Part shown: positions 1 through 64,000 of the stretch, one piece after another | Position numbering within the stretch: position 1 is the first letter of the stretch | Layout: every line of letters begins with the position of its first letter | The notes under the pieces: generated by a model | Told to the model about the DNA's origin: nothing | The model's database searches: none | What the model saw: only the letters and a program-made list of their open reading frames with translations | Virus record (IMG/VR): IMGVR_UViG_3300010970_000136 | Coordinates: 1 to 64,000 of that record | Reading direction: 5' to 3' (one strand) | Source of the DNA: a virus | DNA length: 64,000 bases | Program-made: the position numbers and the translations under genes

Positions 1-48
1 ATTATACTCTTGTCTTATATTTCCTTGAGGAGTGGTTTCTTCTGCCAT
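1..48 (-). CDS. 5' end of an unidentified protein (runs off the left edge)
   Basis: The minus strand opens ATG at 48 and reads MAEETTPQGNIRQEYN before the window ends. It lies 6 bases beyond the stop of the preceding connector gene and in the same direction, so it is probably the next late structural gene. Too little is present to assign a function. Confidence 0.6.
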   Translation of the reverse strand, partial: MAEETTPQGNIRQEYN

Positions 49-54
49 AACTTA

Positions 55-1041
55 TTAATTGTTTCTTCTTCTACCGTTTCTGTTGGTTCTATTTGGTAGC
101 TCGTACATATTAAACCTATTCAAATCATTTTTGATTCGTCTTTGTTTATCCCATGCGGTTTGTTTCTTAATCTCAATATCAGCCATAATATAAGCTTCTT
201 CATATAGCTGTTTATGATACATTAACTTTTGTTGTAACTGATTGAATGTTTCATCAACAGTTTGATTAGTTAGCATTTCAAAAACCTTATACTTAATGAA
301 TGCTTCTACATACTCTCTAATACGATAATTATCAGGAACCATTTGATTACCTACATGATCATATTCTGTAGCATAGAAAATTAAATGTACAACCCCATTT
401 CTGAAGTTGGTTACAAATTTATTATCTCTAATGTCAAATGAATCATAACTAGCAGAACCTGGAGTGAACTCATGTATACCTGGTGCTTCTTTTTGGAATT
501 CCCAATTGTTTGTATATTCTACACCACAGTTTTGTTTTGCAGAAATAGTACCTGGTTTAAGAAGATATTCTAATCTGTATGATCTAGTTGTCTGTGTATT
601 TGTTTTATATACTGCTTGTTCTAACAATGGCATACATACACCATTACAATCACATTGTTGACACTCAGGATTACTACATGGATTATCACAAGGATTTCCA
701 CCATAAACAATAGGGCTAACTTGAATAGTTGTAGCACTAGCTGCTTGTGAGTAAAATGAATTAGCTGATTGATATGGATATTGAGGAACTTCAGCACACA
801 TCCAAGCTTCTCTTGCAGCATAAAAGTTATCTGGAAGTCTTGCTTGAAAATCTTCTATATAAAGAGTTTCTTCCGAAATCACATAAGTAGTTCTTCCTAA
901 CTTCTTAAGACTCTTGTCTAAGTATGTAGGAAACAAAAGATCATCTACAGCACCTGTATCAAAGTAGCTTTTCAACTCTTCTTTTACAGTGGCATAAATA
1001 GGTTCTGGGGATATAAAATTATATTTATAATAATTACTCAT
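55..1041 (-). CDS. putative virion connector/tail protein
   Basis: A 328-residue protein with a soluble profile and no signal peptide. Residues 1-80 carry the segment SPEPIYATVKEELKSYF followed by a D-rich stretch. Around residues 115-135 there is a Cys-rich loop (CDNPCSNPECQQCDC) that could bind metal. The C-terminus is basic and Arg/Asn-rich. It follows the other small connector-like genes in the late minus-strand operon, 6 bases after the preceding gene. In crAss-like phages this position holds ring or tail-stump proteins. That role is inferred from position and general character; no catalytic motif is visible. Confidence 0.55.
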   Translation of the reverse strand: MSNYYKYNFISPEPIYATVKEELKSYFDTGAVDDLLFPTYLDKSLKKLGRTTYVISEETLYIEDFQARLPDNFYAAREAWMCAEVPQYPYQSANSFYSQAASATTIQVSPIVYGGNPCDNPCSNPECQQCDCNGVCMPLLEQAVYKTNTQTTRSYRLEYLLKPGTISAKQNCGVEYTNNWEFQKEAPGIHEFTPGSASYDSFDIRDNKFVTNFRNGVVHLIFYATEYDHVGNQMVPDNYRIREYVEAFIKYKVFEMLTNQTVDETFNQLQQKLMYHKQLYEEAYIMADIEIKKQTAWDKQRRIKNDLNRFNMYELPNRTNRNGRRRNN

Positions 1042-1047
1042 AGTTTC

Positions 1048-1524
1048 TTAGCGTTTCCATTCTTTATAAATGTGTTGATACTTATCGCTGGTTTTTAAGT
1101 AGTGTGATAATAATCTTGATGTAAGTCTTGATGGTTTAAAATACCAAAGATCTGAGTTTCTAAAACGAGCTGTAGTTTTAAACCACATCCATCCGAAGAA
1201 ATAACCTTCTGTATGATAATTAAAGTTGTAAATTACTTTACCTTTCTCTTTAGTTTTTTGCCAGTCTATAGGAAGATTAACAAACTCTTTACCATCAGTT
1301 CCTTTCAGTCTTCTTCTTTTCTTTTTATTGATTGAGAATTCTCCAAAACCATAGGGTAGTTTTGCTTTATCTCCTGTCTCTAGAATATACTCTTTGAAAG
1401 ATTCATTATAAGTGTAGAGAATGTTTCTCCAGTTATCAAATGTAATCTTTACAGAAGGATTCTTTTTACAGAAGTCATTGTAGTTTTCTTTACTAGCACT
1501 TCGCCAATCAATCTTTGTTCTCAT
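1048..1524 (-). CDS. small basic protein of the late operon
   Basis: A 158-residue, strongly basic protein with an aromatic-rich C-terminal half (FFGWMWFKTTARF, DLWYFKPSRL). A KKKRRRLKG patch lies near residue 70, directly after a GFGEFSINK segment. Its start overlaps the stop of the upstream gene at 1524, suggesting coupled translation. The Lys/Arg patch would suit nucleic-acid contact or a virion-internal position. No family is recognised with certainty, though proteins of this size and pattern recur next to connector genes of crAss-like phages. Confidence 0.5.
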   Translation of the reverse strand: MRTKIDWRSASKENYNDFCKKNPSVKITFDNWRNILYTYNESFKEYILETGDKAKLPYGFGEFSINKKKRRRLKGTDGKEFVNLPIDWQKTKEKGKVIYNFNYHTEGYFFGWMWFKTTARFRNSDLWYFKPSRLTSRLLSHYLKTSDKYQHIYKEWKR

Positions 1525-2252
1525 TAATTATTTGGTTTTGCATTTGGTGCTTGACCATCTGCACCATCTTGACTAATATCTGTCTTAATGTTAAAATAAG
1601 TAGATAAAAGCTTTCTAGACGTTAATTCAAGTGTTTGCTGTTCTAGATATCCTGGAAGAGGAAACTCTTTATCTAATGGATTCTTACATATGTCATCTAA
1701 TGAATAATCCGTTCCTCCACATCCACATTCTGGATACATTATATCATTTGTTACATCTTCTTCAAAGAATGCCACAAATCTAATAGCTTGTAACAATGGA
1801 TTGTTAACATATAAATAACCATTAGATATCCAGAAGTATTCTTCTTTCTTGATTATAGGTAACTTCAATAAATTCATATATCTATTGATAGTAGTCTCTT
1901 TTAACTTCTTACCTTGACCACTCATTGCATTAATAGAATAAACTCCCTGTATCACATACTGATAGTTTCCTTCAGAGATACGTGGGAGTTTATATTTTGT
2001 TCTTGCAACTGAACAAGGGTCTGTATATCCACAACATTCAGAAATTGGAACTTCTATCATCTCTAAACAAGGGATAGTAGTGAATAAAGTATCAGTTGCC
2101 CATAACTTTCTTAAGTTAGTTTCTCTCTTGATTAATAATAAAGAGTTGTTTCTAATTTCAGATGCAATAGCTCTGTCAGTTATCAAACTGTCAGTAGATA
2201 AGATTTTATGTACTGAACGTACATCCGATACTAATTTTCTTAGTGTTGCCAT
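1524..2252 (-). CDS. putative connector/ring or tail-stump protein
   Basis: A 242-residue protein opening ATLRKLVSDVRSVHKILSTDSLITDRAI, a helical start typical of connector components in crAss-like late operons. Two Cys clusters are visible, CCGYTDPC near residue 73 and CGCGG near 175. The C-terminus is a disordered tail rich in Ala, Asn and Pro. Tight spacing to both neighbours (6 bases upstream, 1-base overlap downstream) supports a shared transcript. A head-to-tail connector role is an inference from context. Confidence 0.55.
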   Translation of the reverse strand: MATLRKLVSDVRSVHKILSTDSLITDRAIASEIRNNSLLLIKRETNLRKLWATDTLFTTIPCLEMIEVPISECCGYTDPCSVARTKYKLPRISEGNYQYVIQGVYSINAMSGQGKKLKETTINRYMNLLKLPIIKKEEYFWISNGYLYVNNPLLQAIRFVAFFEEDVTNDIMYPECGCGGTDYSLDDICKNPLDKEFPLPGYLEQQTLELTSRKLLSTYFNIKTDISQDGADGQAPNAKPNN

Positions 2253-2258
2253 TTTTGT

Positions 2259-3482
2259 TTAAATTCTTTCTTCAAACTCACAGACCTTTCCATGTTTATA
2301 ATCATAAACTAATGCAAGGGCTGCTCGTACTGAGTGTACATAATTACTATCTAGATGCCATCTATCTGTTCCAGAAAGACTAGGCATTTGTTGTATTCTC
2401 ACTCCCTTAATTTCTTTTGCCATGTAGTGATGTTTATCACCTGTGTGAACTTCTCTAAATGTTGCATTACCAAACTCTTTACTATAATCTGGATGTGTAG
2501 CAAACAATAAAGGAAGATCTTCTATTTTACAGTTGCCATGGTGCCAACCAATAAATGTATTACCTAATGTTATTCCTTTTACAACACTATGTTCTCTTTT
2601 AAATCTAACATCATAATTGTTCTTGAAGAACACTTCTAGTGCATGTGCAAGATAAAATGATTTAGTTCTATCATGATTACCTTGTACTAATATCACCTCT
2701 ACATTACTAGAATGATTTCTCAACATGTTAATAGTACTAACTAGAATATCAAATCCTAATTCATACTCAGAACTATAATCCATTATAGTGTCCTGTGGTG
2801 TACCATTTGTAGTTTGATGTTGATAGTTATCAGTGTGAAAGAAATCGTTCGATATAGGGAAGACAATTGTGTCTACGTTATATATTGATCTCACTTTTCT
2901 AACTAATGACTCAGCAACATTATAATAACGTCTAGCTCTTTCAGCAGGACTGTTATCTCCATCAATATGTCTTTTAGCTAAATGATAATCTGATAATGAT
3001 ATTTCAACATTAACATGTTCTTTGTCATTATTAGTATCAACAGAGAATGTTGGTTGAGGTGTAGGTGTGTAGTTTTCTAAAAACTTAATAAAGTCTTCTG
3101 GAGAGTAATCTTCTGCTTGCTTTCTTTTTGAAAACACTGAGGAAGTAAACTTCCCACTTGGTAACATCTTAGACCAGTAGTTTGTTATAACATACTTATC
3201 AAGATCTATCTTATGTAATTTGGCTAGTTCAATATCATCTTTAGGATCAAAGTCACTAATGATTGTACTTTCTACAGTACCTTTATCAACGTTAACTTTC
3301 TTAGTTGCAGCGTTATACGCTTCTTGAAACTCTTCAGTAGGAGCATCTTGTTCTCTCAACTCTTTTAACAAATCATTTACTTCTCCCTCTGTAATTCCAA
3401 GTCTCTCAGCATAGAATTTTTTAGATTTTTTTAATCGAAGTAAGTCTTCTAGTTGAGTTAACAACACTTGGTTTTCAGACAT
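2259..3482 (-). CDS. calcineurin-like metallophosphoesterase with N-terminal HTH-like segment
   Basis: A 407-residue protein. Residues 1-50 form a helix-turn-helix-like segment (KKFYAERLGITEGEVNDLLKEL). The C-terminal half carries the metallophosphoesterase motifs: EISLSDYHLAKRH, NDFFHTDN, the diagnostic GNHDR near residue 270, WHHGN near 312 and HTGDKHHY near 345, supplying the Asp, Asn and His ligands of a two-metal centre. The likely role is a phosphodiesterase acting on DNA or nucleotides. It lies between the fibre region and connector genes, so it could be virion-associated or a late processing enzyme. The substrate cannot be deduced. A 182-base gap with a terminator separates it from the upstream gene, so it probably has its own promoter. 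Confidence 0.8.
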   Translation of the reverse strand: MSENQVLLTQLEDLLRLKKSKKFYAERLGITEGEVNDLLKELREQDAPTEEFQEAYNAATKKVNVDKGTVESTIISDFDPKDDIELAKLHKIDLDKYVITNYWSKMLPSGKFTSSVFSKRKQAEDYSPEDFIKFLENYTPTPQPTFSVDTNNDKEHVNVEISLSDYHLAKRHIDGDNSPAERARRYYNVAESLVRKVRSIYNVDTIVFPISNDFFHTDNYQHQTTNGTPQDTIMDYSSEYELGFDILVSTINMLRNHSSNVEVILVQGNHDRTKSFYLAHALEVFFKNNYDVRFKREHSVVKGITLGNTFIGWHHGNCKIEDLPLLFATHPDYSKEFGNATFREVHTGDKHHYMAKEIKGVRIQQMPSLSGTDRWHLDSNYVHSVRAALALVYDYKHGKVCEFEERI

Positions 3483-3589
3483 ATACAGTAGTATTTAATT
3501 AAAAAATATGGTAAAGATAAAGAATTGTTTTTATACTTTCCAAATAATTTTAATTAGACAGGTTATTATTTATAACTAAAATAGTTATA

Positions 3590-3622
3590 AAACAAAAACT
3601 CCCCAAGGAAACCCTTGAGGAG
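3590..3622 (-). terminator. Rho-independent terminator after gene 3665-4198
   Basis: Read on the minus strand, a 10-bp stem (CTCCTCAAGG / CCTTGGGGAG, one G-U pair) with a GTTT loop is followed by TTTTTGTTTT. It closes the transcript of the fibre-region genes. Confidence 0.85.
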
Positions 3623-3664
3623 AAACTTAGTAAAACCAACAAAACTGAAGTTTTTTTATTTATA

Positions 3665-4198
3665 TTATTGACAATATCCTGATGTTAGAACAACTCCATT
3701 TGCATCAATGTATGCCCAAGCCAATACTGTTCCAGGGTTTTTAAAGTAACCATAGTATTTAGGTTCAGGCCAAGTAATAGGAATAGTTAATGCTTCATCT
3801 TCATATACAGTCATTCCTGGACTTAGATAAGAGGATGTTGCATATCTTGTTGATATAAATACCAATGGTTCTCCAGTAGCGATATCAGCACATGCTTCAA
3901 GTTGAGTATTAACAGGGAATCTAGTCATTGGAAATTGATAAACTCCAGGTGCAACTGTTGTAGAGGTGGTAGTTGTAATTCCTCCAATAGGAATGTCGAT
4001 ATAATTTGTACACACTCCTGTAGATCTAACTCTCACAGTAGTTGTTGAGTCTGGAACTATTGTAGATGTGTATCCAGCCAACAATGCTGATTTACTTACA
4101 CCTGTTTCAAATGGAACAGAGTACCCATCTACATTTGAATATAAATCAAACGGACCAGCATCTAGTCCTGCTGTTGTTAATGTTATTAATACTGTCAT
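3665..4198 (-). CDS. putative virion/fibre-associated protein with Thr-rich linker
   Basis: A 177-residue beta-rich protein. An N-terminal domain (residues 1-75) is joined by a Thr-rich linker (GGITTTTSTTVAPG, residues 73-86) to a C-terminal domain rich in Tyr and Pro. No signal peptide. It lies directly downstream of the 730-residue fibre gene and upstream of a strong terminator, so it is probably an accessory fibre, tip or decoration protein. The linker resembles those in 6463-7032 and 7788-8924. The exact role is unknown. Confidence 0.6.
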   Translation of the reverse strand: MTVLITLTTAGLDAGPFDLYSNVDGYSVPFETGVSKSALLAGYTSTIVPDSTTTVRVRSTGVCTNYIDIPIGGITTTTSTTVAPGVYQFPMTRFPVNTQLEACADIATGEPLVFISTRYATSSYLSPGMTVYEDEALTIPITWPEPKYYGYFKNPGTVLAWAYIDANGVVLTSGYCQ

Positions 4199-4226
4199 GT
4201 TATATTTTTTTTTTTAATTTGGTTTG

Positions 4227-6419
4227 TTAGTTGATTCCAGTTCCTATTCTATAATTAGGTACTTGTAGAGAAGCAAATTGTTTACCATTTTGTATATACA
4301 CTAATGATAAATAATAATTACCGTATCCATCTGATAAGAATGTTTCATCTTTATTACCTGATACGTAAAATGCCCACCATCCATTTGTTATAAATGGGCT
4401 ATCTGTATAATTAATATCATCATGGAATCCTTCATACACTGCGTTAACTGCACTTTCAGAATTTCGTCCAGAATCATATAAATATTTTGTTGTTCTATTA
4501 ATTGGGAATGCTCCATCTACAGCATCACCACCAAATTGTTGATAACCTTCACCACTAGTAAATACTAATAACTGATCTGCATCAGTTGCTAGTGTTTGTA
4601 TTTCTGCTTCTGTTGGATCAAATGATATAGTAGATGATATCAATGACATTAGTCTAGGTGAGGTTGATGCAGGTATATTATCTATATATACAATTCCACT
4701 AGATCCACCTTTCCAAACTAGCACTCCTTGATCGTTGTACCAGTTCAAAACTAATTCACCATTAATAACTCCCATCTCTATTCCAACTTGACCATTAGCA
4801 TGCCTAAATCGTATAGCATTATCATTATTTTTATTTACAGATAATCCATTCCAACCAGTTGCTGGGTGAGTAGGACCTGTACCAGGAGTTATAATTGAGT
4901 CTGCTACAGTTGTACCTTTTAAAACTACTTGATTACCTACCACTTCAAAAGGACTTACAACACCACTAGTGCCGCTTGTTCCATTTGATATTTTAAATGA
5001 GTCAGCAGTAAAGACTATGTCAGATGTAGTTCCATTTGATCCTAATTTCATTCCAGCAACTTTACCACCTGCATTAACTTCTAATGTGTATTGAGCGTCA
5101 ACCGCACCTAGTGCATCAGCAGATGTTTCTAAAGCTTCTGTAATTTGAGCACTATAATCGCTTACTTCTGATTTAAGAGTGGTGAAATTTGAAGCACCTG
5201 TTCCAAGAACAGTAGCCCAAGTGTCTAATTCAGTTGTTATTTCACTTGATAATGTACCAATGTCTGTAGTTACTTTAGCTTCTAATTCAGTTATTATTTC
5301 TGCTTTAGCATTACCAACTTTAACATCAACTTGTTGTAGAGTTGTAATATTTGCTTGTGAAATTGCAGTAGTCCGATCAGTAGTTTCTTGAGATATCTTA
5401 GCTTCTAAATCATTTTTCAAGATTGCTCTAGCTGCAGTTGCTGTAGCGTTCGCTTCTTGTAATGTAAGAACTTTTGCTGCTGAAATTGCTGCAGTTCTAT
5501 CTGTTCCCTCTTGGGTCACTTTAGCTTCTAGATCAGTTTTTAATAATGCTCTAGCAGTTGTTGCAGTAGCATCTGCTTGTTGTAATATGTTTATTGTTGC
5601 TTGACCAATTGCTGTTCCTCTATCAGTAGTTTCTTGAGCAACTTTAGCGTTTAGATTGGTTTCTAGAGTAGCTCTTGCTTCAGACTCTGTTGATATAGAT
5701 TCGGTCAATTGAGTTACAGCTGCTTCTCTAAGACCTGTTTCTGTTTCTAATGAAGTTGCTACTGTATCTACCATTGTAGCAATAGCTTGCTCTCTTGTTA
5801 CAGATGCTGTTCTTTCTTGTGTTATTCTAGCATCTACATCTAAGTCTAAAGCAGTTATGCTTGCAGAAACATTTTCAATTACAGTAGCCATTGCTTCATT
5901 TGCATTAGCTCTAGCAATTGATTCTGATGTAATTAATGCTGTAGCAGTTTGTATATCTGTAGTAAATGTTGCAGAAATAGTTTCAATTATACCAGCCACT
6001 GCTTCAAACTCATTAACTCTAGCAAATCTTTCTTCATTGATAAGTGCTTGAGATGAAAGATTATTGTCTGCAATCCTTTGTCCTTGTAAACCTATCTGTC
6101 CTTGTAAAAGACAAGAGTATTGTATAAGAGCTGCAAGAACATCATTCAATACAAACTCTGTAGGAGCATTTTCGCTTCCAGGAGGATAATCTTGGCTTGC
6201 AGGAAGATACTCCTGCATTATAGAACATATACTTATACCAGAAAGATCTATTACAATACCTGTTCCAGTTCTTAAGTGATTAAATATTTTTTGTTCAACT
6301 ACAGCTAAAGAGTCTCCTTTAACTATTCCAAGTTGAGGAATATCTATTCCTGTATATTTTACACATTTATCTGATATTGTTTCAGCACAACCTTGATAGC
6401 AATTATCGCAATTAGACAT
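4227..6419 (-). CDS. tail fibre / receptor-binding protein with repeated coiled-coil shaft
   Basis: A 730-residue protein. An N-terminal Cys-containing segment (CDNCYQGCAET) and a virion-attachment-like region reach about residue 120. From about 130 to 400 there is a degenerate repeat of about 30-35 residues (TARALLKTDLEAKVTQEGTDR and variants), rich in Ala, Thr and Glu and consistent with a trimeric coiled-coil shaft. Around 440-490, AQYTLEVNAGGKVAGMKLGSNG resembles the domain following the shaft in phage lambda J-like tip proteins. The C-terminal 200 residues are globular and Gly/Tyr-rich, the likely receptor-binding tip. It is the largest gene among the tail-side genes and the best candidate for host recognition. 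Confidence 0.75.
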   Translation of the reverse strand: MSNCDNCYQGCAETISDKCVKYTGIDIPQLGIVKGDSLAVVEQKIFNHLRTGTGIVIDLSGISICSIMQEYLPASQDYPPGSENAPTEFVLNDVLAALIQYSCLLQGQIGLQGQRIADNNLSSQALINEERFARVNEFEAVAGIIETISATFTTDIQTATALITSESIARANANEAMATVIENVSASITALDLDVDARITQERTASVTREQAIATMVDTVATSLETETGLREAAVTQLTESISTESEARATLETNLNAKVAQETTDRGTAIGQATINILQQADATATTARALLKTDLEAKVTQEGTDRTAAISAAKVLTLQEANATATAARAILKNDLEAKISQETTDRTTAISQANITTLQQVDVKVGNAKAEIITELEAKVTTDIGTLSSEITTELDTWATVLGTGASNFTTLKSEVSDYSAQITEALETSADALGAVDAQYTLEVNAGGKVAGMKLGSNGTTSDIVFTADSFKISNGTSGTSGVVSPFEVVGNQVVLKGTTVADSIITPGTGPTHPATGWNGLSVNKNNDNAIRFRHANGQVGIEMGVINGELVLNWYNDQGVLVWKGGSSGIVYIDNIPASTSPRLMSLISSTISFDPTEAEIQTLATDADQLLVFTSGEGYQQFGGDAVDGAFPINRTTKYLYDSGRNSESAVNAVYEGFHDDINYTDSPFITNGWWAFYVSGNKDETFLSDGYGNYYLSLVYIQNGKQFASLQVPNYRIGTGIN

Positions 6420-6462
6420 GTTGTTTTATTTTAAAAAGTTTAATTTGTTGTTGTAGTAATAA

Positions 6463-7032
6463 TTAAGATGGACAATCACAAGTTGTAGAAATATTATTTC
6501 CATCAACTAATGTTGCCATATAATTAGGACCTGATAAACCTAACACATTGAATTTGTAAGTACCAGAACTAATCCAATCCCCAATACCTAAAACATTTAA
6601 GGATTTAATTACCACATTAGTACCAGTAATAGTGTCGCAATTTGGACATTGATACTGATTAGCTACATAATAGAAATACGGAACTGTTGTAGTGGTTGTT
6701 GTAGTAGATGAACTTGACGTAGTAGTTGTTATTGGATCTATACAAGGTAGACAGTCTGGAAGTTTACATCCAGCAGTGATACGATTAACCTTACTAGCAA
6801 TCATTGGTACCGTAAAGCATCCAGCATAATCTGGATTACAATACTTAAATGTTAAGATTCTTCTATAGTTTAATAGATCAATAATTGCATTTCCTTGAAC
6901 AGGTTGATTAAGCATGAATACAACATTGTTGTATAAATCATTAGCCATCTCTGCAAGTTTACAATCTATATGGTTTAATAAAACTGGTATAGTTGAACAC
7001 TCAACACAATTTGTTAATCTAGGTGATAACAT
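6463..7032 (-). CDS. putative virion protein with Thr/Ser-rich linker
   Basis: A 189-residue protein with several Cys (CVECST, CKLPDCLPC, CPNC, CDCP). A 20-residue Thr/Ser linker lies near residues 100-119, separating an N-terminal helical domain from a small beta domain. It lies between the fibre gene and the Cys-rich mini-gene in the late operon. The Cys pairs could form disulphides in an extracellular particle or bind metal. A decoration or adaptor role is suggested by the linker it shares with neighbouring virion genes, but no family is recognised. Confidence 0.55.
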   Translation of the reverse strand: MLSPRLTNCVECSTIPVLLNHIDCKLAEMANDLYNNVVFMLNQPVQGNAIIDLLNYRRILTFKYCNPDYAGCFTVPMIASKVNRITAGCKLPDCLPCIDPITTTTSSSSTTTTTTTVPYFYYVANQYQCPNCDTITGTNVVIKSLNVLGIGDWISSGTYKFNVLGLSGPNYMATLVDGNNISTTCDCPS

Positions 7033-7041
7033 AATTTGATA

Positions 7042-7137
7042 TTATTTATTAGCTTTAGAAGCGCATGCTGCACATTGTCCATCTTTCAATTGACATCCAC
7101 ATCCCACATTAGCTCCGCATGAATTACAAGTTGCCAT
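7042..7137 (-). CDS. 31-residue Cys-rich mini-protein
   Basis: The minus strand reads MATCNSCGANVGCGCQ and ends CAACASKANK, with a stop 96 bases after the ATG at 7137. Six Cys in 31 residues (CxxC, CxC and CxxC) suggest one or two zinc sites or a knotted fold. It sits 1 base from the start-side neighbour's stop and 9 bases before the next start, as expected for a real operon gene, and the reading frame is fully open. Function unknown; a structural zinc peptide of the virion or an assembly factor is possible. Confidence 0.7.
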   Translation of the reverse strand: MATCNSCGANVGCGCQLKDGQCAACASKANK

Positions 7138-7138
7138 A

Positions 7139-7702
7139 TTAGTAAAAGTTTACTTGATAGTTGTTACCTGAACAACCACAATTGGTTTTTATAAAATTAT
7201 TTAACATATTGTTTGCCTGAGTGTATAGCTTATTAGCTTCCACTTCAGCGCAGTTATTAGCTGCTGCTATTGCTCCTTGAATAAAGAAATAGACTGTATT
7301 AAGATCCACCTTAGCTTGTGTCTTAATAGCTCTGTCACATTCCATCATGTCAAGTTTCATAAAAGCTTCATCAAACTTCTCTTGTAGTTGATCTACACGA
7401 ATAATTGTTTTCTCAACATAATTAACTGTTGCTGGTGCAATAGAATATCTCAAATGATATATTCCATCAGGCAATGGTTGATTTACACCCACTGCAGATA
7501 TGCCTAAGTTTGATGATGTGAATATATTTAGTTCACCAACATAAAAAGGTAGGCTTACCAATCCAAAGCCTGGTACATCTATATCTATAGTTGCACCTGA
7601 AACTAAAGGAGGGTCATCTGGATACACTGAAGCATCCATTACCGCAAGGTTAAGAGTACTGTATGTTGGTACTACAATTATGTCTAGTTTTAAATCTGCC
7701 AT
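7139..7702 (-). CDS. putative virion protein (beta domain plus helical C-terminus)
   Basis: A 187-residue protein. Residues 1-100 have alternating hydrophobic residues typical of a beta sandwich (LKLDIIVVPTYSTLNLAVMD, YHLRYSIAPA). Residues 105-170 are helical with single Cys residues, ending CGCSGNNYQVNFY. It follows the 378-residue structural gene after an attenuator-like hairpin. Position and fold character suggest a tail or decoration component; no named family is recognised. Confidence 0.5.
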   Translation of the reverse strand: MADLKLDIIVVPTYSTLNLAVMDASVYPDDPPLVSGATIDIDVPGFGLVSLPFYVGELNIFTSSNLGISAVGVNQPLPDGIYHLRYSIAPATVNYVEKTIIRVDQLQEKFDEAFMKLDMMECDRAIKTQAKVDLNTVYFFIQGAIAAANNCAEVEANKLYTQANNMLNNFIKTNCGCSGNNYQVNFY

Positions 7703-7708
7703 GTTGTT

Positions 7709-7756
7709 ATAAATAAATATGCCAGAGGAATATGAGTTATCCTCTTTCCCCTGGCA
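7709..7756 (-). terminator. terminator or attenuator hairpin downstream of gene 7788-8924
   Basis: On the minus strand an 11-bp stem (TGCCAGGGGAA pairing with TTCCTCTGGCA, one G-U pair) is followed by TATTTATTTAT. The U-run is weak, so partial read-through into 7139-7702 is likely. Confidence 0.65.
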
Positions 7757-7787
7757 TAGGTTATTATTAAAATCCTTTTACTAAATA

Positions 7788-8924
7788 TTAGTAGAAGTTA
7801 GTTGTTGTACTAGATGTTGTTTGGAAAAAACTAGTAGTAGTTGTAGTTGTAGAAGGAGCAGGGTTAGGAAGAACTCCTAAAGCAGCCTCTAATACAGTTT
7901 CAATTTCATTTCCAGCCATACTTCCAACAGGAACAGCAATGATTACAGTAGCATCTTCAGTGATATAATCACCCCATACGTAAGCACCTTTGTTGTACTC
8001 GTTAAATTTGATATAGAATGTATCATAAGCGATACCAGCAGCTACATAAGACTCAAAGTTCTCATTGTAACCATTCATTCTATATAAATGCTTCAAGTAA
8101 CCAGCTTGGTAGCTGTAGAAGTTTTTCTCCATTTGTGCAATCTCTGCAGACACACCTTTTGGATAAGAAGCTTCTTGAGTTACAACAGCCTCAGCAACAA
8201 TGTTACAGTTGTCAGCAACAATGAAGTCAGCAGTTGTAGCAGGTCCAGCATATACGAAAGTACGGAAGTACATTCTGTCATATTCGTAAGGGAAAGCAGC
8301 TACATCACATGGTTGTCCATATGCAGTTAATGGTTTACCTGTAATACGTAAGATTGTTCCACCTACATTTTCGAATGTGTAGAATTTGCTTAATGAAATG
8401 TTGTCAGGGTTGATACCTGGAGCACCAGCTTCTAATTTTGCAATTAAAGCATTGATTAACGCATTTACGTTAACACTAGCACATGGGTCACCACCACATT
8501 CTAAACATTCTGCAGCTACAGTTACTGAACGTGTAAATCCATTGAAATACAAAGTGTCTAAGTAGCTTGAGTGAGCACGTAAAGTCAAAGTGATATCTTC
8601 ACCTGCTTGTACGTTAAAGTTTGATACATCTGTTACTTGAACATTTGCTACAGTAGATCCTGATACTTTGTACCATTCAGTTACGTTAGAACCATTACTA
8701 GCAATTTTGTCAGATCTTTTAGATCCTTGCAAGTAAGTGTTAGCTCTACCTTGTGCAACGTAGAAATAAGGAGACATTGCAATAGTTCCTGCGTTAACAG
8801 TTGCATAGTTGCTGTTGAAGATACCTACTTGTCCTGCAGTAAGATCTTGTGTCGAACCAGAGCTAGGAAGAGAAGTCTGTCCTACTGGCACCACGAATAA
8901 CGTGGTTAATGAAAAATCAGCCAT
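7788..8924 (-). CDS. structural (virion) protein with C-terminal Thr-rich tail
   Basis: A 378-residue protein opening MADFSLTTLFVVPVG. It has a beta-rich N-terminal domain, a Cys loop (CLECGGDPC) near residue 140, a central domain to about 340, and a C-terminal tail almost wholly of Thr, Ser and Phe (residues 358-378). Codon use is more G/C-rich in third positions than its neighbours, as in the capsid gene, which suggests high expression. It follows the adaptor-like gene 8949-9680. An abundant decoration, head-fibre or tail protein is the best guess. Confidence 0.65.
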   Translation of the reverse strand: MADFSLTTLFVVPVGQTSLPSSGSTQDLTAGQVGIFNSNYATVNAGTIAMSPYFYVAQGRANTYLQGSKRSDKIASNGSNVTEWYKVSGSTVANVQVTDVSNFNVQAGEDITLTLRAHSSYLDTLYFNGFTRSVTVAAECLECGGDPCASVNVNALINALIAKLEAGAPGINPDNISLSKFYTFENVGGTILRITGKPLTAYGQPCDVAAFPYEYDRMYFRTFVYAGPATTADFIVADNCNIVAEAVVTQEASYPKGVSAEIAQMEKNFYSYQAGYLKHLYRMNGYNENFESYVAAGIAYDTFYIKFNEYNKGAYVWGDYITEDATVIIAVPVGSMAGNEIETVLEAALGVLPNPAPSTTTTTTSFFQTTSSTTTNFY

Positions 8925-8948
8925 TGTTTATTTATTTAAATTAATAGT

Positions 8949-9680
8949 TTATTCGTTTGTTTGAATTCTATATGCTGCGTTTTGAACAGCAGATTGATTC
9001 TCTGTATACATTGCTAGGTTCTGTACTGTAAGATCTAATAACTCATCTTCTAGATACATCTCAAGTTCACAATCCTGATCAAAGGATGGTTCACCATCTA
9101 ACATTACATATCCTGCTTTATTAATATATTGAGGATATCGCATATACATTATTTGTATAGTTTTTGGAGTGAAGGTACCATCTGTAAAGACTGATACATC
9201 ATCCGATGATATAAGATTGAATGTTTCTTGGTATTCAAAACTTGGTTTATAATGATCATTGTTTAAAATAAACTGTAGATCACCATGCTTTGCAAGATCT
9301 CTATTAATCCATATCTTTCTGTCTACACATCTTCCCTTATCAGCTAATATGTAACTATCTAAGTAGAACATATATTGTGGATCTAAATCATGTACATTAG
9401 CAGACCACTGGTTTAAATTAGCGTCCACTAGTGAAAGAACTAGGGGTTGATGGTTGTAGTTCATCACTAAGCTTTGTAGATCTTCGTAGCGCTTCTTAAA
9501 AGCGTCCATTCCCATTCCACTTACAATACTGATTCCATCTATCTTCTGCTTTATCAACTTAATCTGAGCCTCATTCAAAGCTAAGATTTTGTCTTCTAGT
9601 TGAATCTGTTGGTGCTCATTAGTTGATAGTTTATTTAGTTTCTGATCGATTTTGTATAATAAACTATCTACAGGTATCAT
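8949..9680 (-). CDS. head-tail connector (ring/adaptor-like) protein
   Basis: A 243-residue protein with a helical N-terminus (residues 5-90). The C-terminal half contains IMYMRYPQYINKAGYVMLDG followed by CELEMYLEDELLDLTVQNLAMYTE. This pattern, RYP...D...EL...ED.LLDLAV, is what I associate with the first ring protein stacked under the portal in crAss-like phages. It lies between the capsid-proximal gene 9709-10677 and the abundant structural gene 7788-8924. Family placement is by motif memory, not by search. Confidence 0.6.
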   Translation of the reverse strand: MIPVDSLLYKIDQKLNKLSTNEHQQIQLEDKILALNEAQIKLIKQKIDGISIVSGMGMDAFKKRYEDLQSLVMNYNHQPLVLSLVDANLNQWSANVHDLDPQYMFYLDSYILADKGRCVDRKIWINRDLAKHGDLQFILNNDHYKPSFEYQETFNLISSDDVSVFTDGTFTPKTIQIMYMRYPQYINKAGYVMLDGEPSFDQDCELEMYLEDELLDLTVQNLAMYTENQSAVQNAAYRIQTNE

Positions 9681-9708
9681 ATGCTTTTATATTTATAAAA
9701 CTAGCTAC

Positions 9709-10677
9709 TTAAATAGCAGCTAGTTTTTTAGTTTTTAGTTTTCCTTCTAATACAAGTAACTCATCCTGATTATCATCATCAGCTAAGAACTTAACTAGAT
9801 CTTCTTCATCTTTTGCAATTTCAAATTCACCTTCGTAAACTTTACCACTAGGCTTAACTCTATAAACTGAGTGTGCAATTGCTTGTTTAACTAAATCTTT
9901 AATATGTAGTAAATTTTCTTTCATGTCAGCAAATCTGTTGAACACTTCTATAGGATTCAATCCTTGGAAGTTACCAGTCTTGAATTCTGATTGTTTCAAC
10001 ATGTTATCTACTTGATTGTACACAATCTCTTCTCTCGTATCTTCTGTTACTGGAAGACCTAATAGTCTAGCAACTTTACGTTTTTTCTCGATTGTCATTG
10101 AATCAAATTTAACAACAGCTTTGTTGATCAATTGTTTCTTCTTAAAGATTACAGCACTTTCGATCTCATCATCTACAATGTAGAACTGAGTATCTGCTGG
10201 ATAATCTCCTCTTTCCCAAGCTTGGAATGAAGAAGCAATTGTAGGATGTACTCTTAACCATGAAAAAGCAAGCTCTTGAAATGGAATTGTAAGATCGTAA
10301 TAGTTATCACCATCTAACAACTTAACTGGTTGTACGTGTGATTGATCTTCTGTAGATGTTGATAATCCATAGTTCCAAAACTTAGAACGTGGACCAAGAT
10401 CAATGTCACCTAAATCAGCTTCAAGCTTAGCTCTTAGTGCAGTAACTCTTTCAATTTCTAACTCTCTTTCAGTTGGATCTGCAATTCGTCTGATGTAAGA
10501 AGCATCTGGATCTAATCCTGTTCTATACTTACCATCTAATTCTTTGTAAGGATACTTAAAAACTCCTGTACCAGGTACTCTTGTTAATCCTTTCTGTGCC
10601 AACCCACTTTGCATTGTTTGCAATTGAGAAGTGGTATACTCTCTTTTGATTGTAGAGATCTTTCCTAATTTACCCAT
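9709..10677 (-). CDS. conserved late protein following the capsid gene
   Basis: A 322-residue hydrophilic protein. Residues 1-110 are Arg/Lys-rich, with a QKGLTRVPGTGVFKYPY segment. A central domain (120-260) includes a helical EKKRKVARLLGLPV stretch. A C-terminal segment has acidic DEEDLVKFLADDDNQDE before a Lys-rich end (KLKTKKLAAI). It is the first protein gene after the capsid gene and the RNA island. A capsid-auxiliary or connector role fits the position. I do not recognise a family. Confidence 0.5.
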   Translation of the reverse strand: MGKLGKISTIKREYTTSQLQTMQSGLAQKGLTRVPGTGVFKYPYKELDGKYRTGLDPDASYIRRIADPTERELEIERVTALRAKLEADLGDIDLGPRSKFWNYGLSTSTEDQSHVQPVKLLDGDNYYDLTIPFQELAFSWLRVHPTIASSFQAWERGDYPADTQFYIVDDEIESAVIFKKKQLINKAVVKFDSMTIEKKRKVARLLGLPVTEDTREEIVYNQVDNMLKQSEFKTGNFQGLNPIEVFNRFADMKENLLHIKDLVKQAIAHSVYRVKPSGKVYEGEFEIAKDEEDLVKFLADDDNQDELLVLEGKLKTKKLAAI

Positions 10678-10713
10678 AATGTAGTTTAATTAATAATGTT
10701 TGGTTTATTTTAG

Positions 10714-10787
10714 TTGCGTGGGAAGGACTCGAACCTCCGACCTCTAGGTTATGAGCCTAGCAAGCTAACCAACTGCTCTACCACACG
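10714..10787 (-). tRNA. tRNA-Met (CAT), initiator-like
   Basis: A 74-base cloverleaf on the minus strand. Acceptor CGTGTGG faces CCACGCA with a C1 x A72 mismatch. D stem GAGC/GCTT gives an A11-U24 pair. Anticodon stem CTAGG/CCTAG has loop CTCATAA (anticodon CAT). T arm GGAGG-TTCGAGT-CCTTC. Discriminator A, no encoded CCA. C1 x A72 and A11-U24 are hallmarks of bacterial initiator tRNA. Only two of the usual three G-C pairs close the anticodon loop (the third is A29-U41). It is co-oriented with the late genes. Confidence 0.9.
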
Positions 10788-10793
10788 ATTTAG

Positions 10794-10848
10794 AAGATGG
10801 TTCCCATTGAAGGGAACAGCGACCAGGGATACCCTAATCCTCCATCTT
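10794..10848 (-). ncRNA. tRNA-like or three-way-junction RNA element A
   Basis: A perfect 7-bp closing stem (AAGATGG / CCATCTT) encloses two further hairpins, GTTCCC/GGGAAC with a 6-base loop and GGAT/ATCC with a 6-base loop. Total length is 55 bases. It ends 6 bases before the tRNA-Met. On the minus strand the arms mimic acceptor, D-like and T-like arms with no anticodon arm. The same pairing is possible on the plus strand. Function unknown; a processing signal for the tRNA or a decayed tRNA are alternatives. Confidence 0.5.
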
Positions 10849-10850
10849 TC

Positions 10851-10891
10851 ACTTAGTTACATTTCCACGAAGGAAAGAGGCTTCACTAAGT
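10851..10891 (-). ncRNA. stem-delimited element B
   Basis: A perfect 7-bp stem (ACTTAGT / ACTAAGT) encloses a 5-bp hairpin (TTTCC / GGAAA). Total 41 bases, 2 bases from element A. The 7-bp closing length matches a tRNA acceptor stem, but no anticodon arm is present. Confidence 0.4.
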
Positions 10892-10905
10892 CTGTATTTG
10901 AGATT

Positions 10906-10940
10906 GATCCCCTCTAGGAGGGAGTGGGGATGAGGGGATC
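10906..10940 (-). ncRNA. GC-rich hairpin directly after the capsid gene
   Basis: A perfect 9-bp stem (GATCCCCTC / GAGGGGATC) with a 17-base purine/pyrimidine-skewed loop, beginning 20 bases beyond the capsid stop. No U-run follows on the minus strand, so it is more likely an mRNA 3' stabiliser or processing hairpin than a strict terminator. Confidence 0.55.
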
Positions 10941-10960
10941 TTTCTCGGAATTCTTATTTA

Positions 10961-12514
10961 TTAGAATTGTGGGATTTCTTCGATCAACACAGTTCTTGAT
11001 AAATCTTCAATGAATACATCACATCTGTCTTTCATCCAGATTTCGTATCCTGGGAATTTATTAGCAGAACTCATACCTTGAGATTTAGCAAAACCTAAGT
11101 GGTGACGAGTACCATCAATATAACCCCAAGTCATAGAAGGAGCACCTTTCATTCTCACTTCACGGATGTTGTTTACCATTGAACCATCAGACATTGGAGA
11201 AACATCAAACACCATAAATACTGGAGTAGATTTTTTGTTTTGTCCAAACTCTAAGTTAGTTTGAGGTAAATCTAATTCTTTCAAGTGAATCAATTCAACA
11301 CGTCCAGTCTCACGAGTTACCATTGCATCAAATGCAAAGTTGTAAGTGATGTGTTGTCCTTCTCCTTGCATGTATCTGTTTCCAGAATCAGCCATGAAAG
11401 TAAGACCTGAATTCAATGCATCATTTTTCAAAGCTTGTTGGAATACATCGAATCCAGCTTCGTTAGTGTACATTTTAACTCTACGGTCTTTAACATCCAC
11501 TCTTCTGTAGAACAAATCTCCAAAAACTGAACGAATCAAGTTAGCAGAAAATTCTCCACGGTTGTATTGTACCAAGTTTCCGTTATTTCTCATTCTGTGG
11601 TAAACACCAGCAGATGTACGTTTAACTTCTTGTTTAGAACCATTAGTTTTAACTGTACCTGGTTTAGCCCAGATCATACGTTTAACTTTCAATTCTAACA
11701 TAGATTTACGCATCCAGAATTCGATGAACGGTTCCCATTTAACATCATTACGAGTTAAAGGTAATTGGTTACGTCTTTGTGGAGCATATACCAAGATGTC
11801 TAATGCTTTACCTGAAGCATCTCTCATCATTTTGTCATCAGCCCATTCAGTGATTTTGTGCTCATATCCATATGCAGAACCTAAAGATTCGAACATAGTG
11901 ATTTGCTCACCTAAACGAGGAAGACCTAATAAGTCTTGATCGAACTCACCAATAGCAGCATCAACTAATTCTAACTCAATACCTACTTGTAAGAAAGTTG
12001 GAGTTACGAAGTCAACTGTTGGGTTGTCAGTTACTAATGTAAATGAATACAAGTAACCAGTGTTGTAAGGTACAGGATCTTTGATTACATAGAATCTAGG
12101 TCCGTACTGACGAGTACCTACAGATACGATTGCGTTTTTAGAAAACTCATTAGTATCAATTACTAATTGAAATTCTTGACCATCAATACCTGGTTTTAAC
12201 AACTCAAGAGTTGAACTAGGGATGTCAATAATTTTTGGGAATTTGTAAGGAACTGCTACTTGCCATTTCCACGCATCACTGTTATTATCAATGTAATAAG
12301 GAGTGCTTTTGTTGATCATGTCCAAGAAGTCGTTACTGTACAATGAGCTTTGTGTATACAGACTGATGATTTTTTTATCATAGTCAGCAGGCTCAGTAGA
12401 GTGAAAAGACTCTAAGTGATTCGAGTCAGTAAGTTTTCCTACTGCACGTTTGTCCATAGAGGCAACACGAGCGTAAGTAAAACCAGTTAACCCAGGGATA
12501 GTTTGAACTGCCAT
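10961..12514 (-). CDS. major capsid protein
   Basis: A 517-residue protein, the usual size for crAss-like capsid proteins with the HK97 fold. Residues 1-90 form the N-arm-like region (TIPGLTGFTYARVASMDKR...). A beta-rich body follows, with a late segment ending ERT-like DLSRTVLIEEIPQF. Its position after portal and scaffold-like genes, its G/C-richer, more uniform codon choice (for example frequent CGT and GTT) and the following GC-rich hairpin all fit a very highly expressed virion gene. The start follows a short A/T-rich leader with no Shine-Dalgarno site. Family identity is inferred from order, length and overall character. Confidence 0.8.
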   Translation of the reverse strand: MAVQTIPGLTGFTYARVASMDKRAVGKLTDSNHLESFHSTEPADYDKKIISLYTQSSLYSNDFLDMINKSTPYYIDNNSDAWKWQVAVPYKFPKIIDIPSSTLELLKPGIDGQEFQLVIDTNEFSKNAIVSVGTRQYGPRFYVIKDPVPYNTGYLYSFTLVTDNPTVDFVTPTFLQVGIELELVDAAIGEFDQDLLGLPRLGEQITMFESLGSAYGYEHKITEWADDKMMRDASGKALDILVYAPQRRNQLPLTRNDVKWEPFIEFWMRKSMLELKVKRMIWAKPGTVKTNGSKQEVKRTSAGVYHRMRNNGNLVQYNRGEFSANLIRSVFGDLFYRRVDVKDRRVKMYTNEAGFDVFQQALKNDALNSGLTFMADSGNRYMQGEGQHITYNFAFDAMVTRETGRVELIHLKELDLPQTNLEFGQNKKSTPVFMVFDVSPMSDGSMVNNIREVRMKGAPSMTWGYIDGTRHHLGFAKSQGMSSANKFPGYEIWMKDRCDVFIEDLSRTVLIEEIPQF

Positions 12515-12549
12515 TTTTATTCGAATTTGTTAATTATTAATTATGTTTG

Positions 12550-13833
12550 TTATAAGAACCATGAATTAGGGTTAGCTTTTGAACCAGAACCTCCGCTACT
12601 CTTAGCTTTAGTTACTTGTCTAGCAACTTCTCCAAATAACTGGTTAGACTTTTTAGTCACACCTGTTCTTTGTATGGTTGATAATGTAGGATCTTTTTCT
12701 AACAATTTTAAAAGAAGCCCCACTTTAACTTTCATCTCGTGGTTCTCTGGTCTTTTCATATCCAGAATAGCACGATCGAAATCTGTAAGTGTTTCTCCTG
12801 ATGGAGTTTTCCACTTATCAACTAATAAGAAGTCCTGTAGTTCGCCTGCTAATTTTGGATTGATAGGAATACCATCAAACTCTTTATTCTTCACTTTATC
12901 CTGTAGGATAGACTGAACGTTTGTAATGTACTGATTTCTAACAGCTTGCTTTTGTTGTAACTCTTGCTCAGCTTTAGATTCCATTTGTTGCAACTTAGCT
13001 GCCTCTTTCTTAACTAACACCTTGTGATGTTTAGCTGCTACATTCTCTAGATCTCCGTAGTTTCTAAGTCTTTCAACTTCTGTTTCTACATCTTCAGGTT
13101 CAAACCCTTGATCTGTTAATGCTTGCTTGATGATCTTAACTTGGTTATTCTCATCTGAAAGATCCATCTCAGCAAAATCAACTACTTGATTGTAAGTACC
13201 GAAATACTCTTTAGGATTTACTCCTTTTACAAATATGGCATCAAAAGCTTCTTGGTAGTCTTCTCCAAATTGTCCAATGAAATTTTGTACAATCTCAGAA
13301 GCACCTTTCTTCTTTTCAGCATTGAATCGTTCTAAGAACTCTTCTGCTGTAGAAACTGGTTCTTCATCTTCTCCATCTTCATTAGTAAATACACCTAGTT
13401 TAAGTAAGTCATTTGCTAAAGCAGAGAATTGAGTACCTTCAGTAACTTCGTCTTCATCATTATCGTCATCATCACTTTCTTCTGCAGCAGTTTCTACTTT
13501 CTTAGTAGGTTTCACTGGTGCTGGTGGTGTATCATCATCTTCGTCTTCATCATCACTTAGGAAGTCAGAGATTAAAGATTGTCCTTCTTGTTTTTCTTCA
13601 TCTGTTTTACCATCAACATTTTTAGGAGGTACAATATCCTTTCCTTTTGGTACATCTGGTTTAGCAGGTGCTGCAGGAGGGTTTGCCTCATTAATGATAG
13701 GTTGAACATCATCAGGATTACTAGAAGCGGTCTCAGGTTCGAATAAGCCTTGAAGTAATTCTTGGTTACCCATACCCATTTCCATAGTATCTTGAATACT
13801 AAAGTTTCCCATAGTTTCTAAATTATCAGCCAT
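12550..13833 (-). CDS. putative scaffold/capsid assembly protein
   Basis: A 427-residue, very acidic protein lying between portal and capsid genes, the classical scaffold position. Residues 30-130 are disordered and rich in Asp, Glu, Pro and Ala (FLSDDEDEDDDTPPAPVKP). Residues 190-330 are predicted coiled coil (KLQQMESKAEQELQQKQAVRN). The C-terminus is basic with SSGGSGSKANPN. Acidic N-terminus, coiled coil and basic capsid-binding tail are typical of scaffolds. A promoter-like sequence lies just upstream, so this gene and the capsid gene may be transcribed independently of the portal gene. Confidence 0.65.
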   Translation of the reverse strand: MADNLETMGNFSIQDTMEMGMGNQELLQGLFEPETASSNPDDVQPIINEANPPAAPAKPDVPKGKDIVPPKNVDGKTDEEKQEGQSLISDFLSDDEDEDDDTPPAPVKPTKKVETAAEESDDDDNDEDEVTEGTQFSALANDLLKLGVFTNEDGEDEEPVSTAEEFLERFNAEKKKGASEIVQNFIGQFGEDYQEAFDAIFVKGVNPKEYFGTYNQVVDFAEMDLSDENNQVKIIKQALTDQGFEPEDVETEVERLRNYGDLENVAAKHHKVLVKKEAAKLQQMESKAEQELQQKQAVRNQYITNVQSILQDKVKNKEFDGIPINPKLAGELQDFLLVDKWKTPSGETLTDFDRAILDMKRPENHEMKVKVGLLLKLLEKDPTLSTIQRTGVTKKSNQLFGEVARQVTKAKSSGGSGSKANPNSWFL

Positions 13834-13866
13834 ATGTAGTTGTTTTATTGTTTGGTTTATTACTGT

Positions 13867-13896
13867 AAAAGTATATGAATGTTATTTAATATCAAA
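13867..13896 (-). promoter_or_regulatory. Bacteroidota-type promoter for scaffold and capsid genes
   Basis: On the minus strand TTTG is followed after exactly 19 bases by TACTTTT, close to the -33 TTTG / -7 TAnnTTTG consensus of Bacteroidota. It lies 34 bases upstream of the ATG at 13833. Confidence 0.55.
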
Positions 13897-13952
13897 GAGT
13901 TATCAGTGTTTGCAGCTGATTATTTTTGATAATATAGCATTAATGTTATTTA

Positions 13953-13970
13953 TCCCCTCCGTAGAGGGGA
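13953..13970. terminator. GC-rich hairpin after the portal gene
   Basis: The stem TCCCCTC / GAGGGGA with a 4-base loop sits 10 bases beyond the portal stop. The U-run (TTTTTT, 13973-13978) lies on the plus-strand side, so as a strict terminator it faces antisense transcription. On the minus strand it would act as a 3' hairpin. Confidence 0.5.
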
Positions 13971-13979
13971 ACTTTTTTA

Positions 13980-16562
13980 CTATTTTTTGTTATTTCTATT
14001 CTTTGCATTTAGTTTTGCGACCTCTAAATCATTCTGCATGTTCTCTCTAGCTATTTGATTCTTGTCTCGTTCTATCTGCAATTTCTGAGCAGCCAATACA
14101 TTTTTAGAATTAACGTCAGCTATTTTAGCTTGGTATTCTTTTTCTGCTTTAGATTGCTCTGCTGTAAGTCTTGACATTTCTAATGCATCAGCTGTTCCTG
14201 AATTATCTTCATCTGCCATAGCATTGTTATTTTTTCCGTATGCTGAAATAAGAGCAATCTCTTTCTTATTGATTCTATCAAGTTCATTTTGATAATCCTC
14301 ATGTGCTTGATCAGCTTGTTTCATTTCAGTAGCTTGTTGCAACGTAGCTTCAGCTTGTGCTTGTTGTTGTTGCAATTGTTGTTGTTGTAATTGATTAGCT
14401 TGTTCTTGTTGAGCAATTTGTCTGTCTCTCATGTCTTTAAACACTTTCTTCATCTCTCTAATAGACTTAGTGCTATATAGTTCAATGATTTCATATAGTG
14501 TACCGCCATTCTGAATAACAGCTTGAGATAATTGTCTAAGTTCATTAAACATTTGATTATCCTCTGGTCTATTAGTTAAGAACACTTTAAGATCACGGAA
14601 CTTAAGATCTGATCCATTCACTTGTACAAACGCTGATTCTCCTTCTCCTGTAATATATGAAAGCGTGCTTTGTGGCTTAGCGCTTTCTAAATATAAAGCT
14701 GCATCAATGATTGCTTGGTATAATTGACCTAACACATACTCGTGTGCTACAAATAATGGCTCTGTTTGCGAATAACTTTGTTGTATAGCAGTATTTGTCC
14801 CTGTAGCACTTTCTGAAGCAGATACGCTTCCTAAACGCTGTTTAGACAATCCTACAAGTTCCCAACATTCAGCTTTGATTTGTTGTGCTAATGTATATCT
14901 AGATTGTATCTCAGATGTACGTGTAAGATCAAGAGCTGTAAACTGGTTAAATGAACTAGGAGATTTCATGTTCTCTGGACTATCATCAACAAATACAACA
15001 CCTCTGTTACGTGCTTCCATTTCCCAAATATCTAGAGCATCTTGAGCATCTCCATCTTTAGGAATAGGTACATGTCTCAATGACATAAGTTGAACCTTAC
15101 CAACTTCTTTCTCTAGAAGTTTATATAATTGATTCATACATACATTGTAAATCACTTGGAATGGTTTCATCATATCAACAAGAGATTTAGCTTCTGTATT
15201 CTTCACTTCGTAAGTTGTTCCTATAATAGGGCAATAGTTAAGAAGGTTGAATGGTTTAATGTGGTAGATGTCTGGTCCAATCTTAGTTCCTTGGTACCAT
15301 TGATTGATCCATCCCCATTCTAATGATTGTTGTGTAGGAATAGTTCCTGATTTGTAACTCTCATCAACTAATGTAGATTGTTCATTGCCCATCTCATCTA
15401 AATAGATAAGTTTACCTATCTTCTTTTTAGAGATCCAATATGATCTAACAACAACATACTTATATCCAAATGAACTAACATTATTAGTTAGTCCCAAGAA
15501 GTCTTTAAGTCCATCATTGTTTTCTTTCATTTCACTCTCAATCAACATACGTGTTTGTAACACTAATGGATCAAATGTATCATACTGTACAGAGTCTTGC
15601 CCTGGTGTAGCTTCTGGATTACCTAAGTTAGATTCACGTACGTTAATAAGTCCATAATCTTGAAGAGAAGAACGTAAGTGATCTATTTCCTCTTTTGTAA
15701 GGTCTGGTACGCTTTCAATAATCTCTGACAGTTCCATAACCTGGACAGTCCCAGCAGCATAAGCTCCTTGTGCTCTTCCTGTGGGATCAGAGATCCATTT
15801 TCTGTCTGGGGTTGTAAGAAACCACGTGTTTTTTGGATTAGCAACTTCGATGTTGAATCCAAGCTTTGAGTTGTCTTCATATATGTGATAAAATTCTCTA
15901 GCAGAAATACAAAGATCTCTAAAGGCATCTTCGCTTTTCTCCTTAGTGTTAAAATCTGCTTTTTGACATGTTAATATATGGTTAGCCCATTTTTCTGCAA
16001 CTGATGTGTAGTTATCTAACTGATCCTGAACCTGTTCCATAGTCATCTTCTCAACATCTTCATCAGAAAGTTCTACTCCTTCTAAAGCTGCTTTCTCATA
16101 GATCTTCTCTCTAGCTTGACTCATAACATACTTGTTAAGTACATCTGTCTTAAACTGAAGTTCTTCTGCTTGACTATCATCATCAAATGCTTTCACTTTG
16201 AATGCATCTGGACGTTTAGAAATTTCTCCTACTAATTCATTAACAGGAGTGGTAATGATTGAATAGTGTTTTACATAAGCAGGAAGTTCTAGATCAGATG
16301 TTAATACATCTGTGAAGCTTCTTACCTCTGGTTCTTGATAGAAATCCTCCATACGCAAGATTCCTTTCATGAGATCATAGTTCTTTACGAACGTATCTCT
16401 ATTCTTGATGTACTCAGCATATGCCTTATTGGAGAAATAGTCCATTGTATTCTTTACCCAACTCTCATCTTCTTTCTCCTTCTCAGTCTTGAACTGATCA
16501 GGGAAGATGTTTAAATAAGCATACCTAATGGTAGCATCTTTTGTATATCTAATTATTGCCAT
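13980..16562 (-). CDS. portal protein
   Basis: An 860-residue protein in the portal position, right after the terminase gene (1-base gap to its stop). The body (residues 1-650) has long helices and the segment RLGSVSASESATGTNTAIQQS typical of large portals. From about 690 a long C-terminal tail is Gln-rich coiled coil (QANQLQQQQLQQQQAQAEA), then ADEDNSGTADALEMS near residue 778, which matches an EF-hand/dockerin-like calcium loop (DxDxSGxxDxxE), then more coiled coil ending in an Asn/Lys-rich terminus. It forms the DNA entry pore and binds terminase and ring proteins. Assignment rests on length, order and overall pattern. Confidence 0.85.
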   Translation of the reverse strand: MAIIRYTKDATIRYAYLNIFPDQFKTEKEKEDESWVKNTMDYFSNKAYAEYIKNRDTFVKNYDLMKGILRMEDFYQEPEVRSFTDVLTSDLELPAYVKHYSIITTPVNELVGEISKRPDAFKVKAFDDDSQAEELQFKTDVLNKYVMSQAREKIYEKAALEGVELSDEDVEKMTMEQVQDQLDNYTSVAEKWANHILTCQKADFNTKEKSEDAFRDLCISAREFYHIYEDNSKLGFNIEVANPKNTWFLTTPDRKWISDPTGRAQGAYAAGTVQVMELSEIIESVPDLTKEEIDHLRSSLQDYGLINVRESNLGNPEATPGQDSVQYDTFDPLVLQTRMLIESEMKENNDGLKDFLGLTNNVSSFGYKYVVVRSYWISKKKIGKLIYLDEMGNEQSTLVDESYKSGTIPTQQSLEWGWINQWYQGTKIGPDIYHIKPFNLLNYCPIIGTTYEVKNTEAKSLVDMMKPFQVIYNVCMNQLYKLLEKEVGKVQLMSLRHVPIPKDGDAQDALDIWEMEARNRGVVFVDDSPENMKSPSSFNQFTALDLTRTSEIQSRYTLAQQIKAECWELVGLSKQRLGSVSASESATGTNTAIQQSYSQTEPLFVAHEYVLGQLYQAIIDAALYLESAKPQSTLSYITGEGESAFVQVNGSDLKFRDLKVFLTNRPEDNQMFNELRQLSQAVIQNGGTLYEIIELYSTKSIREMKKVFKDMRDRQIAQQEQANQLQQQQLQQQQAQAEATLQQATEMKQADQAHEDYQNELDRINKKEIALISAYGKNNNAMADEDNSGTADALEMSRLTAEQSKAEKEYQAKIADVNSKNVLAAQKLQIERDKNQIARENMQNDLEVAKLNAKNRNNKK

Positions 16563-16563
16563 T

Positions 16564-18585
16564 TTATCTAAACAATTTACTTTTTGGTGTGTTAAACATT
16601 GATCTGCTTTCTGTAAACAGAGTATTTTTCTTGTTCTTAGTGAACATTGATTGCATTCTTACATCTTTCTCTCCCCCTATTTTACCCATGATTGGGTCTA
16701 ATTTCATTGCCAAAGCTATTGCAAGCTCTGCAGCAATGATACGGTCAAAGTTACCCTCTTCATTATATTGTATCATCTCCTCTAGTAAAACAGGATCAAA
16801 TATCTTTGACATACCCTTTGTTTCTGAAATGATGTTTCCTTCATCATCTTTCTCTACATGCATCACTTCCTCTGTATACTTCTTCAGAGCTCCATGTAAG
16901 AAGTCTCTAATCTTCTCAGAAGATCTGTGTATTCCGTAATCCCTTCTAACTGTGGTGTTTGGAACAATTTCTTTCAACCAATCTGGCTGTCTCTCTAGAT
17001 AATGATTATCTCCTTTAGATATCATGTAGTCTATAAAAGATATCTCGTCATTCTCACATAATGCTCTAGCATTGTAATACTTGATGAGGTAACGAGCTTG
17101 TTCTTCCCATGTTTCTTTCTTGTCTGGTCTAGCACAATAACTAGCTACAAACATATCTTGATACTTCTCTCCAGATATAGCATGCATACGTTTATATATG
17201 TATACAGACCCTAATGAACTAGAATATGCAGACTTACCTTGTCTATAAGGGTCAATTCCTGCTACATATAATCCATATGGAGGAGATTCTATAGGAAACT
17301 CATATATCACTACAGGAGCATCCTTCATATCTGTATTCTTTAAAGGAAAGTTTGTAATAGGCATCTTATCTGTAAACTCATGTTTCACTCCTTGACCATC
17401 ATCATACAATATAACAGGTGTTCCTGTTCTTTCTTGTTGGCCTAGTCTGAACTTCTGACGTTTAGCAGCTTCTATATCAAAGATGTTTGTGTCCTCATTT
17501 AAGAATATGTCATCCACCTCTTGTGGATAGTACATCTTCTCCTTTAAATAAGCCACTCTATCTCCTGCTTTCTTTAATTTATCTAAGTTGTCGTTGGTTA
17601 TTTTTGTAGCAAGTTCTTCGTTAGACACCATCATAGACACTTCGTGTAAGGAAGATCCTACAGGTGCATCAAGAAATGCTCCTAGAGTGGACTCTTCTTT
17701 AGCTTCCATTCTATATTTGTGTGAGATGAATAGGCCATGTACCTTCTTTTCATCTTTAGCACTTTGGTATTCTAAGAAGTTGAAGTTTTCTACATCGAAC
17801 ATTAAGCTCTTTGCATCCATAAACTTCTTCATATCTCCACCTGTACCTGTTAGGATTGGAGAACATCCCCAACCAAATGGTGTGGTGAAACCTGGTGTTG
17901 CTGCTTGAAGTCCTCTAAGGAAACTTCCTTTACCTATCTCGTCAATAATAAGTCTACGAGGTTTGGTACCTGCAATAGCCTCTTCATTGTTACCTTCATC
18001 TAAGTTACGAATAAGGATCTGAGAAAAGGGGATTCTTTCCCCTGCTTTAGTCTTGATACCTAGTGTCACTTGGTTCTTCCAGTTATCTTCTACCCTCTGC
18101 CATCTCCATGCTTCTGGAATGAAGTTAAGTCCCTTATCAATCTTATCTGTAATAAGTTTAATATCGGGAGCATTTAATCCTGCAATAATGTTCTGTGAGT
18201 TTTCATCAAATGTAGCACCATGTCCTATATATGAAGCCTCTAACACAGACTTAGCAAAACGTCTAATTCCTAAGATGACTAATCCTTTCTTTTCTTTCTG
18301 TGCCCTGTCTATTTCATTGGTAACTAGCCACTCATTATCTCTCAATAATGGATTAGCATATTTCTGGTTTATTCTTCCATATTCATCTAGAATATCTACC
18401 TCTGTATGCCAGATGTTTAAATGCCAATATAGAAATGGATTGATATATTGTCCATCCATCATAGCACCATTCATACATAGTTCTCTGTGGAAGTTAAAGA
18501 ATTCTCTATACTCCTCAGATCCTTTGTCTGGAACTCTACCTTGATTGATAAACCAATCCTTATATTCTATATTATGTAGTTTCAT
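16564..18585 (-). CDS. terL: terminase large subunit (DNA packaging ATPase/nuclease)
   Basis: A 673-residue protein. The N-terminal ATPase has an adenine-binding-like lead, a Walker A variant GIRRFAKSVLEAS near residue 100 (an Arg/Lys-type P-loop common in terminases) and Walker B RRLIIDEIGKG near 215. The C-terminal nuclease has VAGIDPYRQGKSAYSSS near 445, CENDEISFIDYMI near 510 and an acidic stretch near 590-600, consistent with an RNase H-fold metal centre. It cuts and pumps DNA through the portal encoded next door. The preceding gene 18586-18918 ends adjacent to its start. Confidence 0.92.
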   Translation of the reverse strand: MKLHNIEYKDWFINQGRVPDKGSEEYREFFNFHRELCMNGAMMDGQYINPFLYWHLNIWHTEVDILDEYGRINQKYANPLLRDNEWLVTNEIDRAQKEKKGLVILGIRRFAKSVLEASYIGHGATFDENSQNIIAGLNAPDIKLITDKIDKGLNFIPEAWRWQRVEDNWKNQVTLGIKTKAGERIPFSQILIRNLDEGNNEEAIAGTKPRRLIIDEIGKGSFLRGLQAATPGFTTPFGWGCSPILTGTGGDMKKFMDAKSLMFDVENFNFLEYQSAKDEKKVHGLFISHKYRMEAKEESTLGAFLDAPVGSSLHEVSMMVSNEELATKITNDNLDKLKKAGDRVAYLKEKMYYPQEVDDIFLNEDTNIFDIEAAKRQKFRLGQQERTGTPVILYDDGQGVKHEFTDKMPITNFPLKNTDMKDAPVVIYEFPIESPPYGLYVAGIDPYRQGKSAYSSSLGSVYIYKRMHAISGEKYQDMFVASYCARPDKKETWEEQARYLIKYYNARALCENDEISFIDYMISKGDNHYLERQPDWLKEIVPNTTVRRDYGIHRSSEKIRDFLHGALKKYTEEVMHVEKDDEGNIISETKGMSKIFDPVLLEEMIQYNEEGNFDRIIAAELAIALAMKLDPIMGKIGGEKDVRMQSMFTKNKKNTLFTESRSMFNTPKSKLFR

Positions 18586-18918
18586 CTATCGTCTTCCTTT
18601 TAAGAAATCTTCTGCCATAGCTCCTAGCTCAGCACCACCTCTAACATCTACCTTCTTAGCTTCTTCTTTTTCACGAAGTTTCTCAACTTGCTCTAACAGA
18701 GCTAGATAGTTTTTCATTGTCTCTTGAACAAACTTACCTTGAGCCTCAATAGATGCAATCACCATAGGCATTGCTCCACCAGCTTTGGTTTCTTTCCACT
18801 TGATTCTATCCTCTAACTCATGTAAAGGATTAGCGTCAACATATTGTTTCCATGAAATCAATTGTTGCTCTGCCCAGTCAAGCTCCGTATTAATGTATGT
18901 AGTTTTCTTTAATGCCAT
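18586..18918 (-). CDS. terminase small-subunit candidate
   Basis: A 110-residue, mostly helical protein (LDWAEQQLISWKQYVDANP; coiled coil LLEQVEKLREKEEAKK) directly upstream of terL, with its stop abutting the terL start. Size, helicity and position fit a small terminase subunit, but no HTH DNA-binding motif is obvious, so the assignment is contextual. Confidence 0.5.
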   Translation of the reverse strand: MALKKTTYINTELDWAEQQLISWKQYVDANPLHELEDRIKWKETKAGGAMPMVIASIEAQGKFVQETMKNYLALLEQVEKLREKEEAKKVDVRGGAELGAMAEDFLKGRR

Positions 18919-18921
18919 TGT

Positions 18922-19188
18922 TTAGTCCTCCTCTTCGTCTAGAATGTGTGTTAAATCTAGCCCTTGTTTAATTATATCGTCTACATCATCTTCATGTATA
19001 ACATCTGAATCTAGTTCTGCTCTGTAATCCTTCAACCTCTGTAAGAAGTCTTTGTCAGAGATGCTCCATATATCAGATCCATCCAATGCTGTAGAAATAT
19101 GTCTACCTATATTATATGCTGGGTGATTCTTCTGCAGATCCTCTAGCACGTTTAGTATTTGTCTGTAATAGTTTGGTCTTCTACTCAT
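18922..19188 (-). CDS. small acidic protein of the packaging operon
   Basis: An 88-residue protein with a basic start (MSRRPNYYRQILNVLEDLQ) and a strongly acidic C-terminus (VIHEDDVDDIIKQGLDLTHILDEEED). It lies 3 bases before 18586-18918 in the same operon. It may be a small packaging or regulatory partner; no family recognised. Confidence 0.5.
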   Translation of the reverse strand: MSRRPNYYRQILNVLEDLQKNHPAYNIGRHISTALDGSDIWSISDKDFLQRLKDYRAELDSDVIHEDDVDDIIKQGLDLTHILDEEED

Positions 19189-19194
19189 ACGAGT

Positions 19195-19458
19195 TTATAT
19201 TAGGTCGTTAATATCGTTCTCAGATAACTTTGTAACATCAATGCTAGACTCATTAATGTCTTTCTCTTCAGCCATGTAATCTGGTCTCACTGTAATCTTG
19301 ATGAAATCTTGTGGTTGTTCACCTTCATCACTAGATGTACCAGAGATGTCTATGTAATCAACACCATCTTCATATAGATCGTTGAGTATTTCAAGAAGTT
19401 CCATTAAAGGTATTTTACGTAGTTGCATATGATGTATCATTTGGTTCGTCAACAGCAA
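19195..19458 (-). CDS. small acidic hypothetical protein
   Basis: An 87-residue protein with a helical N-terminus (MIHHMQLRKIPLMELLEILNDL) and an acidic body. It overlaps the end of the zinc protein gene 19415-19693 by 44 bases. An internal Met (MIHHMQ, residue 7) would shorten the overlap and may be the true start. No function can be assigned. Confidence 0.5.
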   Translation of the reverse strand: MLLTNQMIHHMQLRKIPLMELLEILNDLYEDGVDYIDISGTSSDEGEQPQDFIKITVRPDYMAEEKDINESSIDVTKLSENDINDLI

Positions 19459-19693
19459 GCCATTTCTTTAATGGACATTCGCACGATAGACATTTAGTTT
19501 TAGCAGACAATACACATCCACAATCTGTGCAATGATTATCTGGTCGTAATGGTGTGTGATGATTTTTAGAATGTTTATCACATGCATTACATATGTCCAT
19601 TCTCCCTTCACTAACATACTCAATGTATGCTTTTAGTCTTTCCTCTGGAAGCAGATGGTTTTTCCACCCCTCATATATCTGTTCTAGATTCAT
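19415..19693 (-). CDS. zinc-ribbon-like small protein
   Basis: A 92-residue protein with eight Cys in CxxC and related spacings: CNACDKH near residue 35, CTDCGCV near 57, CLSCECP near 69. The first pair plus the GRMDICNACDKHSK context resembles small treble-clef or ribbon proteins found in Bacteroidota phages. It lies between the HU/IHF-like gene and the packaging genes. A role in late transcription or packaging is possible but unproven. Confidence 0.6.
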   Translation of the reverse strand: MNLEQIYEGWKNHLLPEERLKAYIEYVSEGRMDICNACDKHSKNHHTPLRPDNHCTDCGCVLSAKTKCLSCECPLKKWLAVDEPNDTSYATT

Positions 19694-20033
19694 CGATTTT
19701 TGGTTTTAATGTTTTAATACTGATTAACAGGTTGGCTAGTCTCACTTGAACATTAGCTCTTTTAACATCTGATGTAGTTGGATCCTCTAACACGGTTTCG
19801 TACATGTCCTTCTGAGATGAATACTTCTCCATGGTCTTGATAGCCTTCTTTTCATTGAAATAGAACTTACCAAATCCAGAGATCTCGACACTCTTGTGAA
19901 CGTTCAATGCATCGTTAGCGCTATCAAACTGGTGTGTCACCACAGAATCAATCACCTTCTCCGAGATCACCATCTTGATTGCCATCTTCTTGATGATCCA
20001 CTCCTTCACTGACATTGACATTGGCTTTTCCAT
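19671..20033 (-). CDS. HU/IHF-like DNA-bending protein
   Basis: A 120-residue protein. SVKEWIIKKMAIKMVISEKVIDSVV forms the two-helix start and VEISGFGKFYFNEK near residue 50 is the diagnostic HU/IHF beta turn (xISGFGxF). The DNA-binding arm is short and followed by a helical extension (residues 70-115). Such proteins are a recognised component of crAss-like genomes. It overlaps the upstream regulator gene by 86 bases. Starting at the second or third Met (MSMSVKE) would reduce this and still keep helix 1 complete. Likely role: DNA architecture in replication, packaging or late gene control. Confidence 0.75.
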   Translation of the reverse strand: MEKPMSMSVKEWIIKKMAIKMVISEKVIDSVVTHQFDSANDALNVHKSVEISGFGKFYFNEKKAIKTMEKYSSQKDMYETVLEDPTTSDVKRANVQVRLANLLISIKTLKPKIDESRTDI

Positions 20034-20379
20034 GTTCCAGCTTTATTTCTAACGTTAAATTCTTATTGAAATCTACAACGATGATTGGGTTGATCTTCAC
20101 CTTCCCTGCTTCCTTGATAAACACTCCCATCTTCTTTAACTTACTGATGATGTTGTTTATCGTTGGACTTGTTGTATTGTACTTCTTGCAAAACTCCTCC
20201 CTTACATTGGCATATGTTATATTACCCTTTATAGCTGTAAATGCTACCAACTGGATTTCTCTCTGAGTTAGATGTAGATTGTTGATAGCTGATAGGATGG
20301 AATAATACTTCTCTGCTAGAATGTATTCATTCTCTGAATCATTCTTAAGTCTTTGAACTATAATCTTTCTCTCTTCCAT
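19948..20379 (-). CDS. winged-helix/HTH regulator, first gene of the late arm
   Basis: A 143-residue protein. Residues 35-95 form an HTH (LTQREIQLVAFTAIKGNITYANVREEFCKKYNTTSPTINN... then IISKLKKMGVFIKEAGKVKINP), a recognition helix followed by a wing. The C-terminal tail is acidic and low in complexity (HQEDGNQDGDLGEGD). It is the first minus-strand gene after the divergent control region and so the best candidate for a switch regulator of late transcription. DNA binding is inferred from the fold pattern only. Confidence 0.65.
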   Translation of the reverse strand: MEERKIIVQRLKNDSENEYILAEKYYSILSAINNLHLTQREIQLVAFTAIKGNITYANVREEFCKKYNTTSPTINNIISKLKKMGVFIKEAGKVKINPIIVVDFNKNLTLEIKLEHGKANVNVSEGVDHQEDGNQDGDLGEGD

Positions 20380-20578
20380 AATTTAGTTAACTATAAGACA
20401 AAGATATACAAATAATATATACGTTGTATACAATACATATATTTTTTAATACATATGCTATATTATGGACTAGATTCTTATACTAAGGAATGAATAATTG
20501 ATCGTTATTCTGTACAAAGGACATAGATATGTGTTAAATAACAATCAATTTATAGAAAGGACTTAGTCATAGAACAAA

Positions 20579-20592
20579 CCCACCCACCCACC
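20579..20592 (-). promoter_or_regulatory. potential G-quadruplex tract
   Basis: The plus strand reads CCCACCCACCCACC; the minus strand therefore has three G3 tracts and one G2 tract separated by single T bases, a tight quadruplex-type pattern that is very rare in this AT-rich genome. Confidence 0.5.
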
Positions 20593-20683
20593 AAAGGTAA
20601 TACAAAAAATATATACCAACCAAAACTTTTGTAAAAGGATGTGGAAAAAAAATTTTAAAAATTTTAAAACCCATCGTGTATAT

Positions 20684-20746
20684 GGGGGTGTAGACCACTC
20701 CATCCAGAGACCCCCAGTACGATTTGAGAGATTGGGGTTACCCCCC
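20684..20746 (+). promoter_or_regulatory. competing GC-rich hairpins in the early leader
   Basis: GGGGGT (20684-20689) can pair with ACCCCC (20710-20715) or with the ACCCCCC at 20740-20746. The latter can instead pair with GGGG at 20734-20737. These are mutually exclusive pairings 40-100 bases upstream of the first early gene, so a leader switch is possible. Confidence 0.45.
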
Positions 20747-20785
20747 GACATAATAATTAACAATAATCATTTAAAAACAGAAAAC

Positions 20786-21187
20786 ATGAAAAATGTAAAA
20801 ATCATCAGTGGTAATTTCACAGAAGCAGGAAACTATTCAGCTTACGATAACAAAGGTACAAGATACTTTGTTAACAAAAGAGTAATGGAAAATAATGGTT
20901 GGTCAACTGATGCTGACGTAACACTACCATTCTTTGCTAATGTTGTTACTAAACCAATTGGACAACTTGATGCTAATGGAGAAGCATTAATTGATGCTAC
21001 TAGTGGTGTTGCTGTAACAGTGCTACGTGACCAAATCACTTGCATCTACAAAACTAAAGAGGATTTAATCCAAGATGCTATTGACGAAGTGTCATTAGAG
21101 ATTGACATTCAATCAGCAATCCAAATTCACGCTACAAGTGCAGGATTGTCTCAAACAAGAGTTAATGCATTGTTAGACGCAATCTAA
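20786..21187 (+). CDS. first early-arm protein, unknown function
   Basis: A 133-residue protein starting MKNVKIISGNFTEAGNYSAYD. The open frame extends upstream to 20639, but that part crosses the GC-rich hairpins and has unlike composition; the A-rich leader ACAGAAAACATG supports 20786. The first 80 residues are beta-rich (GTRYFVNKRVMENN, VAVTVLRDQITCIY) and the last 45 helical. It is flanked by two non-coding blocks and a 13-bp hairpin, so it is probably a monocistronic, strongly expressed gene. No family recognised. Confidence 0.7.
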   Translation: MKNVKIISGNFTEAGNYSAYDNKGTRYFVNKRVMENNGWSTDADVTLPFFANVVTKPIGQLDANGEALIDATSGVAVTVLRDQITCIYKTKEDLIQDAIDEVSLEIDIQSAIQIHATSAGLSQTRVNALLDAI

Positions 21188-21194
21188 TAAAACA

Positions 21195-21226
21195 AAGAGA
21201 GTCTGCCTTAATTGGTAGACTCTCTT
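21195..21226 (+). terminator. strong hairpin after gene 20786-21187
   Basis: An uninterrupted 13-bp stem (AAGAGAGTCTGCC with GGTAGACTCTCTT, one G-U pair) and a TTAATT loop, starting 7 bases after the stop. A U-run is lacking, so it may work as a 3' stabiliser as well as a weak terminator. Confidence 0.65.
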
Positions 21227-21302
21227 AATTAAAGACTCTCGTAATAGAGCAACATACACTATTTATATATAAGGGTGGGAGTGCAAACGTTTGGTGTGGG
21301 AC

Positions 21303-21410
21303 ATAAAAAGTTCTTTTGTCCTATATATATATATACAAAACTTTTCTCCTATATATATATATACATAAAAGTTTCTTTCTCCTATATATATAGAAAACTT
21401 TGAAACTTTT
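21303..21410 (+). repeat. AT-rich tandem repeats
   Basis: Three imperfect copies of CTTTTxTCCTATATATATATA lie in a 421-base gene-free stretch (21188-21608). They could be a DNA-unwinding element or promoter array. The rest of the gap is AT-rich with no visible gene. Confidence 0.5.
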
Positions 21411-21575
21411 GTGTGTGTATTAATAGAGCAGTGGATACATAGGCATATATTTAACCCTTGATAACAGGTATAGCAATATCATGTATCAATTCAATACATA
21501 TAGCATTAACTAAACATATATGTCTATATATACATATTCTTTATATATAGTATAGATATAAGTTTATATAACATT

Positions 21576-21593
21576 ATTACAGACTCTTTTACG
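21576..21593 (+). repeat. direct repeat ATTACAGACTCTTYTACG, copy 1
   Basis: An 18-base sequence found again at 21839-21856 with one change. Each copy precedes a small gene (21609 and 22020). The core AGACTCT also occurs at 21218 and 21233. Confidence 0.5.
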
Positions 21594-21608
21594 CAAGACA
21601 TCAATATT

Positions 21609-21833
21609 ATGAAACTAGAAATACATAAAGATAAGAGGAATACAGGTAAATACTTCCATAGAGTTCCAAGTAATACACATTGTAAGCGTACTAAACAAAT
21701 GGTACTTAAAGAGATTACTAAATATATAGAACTACATGATGATCTTGGTTGTCTTAACTATATATCATGTGAATCTAGAGTGACAACTAAACTAGATCCA
21801 TATACTACATATGTATATGAAGATCTATATTAA
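21609..21833 (+). CDS. small hypothetical protein
   Basis: A 74-residue basic protein (MKLEIHKDKRNTGKYFHRVPS...) with two Cys and a Tyr-rich C-terminus (LDPYTTYVYEDLY). The ATATTATG start context matches other early genes. No domain is recognised. It is the first of a long run of small early genes. Confidence 0.55.
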   Translation: MKLEIHKDKRNTGKYFHRVPSNTHCKRTKQMVLKEITKYIELHDDLGCLNYISCESRVTTKLDPYTTYVYEDLY

Positions 21834-21838
21834 TAACT

Positions 21839-21856
21839 ATTACAGACTCTTCTACG
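21839..21856 (+). repeat. direct repeat ATTACAGACTCTTYTACG, copy 2
   Basis: Second copy of the 18-base repeat at 21576-21593, in the 186-base gap before gene 22020-22217. Confidence 0.5.
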
Positions 21857-21996
21857 GTCTGATTAAACATTAGAAACAATATTATAACAGTTATAGTAGT
21901 TTGGAATGATGCAAGCAAGTAGCTACAAAAACAGTAAATGGATACATCTATTCTTGAAATAGTTTACGTTCTACTATAACTTTTATATATACATTA

Positions 21997-22010
21997 ATTC
22001 CTTAATAAAC
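21997..22010 (+). promoter_or_regulatory. leader motif ATYCCTTAATAA-AC (first of a set)
   Basis: ATTCCTTAATAAAC lies 9 bases before the ATG at 22020. Close copies of ATCCTTAATAAC occur 0-9 bases before starts at 22763-22774, 24764-24775, 25425-25436 (ACCCTTAATAAC), 26372-26383 and 31422-31433, with variants at 22210-22221 and 38921. The recurrence and spacing suggest a translation or processing signal in place of a Shine-Dalgarno site. Confidence 0.55.
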
Positions 22011-22019
22011 TTAAACATT

Positions 22020-22217
22020 ATGAAAGTATTTATATTAGAATTCTTTGTTTCTTATTCATCATTTGAGCAAAGTGCAAGAATAGAAGGTGTATTCGCTACA
22101 GAAGAACTAGCTCTTGCTAGATTAGATGAGTTATATCCTATATATATGGAAGAAGCTGAACAAATGGCAGCAGATATATCATCTAGAATAACACCATACA
22201 CATTAATAACCTCTTAA
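22020..22217 (+). CDS. small acidic hypothetical protein
   Basis: A 65-residue protein (MKVFILEFFVSYSSFEQ...) with a beta-strand start and an acidic helical C-terminus. It has the look of a small alpha/beta early protein and no recognised motif. Confidence 0.5.
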   Translation: MKVFILEFFVSYSSFEQSARIEGVFATEELALARLDELYPIYMEEAEQMAADISSRITPYTLITS

Positions 22218-22228
22218 TAACACATATT

Positions 22229-22426
22229 ATGAAATCAACTAAAATCATGTTAGCTGTAATAGCTACGTTCATTATTACATGGATGAGTCTTGGACTTATT
22301 ATATATGCTCTATCTGATATGACATATAAAGAATCATTAACTAGTTCAGTAACTGGATCTATTATGTTATTTATAGGTTGGGTTCCAGCGCTTATTGTTG
22401 GAGCTGATGTTACTGATAATATATAG
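22229..22426 (+). CDS. small membrane protein
   Basis: A 65-residue protein with two predicted transmembrane helices, residues 6-28 (IMLAVIATFIITWMSLGLII) and 41-60 (VTGSIMLFIGWVPALIVGA). It begins the string of small membrane proteins in this arm. Function unknown; such phage proteins often alter the host envelope or exclude other phages. Confidence 0.6.
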   Translation: MKSTKIMLAVIATFIITWMSLGLIIYALSDMTYKESLTSSVTGSIMLFIGWVPALIVGADVTDNI

Positions 22427-22430
22427 CATT

Positions 22431-22559
22431 ATGAAGAATAATATTCCTTCTAGTGAGTGGGAACATCAAGATAGATGTCCTTCATGTGGTAGTCCTTGTA
22501 ACATACATACAGATTTAGATGATAATGATGAATGTAATGAATGTAGAACTGTAGAATAA
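22431..22559 (+). CDS. 42-residue zinc-ribbon peptide
   Basis: The frame reads MKNNIPSSEWEHQDRCPSCG and continues with CNIHTDLDDNDECNECRTVE. Two CxxC pairs (CPSC and CNEC) fit a single zinc ribbon. It starts 4 bases after the previous stop and its TAA shares a base with the next ATG. Too short for many gene finders, but coupling on both sides supports it. Confidence 0.65.
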   Translation: MKNNIPSSEWEHQDRCPSCGSPCNIHTDLDDNDECNECRTVE

Positions 22560-22798
22560 TGGAACAGTGGACATCACCAGATTGTGGTACAATAAGAATA
22601 TCCAATCCTAAAACATTACAAAGATGGATAGACTTAGGTTGGTACAAAGAACTTATCGATGAGGGGCATATATTTGCTCCTTATTGTGGTAGGTTTAAGA
22701 CTGAAGTGTGTACATGTAGTGCATGTAGAAATCAAAGACCTAATAGAGAAGAATTAATAAACATCCTTAATAACATAAATCATGACAACATTAACTAA
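22559..22798 (+). CDS. small Cys-rich hypothetical protein
   Basis: A 79-residue protein with single Cys near residue 6 and CGRFKTEVCTCSACRN near residues 42-58, suggesting a metal site. Translation is coupled to the preceding peptide by a TAATG overlap. The final codons overlap the next gene by 17 bases. Confidence 0.55.
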   Translation: MEQWTSPDCGTIRISNPKTLQRWIDLGWYKELIDEGHIFAPYCGRFKTEVCTCSACRNQRPNREELINILNNINHDNIN

Positions 22799-22988
22799 AC
22801 AACAGACTAATCTTGATAGATTAGCAGAGATGACATTGGTGCAATTTGAGACACCATTAGAGAGATGTACAATACAACAGATACAACAAGCTGTTGAATG
22901 TATTATAGCAGAGAACGCATTCTTTGAACAAGAAGACTTAAGTGCTCTTGATAGTGAGAATGCATATTATGGACTATTACAATTTTAA
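22782..22988 (+). CDS. small helical hypothetical protein
   Basis: A 68-residue Gln/Glu-rich helical protein (ERCTIQQIQQAVECIIAENAFF). The leader motif ATCCTTAATAAC lies 7 bases before its ATG, inside the end of the previous gene. No domain recognised. Confidence 0.55.
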   Translation: MTTLTKQQTNLDRLAEMTLVQFETPLERCTIQQIQQAVECIIAENAFFEQEDLSALDSENAYYGLLQF

Positions 22989-22990
22989 TC

Positions 22991-23212
22991 ATGGAAAATA
23001 GACACCTTGACATTATGCAAGCAGCAGCTGTAATTGCTTTAATAGTTATATTAATTACAGGTTTCATTTATGATATGGACAATTATGCTGCACAATCTAA
23101 ATGGACACAACAAAAGCCTATATCACTTCCAGAAGAGATATATATGGCTGAAGCAGGAGACACATTAGTAGTCAGCAAAGTTGCTGATAGTATTTACATT
23201 CAATTCAAATAA
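22991..23212 (+). CDS. small single-pass membrane protein
   Basis: A 73-residue protein with a transmembrane helix at residues 10-28 (AAAVIALIVILITGFIY) followed by a soluble region ending in beta strands. It follows the previous stop by 2 bases. Function unknown. Confidence 0.55.
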   Translation: MENRHLDIMQAAAVIALIVILITGFIYDMDNYAAQSKWTQQKPISLPEEIYMAEAGDTLVVSKVADSIYIQFK

Positions 23213-23215
23213 GAT

Positions 23216-23416
23216 ATGAAACTATTTAAAAAAAATAATTGGTCAAAGTGGGAACATGTAATCTTCATAGAAGATTTTAGAGGTGGAATTCCAACCTTTG
23301 AGTTATTAAAAAGAAAAGATTTAGACACAGGACTAACAGAATATAAACAAGTGCAAGTTTCAACATGTGTTCACAATTTAGAGTCAAAACTTACAGAACA
23401 ACTTAAAAACAAATAA
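23216..23416 (+). CDS. small basic hypothetical protein
   Basis: A 66-residue protein (MKLFKKNNWSKWEHVIFIEDF...) with basic termini and a beta-rich middle. Lacks membrane segments although both neighbours have them. No family recognised. Confidence 0.5.
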   Translation: MKLFKKNNWSKWEHVIFIEDFRGGIPTFELLKRKDLDTGLTEYKQVQVSTCVHNLESKLTEQLKNK

Positions 23417-23419
23417 GAT

Positions 23420-23680
23420 ATGAAATATATCGTAAAAACAGTAGCTGGTATATTATATATACTAGCTAGATACTTGCTATTAGTCATATGTACTATTATT
23501 GCGTTCATGTGGGAACTAAACTTCAAGTTTATGGAAGAGTTATGGAAAGACCATAATGTATTCTATAAGAAGTTATATCTCAAGTCTGAAGATCTTGAAT
23601 CTTATAGATATAACACTATATGGGACTATGTAACAGATAACAAAGACCATTCACACAAATCAGAACTACTTAAACCATAA
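23420..23680 (+). CDS. small membrane protein
   Basis: An 86-residue protein with one long hydrophobic segment, residues 8-30 (AGILYILARYLLLVICTIIAF), and a charged C-terminal domain. It starts after the AAGATATG context shared with the previous gene. Confidence 0.55.
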   Translation: MKYIVKTVAGILYILARYLLLVICTIIAFMWELNFKFMEELWKDHNVFYKKLYLKSEDLESYRYNTIWDYVTDNKDHSHKSELLKP

Positions 23681-23685
23681 TCATT

Positions 23686-23928
23686 ATGAAAACAACTATT
23701 TATTTAATACTAGCCATAGCTTGGCTTTTATACTTATCAGAGCCAACAATATCATTTAAACCATTCTCTATTGAGTTTGGAAAACCATATGCACCATTTG
23801 CTTGGTCATTTCTTATGATTGCTATTGTATTATTTCAAATACAAAGTGACAAAACTGCATACAAAAGAGGTGTAGATGATACTATACAATTTGTTAAAGA
23901 CATTAAAGCTGGAAAATATGAAAAATAG
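23686..23928 (+). CDS. small membrane protein
   Basis: An 80-residue protein with a hydrophobic start (TIYLILAIAWLLYLSE) and a second segment near residues 40-56 (WSFLMIAIVLFQI), then a soluble tail. Its end overlaps the start of the next membrane protein by 11 bases. Confidence 0.55.
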   Translation: MKTTIYLILAIAWLLYLSEPTISFKPFSIEFGKPYAPFAWSFLMIAIVLFQIQSDKTAYKRGVDDTIQFVKDIKAGKYEK

Positions 23929-24100
23929 TATTATAGTATTCATATCATTACTTGTAATGTTTTATTTAATAGGATGTTTTATTGAAGTGTCCTTTAACAT
24001 TGCAGAATGGACAGAAGGTGTAAGACTTGGTATAGCAGTACTTGGTACTTTTATGTCAGCAGTATTGACTGGAGCATTTGCTGAAGCAAGAAATAGCTAA
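23918..24100 (+). CDS. small membrane protein with lipobox-like start
   Basis: A 60-residue protein from the ATG at 23918. The frame opens earlier, but this start overlaps the previous gene by only 11 bases. Residues 4-20 form a hydrophobic segment ending LIGC, which fits a lipobox. A second hydrophobic stretch covers residues 36-56. It could be a lipoprotein or a two-pass membrane protein. Confidence 0.5.
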   Translation: MKNSIIVFISLLVMFYLIGCFIEVSFNIAEWTEGVRLGIAVLGTFMSAVLTGAFAEARNS

Positions 24101-24270
24101 TGACAATGGAAGCAGTTAGAGACAGGATATCTGAGATGGATGTCCTGTATTCTAAGCTTGATGCTGTTGAGCTTAGATATTCGATCAATCTATTATCACA
24201 TGAACAATATGTGATGGAGAAAACAAAACTAGAAGAACAAATCAATAAACTATTTAATATAGCATTATGA
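24100..24270 (+). CDS. 56-residue coiled-coil peptide
   Basis: The frame starts TAATG at 24100 and reads MTMEAVRDRISEMDVLYSKL, continuing as one amphipathic helix to MEKTKLEEQINKLFNIAL. Heptad-spaced Leu/Ile suggest a coiled coil. It overlaps both neighbours at start and stop codons. Confidence 0.6.
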   Translation: MTMEAVRDRISEMDVLYSKLDAVELRYSINLLSHEQYVMEKTKLEEQINKLFNIAL

Positions 24271-24482
24271 AGAAAACAATATCAATACTAATATCATCAT
24301 TAGTAACAATATTAATTATGATAGGTCCATTATGTCTTCCTGAAGAATGGATTTACATTAAACACAACGAGTCTGTATATCATCCAATTGCAGAAATGTT
24401 GTTTTCAATATCTCTATTTCTTATGAGGTTGTTTGCAGGACATGGAGTGTTTAGATTTTTTGAAAGTGTATTTAACGATTGA
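24267..24482 (+). CDS. small membrane protein
   Basis: A 71-residue protein with an N-terminal hydrophobic helix (ISILISSLVTILIMIGPL) and a second hydrophobic segment (MLFSISLFLMRLFAG). ATGA overlap with the previous gene. Confidence 0.55.
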   Translation: MKKTISILISSLVTILIMIGPLCLPEEWIYIKHNESVYHPIAEMLFSISLFLMRLFAGHGVFRFFESVFND

Positions 24483-24493
24483 TAACAAATAAA

Positions 24494-24748
24494 ATGGGAG
24501 AAAAAGAACGAACTGTAGAAGAACTACAAGAAAGAATTGAAACTCTTATCAAGAAGAGTAAACAAATCAGTGATCTAAAAGAATCTATCATTAAGATACA
24601 AGAAGATCTTATTGGAGCATTGCAAGAAAGAACAGAGATTCTTGAGAAGAGAGCACGTAATGCATTTTATGCAGGACTTTGGCTTGGAATGGTTGTAGGT
24701 ACAGTGATATGTATCATTGCTAACATTATAATAGCTGCAATAAAATAA
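24494..24748 (+). CDS. coiled-coil protein with C-terminal membrane anchor
   Basis: An 84-residue protein from ATG 24494; an upstream TTG at 24479 is less likely because it overlaps the previous gene. Residues 1-60 form a charged coiled coil (VEELQERIETLIKKSKQI). Residues 62-84 form a transmembrane helix (AGLWLGMVVGTVICIIANII). A tail-anchored, spanin-like or scaffold topology is possible. Confidence 0.6.
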   Translation: MGEKERTVEELQERIETLIKKSKQISDLKESIIKIQEDLIGALQERTEILEKRARNAFYAGLWLGMVVGTVICIIANIIIAAIK

Positions 24749-24775
24749 TAAATAACCAATTAAATCCTTAATAAC

Positions 24776-25264
24776 ATGAGTACAATGAATTTTAATCACA
24801 ATGAAGACTCTTTTCATATAGCTATAGGCATAGATGAAGAGCAACACACATTGTTAACAGAAACTCTTTCTGAAATATCATTAATGATGTACAAGAGAGA
24901 CAAATTAGACAAACCAATGACTAAAAGTGAGGTGGCTGAACTATTAGCTAACACACTTAGTTATAAAGAACTTGTTTATGTTGCTACTAGTGGAATGTTT
25001 TCTAAAACTGAGAAAGCTGGTGATGCATATGAAAAGTTCAAGAGATTGGTTTCTGAAAGAGGTATTGATCCAGAGGATCATGAAGCAATCAAAGAACTTA
25101 TTGAAGAAGTAGGTCAAGATGCAGATGTGTCTGTTAAAAGAATCGAGATTGATCCATCAGACATTGATGGTTCATTAGATAGAGCTGGTGTACCAGATGA
25201 TCTTAGAGGTGAACTTAAACTTCGCATCTTGAAAGAACTTACAGATAAACTAAGAGGTCAATAG
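24776..25264 (+). CDS. early protein, paralogue of 25445-25705
   Basis: A 162-residue acidic protein. The N-terminal 80 residues (FNHNEDSFHIAIGIDEEQH...) match the pattern of the protein at 25445 (FNHESDDFNESIGIDDQFQ...), including SxRILEELI/KSEVAELLA helices. The C-terminal half is specific (DPEDHEAIKELIEE; DDLRGELKLRILKEL). The leader motif ATCCTTAATAAC directly abuts its ATG. Function unknown. Confidence 0.6.
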   Translation: MSTMNFNHNEDSFHIAIGIDEEQHTLLTETLSEISLMMYKRDKLDKPMTKSEVAELLANTLSYKELVYVATSGMFSKTEKAGDAYEKFKRLVSERGIDPEDHEAIKELIEEVGQDADVSVKRIEIDPSDIDGSLDRAGVPDDLRGELKLRILKELTDKLRGQ

Positions 25265-25266
25265 TC

Positions 25267-25425
25267 ATGAGACCTAGAATACTTAAAGGGACATTGGTAG
25301 CATCTACTGATGTCCGTAAGAGTATTGTATCCAAAAGACTTATTGTCAAAGTGGTATACTCAGCTCTTAGTTATAAAGTGCTATCACAAAAAGTTGGTGG
25401 CATTAGAACTTCATATGAACAATAA
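25267..25425 (+). CDS. 52-residue basic peptide
   Basis: The frame reads MRPRILKGTLVASTDVRKS and ends VGGIRTSYEQ. Basic and beta-rich (RLIVKVVYSALSYKVL). It lies between two paralogous genes, 2 bases after the first. Short, but open and tightly spaced. Confidence 0.5.
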   Translation: MRPRILKGTLVASTDVRKSIVSKRLIVKVVYSALSYKVLSQKVGGIRTSYEQ

Positions 25426-25444
25426 CCCTTAATAACATTAAATT

Positions 25445-25705
25445 ATGGTACCAGATTTTAAATTCAATCATGAATCTGATGATTTCAATGAATCAATTGG
25501 AATAGATGATCAGTTCCAAGATGAAGCAATTGGTAAAGTTAATCTATTAGTAAACGCATTAAACGAAGAAGATAAGTTAACTCAATCAAGAATACTTGAA
25601 GAACTTATTGCTATATGTTCTGATGAACAAATTGCATTCTTAGCATTGTGTTTTATTAAAGATCAAATTGATCAACACCTAAAAAACCAAAAGAAGAAAT
25701 CATGA
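25445..25705 (+). CDS. early protein, short paralogue of 24776-25264
   Basis: An 86-residue acidic helical protein sharing the FxFNxxxDxFxxxIGIDxxxx start and following helices with 24776-25264, but lacking its C-terminal half. A basic C-terminus (KNQKKKS) overlaps the next gene. The leader motif ACCCTTAATAAC lies 8 bases before the ATG. Confidence 0.6.
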   Translation: MVPDFKFNHESDDFNESIGIDDQFQDEAIGKVNLLVNALNEEDKLTQSRILEELIAICSDEQIAFLALCFIKDQIDQHLKNQKKKS

Positions 25706-25905
25706 AACTAATACAAGAACTATTTAAGTTTCTTGATATAGACCAACACAACGAAGAGATAAACAGAGCATTTACTATGTTTATTAAGGTGCTGGTAGTG
25801 ATGATAATGCTAGTAGGAATACTAGCATTTTCACTACTGGTATATAATCTTGTTGTACATGGTATATCAAAGAACACAACATTTGGTCTAATCGATTATG
25901 TCTAA
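25702..25905 (+). CDS. small membrane protein
   Basis: A 67-residue protein with a soluble N-terminus and a transmembrane helix at residues 28-52 (VLVVMIMLVGILAFSLLVYNLVV). ATGA overlap with the preceding gene; the stop overlaps the next start. Confidence 0.6.
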   Translation: MKLIQELFKFLDIDQHNEEINRAFTMFIKVLVVMIMLVGILAFSLLVYNLVVHGISKNTTFGLIDYV

Positions 25906-26386
25906 GTATAGATTTAAAACAGAACAAGAGTTTAAAGATGATTATCAATGGGATTATGATCCTAAACGTGATGCACCTATTAGTTGGGTCAGTACAATGA
26001 TTGAACAGTTAGGACAACCTTTAGATGATTCTTATAATAAGAAAATTGAAAGCTCTAAATGGTTTACACATAAAGGTGATGGATTTATATACTCAAGTAA
26101 TGACGTAAAGCTTATGGAAAACAAAGAAGAACTATTACCTATAGGAACTAAAGTTTATATTAAAGATAGCTCAGACTGGTCTAATCAAGGTTATCGTAAT
26201 CATGGTAAAACAAAAATGATAGGTGAGATAGTTAAAATTAAACCACGTGATTATGATTATGCAGTCAAATGGGAAGATGGTCAAACATGGCTTTATCACG
26301 CATATGATTTAGAACCTATAGAAGTAAAAGAAGAAGAAATTAACAACGAATTAAAACAATTATTTAATCAAATCCTTAATAACTAG
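25898..26386 (+). CDS. early protein with KOW/SH3-like C-terminal region
   Basis: A 162-residue protein. The N-terminal half is hydrophilic. From about residue 80 it reads PIGTKVYIKDSSDW... MIGEIVKIKPRDYDYAVKWEDGQTW, an SH3/KOW-type small beta barrel. It ends ELKQLFNQILNN, the same ELFNQI-type tail seen in the tandem family at 35149-36446. The codons for this tail contain the leader motif used by the next gene. Confidence 0.6.
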   Translation: MSKYRFKTEQEFKDDYQWDYDPKRDAPISWVSTMIEQLGQPLDDSYNKKIESSKWFTHKGDGFIYSSNDVKLMENKEELLPIGTKVYIKDSSDWSNQGYRNHGKTKMIGEIVKIKPRDYDYAVKWEDGQTWLYHAYDLEPIEVKEEEINNELKQLFNQILNN

Positions 26387-26391
26387 AAAAA

Positions 26392-27411
26392 ATGAACAAC
26401 GAAGCACAAAGAACAATTGGAGAGAATTTTGTATTTATGAACAAAACCTTGTCTATCCTTAACATAGGACATACAACAGGTAAAAACATCGTTTTATATG
26501 GTCCAGGGGGTCATGGTAAATCAGAAATTACATTAGAATACTTCGCAGAGAAAGGAATCAGTCCTTATGTAATCACAATGGGTACAGGTATGACAACAGA
26601 CAGATTGTTTGGTGGTCTTAACATACCAACATTTGAAGCATCAGGTAAGATTGAGTATCTTGTAGAGAATTCATTCATGAATCATGAGTATGTAATCTTC
26701 GAAGAGATGTTTGATGCACCAGATTTTATCTTAGAGCAATTGAAAGATATCTTATCATCAGGTGTGTTCAGAAACGGTACACAAATCTATCCTATCAAAA
26801 CTAAGTTTATTGTATGTTGTACTAACAGAACTCGTGAAGAATTCTCTAAGAACATGTCATTGAAAGCATTAATGGAGCGTTTTCCATTAGAATTGAATGT
26901 TGTATGGGACAATTATAACGAGATTGCTTACAACAAGCTGTTAGAAACTAAGTTTGGTGAAGGAAACATTGATCCAATCATTCCATTCTTGTTACAAGAG
27001 TATGCTAAGAATGGTATTATCATTTCACCTCGTGTTGCTGTAATAGCATATCAAGTGTTTGATCAACATGGTCCTGAATCATTGACATTCATTGCTGAGT
27101 TTGCTAAGAAACCAGAGCTTATTGCTGATGCTATCAAGAAATATGAATCTACATTGAAATTCAGAGAGATGTCAGGTGAGATTTCTGAACTTATTGACAG
27201 ATTAGAATCTAACACTATGTCATCTAATGATGATAATAAAGCTTTTGCATCAGATGTTGATACATTGAAACAGAAGTTAGATGCTATCAAGAGACTTACA
27301 GTGAATGATGATATTGCACACATGCTTGCATCATTGAGTAAAGCTGTTGGTGAGAAGATCAAAGCGTTTGAGAAAAAGCAATCAGTTGCTAAAATCATGG
27401 TAGAACTATAA
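26392..27411 (+). CDS. MoxR-type AAA+ ATPase
   Basis: A 339-residue protein. Walker A GPGGHGKSEIT near residue 35, Walker B VIFEEMFDAPD near 100, sensor 1 CCTNRTREEF near 140, arginine-bearing FPLELNVVWDNY near 165, and a helical lid ending about 270, then a coiled tail. This is the MoxR/RavA-like arrangement. The partner VWA gene follows after 3 bases, as in chaperone-like MoxR-VWA systems that insert metals or remodel complexes. In a phage the target is unknown. Codon use is slightly richer in G/C than the small neighbours, suggesting good expression. Confidence 0.85.
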   Translation: MNNEAQRTIGENFVFMNKTLSILNIGHTTGKNIVLYGPGGHGKSEITLEYFAEKGISPYVITMGTGMTTDRLFGGLNIPTFEASGKIEYLVENSFMNHEYVIFEEMFDAPDFILEQLKDILSSGVFRNGTQIYPIKTKFIVCCTNRTREEFSKNMSLKALMERFPLELNVVWDNYNEIAYNKLLETKFGEGNIDPIIPFLLQEYAKNGIIISPRVAVIAYQVFDQHGPESLTFIAEFAKKPELIADAIKKYESTLKFREMSGEISELIDRLESNTMSSNDDNKAFASDVDTLKQKLDAIKRLTVNDDIAHMLASLSKAVGEKIKAFEKKQSVAKIMVEL

Positions 27412-27414
27412 TCT

Positions 27415-28803
27415 ATGGCTAGTATTTTTGACATTGATGAAACCTATGGAGAGACTTACTCTCCATATGGTTACACTACTTCATATGGACGTGGTAAAAC
27501 ACGTTACACACCAAGAAAAACATCTTGGAGTAGAAGTAGTTGGTCAAGTTATTCTTTCGCAACAGCATTTGAAGACAATGATAATGATTTGATGGTTAAA
27601 GACCCAGTGTCTTATATAACACCAACAAAGCAAGAAATCAAGAAGAAAACAAATCTGTGGAAAGAAGATGCTTTTACTACTATCAAAGAACTAGCACGTA
27701 TATGCTATTTCAAGATGATGGATGAAAAAGAATATCTACGTGAAGACTTATCTGATTGGGATAAACTAGACGATGAAACAAGAGGTCAGTATGCCCAAAA
27801 GAAAGAACTATACGATAGTGTATTTGATATCTATGTACCAGGATTTACACCATTAGAACAAGCTATTGCTATATTTCGTCAGTTAGAGAAGAAAACTGTT
27901 GATGAATATGGTAATCGTCAAGAGGAAGAAGGTGAAATGGACATGACTAAATCATTAGGATTTGATAGAGAGCTTTACAATGATCCAACGATCAATGAAC
28001 AACTTAACTACAATGAACTGAGTAAAGATAAGAAAATGGATATCATGAATAAGATATCAATCATTGGAGATCTTGGTACACAGTTTAAAGTGGAGAAAGA
28101 AGTTGATGAAAAGATTGTACCAAACTCTGATCAGTATTCTAAGATGATTATGCGTGACTATTCACAGTTTCACATGATTGATCTATATCAAAAGATGTTT
28201 CCTAACTTTAGAACTAAGTTCTTAACTAAAGACTTAACAGTTAATGTTCCTGTTGATAGAAAAGAACAAAAGCAAAAGATCATCATTATGTTAGACTTCT
28301 CAGGAAGTATGGATGAAGATGAGAAACAAATTTGGGTAAATGCTATTCTTATTGATAGATTTAGATATGTTATGAAAGGAGAAGCTGAAGTGTTCTTCAG
28401 TTACTTTATCCATGACAAGAAAGATCTTAAGTTTCAACACATCAAAGATAGAGAAGATGTAATCAAGTTTTGGCAAACATTCTCTAATGATCCAAATGGT
28501 GGTACAACAGCAATTGGTGAGTTAGTAGAATATGTAGCTAAGCAAGTAACTGAAGAAAAGAAGTTACATAACTTAGACATAGATCTATCTGAAGAAAGAC
28601 CAGAAATCTTAATTATCAATGATGGTCAAGATAGAGTGCATAGTGACAAGTTTCCTTATAAAGTGAATGCAATATCATTAATTGAATTCAGTGATCAACT
28701 TAAAGACCTATGTGTAGCCACAAATGGTAAGCAAGTGAAAGTTGAATATGGTGATGTTGTAACAGCTTATTCTAAACAAGGAGAACAAATCATCTCTAAA
28801 TAA
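27415..28803 (+). CDS. VWA-domain (CoxE-like) partner of the MoxR ATPase
   Basis: A 462-residue protein. Residues 1-45 are low complexity and rich in Tyr, Ser, Thr and Arg (SPYGYTTSYGRGKTRYTP; SWSRSSWSSYSF). A helical middle (50-275) follows. The VWA domain carries a complete MIDAS: MLDFSGSMDEDE near residue 293, GGTTAIGE near 363 and INDGQDR near 400. MoxR and VWA proteins act as a pair, the VWA protein recruiting the substrate. The Tyr/Ser/Arg-rich tail is unusual and resembles condensate-forming regions. Confidence 0.85.
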   Translation: MASIFDIDETYGETYSPYGYTTSYGRGKTRYTPRKTSWSRSSWSSYSFATAFEDNDNDLMVKDPVSYITPTKQEIKKKTNLWKEDAFTTIKELARICYFKMMDEKEYLREDLSDWDKLDDETRGQYAQKKELYDSVFDIYVPGFTPLEQAIAIFRQLEKKTVDEYGNRQEEEGEMDMTKSLGFDRELYNDPTINEQLNYNELSKDKKMDIMNKISIIGDLGTQFKVEKEVDEKIVPNSDQYSKMIMRDYSQFHMIDLYQKMFPNFRTKFLTKDLTVNVPVDRKEQKQKIIIMLDFSGSMDEDEKQIWVNAILIDRFRYVMKGEAEVFFSYFIHDKKDLKFQHIKDREDVIKFWQTFSNDPNGGTTAIGELVEYVAKQVTEEKKLHNLDIDLSEERPEILIINDGQDRVHSDKFPYKVNAISLIEFSDQLKDLCVATNGKQVKVEYGDVVTAYSKQGEQIISK

Positions 28804-28812
28804 CTTGTATAA

Positions 28813-28844
28813 TTAGGCCCTGTGATATATATTTGCAGGGCTAA
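28813..28844 (+). terminator. hairpin after the VWA gene
   Basis: TTAGGCCCTG pairs with CAGGGCTAA (one bulged G) 9 bases after the stop. No U-run follows, only TTAAAA, so termination is probably partial. A TATATTTG sequence in the loop could also serve as a -7 element. Confidence 0.5.
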
Positions 28845-28860
28845 TTAAAATGATTAGTTT

Positions 28861-28935
28861 ATGAAAAAGAAGTTAAGCATCTTTGGGTTGTTTATGTTCT
28901 TTCTATTATTGATGATAACAAAGGTTAGCTCATGA
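28861..28935 (+). CDS. 24-residue membrane peptide
   Basis: The frame reads MKKKLSIFGLFMFFLLLMITKVSS: a basic start and a single hydrophobic helix. It overlaps the next ATG by ATGA. Short, but the topology is that of a genuine small membrane peptide. Confidence 0.5.
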   Translation: MKKKLSIFGLFMFFLLLMITKVSS

Positions 28936-29051
28936 TAGATACATATAATGAACCACCAGAAGAGAAAGAAAGAGAGTGTGCTTTTTGTGGTGAGCCTTGT
29001 GACAAAGAATTCTGTAGCAAGGAATGCAAGAAAGCAAATGATGAAGATTAA
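28932..29051 (+). CDS. 39-residue zinc peptide
   Basis: The frame starts MIDTYNEPPEEKEREC and contains CAFCGEPC and CSKEC, fitting a zinc knuckle of the type seen in short Bacteroidota phage proteins. Coupled to the preceding membrane peptide by ATGA. Confidence 0.6.
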   Translation: MIDTYNEPPEEKERECAFCGEPCDKEFCSKECKKANDED

Positions 29052-29104
29052 AATAGGGAAGTTGAAAACTATATAGAGTAGACAAAGTTTAAAATTAAAA
29101 TAAA

Positions 29105-29488
29105 ATGAGAGATTTTTTTAAAGGACTTGGAGTATTTTTATTAATCTGTATTGTTTTTAGCGGTATAGGATTAGGTTTTAGAGCTTGTAGTAAAGCTGAA
29201 GAAGCTACACATCTAAAAGATGCTGTAATTGTTTATGAAGAGTATCAGGAGATATACAATACATGTGTTAAGTTAAACACTGATTTATGTAACATGAAAG
29301 ATTTACCTGATGATGATGTTATGTTTGAGCAGTTTAGTAAAGCTCAAAGAATTAACACAATTAAAACGAATCTTAATAGATGGGTTGAAACTTATAACGC
29401 TAAGTCTAAGATGTGGGGACGTAGCTTATGGAAATCAAATGAATTACCATATCAATTAACTAATCAACAATTTAACTGCAACAATTAA
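29105..29488 (+). CDS. membrane-anchored or exported small protein
   Basis: A 127-residue protein with a basic start and a hydrophobic segment (residues 9-27, GVFLLICIVFSGIGLGF), then a helical soluble domain with Cys at about 29, 58 and 64. It lies directly upstream of the lipoprotein gene, so the pair may act in the envelope. Confidence 0.6.
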   Translation: MRDFFKGLGVFLLICIVFSGIGLGFRACSKAEEATHLKDAVIVYEEYQEIYNTCVKLNTDLCNMKDLPDDDVMFEQFSKAQRINTIKTNLNRWVETYNAKSKMWGRSLWKSNELPYQLTNQQFNCNN

Positions 29489-29499
29489 AAACAAATCAA

Positions 29500-30081
29500 A
29501 TGAAAAAATTATTATCAGTATTATTAGTAACCGTATTATTAATTTCTTGCAAAGAACCTCACACAGAAAATCAAACTGCTGTTCAAGAGCAAGCTCATAC
29601 AGAAGGGAATCAAAGCAGATTAAATCAAAATCAACCACTTCCTGATATTACTTGGAGTATGGAAAGAGATAACTTGATTAAGCTTAAGAAATTACAGAAC
29701 GATAGAACTGTAACATTCTTTATGTATGTGTTTATAGAAGGTATTTCTGAACCTATTGGATATTATCAAGTAAATAAAGTTAGTTCTGTAAACTCTCAAC
29801 TGAGTAATCCTGAGCAAATAATTTCTGGAAATTCACCAGGAAATAATTTACCTGCTGGAACAGCTGTTTCAATCCCTTCTCCAAGCGAAGATGGTAGTTA
29901 TGGAACAAACGGAGATGCTATATTTGGATTTACTCCAGAAGACATATGTATTCAAACTAATATGAAATATATTACAGCTACTGTTCCTTTGAAATTCAAA
30001 TCACCTGTTAATAAATTAGCAGTAATTGATACAGACCAAGCAAAACAATTGCTTGATGCTTCTAAAAAAGCAATGAAATAA
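29500..30081 (+). CDS. phage-encoded lipoprotein
   Basis: A 193-residue protein with signal peptide MKKLLSVLLVTVLLISC: basic start, hydrophobic core and a lipobox LISC, so Cys17 should be lipidated. A disordered Gln/Asn/Glu-rich linker (residues 18-50) precedes a beta-rich domain. It lies just before the RNA island. Phage lipoproteins often block superinfection or modify the envelope. This role is a suggestion only. Confidence 0.75.
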   Translation: MKKLLSVLLVTVLLISCKEPHTENQTAVQEQAHTEGNQSRLNQNQPLPDITWSMERDNLIKLKKLQNDRTVTFFMYVFIEGISEPIGYYQVNKVSSVNSQLSNPEQIISGNSPGNNLPAGTAVSIPSPSEDGSYGTNGDAIFGFTPEDICIQTNMKYITATVPLKFKSPVNKLAVIDTDQAKQLLDASKKAMK

Positions 30082-30543
30082 CAAAAAATAGCTAAGCTGT
30101 GTAAAGCGTCAGAACTGATAATCTGTTAGAAGCTATAGCCTAAACATTGATGCTTTGTAAATTATGAATAAGACGCTACCTTGAAATACAGGATTAGAAA
30201 TGGATGTGTAGGGGTAATTCAGCGTGCGCTTTAAGTGACATATGGTCTTAATATTCCTCTAATAGTTTACATAAAGATACTATCAGTAATGGTAGATGTG
30301 TTGGAGCCTTGAGAAAGCTTAGTATTTTTTTACGACTTATATAATACCGCCACAACACAAATGAGTTCTCAGCAAGTAGTTAGTGAATCCATGCTTATTG
30401 ATGGTGCTAAGTGGTAATTCTTATTCCTACTAATTACGTGACCCTACTCTTATTATGACCTCTATTGCTATAAGTTAAGATGTAATAAGAAAGGGTGCTA
30501 GATTTAAAAAAGTAATTGATAAGTGTCCTCACATGAGGAAACT
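30082..30543 (+). other. non-coding stretch before the tmRNA
   Basis: A 462-base stretch with no supportable protein gene. Base composition is more balanced than the neighbouring coding DNA. Possible structures include a 7-bp stem AAGCGTC/GATGCTT (30104-30155, one G-U) around a CTGATAA-containing loop, and ATAGCT/AGCTAT. It could be an additional structured RNA or the leader and promoter of the RNA island. No known RNA family was recognised. Confidence 0.5.
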
Positions 30544-30866
30544 GGGGGTGACTGGTTTTGACAGGTTACCAGTAGTTAATACAATCAGCCAGAGAGATAA
30601 CTGTAAACTAAGGTGAATTTAATTAATTGGCAATCAAACAACTCGTGTAGTGGCTCTAGGAGCAAACGCACAAATCGAAGCTAACATGAACAAAGTATTC
30701 TCTCTATTGGGAGAAGAAGTTGCTGTAGCAGCCTAAATTGAATAAGGATTTCTCTGTTAGATTAAACAGAGTGGTGGATCGTTAAGCCTAGCTTGACCCT
30801 AAATAAGCTGTATAAATTGTATTAATAAAAGTAGTTTGGACGTGGGTTCGACTCCCACCACCTCCA
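30544..30866 (+). ncRNA. ssrA: tmRNA (transfer-messenger RNA)
   Basis: A 323-base RNA. The 5' end GGGGGTGACTGG...TTTGACAGG and the 3' end GGACGTGGGTTCGACTCCCACCACCTCCA-like half form the tRNA-like domain: a 7-bp acceptor (GGGGGTG with CACCTCC, one G-U) and T arm GTGGG-TTCGACT-CCCAC, discriminator A at 30866, no encoded CCA. The tag frame most likely resumes at GGA (30659), begins GANAQIEANM, ends GEEVAVAA, and stops at TAA 30734-30736: 25 codons. The downstream segment has pseudoknot-capable repeats. It should rescue stalled ribosomes and tag products for degradation. Confidence 0.93.
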
Positions 30867-30875
30867 CTGAATTCT

Positions 30876-30947
30876 GAATTTGCACATCATGTTCCTTACA
30901 AACCTTGTAATGTTGGCCGTTGTTATGCTTATACCACGTGCAAATTC
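30876..30947 (+). ncRNA. unassigned structured element after the tmRNA
   Basis: A perfect 10-bp closing stem (GAATTTGCAC with GTGCAAATTC) encloses 52 bases containing a TTACAA/TTGTAA hairpin, starting 9 bases after the tmRNA. Size (72 bases) is tRNA-like, but no T-arm consensus or anticodon arm is seen. Function unknown. Confidence 0.5.
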
Positions 30948-31016
30948 GTGTTATTTTAGAACTTAAATTGAGTGGTGAATAACAACATAGGTGACTGATA
31001 GGAAAGACTATCAAAT

Positions 31017-31127
31017 GATTGAGTGGCGGAATTGGTAGACGCTAAGAATAATAGTTCGTAACTCACATACAGCTCTGTAGAGAGTATTCTAGGTAACACC
31101 ATACAGGTTCGAATCCTGTCTCAATCA
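31017..31127 (+). tRNA. leucine-type tRNA with enlarged anticodon loop
   Basis: Acceptor GATTGAG pairs perfectly with CTCAATC. The D arm GCGGAATTGGTAGACGC is the leucine signature. A variable arm GGTAACACC and T arm ACAGG-TTCGAAT-CCTGT follow. Discriminator A, no encoded CCA. The length of 111 bases exceeds the usual 85: the stem AGAAT/ATTCT that should close the anticodon loop encloses about 36 bases instead of 7, including small hairpins (ACTC/GAGT and TACA/TGTA). No anticodon can be assigned with confidence. Confidence 0.75.
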
Positions 31128-31383
31128 CAGCAGTTGCTTGATGTCAAATATGTACAGCAACAGACATTGGAGAAATTTGGCTTCTCATGAATGTTAAGTC
31201 CTTTCCACACAGAGAAGGAGTTGAGTACTTACAGAAGGATGTATAGAGTTCCAATCTCAACATTGTGGTATTACATCCACATTAAACTTGTAATCTATGG
31301 TCTCTTTGGAAAGGGAACGCTTGTGAGTTGCAGTGAATATTAAACTCTCAAACTGTTTAGGGTAGCAATATGCTAAACTTTAT
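31128..31383 (+). other. non-coding tail of the RNA island
   Basis: A 256-base stretch with no protein gene. Several stems are possible: GTTGCT/AGCAAC near 31133, GAGAA/TTCTC near 31170, GTTGAG/CTCAAC near 31213-31254, GGATGT/ACATCC near 31240-31280, and TAGCA/TGCTA near 31365. These overlap, suggesting one or more folded RNAs rather than simple spacer. No known family was recognised. Confidence 0.45.
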
Positions 31384-31414
31384 AAAGCCTCTGTAACAAG
31401 AGGCTTTTTTATTT
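31384..31414 (+). terminator. Rho-independent terminator of the RNA island
   Basis: AAAGCCTC and GAGGCTTTTTT form a stem with loop TGTAACAA, followed by ATTTT. It closes the tmRNA/tRNA transcript. Confidence 0.9.
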
Positions 31415-31442
31415 TGTATTAATCCTTAATAACTATAAAAAC

Positions 31443-31589
31443 ATGAAAACAATTAAATTAGAACCAACAGAGTTCTATCACTTCAGAAAATTAGCATTTG
31501 CAATGAGTATTGCATTTGTATGTTCAATTACACATGGTGTGTACATTGTAGAAGCCAATATAAATCAACTTGAACAGTTGGGTTATTAA
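31443..31589 (+). CDS. 48-residue membrane peptide
   Basis: The frame reads MKTIKLEPTEFYHFRKLAFA and continues through a hydrophobic segment (FAMSIAFVCSITHGVYIV) to EQLGY. It has the leader motif ATCCTTAATAAC 9 bases before its ATG and a terminator 13 bases after its stop, so it is a monocistronic small gene. Confidence 0.65.
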   Translation: MKTIKLEPTEFYHFRKLAFAMSIAFVCSITHGVYIVEANINQLEQLGY

Positions 31590-31602
31590 GGAGGGGAATG
31601 AT

Positions 31603-31632
31603 GGGCTCTGTAACAGGAGCCCTTATTCTTTA
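31603..31632 (+). terminator. Rho-independent terminator
   Basis: GGGCTC/GAGCCC stem with loop TGTAACAG, followed by TTATTCTTT. The loop sequence is nearly the same as in the terminator at 31384-31414. Confidence 0.8.
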
Positions 31633-31652
31633 ATCATTAAAACACATAAATT

Positions 31653-31865
31653 ATGATGGGAGCTTTTTATTGTCCACATTGTGGTACAGCAAATGCATGT
31701 AATTGTAAAACTTGCAGCAAATATATAAAAGAGGGTGAGTATGTAAATACATATACTGAAGATGGAGAAGCTATGATTTGTGGCAAATGCGCTAAGATAT
31801 ATAGTCCAGATCAATCTTTAGATGAAGAAATGAGACAACGTAAAAACAAACAAACTGATGAATAA
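31653..31865 (+). CDS. zinc-ribbon small protein
   Basis: A 70-residue protein with CPHCGTANACNCKTCSK in the first 25 residues and CGKC near residue 48, fitting one or two zinc ribbons, then an acidic helical tail. A possible earlier or later Met differs by one residue. Its end overlaps the next small zinc gene. Confidence 0.65.
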   Translation: MMGAFYCPHCGTANACNCKTCSKYIKEGEYVNTYTEDGEAMICGKCAKIYSPDQSLDEEMRQRKNKQTDE

Positions 31866-31977
31866 ATTTGTATGTAGTGAGTGTGGTACAAAGTACAGCT
31901 CACCAGAAACAACACCACCTCCAGGAATTAAATGGAGTGATGGTCATGTATGTACACCTAAACCTTTAAACAAATAA
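31858..31977 (+). CDS. 39-residue zinc-finger-like peptide
   Basis: The frame reads MNKFVCSECGTKYSSPETTP and ends HVCTPKPLNK. It has CSEC followed by HVC, which may bind one zinc. It overlaps the preceding gene's final codons (ACTGATGAATAA). Clearly open and followed by the phosphoesterase gene after 4 bases. Confidence 0.55.
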   Translation: MNKFVCSECGTKYSSPETTPPPGIKWSDGHVCTPKPLNK

Positions 31978-31981
31978 TATT

Positions 31982-32719
31982 ATGGGAAAGACATTTGTTA
32001 TGGGAGATATCCATGGAAATTATAGAGCTATGTTACAATGCTTAGAAAGAAGTGGATTTGATAAACAAGAAGACACTCTTATACAACTAGGTGATGTAGC
32101 AGATGGTTGGAGTGAGACAGCAGAATGTGTCGATCTCTTATTGTCAATTAAGAATCTGATATCTCTTAGAGGTAATCATGATGTTTGGGTGAATGATTGG
32201 TTCCAAATGGGACAAACACCTATTCTATGGACAGAACAAGGTGGTAAAGCCACTATGGCTTCTTATGTAAGAACAGGTAAGCTTGTAGATAGAGAACACA
32301 AAGACTTCTGGAATGATCAACAAGATTGGTATATAGATGATAAGAACAGATTGTTTATACATGCTGGTTGGGATTATCATCATCCAGGTACATGGGAACA
32401 ACAAGCTAGTCTTAAAGTGAATGCAGGAAGCACAGCTAGAGAATGCCATTGGGATAGAAGTGTTATTATGGGTGCTAGATCAGCGTTTGGTAATAAGAAC
32501 CTAAAGAATGGTAAGTTCAAAACTCTTGAGCAGTTTCATGAAATCTATATTGGTCATACAGCAGACAACACAGGACCTCATCAATATGGTAACTTATGGA
32601 ACCTAGATAGTGGAGCTGGTTGGACTGGTAAGTTAACTATTATGGACATAGACACTAAAGAGTATTGGCAAAGTGATTTCGCAACATTATTATACCCAGA
32701 CGAAAATGGAAGAAGATAA
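31982..32719 (+). CDS. Ser/Thr-protein-phosphatase-like metallophosphoesterase
   Basis: A 245-residue protein with all calcineurin-family motifs: GDIHGNY near residue 8, GDVADGW near 37, RGNHD near 60, and GH and H motifs in IYIGHTADN and DYHHPG. It resembles phage lambda NinI-type protein phosphatases and symmetrical diadenosine tetraphosphatases. It could dephosphorylate host proteins or hydrolyse nucleotide signals early in infection. Note the second, unrelated phosphoesterase at 2259-3482. Confidence 0.88.
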   Translation: MGKTFVMGDIHGNYRAMLQCLERSGFDKQEDTLIQLGDVADGWSETAECVDLLLSIKNLISLRGNHDVWVNDWFQMGQTPILWTEQGGKATMASYVRTGKLVDREHKDFWNDQQDWYIDDKNRLFIHAGWDYHHPGTWEQQASLKVNAGSTARECHWDRSVIMGARSAFGNKNLKNGKFKTLEQFHEIYIGHTADNTGPHQYGNLWNLDSGAGWTGKLTIMDIDTKEYWQSDFATLLYPDENGRR

Positions 32720-33044
32720 TGCTACAGGTTATTATGACTGGATGAAAAGTTTAGAGGATGTTAGAAAACAATATATAAATCAACATGATAAATACACTTT
32801 AAAAAGTGTATTGAATTGGAGACAAACTCCACATGTAACTAGAGGTAATGGAGAAATTGATATTAATCCTTATGAAGCTACAGAAGAAGAAAAACCTATA
32901 GAAGTTAATATGGATGACTACATTCATAAAGATGAAATGGTACAGATACTATTAGATTCCAGACATGCTTTGTTCACTGATAAAATTCCTTCAGTATTAG
33001 AAGTAATAGAATGGATAGAAGAACGTAAAAAACAAAAGTTATGA
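32706..33044 (+). CDS. hypothetical early protein
   Basis: A 112-residue hydrophilic protein from the ATG at 32706 (MEEDNATGYYDWMKS), which overlaps the phosphoesterase stop by 14 bases; an upstream in-frame start would overlap more. Acidic and helical, ending in a Lys-rich tail. No domain recognised. Confidence 0.6.
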   Translation: MEEDNATGYYDWMKSLEDVRKQYINQHDKYTLKSVLNWRQTPHVTRGNGEIDINPYEATEEEKPIEVNMDDYIHKDEMVQILLDSRHALFTDKIPSVLEVIEWIEERKKQKL

Positions 33045-33877
33045 AAAACATACACGTATTACCAAAGGACATTTTTAATCAATTAGGTGTTGACCATTAT
33101 GGTAAAACTCCAACTCAAATTAAAATTGCCGAATTTTTAATCAATAAAAACATCTACATCACTTCTGATGAAGAACCAAAATACAAGGACTTCTATATAA
33201 CGAATGGTAATAAAATTTATTTTTGTAATACGCTTAATCCAACAAGAAATAATCATTACAAAAAAATCATCCTAACAACAGACCAAGACTTAATTAAAGA
33301 TGGTGTACAAGCTATTGATGATGAGTTTATTGAATGGTTTGTGAAGAATCCAAGTTGTGAGAGGGTTGAGGTTGAAAGAGATAGTAGAGAAGTTGGCGGT
33401 CATAATGGTGGTTCAGTAATTGAATATGGATTATATGAAATAATCATTCCAAAAGAAGAAGCTAAACAAGAAACCCTTAAAGAAGTTGAATTAGCTATTT
33501 TATTCCATAATACTTATGAAAAATTAGCACCAAGTTTTGGTTATGAAACAAGAGAAGATACAAAATCATTTGACATTACTACTCCAAATGGAAAGTTAAT
33601 GATTGCTGTTTGTAAAGAAATAATTAAATGGCAACAAGAAACACCTATTGACAAAGGAGAAGGAGAAGCCTATCGTCAAGAATTATTCAATTACCTTCAT
33701 GATAATTTTGTAGTAATTGCATCAGAATCAGAAATGCAAGAAATTGAAAGAATAGTTTTAAGTACGCAACAAGAAAGAATGTATAGTGAGATGGATATTG
33801 TTTTAATCTTAAGTAAATTTAGAGATATGAAAATGATAGCTTTTAGTGAATGGTTTGAAAAATTTAGAAAGAAATAA
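33041..33877 (+). CDS. hypothetical early protein of Bacteroidota-phage type
   Basis: A 278-residue protein. The N-terminal part is beta-rich and includes NPSCERVEVERDSREVGGHNGGS. A central helix carries PKEEAKQETLKEV, a stretch often seen in short Bacteroidota phage and prophage proteins. The rest is helical. ATGA overlap with the preceding gene. Function unknown. Confidence 0.6.
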   Translation: MKNIHVLPKDIFNQLGVDHYGKTPTQIKIAEFLINKNIYITSDEEPKYKDFYITNGNKIYFCNTLNPTRNNHYKKIILTTDQDLIKDGVQAIDDEFIEWFVKNPSCERVEVERDSREVGGHNGGSVIEYGLYEIIIPKEEAKQETLKEVELAILFHNTYEKLAPSFGYETREDTKSFDITTPNGKLMIAVCKEIIKWQQETPIDKGEGEAYRQELFNYLHDNFVVIASESEMQEIERIVLSTQQERMYSEMDIVLILSKFRDMKMIAFSEWFEKFRKK

Positions 33878-33880
33878 GAT

Positions 33881-34117
33881 ATGACACCTCAAAAATTTTT
33901 AGACGAAATCTATGCAAAATCAGAGATTGATTATGGATTAGCACTACCTCCTACAACATCAAGAGACGCTTTAGAAGTATTAACAAATCATTTTCTTGGA
34001 GAAAATTGGTACACAACAATGTCAATGAGCGATGAGCAAGTTATTACAGAAATAGTAGTAAGTATACTTGAAAAAACTCAACCAAAGAATTTTCTTCAAA
34101 GACTATTTAATATTTAA
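33881..34117 (+). CDS. small hypothetical protein
   Basis: A 78-residue protein of mixed helix and coil (MTPQKFLDEIYAKSEIDYGLALPP). Follows the previous gene by 3 bases. Function unknown. Confidence 0.5.
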   Translation: MTPQKFLDEIYAKSEIDYGLALPPTTSRDALEVLTNHFLGENWYTTMSMSDEQVITEIVVSILEKTQPKNFLQRLFNI

Positions 34118-34130
34118 AAAGAAATAAAAT

Positions 34131-34223
34131 ATGGTAGAATTACTTTGTAGCATTATCATTGCACTACCTATATGGTTAGTTGCATTAGAGTTAAGACAGA
34201 TGAACAAATTTAAAAACAAATAA
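34131..34223 (+). CDS. 30-residue membrane peptide
   Basis: The frame encodes one hydrophobic helix (MVELLCSIIIALPIWLVALE) and a basic tail ending KFKNK. A second, similar peptide follows after 1 base. Confidence 0.5.
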   Translation: MVELLCSIIIALPIWLVALELRQMNKFKNK

Positions 34224-34224
34224 T

Positions 34225-34317
34225 ATGTTAGTAGGAATATTTGATTTAGTTTGGTTACTCATAGAATTAATCGCAAAATTACTAATAAAACTATTTAAAC
34301 TATTTAAAAAGAAATAA
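34225..34317 (+). CDS. 30-residue membrane or amphipathic peptide
   Basis: The frame reads MLVGIFDLVWLLIELIAKLL and ends IKLFKLFKKK: a hydrophobic helix grading into a Lys/Phe-rich amphipathic end, a toxin- or holin-like profile. Adjacent to the peptide at 34131-34223. Confidence 0.5.
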   Translation: MLVGIFDLVWLLIELIAKLLIKLFKLFKKK

Positions 34318-34329
34318 GAATTATGTAGT

Positions 34330-34629
34330 ATGAAAGCATACGATAGACAAAGAGAACTAGAAGTAAGAGCTATACAAATCATATACACCAAACTTTATAA
34401 GAATGCATATCCATCCACTGATTATGAATCATTGGTTAGAAATGCTACAATCAATAAAGAAGGGAAGAAAGTTATCAAGAGTGGAGCTTATACAATAACA
34501 GAGGACAAATTTAACAAGATTGTTGACAGAGAACTAGAATGGGGAAACTTCAGCAATCTATCAAAGCAAATTATTAAACAGACAATACTCGAAGGGTGTT
34601 GTCCTAAAATCTTAGAAACATGCAAATAG
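34330..34629 (+). CDS. hypothetical early protein
   Basis: A 99-residue basic helical protein (KAYDRQRELEVRAIQIIYTKL) with two Cys near the C-terminus. Its end overlaps the next start by 10 bases. Function unknown. Confidence 0.5.
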   Translation: MKAYDRQRELEVRAIQIIYTKLYKNAYPSTDYESLVRNATINKEGKKVIKSGAYTITEDKFNKIVDRELEWGNFSNLSKQIIKQTILEGCCPKILETCK

Positions 34630-34853
34630 TAAACGGAAAGTGGGTGGACAACTTTGAAAACCCAGTAGATGATTTCAACTTCAATCAATTAAAAGAAGTT
34701 TCAGAGAATGTAACAGCGTTATATGGTGAGAAGATTACATACGAGAGAATAAAGCTTGTAGGGTCATTAAAATCGTTAAACGGTAAGCAAGAAAGCATCA
34801 TTGCTAATTTGTTACAAGATCATGAATTAATTTCTAAACTATCAGGATTATGA
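34620..34853 (+). CDS. small hypothetical protein
   Basis: A 77-residue protein; the middle and C-terminal parts are helical (YERIKLVGSLKSLNGKQESII). ATGA overlap with the next gene. Function unknown. Confidence 0.5.
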   Translation: MQIVNGKWVDNFENPVDDFNFNQLKEVSENVTALYGEKITYERIKLVGSLKSLNGKQESIIANLLQDHELISKLSGL

Positions 34854-35176
34854 GTAGCTACTATATACTAAAGGATAAAACACCTGTCCAAGTGGCAGAT
34901 GTTCGAGAATGGGCTACTAACTATGAAGGAAACCGTAATGTAGCAAGAGATACATTTGGTAAAGTGATAGTCTCCACTGTATTCTTAGGACTAGATCATA
35001 ACTATGAAGGTAAAGGTGAACCAATATTGTTTGAAACAATGATATTTGGTGGTAAACATGATCAATATCAAACTAGATGTTCAACTTGGGGTGAAGCTGT
35101 TATTCAACATGAAGAAGCTTGTAAACTTGTAAGAAATAAATTTATATCATGGATAAGAAATTTTCTGAATATATAG
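34850..35176 (+). CDS. hypothetical early protein
   Basis: A 108-residue alpha/beta protein with an aromatic-rich centre (FLGLDHNYEGKGEPILFETMIFGG) of a type common in phage genomes but without a named function. Its last 28 bases overlap the first gene of the tandem SH3-like family. Confidence 0.55.
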   Translation: MSSYYILKDKTPVQVADVREWATNYEGNRNVARDTFGKVIVSTVFLGLDHNYEGKGEPILFETMIFGGKHDQYQTRCSTWGEAVIQHEEACKLVRNKFISWIRNFLNI

Positions 35177-35424
35177 GAAAAGAAATGTATGGTTTTAGAT
35201 TTCAGAATGAGTCATACATTACTTACAATGCACTGTATATGGATAATTTTGTTGGTAAAGTTGGTAAGATTATAGATAGACTTTCTAATATGGTTGTTGT
35301 TAAGTTTGAAGGAAGTTCAGATGCATGGCATTATCCATTACATCTTGTAGATGATAACTTGCTTGAGAATGAACCACCTATAAATCTAGATGAATTGTTT
35401 AATCAAATCAGTAAGATATGTTAG
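35149..35424 (+). CDS. SH3/KOW-like small protein, tandem family copy 1
   Basis: A 91-residue protein with the family pattern: IGKEMYGFRF near residue 10, then YMDNFVGKVGKI, then VKFEGSSDAWHYPLHLV, a small beta barrel, and the tail PPINLDELFNQISK. Four further copies follow to 36446. Function unknown; such barrels often bind nucleic acid or protein partners. Confidence 0.65.
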   Translation: MDKKFSEYIGKEMYGFRFQNESYITYNALYMDNFVGKVGKIIDRLSNMVVVKFEGSSDAWHYPLHLVDDNLLENEPPINLDELFNQISKIC

Positions 35425-35681
35425 CAAAAGAAGAATGTATAGGATTAACTGTAGAAGGATTTTACTTTGATCGTACTGAATACTGTTCCCATGTTCCTAT
35501 TATGAATAAACACATAGGTAAGCCAGGTAAAATTATGGGAATTGGTAGATCAGGAAAAACTTATAGAGTGAGATTTCCTTATGACTCAGAGTATAGTTAT
35601 CCAGCTGATAAAGTTAATGAAATGTTTTTTAGTGACTCTATAGATTTAACTCAATTATTTAACGACATACAAAAATTATGA
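35418..35681 (+). CDS. SH3/KOW-like small protein, tandem family copy 2
   Basis: An 87-residue protein with CIGLTVEGFYFDR, NKHIGKPGKIMGI, RVRFPYDSEYSYPADKV and the tail SIDLTQLFNDIQKL, the same order of motifs as copy 1. It overlaps copy 1 by 7 bases and the next gene by ATGA. Confidence 0.65.
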   Translation: MLAKEECIGLTVEGFYFDRTEYCSHVPIMNKHIGKPGKIMGIGRSGKTYRVRFPYDSEYSYPADKVNEMFFSDSIDLTQLFNDIQKL

Positions 35682-35779
35682 AAGCAGAAGATATAAAAAA
35701 AGGAATGGAAGTCCGTGGATTCAAATTTGATGGAGCAAATTCACCTTGTGGTTATGCAAAAAAATGGATAAATATGTAG
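35678..35779 (+). CDS. SH3-like family copy 3, N-terminal piece (frame ends after an A7 run)
   Basis: A 33-residue frame reading MKAEDIKKGMEVRGFKFDG and then GANSPCGYAKK before a stop at 35777-35779. It supplies the first motif (MEVRGFKF) that the next frame lacks. A run of seven A (35758-35764) just before the split allows a -1 slip into the next frame. Either programmed frameshifting, reinitiation or a real or sequencing frameshift explains it. Confidence 0.6.
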   Translation: MKAEDIKKGMEVRGFKFDGANSPCGYAKKWINM

Positions 35780-36174
35780 GTGAAGTTGGTAAAATAACTA
35801 ATGTTGACACAGATACATTTCAAATTACATTTAAAGATGGAGAACTTTGGAACTATCCAATTGCAGATTTTTTAGATCTACAACAAGATGTAGAAGACAT
35901 GCAAGACTACGTAGGAAAAGAAATGATAGGGTTTAAGTTTGAAGATACACCTTATGTAGATTATGCAGATTACGAGCATGCTAAATATATTGGTGAAATT
36001 GGTACAATAGTAGAAGTGGACAAAGATAATGATGATGGTGATTACTCTTGTAGAGTTGAATTTCCTGATGGTAATGATGAAGTGTGGTACCCAATGACTA
36101 ATATAGACGATCACATAGTTAATCCAACTCCTATAGATTTAAATGAATTGTTCAATCTAATCAAACAAATATGA
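35764..36174 (+). CDS. SH3-like family copies 3 (rest) and 4, fused
   Basis: A 136-residue frame from ATG 35764 (MDKYVGEVGKITNV). It holds the second half of copy 3 and then a complete copy 4 (DYVGKEMIGFKFED, KYIGEIGTIVEV, VEFPDGNDEVWYPM) with the tail PIDLNELFNLIKQI. The start codon lies in the A7 run, so it may be reached by slippage from the preceding frame or by internal initiation. Confidence 0.6.
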   Translation: MDKYVGEVGKITNVDTDTFQITFKDGELWNYPIADFLDLQQDVEDMQDYVGKEMIGFKFEDTPYVDYADYEHAKYIGEIGTIVEVDKDNDDGDYSCRVEFPDGNDEVWYPMTNIDDHIVNPTPIDLNELFNLIKQI

Positions 36175-36446
36175 AAGATAAAGATATAGTAGGACAAGAA
36201 TTCGAAGGTGTTGCATTTAGCAGTATACCTCGATTACCTTTTGACTCTACATATAAGCCATTTATTGGTAAAACAGGTACAGTTATTAGATTACATGATG
36301 ATCCAAAATATTGTTACGTAGAATTTGGTGGCAGTATTGGTGTAAGAAAAGGTATACATTTTCCAACAGCAGTTGTAAAACAACAAATAGAAGACAGAGT
36401 ACCAATTGATCTAGATGACTTATTTAATCAAATTAAATCCTTATAA
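36171..36446 (+). CDS. SH3/KOW-like small protein, tandem family copy 5
   Basis: A 91-residue protein with IVGQEFEGVAFSS, FIGKTGTVIRL, VEFGGSIGVRKGIHFP and the tail PIDLDDLFNQIKSL. ATGA overlap with the previous frame. Most divergent member of the array. Confidence 0.65.
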   Translation: MKDKDIVGQEFEGVAFSSIPRLPFDSTYKPFIGKTGTVIRLHDDPKYCYVEFGGSIGVRKGIHFPTAVVKQQIEDRVPIDLDDLFNQIKSL

Positions 36447-36449
36447 CCA

Positions 36450-36767
36450 ATGAAACAAGAAAAAACTAGCATATTCATTAACGATGTACATGAATATGAT
36501 TATGTAAAAGATGTAAGTAATGGAATAACAAATCATATGTTATTCTATTCTAACAATGATGTATGGAATGGGCAGCTTCATGAAACATTAGCTGCAAGTA
36601 TAATAGATAACGGTAATGGTTATCAATTAGGTGGTAACGCAAAACCTAGTAAAAAAGGTGAGATAGATTATCACTATGCTCAACAGCTAGAACTATTATT
36701 AAGACTTGCAGATTTAGAAGTTACTAATAAGTATGAATTGTCTGTACAATCAAGAATAGAGTTCTAA
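36450..36767 (+). CDS. hypothetical early protein
   Basis: A 105-residue mixed protein (KTSIFINDVHEYDYVKDVS). One base overlap with the next gene. The leader reads ATCCTTATAACC before the ATG, a loose version of the recurrent leader motif. Function unknown. Confidence 0.5.
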   Translation: MKQEKTSIFINDVHEYDYVKDVSNGITNHMLFYSNNDVWNGQLHETLAASIIDNGNGYQLGGNAKPSKKGEIDYHYAQQLELLLRLADLEVTNKYELSVQSRIEF

Positions 36768-37249
36768 TGTTTTATCCTGCAGAACTTGCTTATAGAAACT
36801 ACATGCCAGATGAATTAGAGTCTGGCATGTTGTTTATGAAGATTCTTCATCAAGGAACTATTAAGGAATCTGTAGAAGTATGGACTCTTGATAGAGTGCC
36901 ACAAGACAAGGATAGATTCCTATCTGAGAATGGTGCACCTATTGAACTATATGTTATGGATGAAGAAGGTGAAGTGTTAGCTGAACCAGATGAAATAGCT
37001 TGGTTTGATCTTGGAGAAGCATTTATGACATTAACAGACATTAGTCTCAAAGAGATAAACATCATTCTTAATGAATATGATGGAATTGTTGAAATAGAGA
37101 TTAGTGATGAAGACTATGAAGAAGGATGGGTTAGTCCTTCTTATCAAATGGATAAGGTTACACTTAGATTCCTTACAGAATATGATGAGGATGAAGATGA
37201 TCTTAGTGATTGGAATGTTACTATTAACGATGGACTAGAAGACTTATGA
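36767..37249 (+). CDS. acidic hypothetical protein
   Basis: A 160-residue, very acidic protein (EYDEDEDDLSDWNV near the end; EEGEVLAEPDEIAWFDLG in the middle). Such acidic early proteins can mimic DNA or bind host enzymes, but no motif shows that here. ATGA overlap with the next gene. Confidence 0.55.
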   Translation: MFYPAELAYRNYMPDELESGMLFMKILHQGTIKESVEVWTLDRVPQDKDRFLSENGAPIELYVMDEEGEVLAEPDEIAWFDLGEAFMTLTDISLKEINIILNEYDGIVEIEISDEDYEEGWVSPSYQMDKVTLRFLTEYDEDEDDLSDWNVTINDGLEDL

Positions 37250-37509
37250 CACTAAAAGAAAAGTTTTTACCTAGAATGTATTGTTTTATGGGTAGCGGTA
37301 TGCTATCAAATACGTACGATAAAGATATAGCTGAGGATAATGCCTCTGAATGCGAAAAAATAGCAGATGATTATGCTATTGAGTTTTTTGAATTTCATAT
37401 TGGACTATTAACTAAATACGTTAATGGAAAATGGTATTTTGAATATGATACTAAATGGCTAACAACAAAACAACTATTAGAAATATTTAAAAAAGAAAAA
37501 GGATTATGA
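37246..37509 (+). CDS. small hypothetical protein of Bacteroidota-phage type
   Basis: An 87-residue protein with DDYAIEFFEFHIG and the C-terminal signature TTKQLLEIFKKEKGL, which is widespread in Bacteroidota phages and prophages. ATGA overlaps on both sides. Function unknown. Confidence 0.65.
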   Translation: MTLKEKFLPRMYCFMGSGMLSNTYDKDIAEDNASECEKIADDYAIEFFEFHIGLLTKYVNGKWYFEYDTKWLTTKQLLEIFKKEKGL

Positions 37510-37877
37510 AAATGTTAGAAGCAATAGAAGTACTAAGAAAAGATAATCGTAGTTATCTATGGAACCTACCTAAGAATAAATGGGAAGCAATAGACTATTA
37601 CAATCTTAATAGAATCAAAGAAGGCCTACCTTATTCTAACAAGAAGAAGATGACTGATGACTATGTAGGACTATCTGAAAAAAGTGCTAAGATGCAAAGA
37701 GAACAACATCACAGAATGAAACCTATTAGACGTAAATCTGATGGTAAAGTGTTTAGTGGTATGATTCAATTATGTAGAGAAACAGGAGCTAATCGTTCCT
37801 CATTATCACTAGCATTGAATGGTAAACCTAATGCACCACAGAACTATATAGACGAGTATGAATTTGTAAATGATTAA
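37506..37877 (+). CDS. DNA-binding protein with NUMOD1-like segment
   Basis: A 123-residue protein. The C-terminal 45 residues read RRKSDGKVFSGMIQLCRETG followed by ANRSSLSLALNGKP, matching the NUMOD1/intron-nuclease-repeat HTH normally attached to homing endonucleases. No HNH or GIY-YIG motif is present, so it is either a freestanding regulator or the remnant of a homing enzyme. Confidence 0.65.
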   Translation: MKMLEAIEVLRKDNRSYLWNLPKNKWEAIDYYNLNRIKEGLPYSNKKKMTDDYVGLSEKSAKMQREQHHRMKPIRRKSDGKVFSGMIQLCRETGANRSSLSLALNGKPNAPQNYIDEYEFVND

Positions 37878-37879
37878 TC

Positions 37880-38032
37880 ATGAAATCAATAAATTATTTA
37901 ATAATAGGACTAATCATATCTCTAATAGGAGTATGGTTATTAATTGATCTACAAGACTTACGTTGTTTAGTAGTGTGTGCACTTGGTGTAATTCTTATGC
38001 ATATTGCATGTTTAAAAGTTAGAGATGAATAG
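37880..38032 (+). CDS. 50-residue membrane protein
   Basis: The frame reads MKSINYLIIGLIISLIGVWLL, then a second hydrophobic segment (CLVVCALGVILMHIACL): two transmembrane helices. Its stop overlaps the next ATG region by 8 bases. Confidence 0.6.
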   Translation: MKSINYLIIGLIISLIGVWLLIDLQDLRCLVVCALGVILMHIACLKVRDE

Positions 38033-38351
38033 AACCACTGAAATAACATTAGCTATGCAGCTCGTATTAGAGCTTATGGATGACATAGGACTAAAAGGTA
38101 GAACTAAACAACTTGGTAACATGTTTGTTAAAGAGTTAGAAAAGACTGTAGAGGATAATTACAATAGAATGTATCAGAATGATCCTCAAGCTGCAATCAA
38201 TGTGATGAACTCAAAACACAGATTGATTAGTCAGATATCAGAGATGAATGAACCAGATGCTATTATGCTATCTGATCTCATCAATAATTACGTAGAAAAC
38301 ATAGAAGAATTTAGAGAAAAGAAAGTTACATATTTTACAGAGCTCCTATAA
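38025..38351 (+). CDS. helical hypothetical protein
   Basis: A 108-residue almost wholly helical protein (AMQLVLELMDDIGLKGRTKQLG; VEDNYNRMYQNDPQAAINVMNS). Function unknown; possibly a small DNA- or protein-binding bundle. Confidence 0.55.
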   Translation: MNRTTEITLAMQLVLELMDDIGLKGRTKQLGNMFVKELEKTVEDNYNRMYQNDPQAAINVMNSKHRLISQISEMNEPDAIMLSDLINNYVENIEEFREKKVTYFTELL

Positions 38352-38370
38352 TAACTTAAAACTAGAGAAA

Positions 38371-38916
38371 ATGGCTGAAAGAAAGACAACTTATGTTGAT
38401 GCCCGTAATAAGAAACTTGTAAGAGAGTTCCTTATTCAAAAGTTTCAATTTGAGACTATTGTTGGACTGGCTGGTCCAGACATCAATGACTATCTAGAAT
38501 ACTTACAAGCAAAAGGTTGTAAAGAATTCGAGATATATGAAAACAACCCATTAGTAGTAACTGAACAATTAAGTAAGTTGAATACAGATGCAAAGGTGTC
38601 ACTTATAGAAGGTGATATTTATGAAGCAGATCCAAATAAACCTAATACGTTGTTTGATCTTGATTATTGTGCTTCTGTCAGATATCTTAAAGATCACATT
38701 GCTAAATTCAAAGACAATTTTATTATGACATTTAGTACTAGAATTGGTCTTAAGGAAACTGTTGATACATTCTTTGAAGCAAGACAAGAGAAAGTTATTC
38801 GAAGAGTGAATAAATCTTCTCCAATGCCTCATACAGTGTACACAACAAACAATGGACGTTATTTGTTTGTCAAATATCGTGATACATCAGCTATGTGTTG
38901 CTTTGCCAAAATTTAA
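38371..38916 (+). CDS. hypothetical protein with methyltransferase-like pattern
   Basis: A 181-residue alpha/beta protein. The order ETIVGLAGPDINDYLEYLQA - EFEIYENNPLVVTEQL - SLIEGDIYEA - DLDYCASVRYL resembles a Rossmann fold of the phage conserved-hypothetical type (glycine turn, acidic second strand, GDI turn). No catalytic NPPY-type motif is seen, so methyltransferase activity is not claimed. Confidence 0.5.
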   Translation: MAERKTTYVDARNKKLVREFLIQKFQFETIVGLAGPDINDYLEYLQAKGCKEFEIYENNPLVVTEQLSKLNTDAKVSLIEGDIYEADPNKPNTLFDLDYCASVRYLKDHIAKFKDNFIMTFSTRIGLKETVDTFFEARQEKVIRRVNKSSPMPHTVYTTNNGRYLFVKYRDTSAMCCFAKI

Positions 38917-38939
38917 TATTAACCCTTAAATAAACAATT

Positions 38940-39407
38940 ATGAAACATTACACACCTAAAGAAGTAAATCAAATTAAGCAATTGATTAGAACAGGTATGC
39001 CTTTGCCTCTCATTGCTAATGAATTAGAAAAACAATGGGGAAGACCATCAAGAGCTATCTACAGTAAAGTTAAAATTCTAGCTAAAAGAACAAAGAAGAT
39101 CACTAATGAATGGAATGATTCTGTAAAAATATTAGTAGAATCAACACCAGAAGTTAAACCAGCTGTTGTTCAAGAAACAATAGACTTTACACCAGTAGAA
39201 AGAGAAGTGATCAAAGAAGTTTGTAATAACATCATTGAAACATCTGCATTTGAAGATTCTCATGAGACTATAGAACAACTTCCTGCACAAATAGAAGTGG
39301 AAGGAATTGAAGTTCCAGCTAGTCACATTACATTTGTAGGAACACCTTCTAGAGTGGTGATATATAAAGATCACGTAAGATATTATTACAGTAACGAAAA
39401 TAATTAG
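38940..39407 (+). CDS. HTH (SANT/Myb-like) DNA-binding protein
   Basis: A 155-residue protein. Residues 1-45 (MKHYTPKEVNQIKQLIRTGM, then LIANELEKQWGRPSRAIYSKV) form a SANT/Myb-like or recombinase-type HTH. Residues 55-120 are acidic linker, and the C-terminus is beta-rich. It is the last gene before the terminator/promoter that starts the replication arm, a natural place for an early regulator. Confidence 0.6.
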   Translation: MKHYTPKEVNQIKQLIRTGMPLPLIANELEKQWGRPSRAIYSKVKILAKRTKKITNEWNDSVKILVESTPEVKPAVVQETIDFTPVEREVIKEVCNNIIETSAFEDSHETIEQLPAQIEVEGIEVPASHITFVGTPSRVVIYKDHVRYYYSNENN

Positions 39408-39434
39408 AGATGACTATTGTGTCTCTAATTTTTT
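39405..39434 (+). terminator. Rho-independent terminator ending the early arm
   Basis: TAGAGA pairs with TCTCTA and is followed by ATTTTTT. The stem includes the stop codon of 38940-39407 and overlaps the next promoter. Confidence 0.75.
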
Positions 39435-39446
39435 AGATTATCTTTG
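39417..39446 (+). promoter_or_regulatory. Bacteroidota consensus promoter of the replication arm
   Basis: TTG (39417-39419), an exact 19-base spacer, then TATCTTTG (39439-39446) match the -33/-7 consensus. Transcription should start near 39453, 20 bases before the polymerase ATG. Confidence 0.85.
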
Positions 39447-39472
39447 TAGGTTCAAGAAAAAACACAAAACAA

Positions 39473-41437
39473 ATGGAAGAAGAAGTAATTATATATGACA
39501 TTGAGACCATGCAAGAGCTCTTTCTTGTTGTTTGTATGGTTCCAGGAAAGGTTGGTAAAAGCTTTCAAGTGTCTAAGTGGAAAAACGAATTGGATAAGTT
39601 TGTTAGATACACAGAAGCACATCCTGATGCTTATTGGGTAGGTTATAATAATCTACGTTTTGATAGCCAAGTTGTTGAGTGGATTCTTAGAAACTATGAC
39701 AATTGGCATGAGTTAAGTAATTTAGAGATCACTGCTAAGATAGCACAGAAAGCTGCAGATGTTATACATGATGCAAACTTTGATGTGTTCCCTGAGTATA
39801 GAGAACATGAATTAACGCTCAAACAATTGGATCTGTTCAAAATACATCATTACGATAATAAGAACAGAAGAGTTAGCTTGAAAAGATTGGAATTTGAGAT
39901 GGACTTAGAGAACATCGAAGAAATGCCTATACATCACACCAAAACTAACATGACCAAGGAAGAGGTAGAACTCACAATTGATTATTGTTACAATGATGTG
40001 GAAGCTACTTATGAATTCTATAAAATAACCCTGGGTGATACTGATCATCCACTTTACAAAGGAGACAACCGAATAGAGCTGAGAAGAGATATTGAAGAGG
40101 AGTTCGGTATTCCATGTTTAAACTATTCAGATAGTAAGATAGGGGATGAAATGATCAAGAAGTATTATTGTCAAGAGAAAGGTATTGACTATAAAGAACT
40201 TCCTAGAAAAGGATATTTCAGAAAGAATATAGAAGTTAAGAAGTGTATAGCATCATACGTTAAGTTTGAGACAGTTCAACTAAAGGAATTCTTAAAAAAG
40301 ATCAAACAGCTAAATCTTGGTCTTCAAGATGACTTCAAAGAGCACATCCATTTCTATGGTAATGTGTACTCATTCATGAAGGGTGGTCTCCATACAGAGA
40401 ACAGTCCTAAAGTGTTTGAAGCAGATGAAGACTATGAGATAATCGATTGGGATGTTAGTTCTTACTACCCAGCAATCATTATTAATAACGGTAAATATCC
40501 TGCACACCTGGGTAAAGAGTTCTTATTGGGATACAAACAGATGTTTGAGAAACGATTAGAGCTTAAACCTATGGCTAAGAAGGATAAACGTATTAAAGGG
40601 ATTGTTGGAGCACTTAAGCTTGCAGTTAACTCTGTATATGGTAAGTCATCTGATATGCAAAACTGGATTTATGATAGGCAGTTAACTATGTTCACCACAA
40701 TTACAGGTGAGCTTAGTCTAATGATGCTTATTGAACAATACGAGTTGAATGGCATACAGGTGATCTCTGCAAATACAGATGGTGTAACTATAAGAATTAA
40801 GAAAGATCTTATTCCACTTATGCACAGACTAAATGATTGGTGGTCTGAGTTAACTCAATATGAGTTAGAGCGTACGGATTACAGCAAGATTACATTTAGT
40901 ACAGTTAATGACTATTTAGCAATTATGACCAATGGAGACATTAAAAAGAAAGGGGATTTCCTCACAGATTTTGAGCTTCATAAGAACAAATCAGCTAGGA
41001 TTGTTCCTATTGCTCTTGAGCGTTATTTTGTTGATGGTGTGCCTGTGGAGGATACGATATGTTCTCATGATAATCTATATGATTTTTGTATAAGACAAAA
41101 AGCATCTAGAGATTTCCATTATGAAGGCATAAATAGATCTACAGGAGACACAATTGTATTTGATAAACTAATACGTTACTATGTATCTGATGAAGGAGTG
41201 AAGCTGCTTAAAATCAAGAACGAGAGCTGTCAGACTAAAGCTGCAAAGATTAGTCAAGTGGAAGCTGGTGAATGGTTAGCAACAGTGTGTAACTTCCTAC
41301 CAAGGAATACAAAAGTAGAAGGTGTAAACTATAAGTATTACATCGAAAAAGCCAATAGAATCATTCATAAGATTGAAACTGAAGGTAAGAAACGTATGGT
41401 TGTTGTAGACCCGAATCAATTAAATTTATTTGGATAA
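39473..41437 (+). CDS. DNA polymerase, family B, with 3'-5' exonuclease
   Basis: A 654-residue enzyme. Exonuclease motifs: YDIET near residue 8, YNNLRFD near 60 and YCYNDVEAT near 170. Polymerase motifs: A DWDVSSYYPAIII near 325, B KLAVNSVYGKSSD near 382, and C NTDGV near 440, where the usual YGDTDS is shortened to ASNTDG with one catalytic Asp. Length is compact for family B. It replicates the phage genome and is the first gene after the strong promoter, so the module is expressed polymerase-first. Confidence 0.93.
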   Translation: MEEEVIIYDIETMQELFLVVCMVPGKVGKSFQVSKWKNELDKFVRYTEAHPDAYWVGYNNLRFDSQVVEWILRNYDNWHELSNLEITAKIAQKAADVIHDANFDVFPEYREHELTLKQLDLFKIHHYDNKNRRVSLKRLEFEMDLENIEEMPIHHTKTNMTKEEVELTIDYCYNDVEATYEFYKITLGDTDHPLYKGDNRIELRRDIEEEFGIPCLNYSDSKIGDEMIKKYYCQEKGIDYKELPRKGYFRKNIEVKKCIASYVKFETVQLKEFLKKIKQLNLGLQDDFKEHIHFYGNVYSFMKGGLHTENSPKVFEADEDYEIIDWDVSSYYPAIIINNGKYPAHLGKEFLLGYKQMFEKRLELKPMAKKDKRIKGIVGALKLAVNSVYGKSSDMQNWIYDRQLTMFTTITGELSLMMLIEQYELNGIQVISANTDGVTIRIKKDLIPLMHRLNDWWSELTQYELERTDYSKITFSTVNDYLAIMTNGDIKKKGDFLTDFELHKNKSARIVPIALERYFVDGVPVEDTICSHDNLYDFCIRQKASRDFHYEGINRSTGDTIVFDKLIRYYVSDEGVKLLKIKNESCQTKAAKISQVEAGEWLATVCNFLPRNTKVEGVNYKYYIEKANRIIHKIETEGKKRMVVVDPNQLNLFG

Positions 41438-41438
41438 T

Positions 41439-41705
41439 ATGGAAAAGAGAAAAACAATTAATCGTCAAAACATTACTGATCATTTAATAGAATATCAATT
41501 GAAGATGATTGGTAAAACTATTGATGAGATCACTACTGATGAGAAATGGTATTTCAATAACACCATGTCTCCAGAACAACATGAGGAATTCAAAGCATAT
41601 GCTATTCCTCTATTAAAAAAAGTATTTAAGTTTAACAAAGCGAAGGCAGTACAAACATTCAGTTGGTTTGATTTGTCCTATGGTCTTCGCATTAATCCTA
41701 ATTAA
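41439..41705 (+). CDS. small replication-arm protein
   Basis: An 88-residue basic helical protein from the ATG at 41439 (MEKRKTINRQNITDHLIEYQ); an earlier TTG at 41430 would overlap the polymerase stop. Function unknown; polymerase accessory is possible by position. Confidence 0.6.
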   Translation: MEKRKTINRQNITDHLIEYQLKMIGKTIDEITTDEKWYFNNTMSPEQHEEFKAYAIPLLKKVFKFNKAKAVQTFSWFDLSYGLRINPN

Positions 41706-41706
41706 C

Positions 41707-41997
41707 ATGCAAACATCAGAAATTTTATTCATTGCTGTTATAGTTATTGCTATAATAGCAGCAGTTAAGTTCTTCTTCTCTATAAAACAAGATCAAGAGT
41801 ACACAATTACATTAAGTATTCAACCAGACGACTTAACTCCTGTGGTTCCAGAACCAGTAGCAAAACCTAAAAGACGTTATAAAAGACGTAAGAAGAAAGT
41901 TGTTGCTTCCCCAGTGAGTTCCCCAGTAACTCCCCCAGTAGCTGAAGTGACTCCTGCAGTTAAGAAAGCAGTGGGAAGACCTAAAAAGACTGTATAA
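41707..41997 (+). CDS. membrane protein with basic, AT-hook-like tail
   Basis: A 96-residue protein from ATG 41707. A transmembrane helix covers residues 5-25 (EILFIAVIVIAIIAAVKFFF). The tail is Pro/Val/Lys-rich with KRRYKRRKKK and ends VGRPKKTV, where GRPKK resembles an AT hook. This could tether DNA or the replisome to the membrane. Confidence 0.55.
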   Translation: MQTSEILFIAVIVIAIIAAVKFFFSIKQDQEYTITLSIQPDDLTPVVPEPVAKPKRRYKRRKKKVVASPVSSPVTPPVAEVTPAVKKAVGRPKKTV

Positions 41998-42191
41998 TGG
42001 ATTGGTTGCTTCAAGATTGGGAGCATGAAGCTTCCAAGGATGAAATCTATGCTATGGAAAGACAGCATCAGATGGATTTAGAATGGCAACAATGGGAAGA
42101 AGAGCAGGCATACAAACGTAGGAAGCCTGCATTAATCAAAGTTTTAACACCAAAGAAAGATGAAGTTACACATAACACCTCAACAGTTTGA
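41997..42191 (+). CDS. small Trp/Glu/Gln-rich protein
   Basis: A 64-residue helical protein (WLLQDWEHEASKDEIYAMERQ; LEWQQWEEEQAYKRRK). One-base overlap with the preceding gene and a 32-base overlap with the following gene. Function unknown. Confidence 0.5.
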   Translation: MDWLLQDWEHEASKDEIYAMERQHQMDLEWQQWEEEQAYKRRKPALIKVLTPKKDEVTHNTSTV

Positions 42192-42789
42192 GGAACTCAT
42201 CAAAAGAAGTTATAACCTAGATATCATTTACTTATTGAAACTGATAGAAGAACAATATGACATCACTCCTTTGTATAAGGACAGTATGAAAATTGCTTCT
42301 CTCTATCAGTCTTTGATAAGGAAAGGATTGATCACTGATACAGATGAAAAACTTACAGTGTTAGGTAAAGATCTTTTGGAGTTTGTAGGAGCACAAGGTG
42401 GTAAGAAGATCATTAAAAGAAAACCTGCTACAACAGATTTCGAAGAGTGGTACAAGTCTTATCCAGGAACTGATTCTTTTGAGTATAAAGGTAAAACTTT
42501 CAAGGGCACTAGAGCTATTAGAAAAGGTAAGGACGAGTGTAGATTGAAGTTTGATAAAATACTATTAGAAGGAGACTATACAGCTGAACAGCTTATATCT
42601 GCTTTGAAATATGAAGTGCTACAGAAGAAGGAGTCTTCAGTAGAAACTAATAGCAATAGACTAACGTTTATGCAGAATAGTGTAACTTATCTAAATCAAA
42701 GATCATTCGAAGCTTACATAGAATTAATTAACGAAGGTAACCAAGTTGAAGTGGCACCAGATAAACCAGAGGGAGGTACAGATATATGA
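42160..42789 (+). CDS. helicase-loader or replication-initiation candidate
   Basis: A 209-residue basic protein. Residues 1-85 form a winged-helix-like domain (YDITPLYKDSMKIASLYQSLIRKGLITDTDEKLTVLGKDLL), then a linker and a helical C-terminal domain (FEEWYKSYPGTDSFEYKGKTFKG). It ends 4 bases into the start of the DnaB-like helicase gene, the usual place for a loader. Role inferred from fold and position. Confidence 0.55.
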   Translation: MKLHITPQQFEELIKRSYNLDIIYLLKLIEEQYDITPLYKDSMKIASLYQSLIRKGLITDTDEKLTVLGKDLLEFVGAQGGKKIIKRKPATTDFEEWYKSYPGTDSFEYKGKTFKGTRAIRKGKDECRLKFDKILLEGDYTAEQLISALKYEVLQKKESSVETNSNRLTFMQNSVTYLNQRSFEAYIELINEGNQVEVAPDKPEGGTDI

Positions 42790-43850
42790 GTTTTGACTTA
42801 TTAAAAGCAGAAGTAGACAAAGGTCTTGCTGATAAGAATGGTGGTATACCAATGGGTTTTGACAGGCTTAATCGCTATGTTGGAATCAGAAAAGGTATGT
42901 ACTATCTTATTGGTGGTAATACTGGTTCTGGTAAAACATCATTCATTGATGATGCATTTGTACTTAATCCTATTGATTGGGCTATGTCTCAAGCAGGAAA
43001 AGAATCTGGTATCAGTGTCAAAATCTGGTATAGATCTATGGAAAGAAGTAGAACCTACAAGATGGCTAAGTGGGTAACCAGAAAGATATTTATTGACCAG
43101 GGAATCATTATCCCTGTAGGTACACTTCTTGGTTGGACACAGAAAATGACCAAAGATGAACATGACTTATTCTTGTATTATGAAGGATATATGAGAGAGC
43201 TAGAAGAATGTGTCACATTAATTGATGGTCCAGAGAACCCTGTAGGTATAGCTAAAGAACTAAAGGCTTATGCAGAAGAAAGAGGAACTATCGAAAAGAT
43301 AGACAAATACAATAGTATATATGTTCCTAACAATCCTAATGAAATAACATTAGTAGTTGTAGATCACATTGGTCTTCTAAAGACCACTAAAGATCAACCA
43401 ACAAAGAAGGAAGCTATTGATAAGATGTCTGATGAATTACGATATGCCAGAGACTTTTATGGATATAGTCCTGTAGTGGTGAGTCAGTTTAACAGATCTA
43501 TTTCTAATCCTTCTAGGATTAAGAATGGTGATGTTGAGCCTCAATTAGAAGACTTTGCAGAATCATCAAGTACACAAAATGATGCTGATGTTGTAATGGC
43601 TTTATTTGATCCTATGAGATACAAGGTACCAGATCCTTCTGGATACAACCTTGATAAACTTAAGGATGAATATGGAGCTAAGTATTTCAGAAGTGTCAGA
43701 GTTATTAAGAATTCTTATGGTGAAGATGATCTTAGAATAGGACTTGGTTTCTTAGGCCAGGTAGGTATGTTCAAAGAGCTTCCTAGAAGAAAAGAGATGA
43801 CAGATGAAGATTATGCAGCAGTTATTAACAAATCATATTTCCTTAGATAA
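42786..43850 (+). CDS. DnaB-like replicative helicase (RecA core only)
   Basis: A 354-residue protein. Walker A IGGNTGSGKTSFID near residue 42, a conserved ERSRTYKMAKW helix near 85, Walker B VVVDHIGLL near 195, then SQFNRSISNPSR and ESSSTQNDADVVMAL motifs in the DnaB pattern (H3-H4). The N-terminal DnaB domain is absent, so a separate partner should bind the primase. ATGA overlap with the loader candidate. Confidence 0.88.
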   Translation: MSFDLLKAEVDKGLADKNGGIPMGFDRLNRYVGIRKGMYYLIGGNTGSGKTSFIDDAFVLNPIDWAMSQAGKESGISVKIWYRSMERSRTYKMAKWVTRKIFIDQGIIIPVGTLLGWTQKMTKDEHDLFLYYEGYMRELEECVTLIDGPENPVGIAKELKAYAEERGTIEKIDKYNSIYVPNNPNEITLVVVDHIGLLKTTKDQPTKKEAIDKMSDELRYARDFYGYSPVVVSQFNRSISNPSRIKNGDVEPQLEDFAESSSTQNDADVVMALFDPMRYKVPDPSGYNLDKLKDEYGAKYFRSVRVIKNSYGEDDLRIGLGFLGQVGMFKELPRRKEMTDEDYAAVINKSYFLR

Positions 43851-44146
43851 TGAACCAAGAAAACGAAAATAAAGTACCAAGTGCAGAAGTTTTTTACACA
43901 AGATTTCTTATGAAACATAAATCAGATGGTAAAACTCTCGATTTAATGACTGAATTTGCAAAATTACATGTACAAGCAGCTTTAGAAGCTGCTAGTAACA
44001 ATGCTATTTTAGCAAGCTATGATAATAAAAATAATAAACCAGGTTTATCTATTTTTAAATCAATTACGTCAAATGATATTGAATGGAGGCCTTGTTCAGA
44101 AAGTATTTTAAATGCTTATCCATTAGAAAATGTAAAATTAACATGA
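43850..44146 (+). CDS. hypothetical protein
   Basis: A 98-residue helical protein (NKVPSAEVFYTRFLMKHKSD; KLHVQAALEAASNNA). Its stop overlaps the next ATG. This insert between two helicase genes has an A/T-richer composition. Function unknown. Confidence 0.5.
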   Translation: MNQENENKVPSAEVFYTRFLMKHKSDGKTLDLMTEFAKLHVQAALEAASNNAILASYDNKNNKPGLSIFKSITSNDIEWRPCSESILNAYPLENVKLT

Positions 44147-45219
44147 CATTAAGAGATAAACGACAGAAAGAGTTTGCTACTACATGGCTTAAACATGGAA
44201 TGTTTGGTATACTAAATCTATGTCCAAGGTTTGGAAAGATTAGAACCAGTATCATAGCTTTAGAAAAGCTTAAACCAGAATCTGTATTAATTGCTTATCC
44301 AGATAACAAGATTAAAGACTCTTGGCAAGAAGATTTCAAAGAACTAGGATTTGATGACAGTATTGTTACATACACTACACATCTATCCCTGAAGAAACTT
44401 GTTAATCAAAGTTTTGATGTTGTTATTATTGATGAGATACATCTATTGAGCGAGGCTCAGATAGAAGTGTGTAAGGACCTGTTCGATGTTAATGGACAGA
44501 TACTTGGTCTAACTGGAACATTATCCAGTTGGACAGAACGAACCCTAGAGGAAGAACTTGATCTTCATGTAATAGCCCACTATCCAATTGAAAAAGCCAT
44601 TGAAGAAGGAGTGATTGTGGATTATGAAATACATGTTGTCAGAGTGCCTCTAGATAACACTACGCTGCAACAGTTTAAAACAAAGCAAAAGACTGAAAAG
44701 AAACAGTTTGATGCTCTCACATGGGTGATTAACAAACTGCAGAATAGTGGAAGTGATACAATGTTTATGAGACTTGCAAGAATGCGAATCATTCAATCCT
44801 CTTTAGCCAAACGACTTGCTACAAAAGCATTGCTTGCTAAGCATAAAGATGAAAGAGTGCTAGTGTTCTGTGGTACCACAAAAGTTGCAGATGATCTTGG
44901 TATTCCATCCTATCATAGTAAATCAAGCAAGAAACAAATGTTTGAAGACTTTGCTTCAGGAGAAGGAAATCATTTAGCTGTAGTGAAGATTGGTAACACA
45001 GGTGTAACTTATAAACCTCTAAACAAAGTGATTATTAACTATTTTGATAGTAATGCAGAAAACTTAGCTCAGAAAATAAACAGATGTATGGCTATGGAGT
45101 ATAACACTCCAGATAAGAAAGCACATATTTATATAGTGAGTAGCAGTGAACCTGTAGAGCTTAAATGGTTAAATAAAGCACTAGAATTCTTTGACAAAGA
45201 CAAGATAAAATATGTATAA
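44143..45219 (+). CDS. SF2 DEAD/SNF2-type helicase
   Basis: A 358-residue protein from ATG 44143 (MTLRDKRQKEF), which overlaps the previous stop as ATGA. Motif I CPRFGKIRTSI near residue 28 (a GKxRT variant of the P-loop), motif II VVIIDEIHLLSEA near 92, motif III GLTGTLSSW near 120, and C-terminal helicase motifs HKDERVLVFCGTTK, VVKIGNTGVTYKPL and QKINRCMAMEY. The protein is compact, as in phage SNF2-like helicases used in replication and recombination. Confidence 0.85.
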   Translation: MTLRDKRQKEFATTWLKHGMFGILNLCPRFGKIRTSIIALEKLKPESVLIAYPDNKIKDSWQEDFKELGFDDSIVTYTTHLSLKKLVNQSFDVVIIDEIHLLSEAQIEVCKDLFDVNGQILGLTGTLSSWTERTLEEELDLHVIAHYPIEKAIEEGVIVDYEIHVVRVPLDNTTLQQFKTKQKTEKKQFDALTWVINKLQNSGSDTMFMRLARMRIIQSSLAKRLATKALLAKHKDERVLVFCGTTKVADDLGIPSYHSKSSKKQMFEDFASGEGNHLAVVKIGNTGVTYKPLNKVIINYFDSNAENLAQKINRCMAMEYNTPDKKAHIYIVSSSEPVELKWLNKALEFFDKDKIKYV

Positions 45220-45269
45220 TTAAAAAAATTATTCGTATCTTTATACAACAAAAATCAATAATTAATTAA

Positions 45270-45277
45270 ATTAAAGC
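45270..45277 (+). promoter_or_regulatory. leader motif ATTAAAGC of replication genes (first of four)
   Basis: ATTAAAGC lies 9 bases before the ATG at 45287. The same octamer occurs at 46267-46274 (1 base before the ATG), 47213-47220 (1 base before) and 49699-49706 (3 bases before). Usually preceded by a TTAAATTAA-like stretch. It marks the strongly replication-related genes and may aid initiation. Confidence 0.5.
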
Positions 45278-45286
45278 AAGTAAACA

Positions 45287-45958
45287 ATGGCAAGCAAATT
45301 AGTAGGGATTGTAGGTGCTACAGGTACAGGTAAGTCAACCAGTATCAAGCATTTGAACCCAGAAGAAACGTACATCATTAACGTTGCAAAGAAAGAACTT
45401 CCTTTCAAAGGATCTGAGAAGCTTTACAACACAGAAAAGAAGAATTACAAAGAAGTAGATGATGCAAATGAAATCACAAGATTATTACGTGTGATCTCAG
45501 AGAAAGCTCCACATGTTAAGAACATTGTAATAGAAGATTCTAATTACATCATGGGATTCAATATGGTGGCTAAAGCTACAGAAGTAGGATATACTAAATT
45601 TAGTGTTATGGCTAAAGACATGGTAGATCTATTTAGAACAGCTAGGATGTTACGTGATGACATTACAGTGTTCTATCTCACTCACCCAGAAACTGTTGAA
45701 GATGGTGGAGAGATTATTGGATACAAGATTAAAACAGCAGGTAAGCTGATCGATAATCAAGTGTTATTAGAAGGACTTCTAACTGTGTGTCTTTACACTA
45801 ATGTAGAAGAGAACAAAGATGGATCTGCATCATATGGTTTCATTACCAATAGATATAGAAAGTATCCAGCAAAGAGTCCTGATGGAATGTTTGAGGATTT
45901 GAAAATACCAAATGATTTGCAATTTGTTGCAGATAGTCTAACAGAATATTATAACTAA
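45287..45958 (+). CDS. Sak4-like P-loop ATPase (AAA_24 type)
   Basis: A 223-residue protein. Walker A GIVGATGTGKSTS near residue 8; Walker B-type NIVIEDSNY near 85; later NRYRKYPAKSPDGMF is the conserved C-terminal motif of this phage family. A short AT-rich leader with a weak -7-like TATCTTTA and the ATTAAAGC motif precede it. Such ATPases are linked to single-strand annealing recombination and act near SSB genes, and an SSB candidate lies two genes downstream. Confidence 0.8.
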   Translation: MASKLVGIVGATGTGKSTSIKHLNPEETYIINVAKKELPFKGSEKLYNTEKKNYKEVDDANEITRLLRVISEKAPHVKNIVIEDSNYIMGFNMVAKATEVGYTKFSVMAKDMVDLFRTARMLRDDITVFYLTHPETVEDGGEIIGYKIKTAGKLIDNQVLLEGLLTVCLYTNVEENKDGSASYGFITNRYRKYPAKSPDGMFEDLKIPNDLQFVADSLTEYYN

Positions 45959-45970
45959 AAACCAAAAATT

Positions 45971-46249
45971 ATGAATGAAGAAACTGCAACACAGCCACAA
46001 GGACTTGCAATGAATGCTATGATGCGTCAAGTAGATTCAGCAAAAGAATACAGACCATCCAATAAAGACGTACTTAGAGATCATCCAGTCCAAATTGAAT
46101 TTCTATCAATAGGATGTCTTATTAGAGTGGGATGTAAATCAATTCCATTTTCTACAGTGGAAGAAGGAATGAAAGCATTGAATGATTATGTATCTAATGC
46201 ACATGAAACTAGAAAACTGTGGGTAGAAAGACTTGACAAAGAATTATAA
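45971..46249 (+). CDS. small hypothetical protein
   Basis: A 92-residue protein with a beta hairpin (IEFLSIGCLIRVGCKSIPFS) followed by a helix of the kind seen in small recombination or replication accessory proteins. It lies between the Sak4-like ATPase and the SSB candidate. Confidence 0.55.
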   Translation: MNEETATQPQGLAMNAMMRQVDSAKEYRPSNKDVLRDHPVQIEFLSIGCLIRVGCKSIPFSTVEEGMKALNDYVSNAHETRKLWVERLDKEL

Positions 46250-46275
46250 TAACTAAACTAAATTAAATTAAAGCT

Positions 46276-47151
46276 ATGAGTAGTATCGGAGGAACAAGAA
46301 GAGAGTCAACAGGTGGAGAAGGTAATTTTTCAAAGAAAGTTGGCTTATTTGAAGCAAATGTGATTGCAATTAACCCTACAATCGAGGAGTTTAAAGATGT
46401 AATTGGTATGGAACTTAAAGAAGACAGCAAAGCTGCTGAGTATTTAGGTGATACTAAAGAAGGAAACACATATTTACGTGTTGATGTATGGTTGGAAGAA
46501 GTTAAGAGCAAAGAGAAGTTCAAAACTACATTCTTCTTGGAGGATAAAGAACGTGAGAACAAAGATGGTACTAAGAAACAATATATCAATTCTGTTGGTA
46601 TGTGTTCTTGGGCTGCAGATGAGAATGATCTTGCTGAGTGGTTTACTAAAGGGAGAGACTATCGTGTAGCTTATACAGGTGAAGAAGATCTTTACAATTT
46701 CTTACGTGTATGGTTAGGTGGATTAGACTATCGTAGTGCTGAAACTGTTCTTCAATTAGAATGGAAGAAGCTTATGCGTGGTCAAGTGAAAGACTTGAAA
46801 GACCAAATCAATGGTGAGTGGTGTAACACAGTTGCAGCTATGGCTACTGTTATCACTAAAGAAAGAGATGGTGAGTCTAAAGAATACCAAGGGGTGTTTA
46901 ATAAAGCTTTCATTGGTGGATATGCTATGAAGCAATTCCGTAATATTGACTACAACAACAAGAAAACACAAGCTGATCTTAAGAACAAGAAACCACGTGA
47001 CTTAAAAGGACATGAGAAATTTGTTCTTAGTGTTGCTGGGGAGTATGGTTGTAAAGATTATTACATCTTCTCAGATATTCAAGAATATAATGCTGATGAC
47101 AACTTAGTTGCTTCTGATGATTATATTTCTGATGATGGATCAGACTACTAG
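46276..47151 (+). CDS. single-stranded-DNA-binding protein candidate
   Basis: A 291-residue protein. The first 200 residues are beta-rich (VGLFEANVIAINPTIEEFKD, YLRVDVWLEEVKSKEKFKT) and resemble an OB-fold layout. The final 15 residues are acidic and end DDYISDDGSDY, like the protein-interaction tail of SSBs. G/C-richer, uniform codons and its own terminator suggest high expression. Location between Sak4-like ATPase and primase supports the role. No sequence match to known SSB families is claimed. Confidence 0.6.
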   Translation: MSSIGGTRRESTGGEGNFSKKVGLFEANVIAINPTIEEFKDVIGMELKEDSKAAEYLGDTKEGNTYLRVDVWLEEVKSKEKFKTTFFLEDKERENKDGTKKQYINSVGMCSWAADENDLAEWFTKGRDYRVAYTGEEDLYNFLRVWLGGLDYRSAETVLQLEWKKLMRGQVKDLKDQINGEWCNTVAAMATVITKERDGESKEYQGVFNKAFIGGYAMKQFRNIDYNNKKTQADLKNKKPRDLKGHEKFVLSVAGEYGCKDYYIFSDIQEYNADDNLVASDDYISDDGSDY

Positions 47152-47174
47152 TCTAGTATAAATAGATAGAACAG

Positions 47175-47202
47175 AGCCCTTGCAGAAATGTGAGGGCTTT
47201 TT
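47175..47202 (+). terminator. Rho-independent terminator
   Basis: AGCCCT and AGGGCT form a stem with a 12-base loop, followed by TTTTT, 24 bases after the SSB candidate. Confidence 0.85.
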
Positions 47203-47221
47203 CATCTAAAATATTAAAGCT

Positions 47222-48226
47222 ATGATAAAAGGAGTAAAGAGAGAAAGATTAACAGCAGAGGCTATACTTAATAAGATTTCTGATTATGATATATTTCGCT
47301 TCTACATGCCAAATAAAACTTGGAAGATTAATGCTGTTACAAACTCTCCATTTAGGAAAGATAGTAACCCTTCATTCCTAATAGGATATAAGTCCAAGCA
47401 TTTATCATTTATAGATTTTGGTGACAGTAGTGTAAAAGGTGATTGCTTCAAGTTTGTACAACTATTGTATAGACTTCCTAGTTTTCATGATGCGTTAATA
47501 ATGATTGACAGAGATTTTGATCTTGGTATATCAAGTGGGACATCTACACAGAATTATGTAAGAATAATTTCTGATTATGCTCAACCAACAGCAACAATGA
47601 AGCGTGAGTATTTCATTCAAGTGAAAGCTAGAAAGTTTACACACGAAGAACTTGCATATTGGAATGAATATTATCAAGACATAGATGATCTTAGAGCTAA
47701 TAATGTATACTCATTGGATACAGTTTACCTTAACAAGAAGAAGTTTCCTCTAAAGGACACAGAATTAAGATTTGGGTATCTATATGAAGGACATTGGAAG
47801 ATTTATAGACCGTTTGCTGACAAGAAAGAAAAATGGATGCCAAATAATGTTCCTATTACTATGATGGATGGACTAGAAGATATCAGAGATTGTGATGTTG
47901 CGTTTATCAATAAGAGTAAGAAGGATTACATGGTGATGAAAAAGATCTATCCTTGTTGTTGTGCTGTTCAGAATGAAGGTATGGGATGTTTCTCTGAAGA
48001 GAATGTAGACTATCTCAAAGAAAATTCTGAAAGACAAATCTTAAGCTTTGACTCTGATGAAACTGGTGTAAAGAATTCTCAACAAATAACTGACAAGTTT
48101 GGGTTTGAGTATTGCAATGTTCCCAGAATTTATTTAGGAGAAGGTATTAAGGATTGGGCAGATCTAGCAAGAGTACATGGATTAAAAACAATAGAAAAAT
48201 ATTTAACAGAGAAACAAATAATATGA
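47222..48226 (+). CDS. DnaG-like primase
   Basis: A 334-residue protein. The N-terminal part (SPFRKDSNPSFLIGYKSKHLSFIDFGDSSVKGDCFKFVQ, split here for its motifs SPFRKD.NPSF and DFGD...GD) matches the primase zinc-binding domain pattern but lacks the zinc Cys. The TOPRIM domain has NEGMGCFSEENV, LSFDSDETGVKNS and KDWADLA, with Glu and DxD acidic ligands near residues 246 and 275. It should make RNA primers with the DnaB-like helicase. Leader motif ATTAAAGC precedes the start. Confidence 0.82.
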   Translation: MIKGVKRERLTAEAILNKISDYDIFRFYMPNKTWKINAVTNSPFRKDSNPSFLIGYKSKHLSFIDFGDSSVKGDCFKFVQLLYRLPSFHDALIMIDRDFDLGISSGTSTQNYVRIISDYAQPTATMKREYFIQVKARKFTHEELAYWNEYYQDIDDLRANNVYSLDTVYLNKKKFPLKDTELRFGYLYEGHWKIYRPFADKKEKWMPNNVPITMMDGLEDIRDCDVAFINKSKKDYMVMKKIYPCCCAVQNEGMGCFSEENVDYLKENSERQILSFDSDETGVKNSQQITDKFGFEYCNVPRIYLGEGIKDWADLARVHGLKTIEKYLTEKQII

Positions 48227-48396
48227 TACTAGAAATTAATGATGACAATATTTACTTCTTAGAAGAAACTATCAAAGAGAATGTAGAGTGGTTATACACA
48301 ACAGAAGACGATGAAGTGGAGTGTATAGGTGTAGAAAACTTAGAGGTTATTCTTAGTAAATTCTTAGGTAAACAAGTAACCCTTCAACAACGATAA
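48223..48396 (+). CDS. 57-residue acidic protein
   Basis: From ATG 48223 (MILEINDDNIYFLEETIKEN), overlapping the primase stop by ATGA. The larger upstream open frame is not used. Acidic and helical. Function unknown; could be a primase partner. Confidence 0.55.
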   Translation: MILEINDDNIYFLEETIKENVEWLYTTEDDEVECIGVENLEVILSKFLGKQVTLQQR

Positions 48397-48398
48397 TT

Positions 48399-48638
48399 AT
48401 GGATAGAGGATTAGACAGACAAGTTAGAGATGCTGTGTCAACACTTGATGAATTGGTTTCATTAGTTGAATCGTTAGAATCAGAAGTTGAAACTGTTCAA
48501 GCTCAGAATGAACTATTAGAAGATCAAAATGAAGAGTTAGAAAAACGTGTAGCTGATTTAGAAGCTGAGGTGGAGAAACTTGAAAAAGCATTAGAAACAC
48601 TAGATATTAAACCATTTACAAACAGTTTACAATTATGA
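48399..48638 (+). CDS. leucine-zipper coiled-coil protein
   Basis: A 79-residue protein that is one continuous coiled coil: heptads with Leu/Val at a and d from residue 10 to 68 (LVSLVESLESEVETVQAQNE, LEDQNEELEKRVADLEAEVE). Acidic. ATGA overlap with the UDG-like gene. A dimerisation or scaffolding role is likely. Confidence 0.65.
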   Translation: MDRGLDRQVRDAVSTLDELVSLVESLESEVETVQAQNELLEDQNEELEKRVADLEAEVEKLEKALETLDIKPFTNSLQL

Positions 48639-49354
48639 TTTGGGAAAAATTTAAACCAATGTTTCACCCTAGTTGGCATGCAAAGATGCGTCCATTCATA
48701 GAGAGTGAAGAGTGTGATAAGATTTATGCATTTCTAAAGGCAGAGAGTAAGAGGGGTAAACAAATTGCCCCTCAATCAATGCACCTTTGGAGATGTTTTA
48801 AAGAAACATCACTAGATGACCTTAAAGTGGTAATGGTAGGTATGGCTCCATATCACACATTCAAGAATGACCTTCCGATAGCAGATGGATTACTTATGGG
48901 ATGTTCTGTAACAAATCAGTTACAACCATCATTACAACAGTTTTATGATGCTATTGAAAGAGAGTTGTATAATGGACTAAACCTTAGTTACCTAGCTAAT
49001 CCAGATGTAAGCTATTTAGCTAACCAGGGAGTGTTAATGCTTAACGCATCTCTTTCTGTAGAACTAAACAAAGCTGGTAGTCATCTTGATATATGGGAAC
49101 CATTTATGAAATACTTATTTGAAGAGATCTTGAACATTACAGGAGTGCCAATCATCTTTCTAGGTAAAGATGCAGCTAAGTACAAGAAGTATACAGGAAT
49201 CTTTTCACACAATTTTGTTATCAGTCATCCAGCAAGTGCTGCTTATAAAGGAACAGATTGGGATACAGAAGGAGTGTTTAGTAAAGTGGATGTATTATTA
49301 GAAGAAAGTAACGGATTTGGTGTTCAATGGTTAGACATGGACGTACCATTTTAA
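48635..49354 (+). CDS. uracil-DNA-glycosylase-like protein with altered catalytic motif
   Basis: A 239-residue protein with clear family-1 UDG order. The water-activating motif GQDPYH reads GMAPYH near residue 69, so the catalytic Asp is replaced by Ala. The LLLN-type segment reads NQGVLMLNASLSVELNKAG near 130, keeping the Asn. The leucine-loop region SHPASAAYKG near 202 keeps the His. Loss of the general base predicts weak or no uracil excision, although family 4 UDGs use GEAPG at this place. It may bind uracil DNA or serve as a replication factor. Confidence 0.82.
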   Translation: MIWEKFKPMFHPSWHAKMRPFIESEECDKIYAFLKAESKRGKQIAPQSMHLWRCFKETSLDDLKVVMVGMAPYHTFKNDLPIADGLLMGCSVTNQLQPSLQQFYDAIERELYNGLNLSYLANPDVSYLANQGVLMLNASLSVELNKAGSHLDIWEPFMKYLFEEILNITGVPIIFLGKDAAKYKKYTGIFSHNFVISHPASAAYKGTDWDTEGVFSKVDVLLEESNGFGVQWLDMDVPF

Positions 49355-49365
49355 AAATTAAGACT

Positions 49366-49698
49366 ATGGAAAATACAATAATAAAATTAGAAGATCTTAG
49401 AGTAGGAGATGAAATATTGATTGCATGTCAATCACACATGAAGTATTTAAAAGTGTTAGATCAACCAAGACTCAGTGCTACAAAGAAACACTGGAGCACT
49501 GGATTACCATTGTATAAATCAGTAAGATGTTCTACCAGACAAGATGTAGTGGCAACAACTTATCATACATGGAATGGAGCACCTTATACAAGAAATCATA
49601 AAGAGTGGAAGTTGACACCAGAAGATCATAACATGAAGATATCACAAGATCTTAGCGGTAGAACAATATGGTTAGTAAGAAGAGAAAACAACGATTAA
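49366..49698 (+). CDS. small basic protein of the replication arm
   Basis: A 110-residue protein from ATG 49366 (MENTIIKLEDLRVGDEILIA). It has an SH3-like start (DLRVGDEILIACQSHMKYLKV) followed by a basic beta-rich body. Precedes the rIIA-like gene by 11 bases. Function unknown. Confidence 0.6.
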   Translation: MENTIIKLEDLRVGDEILIACQSHMKYLKVLDQPRLSATKKHWSTGLPLYKSVRCSTRQDVVATTYHTWNGAPYTRNHKEWKLTPEDHNMKISQDLSGRTIWLVRRENND

Positions 49699-49709
49699 AT
49701 TAAAGCAAG

Positions 49710-52034
49710 ATGATTTTAGAAAAACAAACAGAGAGTACAATTATTGAAGAAGGAACATCACAAGAAAGTATAGGGATGTCACTAGACTTAGATTCTGCAC
49801 AGATATTGATGCAGATGTTAAGTAAGAATTTATATTCTGATGACATAGGTTCGACTGTCAGAGAGTGTGCAAGTAATGCATTAGATAGTCATAGAAGAGC
49901 TGGAGTGCACATGCCTATCATTGTATCCTTCAAAGCTGCATCAAGTGGAAACTATGAATTCACTGTAGAAGATTTTGGTGTAGGACTAGATGCTGATGAT
50001 GTAAAGAACATTATTAGTAAGTATGGTAAGAGTACCAAACGTGATTCTGCTAATGAATTAGGCATGATGGGTCTTGGATTCAAAGCTCCTCTTGCATATT
50101 CATCTAGTTTCTATTTTATATGTAGAAAAGATGGTGTAGAGAGAAAGTATATGATGTATGAAGGAGAAGATGTAAATACAATCGATCTATTATATGAAGA
50201 ACCAACATCTGAAGGTAATGGTGTAAAAGTTATCATCCCTGTGAAGTATGGTGATAATTATCAATTCAAGAAAAAGATTAAAGAACAACTGTGCTATTTC
50301 GAAAGTGTATACTTTGATGTACCAGAAGACTCTTCTATCACTAATGGATTTGTAATTGCTAGACATGAACATTTTCAATTCTCAGAACTATCTGATGATC
50401 CATATTTACATGTATGTTTAGATAATGTTTATTATCCATTAGACTTTGGTAAACTTGGCATAAGTGATATTAGATTTCCTATAGCTCTTAGATTTTCATT
50501 GAGTGATGGTATTTATCCAACACCAAACAGAGAGTCTTTGAGATACACTAAGGAAGCTAAAGAGATTATTCTTGAGAAACTTAAAACTGTAGCTAACTAT
50601 TATGTAGAAAAATACAATAGTCAAATAGATGCAGGTACAGACATCAAGAGTGTAATTAATTATTTCCAAAGTACATGTAGATATGTACAACTTGGTAATG
50701 GGACCAATAGAGATATTTCTCCTTTCACCAAATATGCTACAACACCACTAGCTGGTCCTAAAATTGAAGGTCTTGAGTTGTATGACATTATAGAATTACA
50801 TAAGAATACCAATAATTATTGGTTATCTGAATATTCTGCTAAGTTTATGCTTAGAAATGACAGAATGTTTAATGCTGATAAAGGATATAATTATGAATTC
50901 TCATTGAATCATATTGCTCAAGGTAGAACAACTGTCTATGTATATACAGAAAAGCTTTCTCAAATGAAGAAAGACTATATTAAGTCTTTGCATAAATCTA
51001 ATGACTATGTAGCACTTGTTAAGTATGAAAGCCCATTAAAATTAGGTAAAGCTGCTAAGTTTGATTCACATAGTTACATGCATATTCTTGGATTGAATAA
51101 ATATCCAAAATCTGAATGGAGAACTAGAATCAAAGACTATCAACATGTAATAGGACTAGTAACAGAGAACTTTATTGATCTTGATGCTATTGAGGTACCA
51201 GAAGTATTTATTCAAGCTAAACAAGCTGCAAGAATCAAATCTTCTGTAACTTCTACCACTTCTCATAAACGTCTTAAGATTAAAGGAGAGATTGTAGGTA
51301 AGAAAGCTGTAGCTTTACAAAGATATGTAGAGGGTAAAAACTGTAAGTTTGATAGTCAATTGTATAAACTAGAAGATCTTGAGAGTGCTAAACACTTAAA
51401 AATATATTCTAAACATGCAGATGCTATGAAACTAGATGGTCTTTATGAAGCTAAGAATAAGCAAAGAATTGAGTTGATTACATTTTCAGACAGAGAGTTG
51501 AAAATAGTAGACTCATTAACAGAAGTTCATAATATAATGTCAATGGAAGAATTCATGGAAGGTAAAAATGCACCATTTAAGAGAATAATAACGTCTTATA
51601 TTATTCACAAGTTTGTACAAAAATATGCACATGTGTTTAATAAGAGGGACATTATAGGTTTTGTATCATCAGATTTACGTAAGAGAATGGAAACTTTAGC
51701 AGAATACAGATCTAAAAACTATAGTGGTAACACTTATCCTAAAGGTTCAGAGTTAGAATTGTATGAAGCTATGTTAGAAGTGGCTGCAGAGAATAAGTTG
51801 TTTGACATGAACGTCTATCCAGAACTACTGGAATTAGAACAAATATTTGACAGACTTCCTTTCTTAAGTCCTATATGTAGAAGTATGGGTTATTTTGGTG
51901 CTGAAGATCCAATGGTGAATGTGTTATCTGATTTATTCAAGTATCACAAATACAAAGTGAACCTGAATCTTTACAACATTAGATTGAATGAAGAAGTGTT
52001 AACTGAAGAACAAGTAGAAGAATTATTAGATTAA
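49710..52034 (+). CDS. rIIA-like GHKL ATPase
   Basis: A 774-residue protein. Residues 20-190 contain the GHKL ATP-binding motifs: N box RECASNALDSH near residue 51, G1 box DFGVGLDADD near 88, G2 box MGLGFKAPLAYS near 116, and a VIIPVKYGDNY strand near 172. The rest is helical, as in phage T4 rIIA, which with rIIB controls lysis inhibition and prophage exclusion. Followed by a terminator and the rIIB-like gene. Leader motif ATTAAAGC precedes the start. Confidence 0.85.
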   Translation: MILEKQTESTIIEEGTSQESIGMSLDLDSAQILMQMLSKNLYSDDIGSTVRECASNALDSHRRAGVHMPIIVSFKAASSGNYEFTVEDFGVGLDADDVKNIISKYGKSTKRDSANELGMMGLGFKAPLAYSSSFYFICRKDGVERKYMMYEGEDVNTIDLLYEEPTSEGNGVKVIIPVKYGDNYQFKKKIKEQLCYFESVYFDVPEDSSITNGFVIARHEHFQFSELSDDPYLHVCLDNVYYPLDFGKLGISDIRFPIALRFSLSDGIYPTPNRESLRYTKEAKEIILEKLKTVANYYVEKYNSQIDAGTDIKSVINYFQSTCRYVQLGNGTNRDISPFTKYATTPLAGPKIEGLELYDIIELHKNTNNYWLSEYSAKFMLRNDRMFNADKGYNYEFSLNHIAQGRTTVYVYTEKLSQMKKDYIKSLHKSNDYVALVKYESPLKLGKAAKFDSHSYMHILGLNKYPKSEWRTRIKDYQHVIGLVTENFIDLDAIEVPEVFIQAKQAARIKSSVTSTTSHKRLKIKGEIVGKKAVALQRYVEGKNCKFDSQLYKLEDLESAKHLKIYSKHADAMKLDGLYEAKNKQRIELITFSDRELKIVDSLTEVHNIMSMEEFMEGKNAPFKRIITSYIIHKFVQKYAHVFNKRDIIGFVSSDLRKRMETLAEYRSKNYSGNTYPKGSELELYEAMLEVAAENKLFDMNVYPELLELEQIFDRLPFLSPICRSMGYFGAEDPMVNVLSDLFKYHKYKVNLNLYNIRLNEEVLTEEQVEELLD

Positions 52035-52041
52035 TCCAATA

Positions 52042-52064
52042 GGGGGGAGAAATCCCCCTTTTTT
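52042..52064 (+). terminator. Rho-independent terminator after the rIIA-like gene
   Basis: GGGGG-AGAAAT-CCCCC followed by TTTTTT, only 7 bases after the stop. Confidence 0.9.
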
Positions 52065-52085
52065 AACAATTAAAAACAAAGAACA

Positions 52086-53597
52086 ATGAGCAAATTTTTA
52101 AGTCTTGACTGGTTCAAGAGCAAAGTGGAAACTACAATTGAGAAAGTTGTAACAAGTAAATTAGAATCTCTTATGGAACAAGAGGTTGATGAAGCACCTA
52201 AAGAAAAGTTAGTCAAGAACATTAAATTAGTTAATGACACTCTAACTGTAGTGTTGAATGATGGGACTGTAATAGGTAAACCTGGTGCTGATTATGATGA
52301 TTACAATGCTGTGTTGAATGCCAGAAATGTAGAAATCATTTATGCAATCATGTCTTCTTCAGAAGTTAGACAAGAGAAAGAAGAAAGACAAGCTGAATGT
52401 GAAAGAATGGAAGCTTTACAAGAAGGAATTCAGTTACTAGATGGAATTAATGATTTTGAAATAGATGGTAATTCAGTTAGATTGAAAGGTACATCTAGAA
52501 CTATGCCTCAATTGCTAGTAGAAAGATTTATTGAGATTGTACATAGAGTGGGACAACAGTTTGCAGATGACAGAAGTTTTGAAGAAGCTCTTAATGATGA
52601 TGATGAATATACAGCTCACAAAAATTTCTTTATGTGGTGTTGTTTGAACCCAAGAGCTGAAGTGGCAGATGAATTGTATAGATTCTTAACTGAGAACAGT
52701 TTCAGAATTACTAAACAAGGATTCTTTGTAGCTCTTAGAAATGTTGTAACTCTTCACGGAAGTCCAGAGCTTGTACACTTCGTAAGTAATGCTTACAATA
52801 AAGTGAAAGCTGTATGGAAAAAGAATCCTGATAATTATACAGTGTTCTTACAACCAGATGCTACATACAAGTTAGTACATGATTCTAATTTATTCACAAC
52901 AGAAACTCACACATCTACAGACTGTCAAGAATGTAATGGTTCAGGTGGTTGGTATGATATTGATGATGAATGGGAAGATTGTGATGTATGTGATGGATCA
53001 GGAGAAGTAGAAGAGTATTCATACACTGTAGAAGTTCCTGTTAATCATGGTGAGAAGATTGGTAAATTAACTGAGTTGTATTTAGATCTTCCTAATAGAG
53101 AAGAGAATAGATTTACAGATGACTGGACCAAAACATTTGACATCCGTATTGGTCAATTAACTAGTATGCCACAAGAAGAATGTGATTGGAGTACACAAGA
53201 TTGTGCTGCTGCAGGTTTACACTTTACAGCTGATCAAATTCACTATGTTGGATGTGGTGATCAATCTGTTCTTGTACTTATCAATCCTATGAAGGTTGTA
53301 GGTATTGGACAACATAAAGGTAGATGTTTTGAATATCTTCCAATTATGACTGTACCAAGAGAAGAAGCTACAAGAATTCTACACGATGGACAATTTGATA
53401 CATTGCAACTTGATGAGCAATATGCTGTTAGTGAACTAGAATCTTTAGCAGAAAAAGCCAAAGAGGGGTTCGCAACAGAAGCTAAGAAATATCAGTTCAA
53501 CATGCCTACTATTTCATCAACAGAAATAGAACAGATTGTATTGAGCCTTAGTGAGATGAAGGAGAAAATTAGTAGTCGTATATCTACGATTGACTAA
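52086..53597 (+). CDS. rIIB-like protein with inserted DnaJ-type zinc finger
   Basis: A 503-residue protein. The body follows the T4 rIIB pattern: KNIKLVNDTLTVVLNDGTV, FFMWCCLNPRAEVADELYRFL, ENSFRITKQGFFVALRNVV, and AAGLHFTADQIHYVG near 385. Between residues 275 and 310 sits CQECNGSGGWY...CDVCDGSGEVE, a pair of CxxCxGxG repeats as in the DnaJ zinc finger, absent from T4 rIIB. The N-terminal 70 residues form a coiled-coil-prone region. It should act with the rIIA-like neighbour. The zinc module is an unusual addition. Confidence 0.8.
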   Translation: MSKFLSLDWFKSKVETTIEKVVTSKLESLMEQEVDEAPKEKLVKNIKLVNDTLTVVLNDGTVIGKPGADYDDYNAVLNARNVEIIYAIMSSSEVRQEKEERQAECERMEALQEGIQLLDGINDFEIDGNSVRLKGTSRTMPQLLVERFIEIVHRVGQQFADDRSFEEALNDDDEYTAHKNFFMWCCLNPRAEVADELYRFLTENSFRITKQGFFVALRNVVTLHGSPELVHFVSNAYNKVKAVWKKNPDNYTVFLQPDATYKLVHDSNLFTTETHTSTDCQECNGSGGWYDIDDEWEDCDVCDGSGEVEEYSYTVEVPVNHGEKIGKLTELYLDLPNREENRFTDDWTKTFDIRIGQLTSMPQEECDWSTQDCAAAGLHFTADQIHYVGCGDQSVLVLINPMKVVGIGQHKGRCFEYLPIMTVPREEATRILHDGQFDTLQLDEQYAVSELESLAEKAKEGFATEAKKYQFNMPTISSTEIEQIVLSLSEMKEKISSRISTID

Positions 53598-53611
53598 GAG
53601 TTAATAATTAT

Positions 53612-53626
53612 AGTTGTGTCACAAAT
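53612..53626 (+). repeat. left inverted repeat flanking the endonuclease VII-type gene
   Basis: AGTTGTGTCACAAAT here pairs with ATTTGTGACATAACT at 54133-54147, 14 of 15 bases. TGTCACAAA is repeated once more near 53680. Confidence 0.55.
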
Positions 53627-53716
53627 ATTTACTTGATTATTTAACATAAATTTAACATGCTTTTGTCGCAATTTGTCACAAAAGTATGTTATTTTTATTG
53701 TTTAAAATATATCATT

Positions 53717-54127
53717 ATGAAAAAAGTATGTAGTAAATGTAAAGAAGAAAAACAGTTGACTGATTTTCATAAAAATAAAGTTGGTAAACATGGAGTTCAT
53801 CATTACTGTAAGTCTTGTAACAGTGTTCAGAAAAAAAGTTCCTATGATTATGTCAAAAGTAGAAATAGAGGAATACTGAATAAATATAATTTAACTTTAG
53901 AAGAAGTAGAAAACTTATATATTACTCAAGACAAGAAATGTAAGATATGTAATATTGAATATTTATCAGTATCAAAACATGGTGGATTATATATTGACCA
54001 CTGTCATACTACTGGAAAAGTTAGAGGTTTGTTGTGTAGCAAGTGTAACATGTTACTAGGTGCTTCTAATGATAATATTTCAATATTAAAATCAGCAATC
54101 AATTACATAGTCGATTCACAAATTTAG
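53717..54127 (+). CDS. endonuclease VII-type HNH nuclease
   Basis: A 136-residue protein from ATG 53717 (MKKVCSKCKEEKQLTDFHKN). A first zinc pair CSKCKEEKQLTDF and CKSC is followed by the HNH core KCKICN...LYIDHCHTTGKVRG and LLCSKCNMLLG, the T4 gp49 pattern. T4 gp49 resolves branched DNA, but free-standing copies also act as homing nucleases. It is flanked by a 15-base inverted repeat, consistent with a mobile cassette between the rIIB-like and HNH genes. Confidence 0.85.
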   Translation: MKKVCSKCKEEKQLTDFHKNKVGKHGVHHYCKSCNSVQKKSSYDYVKSRNRGILNKYNLTLEEVENLYITQDKKCKICNIEYLSVSKHGGLYIDHCHTTGKVRGLLCSKCNMLLGASNDNISILKSAINYIVDSQI

Positions 54128-54132
54128 ATTAA

Positions 54133-54147
54133 ATTTGTGACATAACT
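54133..54147 (-). repeat. right inverted repeat flanking the endonuclease VII-type gene
   Basis: Partner of 53612-53626; together they bracket exactly this gene and its leader. Confidence 0.55.
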
Positions 54148-54161
54148 TAATTTATAAGAAT

Positions 54162-54551
54162 ATGGCAAAGAGAGTATTAGTCCCAAAGACAAGATGTAAT
54201 GGAACAATGAGTGAGGCAGCCTTTTGGAGCTTCATAAGAAGTGCTTTGAGACAAAAGAGCAGATGGTGGAAGCCTATTTCAGTATGTAAAGAGAATGCAA
54301 AACGTCCTTATAAAGGAGCAAACAAACGTCAGAAATATGAATATCAATGTAAGAAGTGTAAGAAGTGGTATCCAGATAAACAAATCAATATAGATCACAT
54401 ACATCCTGCAGGTAGCTTAAATACAGCACAAGACTTACCAGGATTTGTAGAAAGACTATTTTGTGAAGTGGACAACCTTCAAGTGTTATGCACTACTTGC
54501 CACGATAAGAAAACACTGGCTGAAAAACAATCAAAAAAGAAAACAATATGA
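54162..54551 (+). CDS. HNH endonuclease
   Basis: A 129-residue basic protein. HNH core: YQCKKCKKWYPDKQINIDHIHPAGSL near residue 70-95 and LQVLCTTCHDKKT near 110, giving the two CxxC pairs, the DHIHP catalytic His and the final His. It may be involved in DNA cutting for packaging or host DNA breakdown, or be a homing enzyme. ATGA overlap with the next gene. Confidence 0.85.
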   Translation: MAKRVLVPKTRCNGTMSEAAFWSFIRSALRQKSRWWKPISVCKENAKRPYKGANKRQKYEYQCKKCKKWYPDKQINIDHIHPAGSLNTAQDLPGFVERLFCEVDNLQVLCTTCHDKKTLAEKQSKKKTI

Positions 54552-54919
54552 GTGGAGGACATTGGGACTACTTACAGTATAGACTTACTGATGTAGTAGA
54601 AGACATAGATAGATTGGTTGAAAAGAATGGTCAACCTAAAACTGAAGAAGAACTTAAAGAAGAAAACTGGTGCGATGATGAGTGGTATGAAAAATACCCT
54701 GATGAGAAGTTTCATCACAAGTATTCTGATGAAGTAATAAAGCAATTTAAACTTGGTTCAGCAATGGTTGCTACAGCTCAAATCTATATGCAAAGAATGG
54801 ATTGGTTACTCTCAGGTGATGATGGGTCAGAATCTTTTTTACGCAGATTGAATGAAGAATTAATTGAATTAGCAGATAAATTAAACAAGAAATCAGATGA
54901 TAAAGTGGATAATAAGTAG
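54548..54919 (+). CDS. conserved phage protein (MSGGHWDY type)
   Basis: A 123-residue acidic protein opening MSGGHWDYLQYRLTDVVEDI, a start widely seen among phage hypothetical proteins. Helical C-terminus. No catalytic motif. ATGA overlap with the HNH gene. Confidence 0.65.
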   Translation: MSGGHWDYLQYRLTDVVEDIDRLVEKNGQPKTEEELKEENWCDDEWYEKYPDEKFHHKYSDEVIKQFKLGSAMVATAQIYMQRMDWLLSGDDGSESFLRRLNEELIELADKLNKKSDDKVDNK

Positions 54920-54926
54920 ATGCACA

Positions 54927-55058
54927 ATGGTTAAACTTGGTCAATCCTTTTGGGATAGTGTAGAACATAAGCCTGTATACTACTGGAGAGATTGTTACTT
55001 TGATAGATACATGGCTTCTTCAAGATGGGGATTCAGAGTTAAATTAGATGGTTTATGA
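54927..55058 (+). CDS. 43-residue hypothetical protein
   Basis: The frame reads MVKLGQSFWDSVEHKPVYYW and ends GFRVKLDGL. Aromatic-rich, basic. Its stop overlaps the next ATG (ATGA). Open and properly spaced; function unknown. Confidence 0.5.
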   Translation: MVKLGQSFWDSVEHKPVYYWRDCYFDRYMASSRWGFRVKLDGL

Positions 55059-55201
55059 GTAGAACTATTAAGAAAAAGAAGACTGGAGCTAAAGCTGTAA
55101 GTCATCATTGTAGAAACAATGGAACATGTCCATGGTGTTTTAGAGATAGAATGTATAAACATTTAAAACGATTATTTAAGTATGGGACAGATAACGATTA
55201 A
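55055..55201 (+). CDS. 48-residue basic protein
   Basis: The frame reads MSRTIKKKKTGAKAVSHHCR and continues with CPWCFRDRMYKHLKRL. A CxxC pair plus Cys/His near residue 19 fits a small zinc site. Strongly basic, so nucleic-acid binding is plausible. Overlaps the next gene by 20 bases. Confidence 0.5.
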   Translation: MSRTIKKKKTGAKAVSHHCRNNGTCPWCFRDRMYKHLKRLFKYGTDND

Positions 55202-55409
55202 TAAGACACCTTCATTTAATGAAGTGTGGTATGAAGGAAACATTGAACATATGGGGAAACAGCATTTCTTCTGGCTTATTCATCCACAAGGATTGGATAC
55301 TAAAGGAGAGAGTTATGAACTTGAGGTGAGATGGTTCTTCAGTAACGTACCAAGAGAGGTGAGAGCATTGTATCCACAGATTATTGAAGCATTTAAACAG
55401 ACATTATGA
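55182..55409 (+). CDS. small hypothetical protein
   Basis: A 75-residue beta-rich protein (WYEGNIEHMGKQHFFWLIHP; YELEVRWFFSNVPREVRALY). ATGA overlap with the next gene. Function unknown. Confidence 0.55.
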   Translation: MGQITINKTPSFNEVWYEGNIEHMGKQHFFWLIHPQGLDTKGESYELEVRWFFSNVPREVRALYPQIIEAFKQTL

Positions 55410-55627
55410 AAACTATAATTCACGTAAATCAACATGTGATTAAGAGTAATAGAAAGAATGGTGTCAATGATCCTGTTTTAACTGTTAAGACTTATAAAGA
55501 GAATAGATATGCTCACGAAGTTGAGATAAATGGTCCTAGTAAGATAGTCTATGCTGCAGACAAACCACTAAGTTGTGGAGCACATGTTTGGATAGAAACA
55601 CAATCAGAAGTAACAATTATTAAATAA
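55406..55627 (+). CDS. small hypothetical protein
   Basis: A 73-residue beta-rich basic protein (TIIHVNQHVIKSNRKNGVND) with one Cys. Four bases before the next gene. Function unknown. Confidence 0.5.
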   Translation: MKTIIHVNQHVIKSNRKNGVNDPVLTVKTYKENRYAHEVEINGPSKIVYAADKPLSCGAHVWIETQSEVTIIK

Positions 55628-55631
55628 CATT

Positions 55632-55991
55632 ATGACAAATAAAAACGTACAGGTTCCTTTATATCACCAATATATTCAAATTATAATATGTGATGATGTA
55701 GAAAAAGAAATAGATCAAATAAATAAGAAGTATCCTGCAAACATTAATAACCTTGATTTTTCAGGTCATGCAGAAGGAAATGATAAGTTTAATTTAATAG
55801 TTCTCAACAAGAAATATTTAACTGATGAAGCATTTGCTATAAGTACGATAGCACATGAAGCATTTCATGTTTCATCTTTTATAATGAAACGTGTAGGTAT
55901 TAATCCAGATGTTAATAATGATGAAGCTCAAGCATATTTATTATCTTGGATAATAGAACAAGTATATACAGAATATAAAAAAAGTAAATAA
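55632..55991 (+). CDS. zincin-like small metallopeptidase
   Basis: A 119-residue protein with the zincin motif AHEAFHVSSFIM near residue 75 (HExxH) and a later acidic DEAQAYLLSWIIEQVY near 100 whose Glu could be the third ligand. The length and layout match a compact metallopeptidase domain such as occurs in phage toxin-antitoxin or anti-defence proteins. Substrate unknown. One-base overlap with the nuclease gene. Confidence 0.6.
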   Translation: MTNKNVQVPLYHQYIQIIICDDVEKEIDQINKKYPANINNLDFSGHAEGNDKFNLIVLNKKYLTDEAFAISTIAHEAFHVSSFIMKRVGINPDVNNDEAQAYLLSWIIEQVYTEYKKSK

Positions 55992-57043
55992 TGATACAGG
56001 GAGTAGCAAAAACAGAAGCAGAGTACAGAGCTGTACTAATGGACTCATCGAGTTCATTAAAAGAATTTTCACAAGACAGAAGAAAGTATTACAAGAAATA
56101 TGTTCTTGGTGAGAAGGTGGAAGAAAAAGAGAATCTTGCTGCCAATATGGGTAGAATTGTAGAAACTATACTAATGGAACCAGAAACATTTGATGATAAA
56201 TTCTTTATGTCATCATGTACATCTACACCAACAGGGTTAATGCTTGAATTTGTAGAAGCATTGTATCGTGTAACAAGAGATTGTACAGATGAATTTGGTG
56301 TAGTGACAAGAGTTTTTACAGATTTATTACAAGAGGCTTATACACTTTCAGGATTTAAGATTAAATACGAGGCTGTATTAAACAAATTTATTGGATCTGA
56401 TGCTGAAGTTTATTACAATGAAATACGCACTGTACGAAGCAAGAATCTAACAGTAGTGAATACAACAGAAGTATCTATTGCTGAGAAGATTGTTGAACAG
56501 TTGAAAACTAATAGTACCACAGCTCCAATTGTAAACTTGGTAAACAGTTCTAGATACACTGTAATGGATCAGTTACAAGTGGAAGGATTTTTAATTGATG
56601 ACTATCCATTTAAATCTATGCTTGATAAAGTGATAGTTGATCATGATGAAAAAGTTATCAGACCATATGATCTTAAGTGTACATGGAGTGTTGAAAACTT
56701 CTATGAAGAGTATTACTTGTACAGAAGAGCGTACATACAAGCATACTTATACTATCATGCTATGTTAAAACTAGCAGATAATCCAGATAGTGAATACTAT
56801 GGATATAGAGTGGACTATTTGAAGTTCGTTGTATGTGACTCTAGTAATTACTATGCACCACTAGTATATACCTTAGATATTGATGATATGGAAGATGCTT
56901 ATCATGGATTCACACATAAAGGAAGAAACTATCCAGGAGTGGGTGAATTGATCAAAGGTCTTCATTGGGCTATCAATACAGGAGTGTGGAATATTAGTGA
57001 GAAAAACTTTGCAAGCAATGGTGTTATAAACATCAAGGGATAA
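55991..57043 (+). CDS. PD-(D/E)XK exonuclease
   Basis: A 350-residue protein. The N-terminal region (SSLKEFSQDRRKYYKKYVLG; AANMGRIVETILMEP) carries the Gly-rich and acidic residues of the RecB-type family, and the core reads FLIDDYPFKSMLDKVIVDHD then IRPYDLKCTWSV, giving D-(x)n-DLK, followed by YRRAYIQAYLYYHAM (the QxxxY helix). It resembles phage exonuclease VIII/lambda-exo-type nucleases, and with the Sak4-like and SSB genes could form a recombination system. Confidence 0.8.
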   Translation: MIQGVAKTEAEYRAVLMDSSSSLKEFSQDRRKYYKKYVLGEKVEEKENLAANMGRIVETILMEPETFDDKFFMSSCTSTPTGLMLEFVEALYRVTRDCTDEFGVVTRVFTDLLQEAYTLSGFKIKYEAVLNKFIGSDAEVYYNEIRTVRSKNLTVVNTTEVSIAEKIVEQLKTNSTTAPIVNLVNSSRYTVMDQLQVEGFLIDDYPFKSMLDKVIVDHDEKVIRPYDLKCTWSVENFYEEYYLYRRAYIQAYLYYHAMLKLADNPDSEYYGYRVDYLKFVVCDSSNYYAPLVYTLDIDDMEDAYHGFTHKGRNYPGVGELIKGLHWAINTGVWNISEKNFASNGVINIKG

Positions 57044-57046
57044 AAT

Positions 57047-57598
57047 ATGGAGATAAAGAAAACAATTACAAGTATTTTTATGGTGCCTACACTAAAGGTA
57101 CCTAAAGATGCTTTAAGAGCAAATGGATTTGTGAACGCTTATATTCGAGATGATGAAAGAGATGATCACTACGATGGATGTGTCTATTTACTGTTTAAAC
57201 CAGAAAATGTAGATAAGTTCAGAGAGTTTCTTGATTCAGAATATGAAAGGACCAAAGACATTATTGAAGATTATGATTATGAAGGAGGATTTGTAGTTGT
57301 CGTGTATAAACTAAATGATGAATATACAGATGATTTCAAGCTTGTGAAGAATGGTAAATATTCTAGAACATCAAAAGAGTTTCAATTAATGTTTCCAAAG
57401 GTGGTTAAATTAGTTAAACAAGGATTACGTAGAGATGAAATATCTCTGCAGTATAGAATATTTAACAGAACACAAGACTTGATTGATTTCTGGGAAGAGA
57501 AATTAGGAATACGATTTGATGATGATCAAGAAGTGTGGGATGGATTTGATGAAGAAAAAGAAATACTAAACATTAAAACAATTAAAGAACATGTATAA
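57047..57598 (+). CDS. acidic hypothetical protein
   Basis: A 183-residue acidic protein. The segment VPTLKVPKDALRANGFVNAY... VYLLFKPENVDKFREFLDSEY is of a type common beside phage recombination genes. No catalytic motif recognised. Eight-base overlap with the next gene. Confidence 0.55.
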   Translation: MEIKKTITSIFMVPTLKVPKDALRANGFVNAYIRDDERDDHYDGCVYLLFKPENVDKFREFLDSEYERTKDIIEDYDYEGGFVVVVYKLNDEYTDDFKLVKNGKYSRTSKEFQLMFPKVVKLVKQGLRRDEISLQYRIFNRTQDLIDFWEEKLGIRFDDDQEVWDGFDEEKEILNIKTIKEHV

Positions 57599-57803
57599 CG
57601 AAGAAATATATCAAAAGTTATCAGCAGAGTTTGGTGAAAGTAGAATGGCAACAGTTACAGATGTAATATCTATGTTGTATGATATAAAATACCAAGCAGC
57701 TAAGAATACAGATGCTCTTAATGAATTTGATTATGAGCGTGACTGGTGGATGGAAAAACATAAAGAACTAATTAATAAAATAGAAACAACATGTCAGGAC
57801 TAG
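57591..57803 (+). CDS. small hypothetical protein
   Basis: A 70-residue helical acidic protein (VTDVISMLYDIKYQAAKNTD). Overlaps both neighbours by about 8-13 bases. Function unknown. Confidence 0.5.
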   Translation: MYNEEIYQKLSAEFGESRMATVTDVISMLYDIKYQAAKNTDALNEFDYERDWWMEKHKELINKIETTCQD

Positions 57804-58213
57804 AATTATTAGAAAAGTATCCCTTAACTTCAAAAGTTATTAATGATTGGGTAATGAGTCAAATGTTAGAATCTTTTAAAGATGATTCTGTACCACAAGA
57901 GTTTAAAGATTATATGCTATCACAAGGAGTGGAGAATGATAAGTTAGCAGTGATGATTGATTCACAACCTAGATTCTTATTTGATGTATTTGATTTCAAC
58001 AACATCATTATTGAAACTATTGTGTTCCCAGATAACACGTTCTCTTGTAAAATAGGTAGACAAGCTACCACTCTTTCCTGGAAGACTAGAAAAGAAGCTG
58101 AGAAGTTTGGTATAGAGGCAGCTTTTGAGTTGCTAGAAGAAGGTCTGCAAGAAGATAGAATGAACATAATAGCTCAGAATGGTAACACAGGAGAGCACTA
58201 TGATGAAAATTAA
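57791..58213 (+). CDS. hypothetical protein
   Basis: A 140-residue alpha/beta protein with a helical start and a beta segment (DVFDFNNIIIETIVFPDNTF). Function unknown. Confidence 0.5.
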   Translation: MSGLELLEKYPLTSKVINDWVMSQMLESFKDDSVPQEFKDYMLSQGVENDKLAVMIDSQPRFLFDVFDFNNIIIETIVFPDNTFSCKIGRQATTLSWKTRKEAEKFGIEAAFELLEEGLQEDRMNIIAQNGNTGEHYDEN

Positions 58214-58231
58214 TTAGGAATAATCAGGGAG

Positions 58232-58606
58232 ATGAATTATATTTGTCTCCCTACAACATTTAAACGTATGAGAACCAATAAAGAATTTAATGATAAGTAT
58301 GCTGCTTATTTAGAGAAAGACCACGCAGGCATGTCAATAGGAATACCTTCAGTGTTATCTTATGTTGACGTAGTATTCCAAGATCTTATAAAGATAGAAG
58401 GATTTAAATACCAACAAGTTAAAGCTAAGTTTGGATTAGCTAGAGTGTACACAAATCTAGATGAACTTCTTCCTTTTGTTGGGAGAATTATTCAGCAGGA
58501 ATTAGAAGAAAAGATTAACTTCATATTCAAAGTGGAGTATGAAATTGAACATAGATTAGCAAGCCTTAATTTAGATAAAGATGGAAAGAGTATACAACCA
58601 GTTTAA
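58232..58606 (+). CDS. hypothetical protein
   Basis: A 124-residue basic helical protein (MRTNKEFNDKYAAYLEKDHA; YQQVKAKFGLARVYTNLDELL). Overlaps the next gene by 26 bases. Function unknown. Confidence 0.5.
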   Translation: MNYICLPTTFKRMRTNKEFNDKYAAYLEKDHAGMSIGIPSVLSYVDVVFQDLIKIEGFKYQQVKAKFGLARVYTNLDELLPFVGRIIQQELEEKINFIFKVEYEIEHRLASLNLDKDGKSIQPV

Positions 58607-58829
58607 AGGAATAGAAATAGTTCACAAGAACTATAAAGGAATTTTGTGTGGGTATAACGATGAACATTTCATTCTTGCTGTAGAGGGTAATCCTAATTTA
58701 TCATTTAGAAAGCTTCCTAGAACATCAGTGATTGAACTAGAGCAATATAAGGATGTTAAATATAGATACATCTATGAGAACGAGAGTGAGCTAATTAAGC
58801 AAGCTAATGAACAAAAAGGGAACTCTTAG
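58581..58829 (+). CDS. small hypothetical protein
   Basis: An 82-residue protein with a beta-rich start (VYNQFKGIEIVHKNYKGILC; HFILAVEGNPNLSFRKLP), SH3-like in layout. Overlaps the next gene by 23 bases. Function unknown. Confidence 0.55.
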   Translation: MERVYNQFKGIEIVHKNYKGILCGYNDEHFILAVEGNPNLSFRKLPRTSVIELEQYKDVKYRYIYENESELIKQANEQKGNS

Positions 58830-58998
58830 AAAAACTTTATCTCTAAGGACTAAGTTATTGATCTATGAGTATAAAGAAAAGTTTCCACAAATGTCACCAG
58901 ATGAAGTGTGTATGGCATTCTGCATAGAGGATAAAACTGTAAAACGTTTATTCGATCAAGAATTCCTAATCATACCTTCTAAAATGAATAGAAAATGA
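58807..58998 (+). CDS. small HTH-like basic protein
   Basis: A 63-residue basic protein; MSPDEVCMAFCIEDKTVKRLFDQEF resembles a helix-turn-helix. ATGA overlap with the next gene. Confidence 0.55.
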   Translation: MNKKGTLRKTLSLRTKLLIYEYKEKFPQMSPDEVCMAFCIEDKTVKRLFDQEFLIIPSKMNRK

Positions 58999-59177
58999 GT
59001 AAAAAAGAGTATATATTAGGTGTAGATTACACAATAGAAGAAGGGCGAGTTGTTTGGTCAGGCGAATATCTTGCCAAAAAAGGAACTTGTTGTGGTAACG
59101 CATGTGATAATTGCCCTTATACAAGACCATTTAAAGGAAACACCAAGTTAAGAAAAAAGTATAAAAGTATTGAATAA
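58995..59177 (+). CDS. CGNxCxNCPY (DUF5522-like) protein
   Basis: A 60-residue protein with GTCCGNACDNCPYTRPFKG, the diagnostic motif of a small family common in Bacteroidota. It begins with a beta hairpin (YTIEEGRVVWSGEYLAKK). The match supports a Bacteroidota host. Function unknown; a metal site is likely. Confidence 0.7.
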   Translation: MSKKEYILGVDYTIEEGRVVWSGEYLAKKGTCCGNACDNCPYTRPFKGNTKLRKKYKSIE

Positions 59178-59209
59178 TTTCTGTTTTTTCTGTTTTTAAT
59201 TGTTGGAAT

Positions 59210-59235
59210 AGCCTCTAAGAAATTAGGGGCTTTTT
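59210..59235 (+). terminator. Rho-independent terminator before recA
   Basis: AGCCTCTAA pairs with TTAGGGGCT (one G-U), loop GAAA, followed by TTTTT. It separates the preceding small genes from recA. Confidence 0.9.
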
Positions 59236-59270
59236 CGACTAAAACACTAGGAAAAACGGAGGAAATTCAG

Positions 59271-59278
59271 TATATTTG
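59271..59278 (+). promoter_or_regulatory. putative -7 element of a recA promoter
   Basis: TATATTTG matches TAnnTTTG 24 bases before the recA ATG and just after a terminator. No TTG lies at the expected -33 position, so it is only a partial match. Confidence 0.45.
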
Positions 59279-59302
59279 AAAGACAATTAAAACAATTAAA
59301 CA

Positions 59303-60358
59303 ATGGCAAAGAAAGCAGTAACAAAAGAAACTAACAGTAAGTTTCAAGAAACAATCGACAACCTAAATAAGAAATATGGTGTTGGTTCAGTATTAGCATT
59401 AGATTCTAATTCAACAGAAAAGTATGATGTAATCAGTACAGGAAGTATTGGTTTTGATCATATTACTCTTGGTGTAGGAGGATTTGTAAAAGGTAAGTTA
59501 TATGAGCTTATGGGATGGGAAGGTACAGGTAAATCTACAATTTGTGGACATGCTGCTGCAGAGTGTCAGAAAGCTGGAGGTACTGTATTGTATATCGATG
59601 GTGAGCATGCTGTTGATAAGAACTACTTCAAACAATTAGGAGTGGATACAACTAAGATGTTGATTGCTCAACCATCATGTGGTGAAGAAGGATTTAACAT
59701 TGCTATGGATATGATTAACACTGGAGAGATTGATCTTGTAATCATTGATTCAGATAGCTCACTTATCCCTAAGAAGATGTTAGATGGTGATGTAGGTGAT
59801 TCTACTATTGGTAGAAAAGCTTTATTGAACAGTAATGCATATCCAAAACTTAAAGGAGCTCTATCAAAACACAATGTATGTGTGATTGTAATCTCTCAGT
59901 ATCGTGAGAAGATTGGTGTTATGTTTGGTAATCCTACAACAACACAAGGTGGTCATGCTCTTAAGTTCTATTCAGATGTTCGTATAGAAGTGTCTAGAAC
60001 CTTAGCTAAAGATGGTGATGTAAACTATGGTAATATTACTAAGTTGAAAGCTATCAAGAATAAGATGTCTCCTCCATATAGAAAATCAGAGTTTGAGATT
60101 GTATATGGTAAAGGTATTGATATCCTTGATGAGATGATGAGTCTTCTTAACGAGTTTGAATTAGGACGTAAGTATGGTAAGACTATGACTGTTGATGGAA
60201 CTAAATATGATTTAGAAGAATTCAAACAATTAGTAGTTGATAATCCAGAGTTCTATGATGAATTGAGAGATAAGATTATTGCTAAGATTAATGAAGTAGA
60301 TCTTCCTGTTGAAGAAGTGGAAGTAGAAGAAGATAATGATACACCAGAAGAGTTATGA
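59303..60358 (+). CDS. recA: RecA recombinase
   Basis: A 351-residue protein. Walker A WEGTGKSTIC near residue 76, MAW-like GEHAVDKNYFKQLGV near 100, Walker B DLVIIDSDSSLIPK near 145, loop 1/2-type segments and SQYREKIGVMFGNP near 205, then a helical C-terminus with an acidic tail (VEEVEVEEDNDTPEEL). It carries out strand exchange in phage recombination and replication restart. ATGA overlap with the dNMP kinase. Confidence 0.93.
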   Translation: MAKKAVTKETNSKFQETIDNLNKKYGVGSVLALDSNSTEKYDVISTGSIGFDHITLGVGGFVKGKLYELMGWEGTGKSTICGHAAAECQKAGGTVLYIDGEHAVDKNYFKQLGVDTTKMLIAQPSCGEEGFNIAMDMINTGEIDLVIIDSDSSLIPKKMLDGDVGDSTIGRKALLNSNAYPKLKGALSKHNVCVIVISQYREKIGVMFGNPTTTQGGHALKFYSDVRIEVSRTLAKDGDVNYGNITKLKAIKNKMSPPYRKSEFEIVYGKGIDILDEMMSLLNEFELGRKYGKTMTVDGTKYDLEEFKQLVVDNPEFYDELRDKIIAKINEVDLPVEEVEVEEDNDTPEEL

Positions 60359-61074
60359 TAATAGGTATTAATGGAAAGATAGGTTCTGGAAAGGACACTG
60401 TTGGAAGTATTATACAATATCTTACAGCAGAAGACACTGGACAATTTTGTTTAGGCAGAATAGAATCAGGCAAGTCAATAGAAGGACATCACAATAGTAC
60501 ATTTGAAATTAAGAAGTTTGCAGGGAAGCTAAAAACAATGGCTTCTCTTCTTACTGGGATTCCTGTAGAGAAGTTTGAAGATCAAGAGTTCAAGAAAACA
60601 TATCTAAGTGAAGAGTGGAACTCTCCTTACAATATTCCTTTCTCTGGTCCAGACTTTGTAGAGCACGATGGAAGAATGACTGTAAGAGAACTTCTTCAGA
60701 AGCTTGGTACAGATGCTATGCGTGATAATTTACATGAGAATGTATGGGTGAATGCTTTGTTTGCTGATTACAAAGGTATTGTAACAGAACCTGCTAAGTT
60801 TGGTGGCACTGCTATTGGAGAGTATCCTAACTGGGTCATTACAGACATGAGATTTCCTAATGAAATGGATGCTGTTTATAAAAGAGAAGGATTTACTATT
60901 AGAGTGGTAAGAGATTATGCTTTACGAGGTGGTCCTGAAGATCCTAAAAATCAACATCCATCAGAAACAGCTCTTGATGATTCACATTTTGATTATGAAA
61001 TCATCAATGATGGAACAATAGAAGATCTTATAGAAAAAGTTAGAGAGATACTAATCAAAGAAGATGTAATATGA
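60355..61074 (+). CDS. deoxynucleoside monophosphate kinase-like protein
   Basis: A 239-residue P-loop kinase: GINGKIGSGKDTVGS near residue 4, a KKFAGKLKTMASLLTG segment near 55, LLQKLGTDAMRDNLHENVWVN near 105 and VITDMRFPNEMDA near 160 match the T4 gene 1 type deoxynucleoside monophosphate kinase. It supplies dNDPs for replication. ATGA overlaps on both sides. Confidence 0.85.
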   Translation: MIIGINGKIGSGKDTVGSIIQYLTAEDTGQFCLGRIESGKSIEGHHNSTFEIKKFAGKLKTMASLLTGIPVEKFEDQEFKKTYLSEEWNSPYNIPFSGPDFVEHDGRMTVRELLQKLGTDAMRDNLHENVWVNALFADYKGIVTEPAKFGGTAIGEYPNWVITDMRFPNEMDAVYKREGFTIRVVRDYALRGGPEDPKNQHPSETALDDSHFDYEIINDGTIEDLIEKVREILIKEDVI

Positions 61075-61445
61075 ATCCAAGATTTGAACCAAAGCATATA
61101 TTAGCAATAGATTTTGATCTAACTATATGTATGAGTGATTATCCACACCTTGGTCCCATTAGAGATGGGGCTAAGGAGGTAATTACTAAATTGTACAATG
61201 AAGGATTTGGTATTGTAATTAATACATGTAGAGAAGGACATCCTTTATCTGATGCTATGCATTGGTTAAAAGAAAATGACATTCCTTATCACTATATTAA
61301 TTGTAACTTTCCACATCTAATTGAGCATTACAAAGCTGATTGTCGTAAGATATCTGCAGACATGTACATTGATGACAAAGGAGTGGAACCTCTTCCATCA
61401 TGGGAAACTATTTATGAAATAATAAACAACAAATTTAATTTATGA
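61071..61445 (+). CDS. HAD-family phosphatase
   Basis: A 124-residue protein with HAD motif I AIDFDLTICM near residue 10 (DxDxT), motif II-type INTCREG near 48, motif III Lys in HYKADCRK and motif IV ADMYIDDKG near 103. It is of the short nucleotidase or polynucleotide 3'-phosphatase kind used in nucleotide metabolism. ATGA overlaps. Confidence 0.85.
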   Translation: MNPRFEPKHILAIDFDLTICMSDYPHLGPIRDGAKEVITKLYNEGFGIVINTCREGHPLSDAMHWLKENDIPYHYINCNFPHLIEHYKADCRKISADMYIDDKGVEPLPSWETIYEIINNKFNL

Positions 61446-61747
61446 AATATCAAGAATTAGAAGCTCTTGTAATAGCTTGGGCAGCACAAAAAGGAATATT
61501 AGAAAATGGTACACCAAGAGCACAAGCTATGAAGACTTGGGAAGAAACAGATGAATTGATTCAAGCTATTGAAAAAGACGATAGAGCAGAGGTTATTGAT
61601 GCTCTGGGAGATATTCTAGTAACAATCATTATCCAAGCTGAGATGCAAGGATTAAGTCTTACAGAGTGTTTAGAAAGTGCATACAATGTGATCTCTAAAC
61701 GTACAGGTAAAATGGTTGATGGACAATTTGTGAAAGATCATGAGTAG
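61442..61747 (+). CDS. MazG-like nucleotide pyrophosphohydrolase
   Basis: A 101-residue helical protein. ETDELIQAIEKDDRAEVIDALGDILVTI carries the acidic Mg-binding ExxE...ExxD pattern of the all-alpha NTP pyrophosphatase family. It may hydrolyse unwanted dNTPs or lower the host alarmone pool, as proposed for phage MazG. Eight-base overlap with the next gene. Confidence 0.8.
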   Translation: MKYQELEALVIAWAAQKGILENGTPRAQAMKTWEETDELIQAIEKDDRAEVIDALGDILVTIIIQAEMQGLSLTECLESAYNVISKRTGKMVDGQFVKDHE

Positions 61748-62009
61748 TTTTGATTTCCCTCAGATATGTACCAAATGTCAGGGATATGTAACTATACCTT
61801 ACACTTGGAGCAGTACAGCTGTGTATATGTTGTGCAGTTGTCCAAAAGTTTCTCTATCATGGGAATGTCACAGATGTAGAAAGATTAATGCTCCATGGAA
61901 AGGAAGTTGTGATTGCACACCTTCTCAATTGAACAGTCCTGTTACATCTGGTACAGTACCGTATGCAGATGGTACAACTAATCTTACCATTACCAAAAAT
62001 GAAATGTAA
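61740..62009 (+). CDS. zinc-ribbon protein
   Basis: An 89-residue protein with CTKCQGY near residue 9, CSCP near 31, CHRCRK near 41 and CDC near 53: probably two zinc sites. The C-terminus is Thr-rich. Overlaps the next gene by 11 bases. Confidence 0.6.
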   Translation: MSSFDFPQICTKCQGYVTIPYTWSSTAVYMLCSCPKVSLSWECHRCRKINAPWKGSCDCTPSQLNSPVTSGTVPYADGTTNLTITKNEM

Positions 62010-62394
62010 AACCTGTGGGAAGAACTCTGACAGTGAGTATTGTTTCCAACATAAACCTAGAAAACAACTACAACAACGTGGGATAAAACCATCATTAACT
62101 ACCAAAAAGAAGGTTAATGATGGAAAATCCCATCAAATGAGAGAGATGTTTCTTAGCGTATGGAAAAAAAGAAAACACCATTCAGAAGTGAGTGGTGCCT
62201 ATCTTGGTAGTGAGCCTATGTCTACATACTTCCATCATATACTAGCTAAAGAAAAATATCCTGAAGCTTGTCTGGATGAGGAAAATATCATACTTTTGAC
62301 CCTAGAGGAGCATTCTAACGTAGAAAATGATATGTATAGGTATGAGGAGGTTAACAGAAGACGTGAACAATTAAAAGTTAAATACAAATTATGA
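61999..62394 (+). CDS. HNH-type nuclease of the NinG/Rap kind
   Basis: A 131-residue protein from ATG 61999 (MKCKTCGKNSDSEYCFQHKP). A first CxxC...CxxH zinc pair is followed by a Lys/Arg linker and FLSVWKKRKHHSEVSGAYLG, STYFHHILAKEKYP, ENIILLTLEEHSNVE, which resembles the phage recombination-endonuclease NinG layout (conserved FHHIL and H). Likely a DNA-structure endonuclease. Confidence 0.75.
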   Translation: MKCKTCGKNSDSEYCFQHKPRKQLQQRGIKPSLTTKKKVNDGKSHQMREMFLSVWKKRKHHSEVSGAYLGSEPMSTYFHHILAKEKYPEACLDEENIILLTLEEHSNVENDMYRYEEVNRRREQLKVKYKL

Positions 62395-62651
62395 ACATAG
62401 AAGTGCTTAAATTTAGCGCTACCTGGTGTGGACCATGTAGAGTGTTAGCTCAAAACTTAACAGGAGTTGAGGGAATCACAAGTATTGACATTGATAAAGA
62501 TATGGAAACAGCTAGATCTTACAATGTTAGGAATGTACCATTGTTAGTCTTTAAAAAGAACGGTAAAGAAGTGCACAGACAAACTGGAGCTATTTCTAAA
62601 GATCAATATCTTGCTATTCTTACAGAGATTAATGATGCAAAAGAAATATAA
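62391..62651 (+). CDS. thioredoxin
   Basis: An 86-residue thioredoxin-fold protein: active site SATWCGPCRV near residue 10 and the cis-Pro NVRNVPLLVFK near residue 48. It may keep a ribonucleotide reductase or phage polymerase reduced. ATGA overlap with the preceding gene. Confidence 0.92.
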   Translation: MNIEVLKFSATWCGPCRVLAQNLTGVEGITSIDIDKDMETARSYNVRNVPLLVFKKNGKEVHRQTGAISKDQYLAILTEINDAKEI

Positions 62652-62666
62652 TTAAAAACAACCAAT

Positions 62667-62945
62667 ATGAAAAACCAATTTTTTTACACAGTGACGATGA
62701 ATGAGAAGCAATATAAAGCTTCTTTGAACATCAACAAAGTTATTCGATCATTAGCTAATGACGAAGGAGGACTTATTGTTATTCTAGATGATTTCAATGA
62801 GAGAGTGTCTAAACAACCAGACATTGATCTTAAGACTAACAAAATGAAAGGATTCAAGACTGTACGTGAAACTGTACAATCAGAAATTGAATTGACTCCA
62901 GAGGACGCACAAAGATTTATTGAAATAACTGAATATAAAGGATAA
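62667..62945 (+). CDS. hypothetical protein
   Basis: A 92-residue protein (MKNQFFYTVTMNEKQYKASL) with a beta-rich start and a helical end. One-base overlap with the next gene. Function unknown; conserved-phage character by position only. Confidence 0.55.
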   Translation: MKNQFFYTVTMNEKQYKASLNINKVIRSLANDEGGLIVILDDFNERVSKQPDIDLKTNKMKGFKTVRETVQSEIELTPEDAQRFIEITEYKG

Positions 62946-63184
62946 TGGAAGAAGAAAAAGTATTGTCTTTTGGACAAAAATTAGTAGGATTAACATTTAA
63001 TCCTTCAGGAGATGAAAAAGTACAACGAGCAAAAGAGCTTTGTGCTGAATTAGCTGATTTATTATTTCAGAATACACAGCCTGAACATCCTGCATCATTA
63101 AATCAATTGTTAATAAATAAAGCAATTGGAGACATATTAGATGCTCAAATGAATGTAGTAAAAGTGTTAACATTTAAATATTAA
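62945..63184 (+). CDS. hypothetical protein with Acb2-like pattern
   Basis: A 79-residue helical protein: SFGQKLVGLTFNPSGDEKVQ, then RAKELCAELADLL and LINKAIGDILDAQMNVVKVL. The order FNPSGD...K......AEL and the C-terminal helix resemble the small phage protein family that includes the cyclic-nucleotide sponge Acb2 and relatives with the FNPS motif. The match is from memory of a short motif, so this is a lead and not an assignment. Confidence 0.6.
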   Translation: MEEEKVLSFGQKLVGLTFNPSGDEKVQRAKELCAELADLLFQNTQPEHPASLNQLLINKAIGDILDAQMNVVKVLTFKY

Positions 63185-63188
63185 AATC

Positions 63189-63470
63189 ATGCCAAGACTA
63201 TTGGGAAATCGTATCTACTTAGAGATACCAAAGAAAGAAGAAAGTAAGCTTATTGTAGATGAAAATACAAAAGAAGCTTTAGAAAAAGAAATGATTAAGA
63301 AAATGTCAAGATTGACTGTACATAGTATAGGAGAACTTGTAACAAACGTTAAAGTTGGAGAAGAGGTGCTAGTTGATCCAGAAGCTTTGTCAAGAGCTAA
63401 AGTGATTCCTTTTTCAGAAGAAGAAGATGTGCTTCTAATATCACCATTTGATGTAATTCATGTGTGGTAA
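63189..63470 (+). CDS. GroES-like co-chaperonin candidate
   Basis: A 93-residue protein: LGNRIYLEIPKKEES at the start, VHSIGELVTNVKVGEEVLVDPEAL in the middle, then DVLLISPFDVIHVW. This is the Cpn10/T4 gp31 order, with an acidic mobile-loop-like segment (residues 20-45). It would assist host GroEL in folding the capsid protein. It ends 1 base into the glycosyltransferase gene. Confidence 0.65.
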   Translation: MPRLLGNRIYLEIPKKEESKLIVDENTKEALEKEMIKKMSRLTVHSIGELVTNVKVGEEVLVDPEALSRAKVIPFSEEEDVLLISPFDVIHVW

Positions 63471-64000
63471 TGAAAGCACTTATATTTACATGTTCGTATA
63501 ATAGACCTTATATGTTGAGACAATGCATGTTGAATGCAAAGAATCAATCATATCAGAACATTATACATGCAGTGAATATTGTATCAGATGGAGGGAAGGA
63601 TCAAAACTTCCTTCCTCTATACAATGATCTTTTAGATGATAAGCTTATTGTAAACAAAGGGAATAACAACTTTATACATTTCAATAATATGATTGCTATA
63701 AAGAGTGTTCCTGATTACGAACAGTATGATGTGTTCATCAAAATGGATGATGATGACATATACAAAAAAGACTATGTTAAGAACATCATAGACGTGTTCA
63801 AATCTAATCCAGATGTAGATATTGTATCTACAAGAATTAATCATCAATTGAATGGGATACAAATGGTATCAGGTAACTATGATAACTTAGGAGGTAATCC
63901 AAACAATAGCACATATCATATGCCTATGACATTTGCATTTAATAAGAAAGCATTTGATTGCATAGCCAACACTCCTCCTAATGAGGTTAATTGGAATGAT
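63470..64000 (+). CDS. glycosyltransferase family 2-like protein (partial, runs off the right edge)
   Basis: The open frame starts ATG 63470 (overlapping the previous stop TAATG) and reads MKALIFTCSYNRPYMLRQCM. It holds NQSYQNIIHAVNIVSDGG and the metal-binding acidic cluster IKMDDDDIYKKDYV, typical of GT-A glycosyltransferases. At least 177 residues are present. It may modify DNA, capsid or host envelope sugars. The minus-strand open frame inside it is a shadow. Confidence 0.75.
   Translation, partial: MKALIFTCSYNRPYMLRQCMLNAKNQSYQNIIHAVNIVSDGGKDQNFLPLYNDLLDDKLIVNKGNNNFIHFNNMIAIKSVPDYEQYDVFIKMDDDDIYKKDYVKNIIDVFKSNPDVDIVSTRINHQLNGIQMVSGNYDNLGGNPNNSTYHMPMTFAFNKKAFDCIANTPPNEVNWND

Follow-up and report, generated by a model that had tools for sequence, protein, structure and literature searches.

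A phage-encoded tmRNA with a long tag and a conserved, predicted helical core

The tmRNA gene and its RNA anatomy

The window, the whole stretch of 64,000 nucleotides analyzed here, is contained in a 69,835-base IMG/VR virus record. It comes from a tailed phage, as shown by its genes for portal, large terminase, major head, DNA polymerase, and rIIA/rIIB. The tmRNA gene, the only one in the record, is part of an RNA island (30082-31430) with no open reading frame of at least 90 aa. A preliminary description made from the letters of this DNA had proposed an RNA island with its own terminator, and the hairpin and T-run found at its end agree with that proposal (Table 1). The same description had claimed a complete phage tmRNA gene; ARAGORN and the tmRNA covariance model, which it had named as checks, both matched. 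The Rfam RF00023 match (30544-30869) scored 87.2 bits (gathering score, 47 bits) with an E value of 1.9e-32 and covered all 374 model positions.

Table 1. Features of the tmRNA gene and the end of the RNA island (window positions)
Feature	Position	Strand	Basis or remark
tmRNA gene, one-piece ssrA type, with tRNA-like ends and mRNA-like domain	30544..30867	+	ARAGORN, RF00023
Acceptor stem, 5' strand GGGGGTG	30544..30550	+	G3 at 30546
H2 helix, 5' strand GTTAATACAAT-CAGC	30575..30589	+	
Conserved block at pseudoknot 1 position, CAGAGAGATAACTGTAAACTAAGGTGAA	30590..30617	+	
Frame-setting motif TAATT before resume codon	30624..30628	+	U -5, A -4; host tmRNA alignment
Tag reading frame (most likely), resume codon GGC: GNQTTRVVALGANAQIEANMNKVFSLLGEEVAVAA	30629..30733	+	35 aa
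Conserved tag core, NAQIEANMNKVFSLL, predicted helix	30665..30709	+	pN/pS, AlphaFold2
C-terminal end GEEVAVAA, degron-like	30710..30733	+	
Tag stop codon TAA	30734..30736	+	
Hairpin 3' of tag	30750..30771	+	z -2.79 vs shuffles
Second hairpin 3' of tag	30781..30797	+	
H2 helix, 3' strand GCTG-TATAA-ATTGTATTAAT	30807..30826	+	
T arm GTGGG-TTCGACT-CCCAC	30842..30858	+	
Acceptor stem, 3' strand CACCTCC	30859..30865	+	U70 at 30863; then discriminator A 30866
Intrinsic terminator hairpin (9 bp), then T-run	31384..31407	+	closes RNA island

The tRNA-like halves had been described as pairing perfectly apart from one G-U, and the two acceptor strands are indeed fully paired, with the single G-U at pair 3-70. 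This pair is not a blemish: G3.U70 is the alanyl-tRNA synthetase identity pair, and it was kept in all 94 distinct full-length phage relatives. These relatives had been extracted on the condition of at least six of the seven acceptor pairs and an initial GG, with no requirement for G3.U70 itself. The rest of the acceptor stem occurred in 18 versions among these relatives, nearly all fully paired through compensated, covarying changes. The H2 helix, which stands in place of the anticodon arm, retained an unbroken run of at least six pairs in 81 of 83 relatives and showed numerous compensatory variants. With regard to the four pseudoknots of one-piece tmRNAs, the features observed were the conserved block at the pseudoknot 1 position (the PK1-like block), present in two length versions (37 and 112 IMG/VR stretches), and a pair of hairpins downstream of the tag, the first of which is likely part of a remaining pseudoknot. 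Judged from these sequence features, the RNA is almost certainly a functional tmRNA.

Bacteroidota chromosomal tmRNAs share with it the one-piece RF00023 form, the tRNA-like domain with G3.U70, the H2 helix, a GGC resume codon (there after TAAAC or TAACT), the lack of an encoded CCA, and an Ala-Ala end. The host RNA is about 366-400 nt long, whereas that of the window is 324 nt with a shorter structured part. The tags differ as well. In 18 of 18 Bacteroidota genomes, the host tag has 9 residues of the GENNYALAA type (GE..[YF]A[LM]AA), including two whose starts ARAGORN misplaces and which read GEGNYALAA and GERQFALAA; the window tag has 35 residues of another sequence with a predicted helical core. 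A weak second RF00023 match in the Flavobacterium chilense stretch (L356) was set aside, as ARAGORN sees no gene there.

Tag frame, relatives, and the conserved core

In E. coli, the frame of the tag depends on A86, which precedes the resume codon by four nucleotides in UAGUC-GCA, and the resume codon lies 12 nt past PK1 (PMC2481249). In the aligned host sequences, the resume codon GGC directly follows TAAAC, TAACT, and similar pentamers, while the phage RNAs have GGC, GGA, or GAC directly after TAAAT, TAATT, or TAAAC, 10-13 nt past the PK1-like block; TAATT-GGC in the window (30624-30631) fits the rule of U at -5 and A at -4. When the first resume motif past the PK1-like block was taken in any frame, the ANM core of the tag fell in that frame in all 107 sequences, at nine distances that were each a multiple of three. 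The resume-site alignment, the U-5/A-4 fit, and these in-frame cores together point to a tag that most likely starts at GGC 30629 and stops at TAA 30734, and a 35-residue tag with this start is, as read from the sequence, very probable. The preliminary description had placed the tag between GGA 30659 and TAA 30734 (about 25 codons); its stop stands, but its start lies 10 codons late and its length is too short accordingly. ARAGORN's start, GCA 30662, lies 11 codons late, and automatic tag calls can fall at least 11 codons short. A tag beginning there, after TAGGA, would have 24 residues; TAGGA likewise carries U at -5 and A at -4, the choice is ARAGORN's own, and the constraint on the N-terminal module (N-module) upstream is only weak. 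We nevertheless consider this start improbable, since the TAAAT/TAATT-G(G/A)(C/A) site is common to hosts and to phage tags without an N-module, TAGGA lies 44 nt past the PK1 block rather than the 10-13 nt of the upstream site, and the N-module insert invariably keeps the frame.

A terminase search combined with pattern scans gathered 114 distinct related phage sequences around the tag. In 110 of them the tag is complete, with a length of 24-49 residues; these tags comprise 100 distinct DNA sequences and 92 distinct peptides. Their layout comprises an optional N-module, a core Q[IV]xANMxxV[FH][SN][LI][LI], a linker of variable length, and the end. ANM was present in 91 of the 92 distinct peptides, and the last two residues were AA in 86, VA in five, and GV in one, the Callevirus tags ending in VAVGV. 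The small hydrophobic end, with AA so frequent, upholds the earlier proposal of a degron-like VAVAA end, and the related phages strengthen the claim of a phage-specific, unusually long tag. Carriers of the gene include cultured phages of Flavobacterium psychrophilum (the Fpv1/FpV4 group), in whose records it is not annotated, the Cellulophaga phages phi38:1 and Calle_1, and the crAss-like phi14:2; annotated phage genomes miss tmRNA genes like these.

Among single loci, the tmRNA of Flavobacterium phage Fpv1 (L082, 3001-3413) is unannotated and missed by ARAGORN too, and its tag reads GNTNNSVVSLEDNAQVEANMNMAFSLIREDVAVAA. In phi38:1 (L084, 2083-2256, minus strand), the annotated hypothetical protein gp041 runs antisense across the unannotated tmRNA and is likely a spurious gene call. 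The ANM core is missing from two related loci, L118 and L135, although both retain the PK1-like block and the resume motif; the tag read from L118 has 49 residues and may contain a frameshift.

A tag profile gave one match each, at the tmRNA, in 12 tmRNA-bearing phage records. In 299 Flavobacteriaceae genomes this short profile, with phage records as its positive control, found nothing. In a six-frame reading of the loci (6.2 Mb), the core motif was confined to tmRNAs, and the tag peptide had no match in the PDB or PHROGs. An exact 3'-end pattern had no match in IMG/VR, and a PK1-block pattern had none in genome contigs, a weak negative as the pattern demanded a longer spacer than that of the window. 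Eight related phage records had neither a full tmRNA match nor a tag-profile match; because such relatives exist, the tmRNA is probably an accessory function, although their records may be fragments.

Within the core, Q15, A18, N19, M20, and V23 are near-invariant as residues, and their codons differ where the code allows (GTA, GTT, and GTG for Val and all four Ala codons at conserved positions). In a comparison of disjoint closest pairs with frame-shifted controls, the core had a pN/pS of 0.305 (91 synonymous and 107 non-synonymous changes; binomial p 1e-15, which ignores transition bias), compared with 1.04 when the frame was shifted by 1 and 1.61 when it was shifted by 2; these shifted frames are the better control. 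The same pairs gave 0.495 for the N-module and 0.544 for the C-module. In a stricter ungapped set, in which the last ten codons were represented by 6 pairs only, the N-module had 0.57 against 0.96 and 1.34 in the shifted frames, suggesting that it is probably translated too, under weaker constraint. An unweighted count of distinct codon changes per column disagreed with the closest-pairs test, with no excess of synonymous change; it was not relied on because it saturates, counting recurrent synonymous changes once and breaking ties towards non-synonymous ones. The codon comparisons leave little doubt that the core is under selection as a peptide. Conservation for RNA structure or DNA reasons, conceivable for a tag placed within a structured RNA, is very improbable given that synonymous change dominates in the true frame only and that several codons are used for invariant residues. 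AlphaFold2, run with 46 aligned tags, predicted a helix over tag residues 10-34, with a mean pLDDT of about 85 for residues 11-30. The hydrophobic moment of the core exceeded that of shuffles only mildly (mean z 0.81), and amphipathy is therefore suggested rather than proved.

Possible roles of the tag

Tags added by trans-translation are generally regarded as short degrons. The range of 8-20 residues that the preliminary description gave for most bacterial tags is narrower than the 8-35 aa of a review (PMC8012679), which puts the window tag at the top of that range and some of its family beyond it; the most frequent tag length is 10 aa (PMC11915505). Ten phage tmRNAs were listed in 2014 (PMC4131195), and a later survey found tmRNA in 402 of 18,146 phage genomes (PMC9004378). 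The tmRNAs of the mycobacteriophage Bxz1 group, Bacillus phage G, Streptomyces phages, and Melnitz are likewise phage-carried (PMC4131195, PMC9004378), but the Streptomyces phage tags are annotated with 13 aa (ANSNVASAYALAA) against 35 in the window. The Calle_1 tmRNA, annotated as such, belongs to the same family, with a PK1-like block and an ANM core, and differs in its tag of 30 aa ending in VAVGV rather than VAVAA. The Mesoplasma florum ssrA tag is bacterial and linked to ClpXP loss, and it is not known to resemble the ANM core. The literature searched, outside which lay most subscription papers and the tables of the tmRNA Website, contained no description of long tags sharing an internal conserved helix in a family of phages. 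Phage tmRNAs as such are known; long modular tags organized around such a helix seem to make this family a new variant.

Taken as a whole, we consider it probable that this is a working phage tmRNA whose long tag may combine a degron end with a partner-docking helix. The RNA would use the alanyl-tRNA synthetase, SmpB, and ribosomes of the host; neither SmpB nor ClpP was found in 12 phage records, and the host must therefore supply them. If charged with alanine and used during infection, the tmRNA would enter a stalled ribosome, which would resume at GGC 30629 and terminate at TAA 30734, so that the full added peptide would be the alanine carried by the tmRNA plus the 35 encoded residues. This tag would consist of a weakly constrained N-terminal spacer, the helix Q-I-x-A-N-M-x-x-V-F-S-L-L, and an ssrA-degron Ala-Ala end. 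The end may still direct products to a host ClpXP-type protease, while the helix may dock to a second partner, such as a host or phage adaptor, an unfoldase, or another protein, through which the phage could control the fate of rescued products.

The preliminary description had suggested that a phage-specific tag could steer rescued products towards or away from particular proteases. The conserved Ala-Ala end favors the ordinary ssrA degradation route, and on balance the C-terminal end may be expected to act as a degron. The helix conserved inside the tag points to an additional partner. Tags of 24-49 residues with a central helix under peptide-level selection, in more than 100 phage sequences, imply that something recognizes the helix, and a docking motif is the simplest reading because the conserved helix exceeds the needs of a host-type degron; we propose a partner-binding motif tentatively, at slightly less than even confidence. 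With somewhat greater reserve, we suggest that a large group of Bacteroidota phages could use tmRNA as a delivery device that fuses the phage-specific helix to every rescued protein, to be read by a dedicated partner.

The phage gene might instead be a supplementary tmRNA only, adding trans-translation capacity when infection yields many non-stop mRNAs, with a tag that is a normal degron, whose extra length aids protease engagement and whose helix has no specific partner. The intact tmRNA, the conserved Ala-Ala end, and the free length variation in the N-module and linker are consistent with this role, and the maintenance of hijacked machinery has been proposed in a study of marine phages (PMC9004378); length alone, however, leaves the near-invariant Q, A, N, M, V, and Leu/Ile under peptide-level selection unexplained, and we regard such a role as rather unlikely. 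Integration into tmRNA genes and a phage form with only the tRNA-like domain that inhibits tmRNA (PMC4131195, PMC11590407) give precedents for a fragment left by integration at a host gene or a decoy that titrates host SmpB without tagging, but the full length, the open tag frame under selection in more than 100 relatives, and a tag unlike that of the host make this highly improbable.

If the docking helix is real, the tag would be a functional module rather than a degradation mark alone, and its partner would be either a trans-translation adaptor of a new kind or a host target with which the phage interferes. The cultured carriers (Fpv1/FpV4 type, phi38:1, and Calle_1) make the question of why phages encode tmRNAs testable through the partner of the tag.

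Other elements in the window

A gene for a MoxR-type AAA ATPase, followed by a VWA (CoxE-like) gene, lies upstream of the tmRNA (26392-28803, plus strand); near the tmRNA and on the same strand, the MoxR-type gene occurred in 29 loci and the VWA gene in 48. The pair was considered as a source of tag partners and set aside: it is syntenic in many relatives, but it is apparently not required, because it was not found in the Fpv1, Callevirus, and phi14:2 stretches.

Between these genes and the tmRNA, the non-coding stretches 30083-30160 and 30266-30380 (plus strand) contain blocks 85-100% conserved in relatives and gave no Rfam match. Downstream, a Leu-type tRNA-like element without an ARAGORN call (31017-31127, plus strand) has a fully paired acceptor stem (GATTGAG/CTCAATC), a Leu-type D arm, and a T arm, with about 60 nt of non-tRNA sequence in place of the anticodon arm. 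Related phage loci, the window included, have 15 distinct versions of 77-150 nt, in which the D and T arms are constant and the middle is hypervariable. The only ordinary tRNA call in the window, a tRNA-Met (CAT) at 10713-10787 on the minus strand, adjoins the major head protein gene.
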